This document shows positions 1 to 20,030 of a stretch of DNA of 20,030 nt, piece by piece. The stretch lies in the IMG/VR virus record IMGVR_UViG_3300021962_000847, positions 1 through 20,030 of that record. One strand, given 5' to 3'. A program made the translations under genes and the position numbers. The notes under the pieces were generated by a model that saw only the letters and a program-made list of their open reading frames with translations, was not told the DNA's origin and made no database searches. The DNA comes from a virus. Within the stretch, counting starts at the first letter, position 1. The number at the start of each line of letters is the position of its first letter.

Positions 1-19
1 CGCTAGCGTGATAGTGAAA

Positions 20-214
20 TCAAGAGAGGCGGAGACTGTTAGACGGGCAGCGTTGCGAACGCTTGGGATAGACTGCAATCATGTAGCGGGCAGCGTTAAA
101 CACGCGCCCCACCTTGCCTTTGTGCGTTTCCCATTTGGAAACAATGGCACGCTTGCGAACCATGACGCGAACGAAAGGCAAAGAAACGTGGATCGGCTTA
201 GCAGATTTAGACAT
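20..214 (-). CDS. Possible small basic protein (first early gene?)
   Basis: A 64-codon ORF with an ATG start and a TGA stop. I do not recognise the protein. It is strongly basic (many Lys and Arg), with no membrane segment, and its codons look like real coding sequence (CGC, CGT, AAG, GTT and GCC are frequent). No good Shine-Dalgarno sequence is visible upstream; the nearest purine-rich stretch is GGGG about 11 nt before the ATG. It reads in the same direction as the late operon but lies beyond the repeat-rich non-coding region, where the early genes of a T7-like phage would begin if the genome is circularised. Short basic early proteins are common in such phages. Existence as a gene is uncertain; function unknown. 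Confidence 0.4.
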   Translation of the reverse strand: MSKSAKPIHVSLPFVRVMVRKRAIVSKWETHKGKVGRVFNAARYMIAVYPKRSQRCPSNSLRLS

Positions 215-284
215 GGGATGTGCCCCGGTTTAGAACAATAAAGGGCGAGACCGAATTGCCTGCGCCCCATATTGTCCCGCTTGT

Positions 285-316
285 GCAAGCATCCGCTTCC
301 GGCACAAAGGCCAATC
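285..316. repeat. 32-bp direct repeat, copy 1
   Basis: Identical to 374-405 over 32 bp, starting gcaagcatccgcttccgg and ending with ggccaatc. The two copies are 89 bp apart start to start. This copy begins inside a short inverted repeat (GCTTG, two bases, CAAGC at 279-290). It is not in a credible gene. Confidence 0.9.
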
Positions 317-373
317 ACAAGCAAGGCAATATGTTTTATTCTCCCATCACAGCCCGCAATGACATGACATAGG

Positions 374-405
374 GCAAGCATCCGCTTCCGGCACAAAGGC
401 CAATC
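374..405. repeat. 32-bp direct repeat, copy 2
   Basis: Second exact copy of the 32-bp element at 285-316. Flanking bases differ on both sides, so the unit is sharply bounded. It could be a packaging, replication or protein-binding element near the genome end; function is unknown. Confidence 0.9.
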
Positions 406-572
406 CCTTATCATTGCGCTGCAATGGCACGTCTAGAAACCAGTACCCGGAAGCTTCATCGCATAAGCGCCTATATGCCCCGCTAGACTACTAGCACGTG
501 GATCGCATATGCTTGGGGCGATCAGCCCGTATCGGTGTTTGCCGATGAATTGAGATTAGGCGCTGCAATTCA

Positions 573-588
573 GGATTGCAAATCAGGG
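573..588 (+). repeat. Inverted repeat arm, GGATTGCA-AATCAGGG
   Basis: This arm reads GGATTGCA followed directly by AATCAGGG on the plus strand. The same two octamers occur on the minus strand at 707-728, separated there by six extra bases. The first octamer is also part of a local hairpin (TGCAAT, five bases, ATTGCA at 564-580). Confidence 0.75.
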
Positions 589-693
589 AAAAACGAGAAA
601 AAAACTGTAGTGTTTTCAAGGGTTTAGGTTTTGAGATTGTGCGTGTTTTCAGGGTGATTCGCGCAGAGAAACGTGAATAAAATCAGTAAGTTA

Positions 694-711
694 CAGGGTA
701 AGATGACCCTG
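694..711. repeat. Small hairpin (CAGGGT/ACCCTG)
   Basis: Perfect 6-bp inverted repeat with a 6-base loop (694-699 and 706-711). No run of T follows on either strand, so it is not a convincing terminator. It overlaps the minus-strand arm of the longer inverted repeat at 707-728. Confidence 0.5.
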
Positions 712-728
712 ATTTGCCTATGCAATCC
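707..728 (-). repeat. Inverted repeat arm with 6-nt insertion
   Basis: On the minus strand this reads GGATTGCA, TAGGCA, AATCAGGG. It matches the arm at 573-588 except for the inserted six bases. Next to it, 722-736 forms a hairpin (GCAATC, three bases, GATTGC). Confidence 0.75.
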
Positions 729-800
729 AAGATTGCGTTCTGTAAAAAGAAAGTTTTGTTTTTTTAATCGAACGCCTTTCGCGTAAAGCAAAGCGGAAAA

Positions 801-820
801 CGCGCGTGTTCGCACGTGCG
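801..820. repeat. 8-bp GC-rich palindrome with TTCG loop
   Basis: Arms 801-808 and 813-820 pair over eight positions with one G-T wobble when read on the plus strand; the loop is TTCG. On the minus strand TTTT follows the stem, so it could act as a weak leftward terminator, but the wobble becomes a C-A mismatch in that RNA, which argues against it. It contains a CACGTG site. Confidence 0.4.
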
Positions 821-879
821 CGTGAAGCAAGCCCCATGCCAAACGAAAAAATACCGCACAAGACATGCAAGCAAGGATT

Positions 880-903
880 CAATCCCTGTTACATTCCTCG
901 CAC
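880..903 (-). repeat. 24-bp motif, copy C
   Basis: On the minus strand the copies share GTGC at positions 1-4, AA at 9-10, GTAACA at 12-17, G at 19 and TG at 23-24: 15 of 24 positions invariant among copies A, B and C. This copy is three bases from copy B, giving a 27-bp tandem period. Confidence 0.75.
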
Positions 904-906
904 GTG

Positions 907-930
907 CAGATCATGTTACCTTTGTTGCAC
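907..930 (-). repeat. 24-bp motif, copy B
   Basis: Same conserved pattern (GTGC, four variable bases, AA, one base, GTAACA). It lies between copy C and a degenerate fourth copy at 928-951, which shares its last three plus-strand bases and matches copy A at 15 of 24 positions. Confidence 0.75.
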
Positions 931-982
931 AATGCGTTGCATTTGCCTGCAAATCGCATATGCAATCCGTTTATTCCCTAGC

Positions 983-1012
983 ATTATCAATGGTTTAGAC
1001 CCGTTGTGCCAT
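983..1012 (-). promoter_or_regulatory. Weak candidate sigma70-type promoter, reading left
   Basis: On the minus strand ATGGCA (4 of 6 to TTGACA) is followed after 18 bases by GATAAT (5 of 6 to TATAAT). It reads towards the possible early gene at 20-214. Position fits a host-polymerase early promoter, but the -35 match is modest and chance matches are common. Confidence 0.25.
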
Positions 1013-1042
1013 GTCACGTGACGGATAAAATGCCATTCGTCT

Positions 1043-1066
1043 CACATCGTGTTACATTTGGCGCAC
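1043..1066 (-). repeat. 24-bp motif, copy A
   Basis: Isolated copy 113 bp from copy B, with the same orientation and invariant positions. A repeat of this length and orientation could be a phage-polymerase promoter, an operator or a replication iteron; the sequence alone does not decide. Confidence 0.7.
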
Positions 1067-1118
1067 ATGAGCACCCATATGGGGGATCGGCCAACAATAG
1101 CTTTAGCGTTGGGCTTTC

Positions 1119-1138
1119 AGATTTTTGCTCCAAAATCT
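1119..1138. repeat. A/T-rich inverted repeat downstream of speD
   Basis: AGATTTT and AAAATCT (1119-1125 and 1132-1138) form a 7-bp stem with a 6-base loop. A further 5-bp outer stem (1110-1114 with 1142-1146, one G-T pair) is possible across an internal loop. No T run follows on the minus strand, so I do not call it a terminator of the late operon, although its position would suit one. Confidence 0.4.
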
Positions 1139-1247
1139 AGGGCCTAATAGGAAGCCCGTAGACGGCCATCTTGTGTTTTAGCTAGGGTAGTACCACCCAT
1201 GCTCACAAATGCCATCACCGAGCTTCCTAGAGCCTTACAGACCCATT

Positions 1248-1658
1248 CTAATGGGCCACATTGGTGTCCACATTGTCCAACACGCTAACACCCCGTTCAC
1301 GGAAGAAAATCTCGCCGTACTGGGGGCTGAAGTAGCGGCCAGCCACCTCAGCAGCGACCTCAGGGTCAAACGGCTTACACGAGAAGATGTCCAAGTAGAC
1401 CTCCCCGGTAGCGTCCACAAAGTGGGCACAGATGTTCGACGTTTCGATCAGCTGGGACAGCGTGAAGCCAGCCTTGCCAGCATCGTGTTCAGCAAAGTGC
1501 TCCAGCTGGGGTTCGCCATATGCCTTCATATCGATAGCCTCGACCAACTCCTTGCAGAAGTTGAGGACAGTCTGTCGATCAGTGATGGCCTTTTGATTAC
1601 AGCCAGCCATGTCAATGGAGGCGTGGTAGCCCCAAACGTATGCGTTAGTGTCGTTCAT
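1248..1658 (-). CDS. speD: S-adenosylmethionine decarboxylase-like protein (SpeD family)
   Basis: A 136-residue protein resembling the small bacterial pyruvoyl-dependent AdoMet decarboxylases, which make decarboxylated AdoMet, the aminopropyl donor for spermidine. Near the N-terminus GYHASIDMAGC matches the family's GxHxxxDxxGC pattern. The core region IETSNICAHF ... YLDIFSC aligns with the family's ESHxxIHTWPE ... DVFTC. Ser74 is the predicted self-cleavage site that becomes the pyruvoyl group, and His79 and Cys94 match the processing and proton-donor residues. The usual Glu before the serine is Thr73, and the WPE segment is not kept. The start overlaps the end of the terminase gene by 14 nt, with AGGAT about nine bases upstream. 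It is the last gene of the late operon. It might instead decarboxylate ornithine or arginine, since some SpeD homologues have changed substrate. Confidence 0.85.
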   Translation of the reverse strand: MNDTNAYVWGYHASIDMAGCNQKAITDRQTVLNFCKELVEAIDMKAYGEPQLEHFAEHDAGKAGFTLSQLIETSNICAHFVDATGEVYLDIFSCKPFDPEVAAEVAGRYFSPQYGEIFFRERGVSVLDNVDTNVAH

Positions 1659-3345
1659 TAGATGTAATCCTAGTCAGGAGCCTTGAAGCCCCTACGTTAG
1701 CGTAACGATTGTTGCCTGAGGCATGTTCCATAAACCTCTCTAGCTCTTTGTCCAGAGCAGCAGACCTCTCAGCCTTGATGCCCCTGTCGTCATCCTGAGC
1801 CATATTGTCGGCCCAGTAGCCTACAGCGATAGCCAGTGCGTCCAGTCGGTCATCATGCTTCAGAGCGCCACGGTCATAGTTCACACGTGTCATCTGGTAG
1901 ACCAGTGTCTTCGTGAACTTGTTGTCAGCATCGTAGGCTTGAGCCGTCCTGTAGTCGTCCTCGATGACCCGCTTGTCCACGATCAGCTTGTGTCTGCTGA
2001 TCACAGGTTCCAGAGTGTCGATCATGCGCCTCTCCTTTTGGGTAGAGTGCTTGACCTCCTCGATAGAGCAGGGGTGTATCTTGTTGACCACAGGTTCAAA
2101 CAGGGCCTGATACATGCCATCACCAAAGTTGGCTTCGATGATGATCTGATTCACACCCTCTTCCTTGGCAATCATAGCCAGCTGACGGAGCGTAGCGGTA
2201 TCGTAGCCCCCCTGTAGACCGCCAGCACGTGTTACAAAGAGGTAGCCGTTGAGCATCTTGACCACAGCGTAGCCAGTTTCGTCCTTCCCTCGACCACTAG
2301 GGTCAATGGACATGACGGTCCCTGTGTACTCTGCGAACGTGTCATCGTGGCTTGCCGGGGCGTAGAACCTGTCCCCAGCCATTGCGAGGTTGGGTAGCTC
2401 CTTTAGCTCTCTCTTGTAGTCAGGTAGCCAGTTGATCTTCATGGGAGCCTTGTCTTTAGGCACGTCCATGATGATCAGGTCGCGTATCTTGAGCGGGTAT
2501 CTGTCCTCATCTGAGAGCGAGGTGTTCAACATGAACTGCAAGGAGAACCCTGCTCGTCCATATTCAGCCTGTCGAGACGCTAGATCGATGTCTGAGAAGC
2601 GTTGAGGGTCTGTAGTAGTGCCCTCAGGCCGTGTCCCAAACATCTTCCTGATGTAGGGAGCTAGATTGTCACCATATTTATCAGCTTCTTCCTTATTAGG
2701 AACGAGAGCAGGCCAGATACGGGTGACAAACGTCTCTGGTAACTTGTTGTAGATCGAGTCTTCAGTCTGCGGAGTGCCCAGATAGATGATCCTAGCCTCA
2801 GGCAGAGGCTTCAGGATGGCCGAGAACTCCTTGGTGCGCTCAATCAGCTTCTCACGCATGTCAGCAGTGGCTGCATTGTTCAACACCTCCACGTCATCTG
2901 CGATGATTTCGTCGGCACGGCTACCAGTAAGCTGGCCCGTGATACCCACAGACTTCACAGAGGGTGACTGGTCAGCAGTTGCTGGCCCTACGTCGAACTC
3001 GATACGGCTCTGACGCTGCTCATCACGTGGTCTGAGGAAGGCAAGGATGTCCATCTCTTGGATGAGACGCATAGTGAAGGTTGAGAAGGCGTCAGCACGT
3101 GCTTTCGATGCTGACACGACGAGGAACTTGAGTTGGGGATTGCAATACAAGCGCCAGAGGACATAGGCAGACGTGATGAACGACTTACCTACGCCTCGAA
3201 ACGCCTCGATAGCGATCTTTGTAGGACCGTGTTGAAGGAAGTACGCAATGTCATACTGGATAGGGGTAGGGTCAGGTAGACCAATATGCTTCCAGACGAC
3301 GTATAGGAACTTCCTGAAGTCCTCCTTCAGGGGGTCTGTGGTCAA
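1645..3345 (-). CDS. Terminase large subunit (T7 gp19-like DNA maturase B)
   Basis: The 566-residue packaging motor and genome-cutting nuclease, close to T7 gp19 (about 586 residues). The ATPase domain has a Walker A-like AFRGVGKS at 48-55 (Lys54) and a Walker B-like segment around IIADDVE at 147-153. The RNase H-type nuclease domain shows Asp348 in MSIDPSG, Glu404 in IIIEANFGDG, and Asp502 in DDRLDALA, the expected acidic residues. The start appears to be TTG, overlapping the TGA stop of the small subunit (TTGA); the next in-frame Met is near residue 92 and would destroy the ATPase domain. This implies translational coupling to the small subunit. The 3' end overlaps the SpeD-like gene. Confidence 0.95.
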   Translation of the reverse strand: MTTDPLKEDFRKFLYVVWKHIGLPDPTPIQYDIAYFLQHGPTKIAIEAFRGVGKSFITSAYVLWRLYCNPQLKFLVVSASKARADAFSTFTMRLIQEMDILAFLRPRDEQRQSRIEFDVGPATADQSPSVKSVGITGQLTGSRADEIIADDVEVLNNAATADMREKLIERTKEFSAILKPLPEARIIYLGTPQTEDSIYNKLPETFVTRIWPALVPNKEEADKYGDNLAPYIRKMFGTRPEGTTTDPQRFSDIDLASRQAEYGRAGFSLQFMLNTSLSDEDRYPLKIRDLIIMDVPKDKAPMKINWLPDYKRELKELPNLAMAGDRFYAPASHDDTFAEYTGTVMSIDPSGRGKDETGYAVVKMLNGYLFVTRAGGLQGGYDTATLRQLAMIAKEEGVNQIIIEANFGDGMYQALFEPVVNKIHPCSIEEVKHSTQKERRMIDTLEPVISRHKLIVDKRVIEDDYRTAQAYDADNKFTKTLVYQMTRVNYDRGALKHDDRLDALAIAVGYWADNMAQDDDRGIKAERSAALDKELERFMEHASGNNRYANVGASRLLTRITSNERH

Positions 3346-3569
3346 TGTACGTGATCTTCTTCGTCATCAAATGTAGGCAGAGCAGCCACGAGCTTACCCA
3401 GAGGGTTCTCTTCAGTAGCTACAGCCTCGATACCATTGTTCTGGAGGAACTTGATGGCTGCATTCAGTTCAGCAGGGTTGGCCTCCCCAGACATAACTCG
3501 CCTGAGGAGGTCATTCGCAACTGCGTCGTGAAGCGAGCCGAGGATGTCCTCAGATGCTCGTTTCTTCAT
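3342..3569 (-). CDS. Terminase small subunit (T7 gp18-like DNA maturase A)
   Basis: A 75-residue acidic protein beginning MKKRASEDILGSLHDAV, in the position and size range of T7 gp18 (89 residues), which helps the large subunit recognise phage DNA. The segment GEANPAELNAAIKFLQNNGIE is typical of small terminases of T7-like phages. I chose ATG at 3569 rather than an upstream start at 3659: it overlaps the previous stop as ATGA and is preceded by AGGAT, while the extra 30 residues of the longer form lie over the preceding gene and look non-coding. No DNA-binding fold can be proven by eye. Confidence 0.85.
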   Translation of the reverse strand: MKKRASEDILGSLHDAVANDLLRRVMSGEANPAELNAAIKFLQNNGIEAVATEENPLGKLVAALPTFDDEEDHVH

Positions 3570-3790
3570 TTCGGTAAGAATCCTGCAAACGGTGTGAACT
3601 TGGCGATGAATGCGCCCACCGTAGATGAGATGCCAGCGACCAACATGAGGGTCTTCCACCCTCCCTTGGCCTGCTGAAGGGTCTCACGGATGATCTTCAG
3701 GTCAGCTTTGACCTCATCCATGTCCCTCCGCATATGTTCTAACTCAGTGTTAAGAACTGCGATCCTGACTTGGGGATCGTCTGAACTCAT
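3566..3790 (-). CDS. Small coiled-coil/TM lysis accessory protein (XhlA-like)
   Basis: 74 residues. Residues 8 to 43 are charged and heptad-like (coiled coil), followed by one hydrophobic segment at about 45 to 68 containing LMLVAGISSTVGAFIAKF. This plan resembles XhlA/hemolysin-type proteins that assist phage holins. It overlaps the holin stop (ATGA) with a strong AAGGGGG ribosome site, and precedes the small terminase by another ATGA overlap. T7 itself places its spanin gene 18.5 near here, but this protein lacks an obvious spanin signal peptide or lipobox, so I prefer a holin-accessory role. Moderate certainty. Confidence 0.65.
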   Translation of the reverse strand: MSSDDPQVRIAVLNTELEHMRRDMDEVKADLKIIRETLQQAKGGWKTLMLVAGISSTVGAFIAKFTPFAGFLPK

Positions 3791-4188
3791 TTTGTGACCC
3801 CCTTAACTTTCTCAAACGTGCGGAAGCCAGCAATACCCAGCATACCAAACGTGAGCGACATAAGTGCGTCAGCGTCAAACTTTGGAAGGGCAAGTGTGAA
3901 CCCCCAAAAGCTTGCCACCCATACAGCGACAGGAGCAATGACATACATAAATCCGAATGCGAAAGCGCACGACCAGCCAATGGCAGGACGCCAGCCCGCT
4001 ACAAACAGACTGGCATGTTTAGCTTCCTCTGTGTTGATCTGAACCTGACCCTTCATCTGCTCAATGGAAGCTGACAGCAGTGTTGCCTCAGCTTCGAGCT
4101 TTGCCCGCTCACGAGCAGCAGGATCAGGAATGCGGTCCACCAGCTTGTCGATGATCGGACCAATAATAGGAATGAGAGCGGCAAGCAT
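3787..4188 (-). CDS. Three-TM holin (gene-transfer-agent holin family)
   Basis: 133 residues. The N-terminus is hydrophobic (IPIIGPIIDKLVDRI), followed by a charged helix (about 21 to 60) and hydrophobic segments at about 69 to 99 and 108 to 122. GWRPAIGWSCAFAF is the recognisable signature of the 'Holin of 3TMs, for gene-transfer release' family, which forms the inner-membrane lesion that lets endolysin reach the wall. Start ATG has AAGGAAT eight bases upstream. It lies between the M15 endolysin and the XhlA-like protein, making a compact lysis cassette. This holin family is frequent in alphaproteobacterial phages, which supports the host inference. Confidence 0.85.
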   Translation of the reverse strand: MLAALIPIIGPIIDKLVDRIPDPAARERAKLEAEATLLSASIEQMKGQVQINTEEAKHASLFVAGWRPAIGWSCAFAFGFMYVIAPVAVWVASFWGFTLALPKFDADALMSLTFGMLGIAGFRTFEKVKGVTK

Positions 4189-4197
4189 GTTTATTCC

Positions 4198-4581
4198 TTA
4201 AGGGTATTTGTTTCGGTTAAGTTCGAAATGGGGACCATCTTTGAAACTCTTCCAGTCACCGCCCCACACAATGGGTACATCGAGATCAGCAGCTGCGGCT
4301 TTCACCGCCATTGCGATCCGGTCGTACAAGGGCCAATCCCAGCGGACACTGCCGCCAACAAGGGCAGCAAGGTCCACAGCGTGGCCTGTGATGTGTCGGG
4401 AGTTTAGGGTCTTGGATGCGCCAGCAGCGACTAGCTGTATCTGACGATCCTTAGACCTCAGTCCTTCAGTGACTACAAAGTCAACTTCAGACTTCGTGAT
4501 TGCAAGTTCAATGACCTTCACTAGGTCAGGATGGACCCCCTTCATGCGATCCTTTGACCGCTGAGAGAGGGCATATGCCAT
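4198..4581 (-). CDS. M15-family peptidase endolysin
   Basis: A 127-residue zinc peptidase predicted to cut peptide cross-links of peptidoglycan at the end of infection. The zinc-binding motifs are SRHITGHAVD (His63, Asp70) and GPHFEL (His118), and WGGDWKSFKDGPHFEL is typical of small phage M15 endolysins. There is no signal peptide, so release depends on the adjacent holin. It replaces the T7 amidase lysozyme functionally and by position is a late gene. No strong ribosome site is visible before the ATG; GGATCGAG sits slightly far upstream, so coupling to the preceding gene, six bases away, is likely. Confidence 0.92.
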   Translation of the reverse strand: MAYALSQRSKDRMKGVHPDLVKVIELAITKSEVDFVVTEGLRSKDRQIQLVAAGASKTLNSRHITGHAVDLAALVGGSVRWDWPLYDRIAMAVKAAAADLDVPIVWGGDWKSFKDGPHFELNRNKYP

Positions 4582-4587
4582 CTATGT

Positions 4588-5322
4588 TTACTCGATCCAT
4601 TCAATGTACACGAGGCCACCCACGCCGCCAGTGGCATTGTTCGTACTAGCAGAACCACTAGCGCCACCAGTGCCTGCACCGTTAGCGCCTGAAGGCGTGA
4701 AAACAGATGCGGACAGTGAGGACGCAGCAGCAGTACGGGGAGGGCCAGCAAAGATGCCAGCAGCAGCCACACCAGAAGTCGCGCTGAAGTAAGCACCGTT
4801 ACTTTCGGTGTTACCTCTGCGAAGCTCTGTGTAACCAGCGCCGGGAGAAGCAGTACCATTCGTACCATCGGCTCCACTTGTGCCTTGAGTGCCGCCAGTG
4901 GCAGTCACAAACGAACCAAACGAGGAGTTTCCACCGCCTGTAGCGCCAGTACCAGTGTTGGTCCCTGTGCCACCAGTACCAACAGTGACTGTGTAGGCAG
5001 TGCCTCCAACCACGTTAGCCATGCCAGTAGACACACCACCGCTACCGCCAGTCCTCAGCGTAGCTCCGTTCTGGAAGCCACCACCGCCACCACCAATAAC
5101 AGTGATGCGACACCACGTGCAGTTAGCAGGAGCAGTCCACGAGCCAGAGGACGTGAACAGCTGTGATCTAAAATTAGCTGCGGAGGCAATGCTTGCCCAC
5201 GCGCCGTCTCCACGCAAATACGTAGAGTTACTAGGAGTACCAGTTGCGCTGATCTTGGGTACAGTGACTGCACCGTCAGCGATGACTCCAGTTTTAACTT
5301 GTGTAGTCAAAAAAGCCCCCAA
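4588..5322 (-). CDS. Glycine-rich putative adhesin / accessory fibre protein
   Basis: About 244 residues. Residues 9 to 43 (TGVIADGAVTVPKISATGT, then LRGDGAWAS) match the repeat-and-tip style common in phage fibres and echo the [10 protein letters not shown] repeats of the main fibre. Residues 60 to 244 form a glycine-rich domain opening SGSWTAPANCTWCRITVIGGGGGG and ending GGVGGLVYIEWIE, a pattern of phage tail-tip adhesins. It has no T7 gp17-type docking domain, so it may bind the main fibre. The start is uncertain: TTG at 5322 is the first usable codon after an in-frame TGA; TTG at 5310 is an alternative. No ATG exists before residue 101. A 10-bp hairpin lies just upstream and may limit expression. 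Confidence 0.75.
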   Translation of the reverse strand: MGAFLTTQVKTGVIADGAVTVPKISATGTPSNSTYLRGDGAWASIASAANFRSQLFTSSGSWTAPANCTWCRITVIGGGGGGFQNGATLRTGGSGGVSTGMANVVGGTAYTVTVGTGGTGTNTGTGATGGGNSSFGSFVTATGGTQGTSGADGTNGTASPGAGYTELRRGNTESNGAYFSATSGVAAAGIFAGPPRTAAASSLSASVFTPSGANGAGTGGASGSASTNNATGGVGGLVYIEWIE

Positions 5323-5327
5323 AAGGT

Positions 5328-5353
5328 AAGAGGGAGGTGTTACCCTCCCCCTT
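5328..5353 (-). terminator. Hairpin before glycine-rich gene (attenuator/terminator-like)
   Basis: The minus-strand RNA folds as AAGGGGGAGG, loop GUAACA, CCUCCCUCUU: ten pairs, one of them G-U. It begins 9 nt after the stop of the preceding gene. ACCUUUUGGGGGC and then UUUUUU follow, so the U tract is imperfect. The 5' arm contains the only good Shine-Dalgarno-like sequence of the gap, which would be hidden in the stem. Confidence 0.5.
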
Positions 5354-5362
5354 CAAAAAGTG

Positions 5363-5602
5363 TCATTTTAGAATATCAGGCCAAACAGCCTTCAGTTCGT
5401 CAGTCGTCTGAGCAGCCTCGATAGCAGGGTCCTTCGTGACATCACGGAGAGCCTGTTTCTTGGCGACGATCTCAGTCGTGTCCTGACCACGCTCAACAGC
5501 TACCATGTAGGCAATGTCGAGGTCTTTGAACTTGGGTTCACGAGCCTGACGCAATGCGTTGCGGTGAATGTCACGCGCTTTTTCCATGTTGACTATGATC
5601 AT
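5363..5602 (-). CDS. Small fibre-linked protein, function unknown
   Basis: 79 residues, MIIVNMEKARDIHRNALRQAREP at the start. The pattern (MExARDIHRxxxRxAR, then ALRDVTKDPAI, then ELKAVWPDIL) resembles short proteins often found just after phage tail fibre genes and sometimes labelled tail-fibre assembly or chaperone. Mainly helical and charged, with no membrane segment. It has the best ribosome site in the area (GGAGGT) and its ATG overlaps the preceding stop (ATGA), so it is probably made together with the upstream small protein. Function is inferred from neighbours only. Confidence 0.75.
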   Translation of the reverse strand: MIIVNMEKARDIHRNALRQAREPKFKDLDIAYMVAVERGQDTTEIVAKKQALRDVTKDPAIEAAQTTDELKAVWPDILK

Positions 5603-5880
5603 TCACTGACCTCCGGTAAGACTGCGGCTTCTTCAGCAGCTTTTTTAGCGGCCTGTTCAGCAAACCAAGCTTCAGCTCCAATCCCGTAGCCTTCGGGGTT
5701 ACTGAAATCAGCTTCCCATGCTTCGAAAAAATCATGATCAGGAAGCTGATCGGCGATGACAAACAGGTACGGAAGGCCCGCAGGGACATCCTTACGAGCT
5801 ACCTCCTCTATGGGGATATTACCTGTCGGTATGACAAGGCAGACGCCACCATTATTGTTTTGATAGATAATGTTCTGCAT
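5599..5880 (-). CDS. Small fibre-linked protein (tail-fibre assembly-like)
   Basis: 93 residues from ATG at 5880. A GTG nine bases earlier overlaps the fibre stop, but AGGTGA sits five bases before the ATG, so I take the ATG. The N-terminal half reads IIYQNNNGGVCLVIPTGNIPIEEVARKDVPAG, followed by FFEAWEADFSNPEG. This type of protein (IPTG, xEEVAxKDVPAG, AWEADFS) recurs directly downstream of tail fibre genes in many phages and may be a chaperone or fibre cap. The last 25 residues are Ala/Glu-rich. Role is inferred from position and family resemblance. Confidence 0.75.
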   Translation of the reverse strand: MQNIIYQNNNGGVCLVIPTGNIPIEEVARKDVPAGLPYLFVIADQLPDHDFFEAWEADFSNPEGYGIGAEAWFAEQAAKKAAEEAAVLPEVSE

Positions 5881-5885
5881 GTGTC

Positions 5886-8351
5886 TCACCTAAAAACAGA
5901 TACGCAAAGAACAGAAGCTGCACCGCCGCTGATGTTACCTTCAGCAGCGCCAGCGTTGTTACCCTGTGTGTTACGGATGTCTACTGATGTAGTTGACATC
6001 GATTGAATACAGACAACCAAGCCCTGAAAATTGTTGTAGGCGTTTGCCGTACCAACTACTGAATAGTTTGTATCAGGCATTGCAGTGGCAAAGTTGAGCG
6101 TATAGTTACCAGTGCCATTTTTTGTCACACTTGAAATACCGCCCGACGCGCGAACAGATGATCCCGTAGCGTTGTAGTTCACCCACGCACGGCAACCGTA
6201 AGCAATAGCCGCCGAGCCGTAACCGCTGTTGAATGAGAATACGCCAGCACTAGAAATTCGAGCCTGTTCAGTACCATCAATAGCAATTTGAAGGTTGCTG
6301 GATGCGTCTATGTTTGTCGGGTCAACCGTAATTAGGAACGCAGAACCTGACTGACGAAGTTGAACAACACCAGTAGCGTCGTTATCGTCAAATCTAATTT
6401 CAGGAGCACTTGTCCCAAGATGCAGCAGGCTAGCTGGCGAACTCGTCCCGATCCCCACGTTGCCGGAGGAATCCATACGCATCTCATTGTAGGTTCCATT
6501 GTTATAGGTACGGAACCCAAGAGAAGTATTTCCAGAGCTACCAGTAATCGCATCAATGTACGTCAGCCCACTAGATGTGGGATACATATACAGACCATAG
6601 GAATTACCAGTCCCAGACAATGCAGTAGTCTGTTTAAGAACCGACAGAGATGCCGCCGGACTATTCGTCCCAATCCCCACGTTGCCAGACGTATCCCAGA
6701 AGGGACGCCCTGTAGACAGTTTAGCAGGGGTAACAGCACCGTCAGCAATGTCAGCAGTGATAACCGCACCAGCAGCAATCTTAGCCGTGGTAATTGAGCC
6801 ATCAGCAATTTTAGCTTCAGTCACAGCGCCATTCAGGAGTTCACCAGTGCCAACACTGTTAGCAGGCACACCAACAGTCACACCAGCGATAGACAAGATG
6901 CGAACTTGGATGTTGCTCGTGCCAGCGGGGGGAGCAGTGACAAACGTCAGTGTGCTGCCAGAGATCGAGTATTTGCTCGACTGCTGGTAGACACCATCGA
7001 TGAACACGTTGACAGGATCAGCAACAGCGGGAGACACAGACAGCGTGAATGCAGTCTGAGCACCAGTGCCAGAGAACGTATCAGTGACATCAATAACGGA
7101 CGAATTGATCGTCCCTGAGACAAACAGGTTCCAGTACGTGTTAGACGTAGCAGGAGCAGTCGGGGGAGCATTACCTGTACCGCCAAGGATGGCGATCCAC
7201 GCAGACCCGTTGTACTCGACAACATCGTCAATAACGTAGGTCGTACCAGCCGAGTAAGCACCACGCCATGTGTTGCCCTTAGCACCGTTGGCACCAGTAA
7301 CACCCTGTGGACCCTGTACACCCTGCGGACCAGCAGGCCCCTGCGGACCTGTAGCTCCAGTTGCGCCTGTAGGCCCCTGTGGGCCTGTGGACCCTTGCGG
7401 ACCTTGTGCACCCTGTGGGCCTGTAGGTCCTTGCGAACCAGCAGGACCCTGCGGACCAACGCCAAACGTAATGCCGTTCGACCAGTCACCAGAGGTAGCC
7501 GAGAGTTTGAAGTAAAGCTGCTCCTGATCTGTCGCCAGATACGAGAAGCCAGCCGACTGCGTGTTATACGTAGAGCGATTGCTAAACAGGCCAACAGCGT
7601 CGGGCTGGAAGTCAGCACCTGACGGACCTGTAGGACCAGCTACACCCTGTGCGCCCTGTGGGCCAGCAGGACCAGCAGAACCAGCGACACCAGCAGGCCC
7701 TTGCGGACCTGTAGCTCCGGTCGAACCAGCAGGCCCTTGCAGACCCTGTGGGCCTTGTGTGCCCTGTGAACCAGCGGGACCAGCCACGCCTTGCGGACCT
7801 TGTGGGCCAGTGAGGCCGAGAGGACCTTGGGGTCCAGCAGGGCCAGTAGCGCCAGCAGGGCCAACAGGGCCTTGTGCACCTGTAGCACCTGTAGGACCGG
7901 GCAGAGTGGCAGCAGCATCAACATACGCTTTCGTGGCAGCGTCGGTCGCCTGTGTAGGCGTTGCGAGATTCTTGATACGCCTAGTCAGCGCATCCCAGAC
8001 ACCAGCAGCATCGGGGGACAGAGCACGACCAGCAACGTCGTTAGCTTCCTGCATCCCGTAGAGCAGCTGGTTGACGGTCGCATTAAGCTGACCGCCTGTA
8101 ACAGGAGCGCCGTTTGTGAACACGACCTTCGCAGTAGCGAGGTCAGTCTGGCGCTCAATACGAACAGACGCCCCCACCGCCAATGCGGGGCTAACCGTAA
8201 TGACGTTGGGGGAAGTAAAGGTGTAGGTGTAACTACCGGAGCCAGCAAAGGTTACAATGACCTCGTCTTGGTCCAAGTAGCTAAACGGTACGGAGAACGT
8301 AGTCGTTGCCCCGTTTCCGTTATAATTTACATAGGTGTTATAAAAGGCCAT
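5886..8351 (-). CDS. Tail fibre protein (T7 gp17-like) with collagen-like blocks
   Basis: 821 residues. Residues 1 to about 148 form the T7 gp17-type N-terminal domain that docks to the tail ([14 protein letters not shown] ... [19 protein letters not shown]). Then come collagen-like Gly-X-Y block 1 (152-246), a spacer (247-298), Gly-X-Y block 2 (299-359), a carbohydrate-binding-like segment ([21 protein letters not shown], from 362), a beta-rich segment (421-488), and four decapeptide repeats of the GAVTxAKIAD type (508-547). Two GNVGIGT modules start at 553 and 627, and the C-terminal domain runs from about 710 to 821. No peptidase-like chaperone tail is seen. The start has AAGGA eight bases upstream, directly after the gp16-like stop. 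It is the main receptor-binding fibre; the C-terminal half probably sets host range. Confidence 0.93.
7275..7457 (-). repeat. Collagen-like Gly-X-Y block 2 in tail fibre
   Basis: About 20 uninterrupted Gly-X-Y triplets (residues 299-359 of the fibre), mostly GPQ, GPA, GAT and GPT. At DNA level the triplets form near-identical 9 and 18 bp units, prone to slippage or recombination. Confidence 0.9.
7614..7898 (-). repeat. Collagen-like Gly-X-Y block 1 in tail fibre
   Basis: About 31 Gly-X-Y triplets (residues 152-246), directly after the tail-docking domain. Expected to form a trimeric collagen-like rod that acts as the fibre shaft. Confidence 0.9.
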
Positions 8352-8360
8352 TGAAAATCC

Positions 8361-11300
8361 TTATTGCAATAGCGGATTAGAAACCTCTCTCATGCCTGAT
8401 TGAACCTCAAATCGGTTCTGGAACCTCTGGGAGCGAAGCGTAAAGGACTGTTGGTCCTGTGAAGCCACAGTAGCCACTGCGTTCTTCCACAGTTTCTGCT
8501 GGAGCTTCTCAAACTCTTCGACGCGAGGACCCTTACGTCCTTGTCTTCCCATCGGCATATTCTCAGTCTGCTTCAAGAAATGATAAGCAAACGATGGCAT
8601 GTTTCGGTTATACTCTTCCATTGCCCGATTGTAGATTGTGCTAGTTCCGTCAGCAGTTGCAATCTGACGCATGTCTTTGTCGTCGTAGAACTCCGCACTC
8701 TTAGCGTTGGGGATGAAACGTGCGCCTGTGGCATACGTCATCCGAGCAATCTCACGCAGGGTGTACCTGTCCTTTTCTGACAGACCACGTGTGCGATCTT
8801 CTAGGTCAGCAATGTCGATGCCCATGAAGGCTGCGATCCCCTGTGTAGGTAGGTTTCGCTTGTAGCCAAGGGCGTCGTACTGATGATTGATTTGATCACT
8901 GGACGGGTTGAGAATGTTGCTCAACACCTGATCCACAGTGGTAGGCTCGTTGAGCACGTTCTGACCTTCGCCAAACGACTTGATACTCTTGCGGATCACA
9001 TTCGGTACCGTAAGCTCAGCCTTCGACCTAAAGAACGACAAGAGTTCTCTCTCGTGTTTATCAGGGTCAGCCAGTGCTTCGAATATCTTAATGAACTCGT
9101 CAGCACCAGCCATCAGGTTGGCGTCACGGATAGCCATAGCCACAGAGCTAACAGCCACGTCCACACCACGCAGGACAGACTTGTAGTCTTCCTTGCTGGC
9201 TAGGACGCCCTGAGCACGTTGGTACTCAAGCCGCTGCAAACGCTCCATCGCGTTGACCATGATCTTGATCGGTGTAGAGAACGGATCGAGGTTGCGGAAG
9301 GAGAAGTAACTATCACCAACCTTGATGGAGTAGGGCTTCCACCCAGAGTCCTCAAGACGACGACGCTCACGATAATCCAAACCACCACCGTCACCAGTGA
9401 TGCTGCCAGTTGCGTAGCCCATCATGACTGACGTAGCGAAGCCATAGGCAAACAGTGCTTCAGACTGAGCACGAAGCTGCCTGAGTGCGCCATTCTCACC
9501 CTTGAGATCAGCGATAAACTTGGGAGCAGCAAGCTGCATACCGGGAGTCATACGCATTCCAGCTTCGAAGACGCGCACAGGCGTTCTGAAGAACAGCTGA
9601 CCAATGACACGCAGGGCAGGGAACTTGCGAACCATCTCTTCGTAGCTCTTGGCAAACGAGGAGGCTGCGTTGTCACCTGAGAACTCTCTGCGGAACAGGA
9701 GGTCATCAACGTAGTCGATGCCTTGCTGATCAGAAGCTCGCTGGTAGAGGGTTGGGTTGCTGTCGAGTTCGCTCTTCACCCACAGGCGAAGCTCGTCACC
9801 CTTTAAACCCTTCTCCATACCAGCCTGACGAAGCTGACCAATGACTGAGGTGTCAATCTGGGAGTTGTAGATTTTAGAGTTTAGCTGCTCCAAGGTCGTC
9901 TTGATCAATGCCTCACGCTCAGTAGCGTTCAGGCCCTTCTCAGACGCTTCCTTGATTGCGGCAGCAACTGCTCGTCCTTCGTTGTGGCCTTGGTAGGCTA
10001 CCTTGTAGAAGAACTCGTCAGTCGAGCCGAGGAGGCGAAGCCAAATCTGCACGAAGTTTCGATCAATGAAGCGCATGGTGGAGCTATCAGCACCGATAGA
10101 CGATGCCTGACGTTCCAGCCACTTGTTCTCAGCGCCAGTGATCAGTGATTTGTTAAGTTCAAAGCCCTTGCGAGCCAGCGAAAACGCTTCTTTGGAGGTT
10201 CTGAAGACAGCGCCATAAGCAGCAGTCATCTCACGGAACGAACTATATTCCAGCGGACCACGAGCAAGGTACTCCATGAAGGGGCGTGTGTAGACACGGA
10301 AGGCGTTGGACATGATGTTCACAGTGACCGAGCTAGGACTCAGAACCGTAGCGGCCATGTAGTAACCTACTTTGGCTGCACCGTTGTTGAGCCGCTCCTT
10401 GAGCAACTGTGAGTTTGTCAGACCAGCGAGACGCTCGTCCTCAATGTCCTTCTTGATCTCTGCAAGCTCATCCCACAGTCTGATAACGTCGTCGTTTGCA
10501 ACGTCAGCATCCAAGAGACGACGGCGAGCGTCGATCAGACGTGTGTCTTTCTCTTCGAGAATCTTCTGAGCATCGCCAACAGTGTCATCAAGGAACTTCA
10601 GGTAGGCATCGAGCCGCTGCTCATCAGTCGCCTTGGTAGGATCGATGTTCATCTCTTTGAGAACAGCGTCCACACTGGCGTCCTTGGTCTCAGCCTTGTA
10701 CTTGCTGAGCTTGGAGCGGTTGAGGTTGCGGCTAGCAAAGCTGCTAGACTCGCGAGCCATGTCACGCAGAGGCGTGAACACCTTCTCAAACTCCTTGAGG
10801 CGGTCTTCAATCGTTTTCTTGAAGTCGCCCTGTGCGAGCCTGAGGTCTTCACGGTACTTACGTGCGATCTCATCGACAGCGTTCTGAGCACGGATGATTG
10901 ACACGTGCAGTAGCTCACGTTCCTTGTCGCTGTATGCAGCCTTCATCAAATCCTTTGTGATCTGACGTGCTTCATTGGGCGACAGGTAGGACAGGGAGCG
11001 GCGCATAGGATCAGCCACCTTGAGCAAACGCTCTAGGCTCTTGAACACACCATCAGTCGTACCAGATGCAAGATCGTTCAGAAGCTGACGAAGCTCACCA
11101 TAGGACGGACCATTGGGCTGACCAATGCGCTCATCAGGGGTAGGCTTTGCAGTAGCTTCGATGTTTGCTTCCGTCTTACGCATCTCAGGCGTCTTCGGGT
11201 TAGCTTCGAAAGCCTGATCAGCACCACGCTGGAGAGCATCCTTGTAACGCATCTCGTCAAGCTGCTTGCGAGCGGCTAGCGCCTGTTCACGCATGGTAGC

Positions 11301-12680
11301 AGCGAGAGCCTTGTCACCATCTGCTTCCAAAGCGTCGGCAGTGCGGCCCATAAAGTCGATTCGGTTGTACTCAGCCTGTGCAGGGTTGATCTGCTCTGTG
11401 AGGTTCAAACCATTCTTGTCACGGAACAGGTTGCCCTGTCCGTCATAGAGACCACCTTCAGGACCAGTGAGACCAACGAACCGCTTGCGAGCAAACGGAA
11501 GCTCAGGCTCCTTCGCAGTCCTCTTCTGAGGAAAGTCGTAGGAGAACGGGCTAGGCGGATATTGGATATTGGGGTCTACCCCTGCATACGGGTCCACATA
11601 GGGCTTCACCGTGCGACTAGGGTCCTCAGGGAGGAACATCGGGAGCATAGGCTCACGGACTTCCTGATAGGCTTCACGGGCAGACGGGAGGGTCTGCATA
11701 CCGTCAAACGGACTGTCGCTGATGTTCTTACCCTGTTCGGCCATGCGATCCATGCGGACCTGTGCGGCCTGTGTAGGATCGAGCATGTCGCCAAGATTGA
11801 GGCCCATCTGCTGAGGCTCTACAGGAGGCGCAGGAGCGGCACTAGCAGGCGGGGCTACTTGGGTACCTAAAGGCGCGACTTGGGGCTGTACGGCCTCCGT
11901 AGGGGCTTCTGGGACCCCTTTAGCGCCTCTGCGTCCGATAGCGTTGGCTGCAACAGTGACGGCAGGGGCAAGAAGGCCACCAGCCACGCCACCAATGGCA
12001 GCACCAGTGGCTACCTTGCCATAATCGACCTCAGCCTGCCCACCAGCGTTGACACGAGCTTCCTGCTCGATGCGCTGAGAGGCACCACCGTAGGCAGCGC
12101 CTTCAAGTGCGCCCACAGCGCCTACCTTGAGAGCAGCCTTGACCCCTTGCAGGGTAGTAAGTTGAGCACCCTTGGCGGCAACCGTGCCGATACCAAGAGT
12201 AGACAGGCCAACCCAGTTAGTAGGGTCGATAGCGGCATACTTTACGAAGTTGCCAACACCGCCCCACGAGTAGGCGACCTTGTCGAAATTGTCTAAGAGA
12301 AAGAGGAATGCCTGCTTTTGATCGTCAGGCGCGTTCTTGATCGATACAGCGTCCGCACCCATGAGGGGGAGGTTGTAGCTAAACCGAGCCATACGGTCGA
12401 GGCCCCAGTCGGCAAGCTGTTCGTTGCTGCCTTTCCATTGGGTACCCTGTGTACGCTCGTACAAAATCTTGCTGGCCGAGAGCCAGTCTGAGTTCTTGGC
12501 AAGAAGCTTCGGATTGATGCCATCCTGAATGCTAGCAGAGTTAAACGTGTTAGAAGTTTGACCCGCTGCCGAGGCACCTGTAGAGCCTCCATTGCCTTGA
12601 AGCCTACGATATGCCTCCTTAGGGTCATCAAGGTCAGGGAATGTCAGCATTGACCCCTGATACAAAATTGTTACAGCCAT
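8361..12680 (-). CDS. Large internal virion (ejection) protein, gp16-like position
   Basis: 1439 residues, compared with 1318 for T7 gp16, in the gp16 position just before the tail fibre. In T7 such a protein is ejected with the DNA to help form a channel across the envelope. Unlike T7 gp16, no lytic transglycosylase motif is seen. Residues about 158 to 250 are Gly/Ala-rich and hydrophobic, with GxxxG-type spacing (AAYGGA, GAAIGGVAGGLLAP), which might enter membranes. A Pro-rich linker (256-292) follows, then long charged helical stretches (about 550-760) and a helical C-terminal half. The start has AGAAAGG seven bases upstream. A hairpin lies between this gene and the preceding one. Assignment is by size, composition and order. 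Confidence 0.85.
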   Translation of the reverse strand: MAVTILYQGSMLTFPDLDDPKEAYRRLQGNGGSTGASAAGQTSNTFNSASIQDGINPKLLAKNSDWLSASKILYERTQGTQWKGSNEQLADWGLDRMARFSYNLPLMGADAVSIKNAPDDQKQAFLFLLDNFDKVAYSWGGVGNFVKYAAIDPTNWVGLSTLGIGTVAAKGAQLTTLQGVKAALKVGAVGALEGAAYGGASQRIEQEARVNAGGQAEVDYGKVATGAAIGGVAGGLLAPAVTVAANAIGRRGAKGVPEAPTEAVQPQVAPLGTQVAPPASAAPAPPVEPQQMGLNLGDMLDPTQAAQVRMDRMAEQGKNISDSPFDGMQTLPSAREAYQEVREPMLPMFLPEDPSRTVKPYVDPYAGVDPNIQYPPSPFSYDFPQKRTAKEPELPFARKRFVGLTGPEGGLYDGQGNLFRDKNGLNLTEQINPAQAEYNRIDFMGRTADALEADGDKALAATMREQALAARKQLDEMRYKDALQRGADQAFEANPKTPEMRKTEANIEATAKPTPDERIGQPNGPSYGELRQLLNDLASGTTDGVFKSLERLLKVADPMRRSLSYLSPNEARQITKDLMKAAYSDKERELLHVSIIRAQNAVDEIARKYREDLRLAQGDFKKTIEDRLKEFEKVFTPLRDMARESSSFASRNLNRSKLSKYKAETKDASVDAVLKEMNIDPTKATDEQRLDAYLKFLDDTVGDAQKILEEKDTRLIDARRRLLDADVANDDVIRLWDELAEIKKDIEDERLAGLTNSQLLKERLNNGAAKVGYYMAATVLSPSSVTVNIMSNAFRVYTRPFMEYLARGPLEYSSFREMTAAYGAVFRTSKEAFSLARKGFELNKSLITGAENKWLERQASSIGADSSTMRFIDRNFVQIWLRLLGSTDEFFYKVAYQGHNEGRAVAAAIKEASEKGLNATEREALIKTTLEQLNSKIYNSQIDTSVIGQLRQAGMEKGLKGDELRLWVKSELDSNPTLYQRASDQQGIDYVDDLLFRREFSGDNAASSFAKSYEEMVRKFPALRVIGQLFFRTPVRVFEAGMRMTPGMQLAAPKFIADLKGENGALRQLRAQSEALFAYGFATSVMMGYATGSITGDGGGLDYRERRRLEDSGWKPYSIKVGDSYFSFRNLDPFSTPIKIMVNAMERLQRLEYQRAQGVLASKEDYKSVLRGVDVAVSSVAMAIRDANLMAGADEFIKIFEALADPDKHERELLSFFRSKAELTVPNVIRKSIKSFGEGQNVLNEPTTVDQVLSNILNPSSDQINHQYDALGYKRNLPTQGIAAFMGIDIADLEDRTRGLSEKDRYTLREIARMTYATGARFIPNAKSAEFYDDKDMRQIATADGTSTIYNRAMEEYNRNMPSFAYHFLKQTENMPMGRQGRKGPRVEEFEKLQQKLWKNAVATVASQDQQSFTLRSQRFQNRFEVQSGMREVSNPLLQ

Positions 12681-12701
12681 GATTACCTTTCTAAAGAGAA
12701 T

Positions 12702-12728
12702 GCCCCAGCAGTGTTTAGCTGCCGGGGC
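12702..12728 (-). terminator. Intergenic hairpin between ejection protein genes
   Basis: The minus-strand RNA forms GCCCCGGCAG, loop CUAAACA, CUGCUGGGGC: ten continuous pairs including one G-U; on the plus strand that pair would be a mismatch. AUUCUCUUU follows, then the ribosome site of the next gene. It begins 6 nt after the upstream stop. It could be a partial terminator, an mRNA-processing site or a stability element that adjusts the ratio of the two ejection proteins. Confidence 0.6.
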
Positions 12729-12734
12729 GTAATG

Positions 12735-15700
12735 TTATTGCTCGTTAAAGATTGCCCACGCTTCTCGTGCGCGTTGAAATGCTCGCTTAGCAAGCTCACG
12801 CTGACTGGGAGGAGCGGCGTCCAGAGCCCTTCGCGCTTCAATAAAAGCGTCATAGATTGGACGGTACTCTTGTTCGTAGAAGTTGGTCAGATCGTTAAAC
12901 CGAGTTTCGATCTCTCGAATGATGCGCTGCTCGTCCTGACGACTTGCTGCACCACCAATACGATCAGCGAACTCAGCCTCAACCTTCTTCTGAGCAAAGC
13001 GGGCTACGTCCTTGGTGAACTGTTTCTGCTCACTCTGTTTGATACGCTGCTCAATCAACTGATCAAGCTGCCCACGCACCTCTGCGTTCTGTTTGGCGGT
13101 TGCCTCACGAATGACAGCAGAGCGTTCAGCAGGAGCCATCCCCTGAGTTTCTTCACGGGTAGGAATTGCTGACGTAGGTGCTACCTCACTCCGGTTACGT
13201 GGAGCAGGGCGCTGCTGAGGTTGACCTGTTGGTCTGAACTCATCAGTGGTCGGAGGTGTGACGCGCGTTGGAGCAGACATCTGAGCTTCAAGAACAGGAT
13301 CGTAAGACACGACCGTGCCGTTCGGCAGACGGTACTGGTAAGCACCATCAATCACGGCAGGCTTGCCAGTCTGATCAAGGATCACACGAGAGCCAGCCGG
13401 GAGAACACGAAGCGGACGTTCCACAGCAGCATCAGGCGGAATCTTTTGCTGAGCCATGCCAGTGGGATCAAACATCTGACCAATAGAAGCCTGACGTTCT
13501 GCCCACAGTTGCGGGTTGTAGCCTTCGCGCATGTTCTGCTGAGAGTTAGCGAACAGCATTAGGGACATAGACGCAGCATCGCCCTTCACGGTTTCCATCG
13601 TGATTTTCATGATGTCCTGAAGCTGCTTACCAGACGGCGGTTGCCCACCATTCTCCTGCATTGTCTGCATGTACCAATAGCTGAACACGTTCTCATACTG
13701 CTTCTGGAGCATCTGAACGTGCATACCAACCTTCTGACTGCTCGTCTGAGGGTCCATAGAGTTCTGATACAGCTTGCTCATGGCCTGAGTGTACTTGTCG
13801 TCCATCATCAGGAGGTTCTGTAGAGTACCTCGCTGAGTGGCAGCAATCTCTTCAGCCTTTGCACGAGCAATCGGGGTCTGAGTACGATGCTTGTCGTAAT
13901 CGTCCACGAGAGTGTTCAAATCGCTAAGCGTTAGCTCGCCTCTGAAACGCTTGAGGGCAGCTTCTCTGAACTGCTCCTTCGTAAGCTCTTTACCGTCACC
14001 AGCGCCAAGCTCCGACATGAAGCCTTGATCATTGAACTTGCTTCTGTAGATGCCGAGGTTGCCAGTGCTGACATCCTTGTCCACAACTGCCGTACCAAAC
14101 GTCGCAATCGACTTTGCCTTACCGTAGGCAGCTTGGCCTTCAGGGGTAGCAAGGTTGAACTTGGACTGATCAGGGAAATATGCCTGACCCTTGGAGAACG
14201 ATTCCTGAGCACGTGCGTACTCGGTGCGGAACGCTTGTTCAGCAGCCTGAGCCAGCTCCTGCTTCTTGAACTCATACGCTCGCAACGACTGTTCACTCAT
14301 GTTGCGCTGCGTGTCGTAAATTGAATTACGCTGGGCAGTGGTGAAGTTGCTACCATAGTTGGTCACAGCATCACCGAGGATGTTCTGTCCACGGGTGTAG
14401 TCACCAGTGTTAGCAGCTTCACGTGCAGTCTGAAGAAGGTTATCGGCGTAGATGCCTTTGACCTGTGACAGCGTGAGACCAGTCCTACGAGCCGTTTCGG
14501 CAATCTCAGACTGATAGGGATCACGTTCAGTACCGTTGAACCCAGAAGGACGATAGCTACCGCCGTTCGACATGTCCGTTCGGCCTTGGGCTATTGCCTC
14601 TCGCAGCTGTTCAGTGGAAACCTTTGCGCCATCCTTTGACCACGAGGCTTCACGGTCAACAAGGTCGATGTGCATGTGGGAGCCATAGACACCAATGCCT
14701 TTTACCCCAAGCGAGGAAAAGAACCGAGCAAGCTTAAGCTGCTTCTCAGGATCAGTGACGGAGATGTCCAAAGCGGTACCAGTCGTGTGAGGACCGTGTG
14801 CGCCAGACTTAATGCCCTTCTGTGCCTGATAATCACCAGTGCGATGACCAGACATCGGCATGATCTTGTAGCCAATGAACTGAGATGCCTGATCAAGAAC
14901 CTGAACGATGCGGGAGTCGAGGAAGCCGCTGCCTCCTTGAACGCCGCTGTTTTTGAAGTCAGACCACTTGTACCCGTAAACAGTGCTGCCAGTTGGGATG
15001 CCAGTGTTCTCATCGAACATGACACCCGCCTTCATGGCAGGAACAGGCGTACTGGGCTGATGGTAGGAGCTACGATCCTTCATTGTCTGATTGATGTAGC
15101 CGAGGGTTTCACGAAGAGTGCGTGACCCGTCCTTGCCGTACAGCCCTGCGTTCTTGTTCACATCACTGATGTTGAATGCGATCTCGCCAACCTTCACATC
15201 AAGGTTGTTGTTTTTGATTGCGTTGAGAAGGGGGGCTGCACCTCGTTCACCGAGGTTCCAGATGAGATACGTTTCAGCCGTCTTGGCCTCTCGACCGAGG
15301 ATCGTTGAAGCGATGTTCTTGAGACGAGGATATTCGACAGTGAGGGCAAGCAGAGAGCTTTCGCCATCACCCCTGTCTTTCAACCGTGCAGCCAACTCAG
15401 GGTTGGTCTTGGCAAGGTTCTCTTTGATCATGTTGAAGCGGTCAGTGGTGATCTGAGCCAGACCACGCACCCCTGTAGGCGAGACCGCATTAGGGTCCCA
15501 ACGAGGGTTCTCGACCGCAATAAACTGAGAAACTTCGGCTGGATCGACGCCAACTTCCTTGGCAAGCGTGTGAGCACGACTACGCCAATAGCCAGCACCT
15601 GAATTAAACTCGTTTGATCTCCGCTCAGCAGACTCAAGCCTGCCTGCGATGATCTCGTTGATCTGGGCCGTCATGGCCTGAGCATCACGAGCCTCTTCTG

Positions 15701-16262
15701 TGTTACGAGAAGCGGTAGCCCAGCCGCCACGGACGCTTTCCGTGTACTGAGGGTTCTGCTCGAAGAACTGTGCTGACAATCGCTGATTGACGCCACGCAG
15801 ACGAGCAATGAACTCGTCACGGTTAGCCATCAAGCCGGGATTGGAGATGATCTCTTGGTATTCTTTGTCAGCATTGAGTGTCTGTGCATATAGTCTGGTT
15901 CCTCGATCCTGATCCAGCGCAATACGCATGGTAGGAGAGGCACCTCGTTCGCCTGTGAGAAAGCCAAACAGGGAGCCAAAGACGCCACCAGTTTGTTTAT
16001 CAACACGAACATCGTCTAGGTCCTTCGTCGCTCTAGCTTGAGCATCTGCAATCTGCTGAGACTGTTCGTCAGCCTTAGTGAGAGCAGTGTTCAGCGTTGA
16101 GAGCGAGGAGACGAGAGAGTCAACACTACGAAGTTTGTCAGAGTATTGAGAGCGAATGCCCTCAGCGGAGACGCCATAGGTCTCACGGGGAGTGATTTTT
16201 GAAGAACCCAGTCGGACATCTTCTTGACCACCCCCGTAGGGGTCGTTAATCAGTAGAGCCAT
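12735..16262 (-). CDS. Internal virion protein with lytic transglycosylase and M15 peptidase domains
   Basis: 1175 residues, in the T7 gp15 position but longer (T7 gp15 is 747). Residues about 222 to 350 look like a soluble lytic transglycosylase: catalytic Glu251 in ENPRWDPNAVSPTGVRGLAQ and a later AETYLIWNLGERGA segment. Residues about 440 to 540 look like an M15 D,D-peptidase: SGHRTGDYQAQ, HTTGTALDI (His492, Asp499) and HMHIDL (His531) supply the zinc ligands. The remainder is mostly charged helix, with a Pro-rich stretch near 995-1075. It is predicted to be carried in the virion and to cut both glycan and peptide bonds during DNA entry. Start ATG has GAGGT upstream and follows the gp14-like stop by 7 nt. 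Confidence 0.9.
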   Translation of the reverse strand: MALLINDPYGGGQEDVRLGSSKITPRETYGVSAEGIRSQYSDKLRSVDSLVSSLSTLNTALTKADEQSQQIADAQARATKDLDDVRVDKQTGGVFGSLFGFLTGERGASPTMRIALDQDRGTRLYAQTLNADKEYQEIISNPGLMANRDEFIARLRGVNQRLSAQFFEQNPQYTESVRGGWATASRNTEEARDAQAMTAQINEIIAGRLESAERRSNEFNSGAGYWRSRAHTLAKEVGVDPAEVSQFIAVENPRWDPNAVSPTGVRGLAQITTDRFNMIKENLAKTNPELAARLKDRGDGESSLLALTVEYPRLKNIASTILGREAKTAETYLIWNLGERGAAPLLNAIKNNNLDVKVGEIAFNISDVNKNAGLYGKDGSRTLRETLGYINQTMKDRSSYHQPSTPVPAMKAGVMFDENTGIPTGSTVYGYKWSDFKNSGVQGGSGFLDSRIVQVLDQASQFIGYKIMPMSGHRTGDYQAQKGIKSGAHGPHTTGTALDISVTDPEKQLKLARFFSSLGVKGIGVYGSHMHIDLVDREASWSKDGAKVSTEQLREAIAQGRTDMSNGGSYRPSGFNGTERDPYQSEIAETARRTGLTLSQVKGIYADNLLQTAREAANTGDYTRGQNILGDAVTNYGSNFTTAQRNSIYDTQRNMSEQSLRAYEFKKQELAQAAEQAFRTEYARAQESFSKGQAYFPDQSKFNLATPEGQAAYGKAKSIATFGTAVVDKDVSTGNLGIYRSKFNDQGFMSELGAGDGKELTKEQFREAALKRFRGELTLSDLNTLVDDYDKHRTQTPIARAKAEEIAATQRGTLQNLLMMDDKYTQAMSKLYQNSMDPQTSSQKVGMHVQMLQKQYENVFSYWYMQTMQENGGQPPSGKQLQDIMKITMETVKGDAASMSLMLFANSQQNMREGYNPQLWAERQASIGQMFDPTGMAQQKIPPDAAVERPLRVLPAGSRVILDQTGKPAVIDGAYQYRLPNGTVVSYDPVLEAQMSAPTRVTPPTTDEFRPTGQPQQRPAPRNRSEVAPTSAIPTREETQGMAPAERSAVIREATAKQNAEVRGQLDQLIEQRIKQSEQKQFTKDVARFAQKKVEAEFADRIGGAASRQDEQRIIREIETRFNDLTNFYEQEYRPIYDAFIEARRALDAAPPSQRELAKRAFQRAREAWAIFNEQ

Positions 16263-16269
16263 TTATACC

Positions 16270-16812
16270 TCACGCAACGGATAGGCCACCAAGCTTGGCA
16301 GGAATGAAACCGCCTCGTACACCACCAGTGATACCAGCGGATGCAAGACCGATTGCCAAACCGAGCGGGTTGGGTCCTTCTTTGAACGGCATTGAATTGA
16401 TACGCTGCTGAGCTTCAGCACGGACAGACTCACTCTGGCCGATTAAGGCCATCTGAGCGTCGTCACGTTTAGCCTGAACACGAGATTCGTTTTCAGCAGC
16501 AACTTGTCGGGACTGTGCTTCAAGAGCATCAAGGGTATACGATCCGCCTGCAATGCCAGACGAGCCAGCAGAGGCTTGCAGAGTACCCATTTCGCTACGA
16601 GCCTTCAGAGCAGCCCTATAGCCCTCTTGGTTCGTGCCCTTGCTTTCAAAATAGTATTTTCTTTGGAGGTCGGAATACTTGTTCGCTGCTGCATATTTCG
16701 CGTCACGGTGTGCAGCCGCTGCATTTGCGTTGTAAGCATCTGTAGCCTGCTGCTGCCCAATATAACTAACGACAGCACCAGCAGCTTGAACCCCTGCCAT
16801 CAGTGTACACAT
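16270..16812 (-). CDS. Internal virion protein B (T7 gp14-like)
   Basis: 180 residues, close to T7 gp14 (196). The first 20 residues are hydrophobic and Gly/Ala-rich (MAGVQAAGAVVSYIG), followed by a long Ala/Gln/Lys-rich helical region that includes GTLQASAGSSGIAGGSYTLDALEAQSR, a pattern found in gp14-type proteins, and a Gly-rich hydrophobic C-terminus (GLAIGLASAGITGG). In T7 this protein is ejected first and is proposed to form a pore in the outer membrane. Start at 16812 is supported by AAAAGGA nine bases upstream; an ATG four codons later is the alternative. It follows the gp13-like stop by five bases. Confidence 0.88.
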   Translation of the reverse strand: MCTLMAGVQAAGAVVSYIGQQQATDAYNANAAAAHRDAKYAAANKYSDLQRKYYFESKGTNQEGYRAALKARSEMGTLQASAGSSGIAGGSYTLDALEAQSRQVAAENESRVQAKRDDAQMALIGQSESVRAEAQQRINSMPFKEGPNPLGLAIGLASAGITGGVRGGFIPAKLGGLSVA

Positions 16813-16817
16813 GTAGA

Positions 16818-17288
16818 TTATCCTTTTAGGCGAACAAACTCATAGAACGGCTCGTTGGTAGCGGGCATGGGTGCTTCCCTGAGGAAGACAAATCCCATCC
16901 ACTTGAGCCACGCATGGTGGAGTGTGTTCCTTGAATAGGTGTAGTTGTAGAAGCATTCTCTGTTCGTCTCTTCGTAAAGAGCGGAGAGAACGGGCCTACA
17001 GTTCCTGAGAAATGTAAACTTGTGCCGCCTTATGTCATCAGTGCCTAGCATCCATATGACCCCAAACCGTGGTCCGAAAGGTGATGGAGCTATGCCGAGA
17101 ATGGCAGCAGGGTTACGTGTGTCAGGCGCAATCAGTGCATAAGAGACTTCAGAGCCTTCGTTGGATGTGGAGAGGGCCAAGTCGGGCGACAGGCCACTTG
17201 CCCAGCACTCGTCTTGGTCCTCTTTCCGCATGTTCTGTGAAACGTAGGCAATGTCGTCCTGTGTTGAGGGACGATACAAATATCTCAT
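16818..17288 (-). CDS. gp13-like internal virion protein A with GNAT-type fold
   Basis: 156 residues from ATG at 17288. The start is chosen because it overlaps the tail tubular B stop as TAATG and because homologues begin with the same MRYLYRPSTQDD-type opening; a GTG at 17330 would add 14 residues. The region DDIAYVSQNMRKEDQDE matches the opening of T7 gp13-type proteins. The end, YNYTYSRNTLHHAWLKWMGF, looks like the last motif of acetyltransferases (N-x-x-H-x-x-W-L-x-x-x-GF). In T7 gp13 is needed for morphogenesis. Whether it binds an acyl-CoA cannot be judged by eye. Confidence 0.85.
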   Translation of the reverse strand: MRYLYRPSTQDDIAYVSQNMRKEDQDECWASGLSPDLALSTSNEGSEVSYALIAPDTRNPAAILGIAPSPFGPRFGVIWMLGTDDIRRHKFTFLRNCRPVLSALYEETNRECFYNYTYSRNTLHHAWLKWMGFVFLREAPMPATNEPFYEFVRLKG

Positions 17289-19654
17289 TAGATTCTTTGA
17301 ACTGACTTTGGAGCGATTATGCCTTGCCACTCCGCAGAGCCAAACGCTGACGGGAACGGACTGTCATTCGTAATCACGATGCGAGCCTTCAGGTTCTCCG
17401 ACATGACGGGGATGCGGTACTTCCCAGATGCAAACGGCTGCTTGCCGAGTTCAGCCTCGTTAGAACCGACAACAAAGCCCACAAATGTGGACGTAGCGTC
17501 GTCTCTGCCGGGGGTGATGATCTTGGTCTGGAAGTAGGCGGTGTTGTGGTACTCAATAGCGAGATACCTGATCTGAGTTCGGCCATCCAACATGACGACC
17601 TCACCTCCACCCTTCTGCTGACGTGCAAACAGGGTAGAGAACTCGTAGGTCATGGTGTAGGGCAGGCCAACCGTGTTCGTATATCCAGTGATATTACCGG
17701 GAACACGGAGTTCAGAGTTGTTCAGCTTGGTAACAGGCTGACGAATGCCGACAACCCCATTAGCAATGTCCGACGAGACTACCTCAGGCGTACCTGATGT
17801 CGAGTAAGGCAGGGTAATGGTTGTACGATCATTCACAGCGTCGTAGGTCATCTGCCCAACCGTAAGCTGGTGACGACGGTCAAGCATGATCTCATAGTTC
17901 AGGTCAGTGTCGAACACGTCCTCATCGAGGCGGATACGCTCAAGCGTGACCCCGTAGGTCCGCTCAGCGAGCATGTACAGATAGGTACCAGAGAACCCAG
18001 CCCAGTAGATTTTCACTACGTCAGGGAAGACCCATTTGGTCCAAGCGTTCTGCGCCTTCCTATCTCCAGCCCAAAAGAACTTGTATGCGTACAACGTGTT
18101 TGCCACGTCGCTCGAATAGACAACAACAGCCTTCGCCCTGTTAGAGCCAGCCATGAACCGGATGTTGTTTGGCACTAACTCAGGAACAGCAGAGGACACT
18201 TCGTCAGCATCGTCGTTCGTAGAGTTATCCTTAGGGAAGAACTCGTAGAGCTTGGAGTACTGGTAGTCAGCCCTGTCGTCCACAAAGTAGACAGAGTTAC
18301 CCATGTTAGCAGGGCGAACACGTGTTGACGTGTTGAACGCCGTGCTGAACTGGATGTTAGCCGTCTTGGGGCCAAGGTAGTTCTGGAAGGAGAAGCGAAA
18401 CTGATTGCGCTCCGACATCAACAGGAGGTCACGGTTGTACGCGACAGCGTGATGCAGGATGTCCACATTGTTATGCAGGACGGCCAGATCAATCGGATCA
18501 CTATCCAATAGCTGAGCGGTGGTCGTGCGATAGAAGTTTTCGTAGTTGTCCACCTCCGACATGATGATGTTCTCATCTGCCAGAATGCCGAGGCGATTGT
18601 TGTAAACGAAAATGTCGTTGATCTTGGTGTCCACAAAGGAAGGATTGCGAGCACTTTCAGTGTCGCCAACAGCCCTGTTGACCCACGTGTGGCGCTTGAA
18701 CGTCCACGTCCCGTTGGTTTCACGGACCAGAACGTGAGGCATGGTAGCCTCATCTAGCTTCTCGCCTTGATTCCAATCCACAGTTTCACGCCAGATGCCC
18801 TTCTCGTAGATGACGTAGTAGTCATCACCGAGGGCTTCAAGATCACCAGCGACACGCACGATGCGTCCTTCAGGGGATGTGGGAGGCAAGTCAGAGAACG
18901 ATTGAACGTCCCTAATAAAGCCCTTGAGCGATTTGTCACCAGTGCCGCCCTGTGTAGACAAGGTGCCGTTAGCTGGAAAGTTTGTGATGGTAATGGTGGA
19001 GCCTGTAAGGACACAGGTGTAGCCACTGGCTACTAGATCGTCACGGATTTCCTGTGCGATAACGGTTGTAGACTCGACAGCAGTAGATGCTGACGTGCCG
19101 TCTCCTGTTAGAAACGACGCACGTAAAGTTCCGTTGATGTAAACCGAGTAGTACGTGTTCGCAGCCGACGAGGTAACGTAGATCGTAGCTTCCGCCGTTG
19201 GGTTACGCCTTGTCTGCGTGGCAGCAAGGGTAGCCTCAGTGACTGCTGAGGACGTAACGGACACGTTTCGGTTAGAGATAAACGTGAAGTCGCCAAACGT
19301 GACAAACCGAAAAGCGTCAACGGGAGAGGCTGCTGTGAGGTAACTTTTACCGTTAGGGAAGTTCACAGTCTGAAACGTACCGTCAGCAAGGTTGAGCACC
19401 TTGAGATCACCGTTCTCCATGACCACAAGATAACGGTAGCTTTCGTTACGCTCGATCAGGTAGCCGCAAGCACCGTTTGTGAGTGCCGAGCCTACGTTTG
19501 CGATGTGACGTGTAGGAGGACGCTTCTGCAAGCCGCTCACAATTGAGGGCCACGAGTTAATCGTCTCCTGACACGTGTTGGACAGTCGCAGAGCAGGAGG
19601 CTGCTGCGATATTCCACCAACGAGGTTAGGGATGGTGCTTGAGACTAGAGGCAT
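17288..19654 (-). CDS. Tail tubular protein B (T7 gp12-like, tail nozzle)
   Basis: 788 residues, almost the length of T7 gp12 (794). The opening IPNLVGGISQQPPALR followed by NTCQETINSWPSIVSGLQKRPP is characteristic of this family, as is the YLVVMENGDLKVLNLADG segment near residue 75. The body is beta-rich, as expected for the nozzle that closes the short tail and opens on adsorption. Its ATG overlaps the tail tubular A stop (TAATG), and its own stop overlaps the next start in the same way. Confidence 0.95.
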   Translation of the reverse strand: MPLVSSTIPNLVGGISQQPPALRLSNTCQETINSWPSIVSGLQKRPPTRHIANVGSALTNGACGYLIERNESYRYLVVMENGDLKVLNLADGTFQTVNFPNGKSYLTAASPVDAFRFVTFGDFTFISNRNVSVTSSAVTEATLAATQTRRNPTAEATIYVTSSAANTYYSVYINGTLRASFLTGDGTSASTAVESTTVIAQEIRDDLVASGYTCVLTGSTITITNFPANGTLSTQGGTGDKSLKGFIRDVQSFSDLPPTSPEGRIVRVAGDLEALGDDYYVIYEKGIWRETVDWNQGEKLDEATMPHVLVRETNGTWTFKRHTWVNRAVGDTESARNPSFVDTKINDIFVYNNRLGILADENIIMSEVDNYENFYRTTTAQLLDSDPIDLAVLHNNVDILHHAVAYNRDLLLMSERNQFRFSFQNYLGPKTANIQFSTAFNTSTRVRPANMGNSVYFVDDRADYQYSKLYEFFPKDNSTNDDADEVSSAVPELVPNNIRFMAGSNRAKAVVVYSSDVANTLYAYKFFWAGDRKAQNAWTKWVFPDVVKIYWAGFSGTYLYMLAERTYGVTLERIRLDEDVFDTDLNYEIMLDRRHQLTVGQMTYDAVNDRTTITLPYSTSGTPEVVSSDIANGVVGIRQPVTKLNNSELRVPGNITGYTNTVGLPYTMTYEFSTLFARQQKGGGEVVMLDGRTQIRYLAIEYHNTAYFQTKIITPGRDDATSTFVGFVVGSNEAELGKQPFASGKYRIPVMSENLKARIVITNDSPFPSAFGSAEWQGIIAPKSVQRI

Positions 19655-20030
19655 TAACCGAAACCTCCACGAGAGAAGTAGCCACGCGAAACGATCTTAC
19701 GGGTGCTCCACGAGTCGTAGAGCATGTTTGCATCTGCGGTCTCAGTCTCCTCCTGCATGAGGACGGTCCAAGCACGTTGCTCATCTTGAGCAGAAAACTT
19801 GTAAAGGGTGTCGGAGCCAAGCAAACGCTGTTGGAGAAGGCGAGCAGCCCTCATTGTGATAAACTGCTTGGCAGCGAATGGGAGTTCGTCAAAGGTCAGC
19901 TGGACGTAAATCTCTACCCTGAGTTCCTTAGTGAACGTGTAGGTCGAGTTCTCAACATCAAACAGCTTGCCTCCACGCTGCACAACATCAATGGACTTAC
20001 TATCATCAACAGTGTCTACACGGATCGTGT
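19654..20030 (-). CDS. Tail tubular protein A (T7 gp11-like), 3' part
   Basis: The reading frame is open from the TAA at 19654 through the right edge of the window, giving about 124 C-terminal residues of an estimated 190 to 200. The GTG at 19983 is probably internal, since upstream codons read IRVDTVDDSKSIDVVQRGGKL without a stop. VENSTYTFTKELRVEIYVQLTFDELPFAAKQFIT and the Arg-rich end (YDSWSTRKIVSRGYFSRGG) fit the gatekeeper ring that joins portal and nozzle. The start codon is outside the window. Confidence 0.9.
   Translation of the reverse strand, partial: TIRVDTVDDSKSIDVVQRGGKLFDVENSTYTFTKELRVEIYVQLTFDELPFAAKQFITMRAARLLQQRLLGSDTLYKFSAQDEQRAWTVLMQEETETADANMLYDSWSTRKIVSRGYFSRGGFG

Follow-up and report, generated by a model that had tools for sequence, protein, structure and literature searches.

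The gene at the gp15 position of the ejection operon in this window (the whole stretch of DNA analysed, a metagenomic IMG/VR virus record of 20,030 bases) encodes a protein with a predicted lytic transglycosylase domain followed by a predicted M15 zinc peptidase site. Pfam matches, structure comparison, residue invariance, gene order and the profile similarity of its core all agree with the earlier note that proposed this pairing. The preferred reading, with a probability of about three in four, is that a T7-like podovirus has had a two-enzyme, peptidoglycan-opening module inserted into its gp15-type ejection (tunnel) protein. As predicted from the sequence, the module most likely serves to open peptidoglycan around the ejected tunnel for the DNA, cutting glycan as well as peptide bonds.

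Genomic context

Open reading frames together with Pfam and PHROG matches reveal a T7 late-gene order on the minus strand of the window, consisting of tail tube, nozzle, phrog_308, gp14, the two-enzyme protein, gp16, a collagen-like tail fibre, an M15_4 endolysin, a holin and the large terminase. Table 1 presents the features under discussion. The gp16 homologue is 34% identical to 'internal virion D' of LUZ100. It matches no Pfam family at E<=1 and thus has no recognisable transglycosylase; Pfam likewise finds no SLT in the gp16 proteins of the window and of six related loci (L006, L007, L009, L011, L081 and L084). The tail fibre (5886-8351, minus strand) has a T7 fibre N-terminus and three stretches of collagen repeats, and it weakly matches DUF4183 and CBM_5_12. 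Between nozzle and gp14 lies the phrog_308 protein (16818-17330, minus strand), and the gene at the same position in S-SRP02 is annotated 'putative acetyltransferase'.

Table 1. Features of the window and of comparable phage proteins. Coordinates refer to the window unless a phage and locus are named.
Feature	Coordinates	Strand	Evidence or annotation
gp15-position ejection protein with both enzyme domains	12735..16262	-	intact ORF, 1175 aa; gp14 and gp16 neighbours
N-terminal arm (residues about 1-200), also present in sister phages that have other enzyme modules	15663..16262	-	BLAST
Lytic transglycosylase (GH23-like) domain (predicted), residues about 215-420	15003..15620	-	Pfam SLT, predicted fold, E251 invariance
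M15 (hedgehog/DD-peptidase type) zinc peptidase domain (predicted), residues about 425-545	14628..14990	-	PF08291, conservation, fold list
gp15-type core, residues 594-901	13560..14483	-	profile matches
gp14 homologue	16270..16812	-	Pfam T7_gp14 E 4.9e-21
gp16 homologue, 1439 aa	8361..12680	-	phrog_6651 internal virion protein E 1.1e-14
Nozzle protein, basis of the search for relatives and of their tree	17288..19654	-	Pfam Phage_nozzle E 5.8e-234
Separate lysis endolysin, M15_4 subfamily (unlike the gp15-position M15)	4198..4581	-	PF13539 E 2.7e-13; phrog_465 endolysin E 1.5e-60
Holin adjoining endolysin	3787..4188	-	Pfam GTA_holin_3TM E 3.7e-16; phrog_3427 holin
Two-enzyme gp15-position protein, Atu_ph02	L099 3911-7486		annotated 'endolysin'
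Two-enzyme gp15-position protein, Alfirin	L100 12081-15632		annotated 'endolysin'
Two-enzyme gp15-position protein, NMeng1	L102 1038-4940	-	annotated 'endolysin'
vB_OspM_OC spike with M15_3 and Phage_lysozyme2	L068 366-2792	-	Pfam

A host of Gram-negative type is likely, since the nearest named nozzles come from phages of such bacteria; among the 60 matches listed, those of Bordetella, Roseobacter, Rhizobium, Prochlorococcus, Pseudomonas, Pelagibacter and similar phages are about 32-38% identical. Neither the gp15 alignment nor the nozzle picked up a relative when scanned against genome contigs, and therefore no host was found. A tblastn search of 50,697 phage records with the whole window protein and its L007 homologue returned nothing at E<=1e-5.

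The two enzyme domains

A base check on the minus strand finds the four residues named in the earlier note exactly where it placed them: Glu251 (15512-15510), His492 (14789-14787), Asp499 (14768-14766) and His531 (14672-14670). The M15 site does follow the transglycosylase, with E251 and H492 separated by 241 residues rather than the "about 200" first given.

By hmmscan, Pfam SLT matches residues 236-286 at E 0.0016 and 18.4 bits, just under its curated cut-off of 21.3. A genome-level search scored SLT in the same frame at 21.1 bits, or 21.7 including neighbours, which it reported as over the cut-off, and two relatives exceed it outright (L007 at 24.2 bits and L086 at 23.2). The motifs comprise E251-N252, G267-L-A-Q270 within 'SPTGVRGLAQI' (261-271), and 'YLIWNLG' (332-338). 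In GH23/SLT enzymes, the catalytic glutamate lies in an E-[SN] motif, and G-L-x-Q comes after it. A five-row alignment yielded a model of residues 196-560 with a pLDDT of 72.6, the transglycosylase part being mostly at about 80-94. Its comparison with known structures gives Z 16.7 against phiKZ gp144 (rmsd 3.0, 171 residues aligned), mostly Z 11.6-12.8 (about 12-13) against Slt, MltE and MltF, and Z 10.9 against the T7 core protein 7eyb_I (136 aligned). On this modelling, residues of about 215-420 are predicted to adopt a lysozyme-like fold of the lytic transglycosylase type. A PDB sequence search with the transglycosylase profile found nothing relevant.

For the peptidase, Pfam Peptidase_M15_3 (PF08291) covers residues 451-532 at E 1.1e-5 and 25.9 bits, over the curated cut-off of 23.2. 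The remaining four Pfam families listed at E<=1 in the protein are weak and under their cut-offs. The M15 motifs are S471-x-x-R474, H492-x6-D499 and H529-x-H531, in which H492, D499 and H531 are the predicted zinc ligands. In the HxH form, the catalytic partner presumably lies near the last zinc histidine, making H529 the probable catalytic residue; it is present in seven of eight distinct proteins and is replaced by tryptophan in L074/L075. A separate model of residues 425-545 (pLDDT 73.7) found no Foldseek match at E<=0.001. In a second structure comparison, hedgehog (28), VldE (5) and the M15 endolysin Ply500 (1) account for 34 of the 50 listed rows, at weak Z-scores of 4.6-6.1. Hedgehog and M15 enzymes share a common fold, and this list is supportive of an M15 assignment while giving no proof of it. 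Searched against PDB sequences, the M15 profile ranked repetitive designed TIM barrels first; these were taken as artefacts, and the true M15 enzymes 4mph, 4jid and 1lbu appeared only at E 0.56-0.78. Taken together, the modelling support appears strong for the transglycosylase and weak to moderate for M15. The earlier note had proposed structure prediction as a check and a non-M15 fold at residues 440-540 as grounds for dropping the idea; the fold list instead leans towards M15 relatives, though at the low Z-scores given above.

Conservation among relatives

Alignable proteins are found at eight further loci. Identity to the window protein is 85% for L001, 72% for L002, and 23-30% over the alignment for L007, L006, L074, L075, L080 and L086. 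Since L074 and L075 encode identical gp15-position proteins, the nine rows represent eight distinct sequences. Residues E251, S471, R474, H492, G495, D499, H531 and D533 are invariant in all nine rows, as is G267, with Q270 present in eight. Only 42 of the 365 columns across residues 196-560 are invariant, and the chance that E251, H492, D499 and H531 would all fall among them is about p = 1.5e-4. In the six distant rows, identity to the window is 38-50% in the M15 domain, 26-38% in the transglycosylase, 20-25% in the gp15 core and 15-23% in the C-terminal tail. Within this rapidly diverging protein the M15 domain is conserved best, and it is therefore under constraint.

Among the seven members submitted to hmmscan (the window, L006, L007, L074, L075, L080 and L086), M15_3 is supported in all, with E-values from 2.7e-11 to 3.4e-4 in the six relatives and scores of 39.6 bits in L007, 44.0 in L074/L075, 35.1 in L080, 35.6 in L086 and 21.2, below the cut-off, in L006. 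SLT reaches E<0.01 in four of the seven (the window, L007, L080 and L086). Pfam gives no SLT match in L006, L074 and L075, where the transglycosylase is recognised from alignment of the Glu and S...G motifs only. For the two closest relatives, M15 was assigned in L001 from 95% identity and in L002 from a 33-bit match in its record by the genome-level search. That loose profile search overlooked M15 both in the window and in L004's record, where the domain in the gp15 protein went unreported and the endolysin gene was the sole M15_3 match. Because known M15 domains were missed in this way, absences are called from hmmscan only. Residue invariance and the Pfam scores rule out chance motifs. Uniqueness to this phage is ruled out by the relatives at eight other loci, which add seven distinct proteins, and by the Atuphduovirus proteins described below.

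An exchangeable module between arm and core

The enzyme pair appears to have been inserted where an N-terminal arm meets a gp15-type core, because the arm is common to proteins with other modules and the core is common to those proteins and ordinary gp15s. In L009, L011 and L081, BLAST detects only the first 61-78 residues of the window protein, which are 44-56% identical. Profile comparison extends the relationship to the core, with residues 616-896 matching L009/L011 at E 5.4e-18 (probability 99%). Against ten other gp15-position proteins, residues 594-901 match at E 2.7e-4 with a probability of only 42%, and L009/L011 match the same ten at E 1.1e-12. No sequence link was found between this ten-protein reference set and either the T7-type gp15 of ICP3 (E 0.8) or T7 gp15 in the PDB. 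Lacking the link to ICP3, the label gp15 therefore rests on gene order and the shared core family.

The sister phages, whose nozzles are 50-92% identical to that of the window, occupy 13 rows of the nozzle tree and form one clade at 100/100. Clade contigs that end before gp15 were left out (L010, L077, L078, L079, L083, L085, L087 and L089). Nine of the 13 rows carry the transglycosylase and M15 pair in the slot between arm and core. The gp15-position protein of L009 (12393-15263, plus strand) has an unrelated second two-enzyme module, Amidase_2 (E 4.6e-18) with Glucosaminidase (E 2.7e-15), and L011 has Phage_lysozyme (E 4.7e-7). Pfam recognises no enzyme in the slot of the remaining two, L081 and L084. 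The gp15 of L081 (IMGVR_UViG_2516653010_000002) is 808 aa long. L009, L011 and L081 branch within the transglycosylase and M15 rows, L011 by way of an open fork (81/77) on which its placement depends. Mapping the slot label onto the tree requires four changes, and the starred branches force at least two. This pattern fits replacement in place, with the direction unproven. The M15_4 endolysin of L009 is 65% identical to that of the window while the virion module differs, so changes in the one are not tied to changes in the other.

A broader and tentative proposal is that T7-like phages in general have a docking slot at this joint, which follows the first 200 gp15 residues. Selection may have repeatedly placed there enzyme pairs for two different peptidoglycan bonds (SLT with M15, Hydrolase_2 with M15, Amidase_2 with Glucosaminidase), in which case the DNA tunnel itself, not gp16, would bear a drill for two bonds that is adapted to the wall of the host. 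With a glycan cutter or wall hydrolase plus a peptidase on gp15-position proteins of the window and of named Agrobacterium and Nostoc phages, the role of wall chemistry as a driver of which cutters a podovirus ejects becomes testable.

Gp15-position proteins in a wider survey

A non-random set of 37 gp15-position proteins, chosen via nozzle matches and follow-ups, was hmmscanned. Two enzymes are present in 11 of them: the window, L006, L007, L009, L074, L075, L080, L086, Atu_ph02, Alfirin and NMeng1, with the first enzyme called by alignment only in L006, L074 and L075. Five have one enzyme, namely a lysozyme in L011, SLT_3 in P-SCSP1n, and Hydrolase_2 in RHEph08, RHEph27 and SI01. No recognised enzyme is present in the other 21. 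In the Prochlorococcus phage P-SCSP1n (L056 4002-6860), SLT_3/SLT lies at the C-terminal 838-930, another placement for a cutter. The gp15-position protein of the Synechococcus phage S-SRP02 (L057 4404-7307) is annotated as an amidase, but no Pfam family matches it at E<=0.05. RHEph01 and TRX32-1 carry SLT at the start of gp16, as in T7.

At the gp15 position of Atu_ph02, Alfirin and NMeng1, Hydrolase_2 (about 240-358) is followed by M15_3 (about 388-527), and the M15 part of Alfirin aligns with that of the window by profile at E 3e-7. These three proteins are encoded within the ejection operon; they probably function in entry, and their annotation is likely misleading; more widely, the survey suggests that several proteins filed as endolysins act at entry.

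Proposed function and alternative readings

After adsorption, gp14, the two-enzyme protein and gp16 would leave the head. The core of the two-enzyme protein could then act as the periplasmic tunnel, as in T7 gp15, with both domains placed round the tunnel at the wall. There, the transglycosylase would cut the MurNAc-GlcNAc bond and the M15 peptidase would cut the stem peptide or a cross-link, opening the mesh wide enough for the tunnel. Joint cutting of glycan and peptide may open the mesh faster than either activity would by itself. The M15 domain is more plausibly an endopeptidase than a carboxypeptidase, because trimming of terminal D-Ala would leave the mesh closed. Candidate target bonds for it are L-Ala-D-Glu, D-Ala-mDAP and terminal D-Ala. 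Given the separate holin-endolysin cassette, the gp15-position enzymes should be dispensable for lysis.

Not every element of this scheme need hold. If only the transglycosylase works at entry, M15 may bind peptidoglycan or be a non-cutting relic, in keeping with its weak fold match and the loss of the likely catalytic partner H529 to tryptophan in L074/L075. Such a reduced role is unlikely: the zinc triad and S-x-x-R are invariant in nine of nine rows, no other region of the protein is as well conserved as M15, and a binding role would not account for the retention of all three metal ligands.

Two other identities would take the protein away from the tunnel. GenBank labels of 'endolysin' or 'cell wall hydrolyse' on same-position proteins, among them those of Atu_ph02, Alfirin and NMeng1, would make it a lysis enzyme; yet a separate holin and M15_4 endolysin are encoded in the window, and the enzyme domains are embedded in a gp15-type protein within the ejection operon, so that a lysis role is very improbable. 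A DarB-like virion protein of the anti-restriction type is more improbable still, even though the DarB-like proteins of POI1126 and Atu_ph08 begin with Hydrolase_2 and then M15. For Atu_ph08, Attai and Brown 2019 describe this order of cell wall hydrolase and peptidase, and they call the Atu_ph02/03 proteins DarB-like as well (PMC6630229). The window protein, however, has none of the methylase or helicase families by Pfam, its length and operon position match gp15, and only the N-terminal enzymes are held in common. A gp15-type tunnel protein with an inserted two-enzyme module is thus the preferred reading.

Comparison with known systems

In T7, according to a 2022 review (PMC8954989), the pore through the outer membrane is made by gp14 and the tunnel across the periplasm by gp15, and the N-terminal part of gp16 forms wings of that tunnel with its transglycosylase. 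T7 gp16 (ejection protein D) resembles the window protein in being an internal virion protein that is ejected and bears a GH23-type transglycosylase; the 7eyb_I match above is to this T7 core protein. Its transglycosylase stands alone on gp16, whereas that of the window is on the gp15-position protein and is followed by M15. The review also describes relocation of the hydrolase domain from gp16 to gp15 as possible, and in the gp15-type homologues of K1E and K1-5 the peptidoglycan hydrolase has moved from gp16 to gp15, with lysozyme activity (PMC8954989). Unlike the window protein, these have one enzyme activity, and an M15 peptidase is not reported there (PMC8954989). The earlier note had regarded joint cutting of glycan and peptide bonds as a different entry strategy. 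Two-bond cutting holds up as the natural reading, but not as a unique strategy, in view of Hydrolase_2 with M15 in Atu_ph02, Alfirin and NMeng1 and of the hydrolase move already reviewed. The note's further idea, that the pair may suit a more cross-linked wall, is speculative.

Among virion lysins more generally, those with two lytic domains all came from Gram-positive phages according to a 2017 review; those of Gram-negative phages were mostly single-domain glycosidases, with P5 of phi6 the sole proven endopeptidase (PMC5380687). CwlP of SP-beta, phi11 Gp49, phiMR11 Gp61 and HydH5 are similar to the window protein in joining glycan cutters with peptide or amide cutters on one virion protein, but they are tail or baseplate proteins of phages with Gram-positive hosts and use other enzyme families (PMC5380687). 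In the tail-spike phiOC_p064 of Ochrobactrum phage vB_OspM_OC, a Gram-negative phage, M15_3 and Phage_lysozyme2 share one virion protein. This is a T4 gp5-like baseplate spike with the enzyme order reversed, and not an ejection protein. In phiM12, an M15 protein lies beside a tail lysozyme. L067, with M15 in a tape-measure protein, was left out of the relatives.

Literature searches of open-licence papers did not find an SLT and M15 pair in a gp15-type protein or its exchange in place; within that literature these two points are new, while parts of the two-enzyme arrangement are already in print. By its title, a 2017 study by Attai deals with a peptidoglycan hydrolase of Atu_ph02/ph03, and it may already describe part of it. 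The Atuphduovirus proteins (Agrobacterium phages Atu_ph02, Atu_ph03 and Alfirin, and Nostoc phage NMeng1), with Atu_ph03 represented here by tblastn rows only, share with the window the operon position, a length of about 1180-1300 aa and a wall hydrolase followed by M15_3. They differ in that their first enzyme is a SleB-like Hydrolase_2 where the window has SLT, and in being annotated as endolysins.
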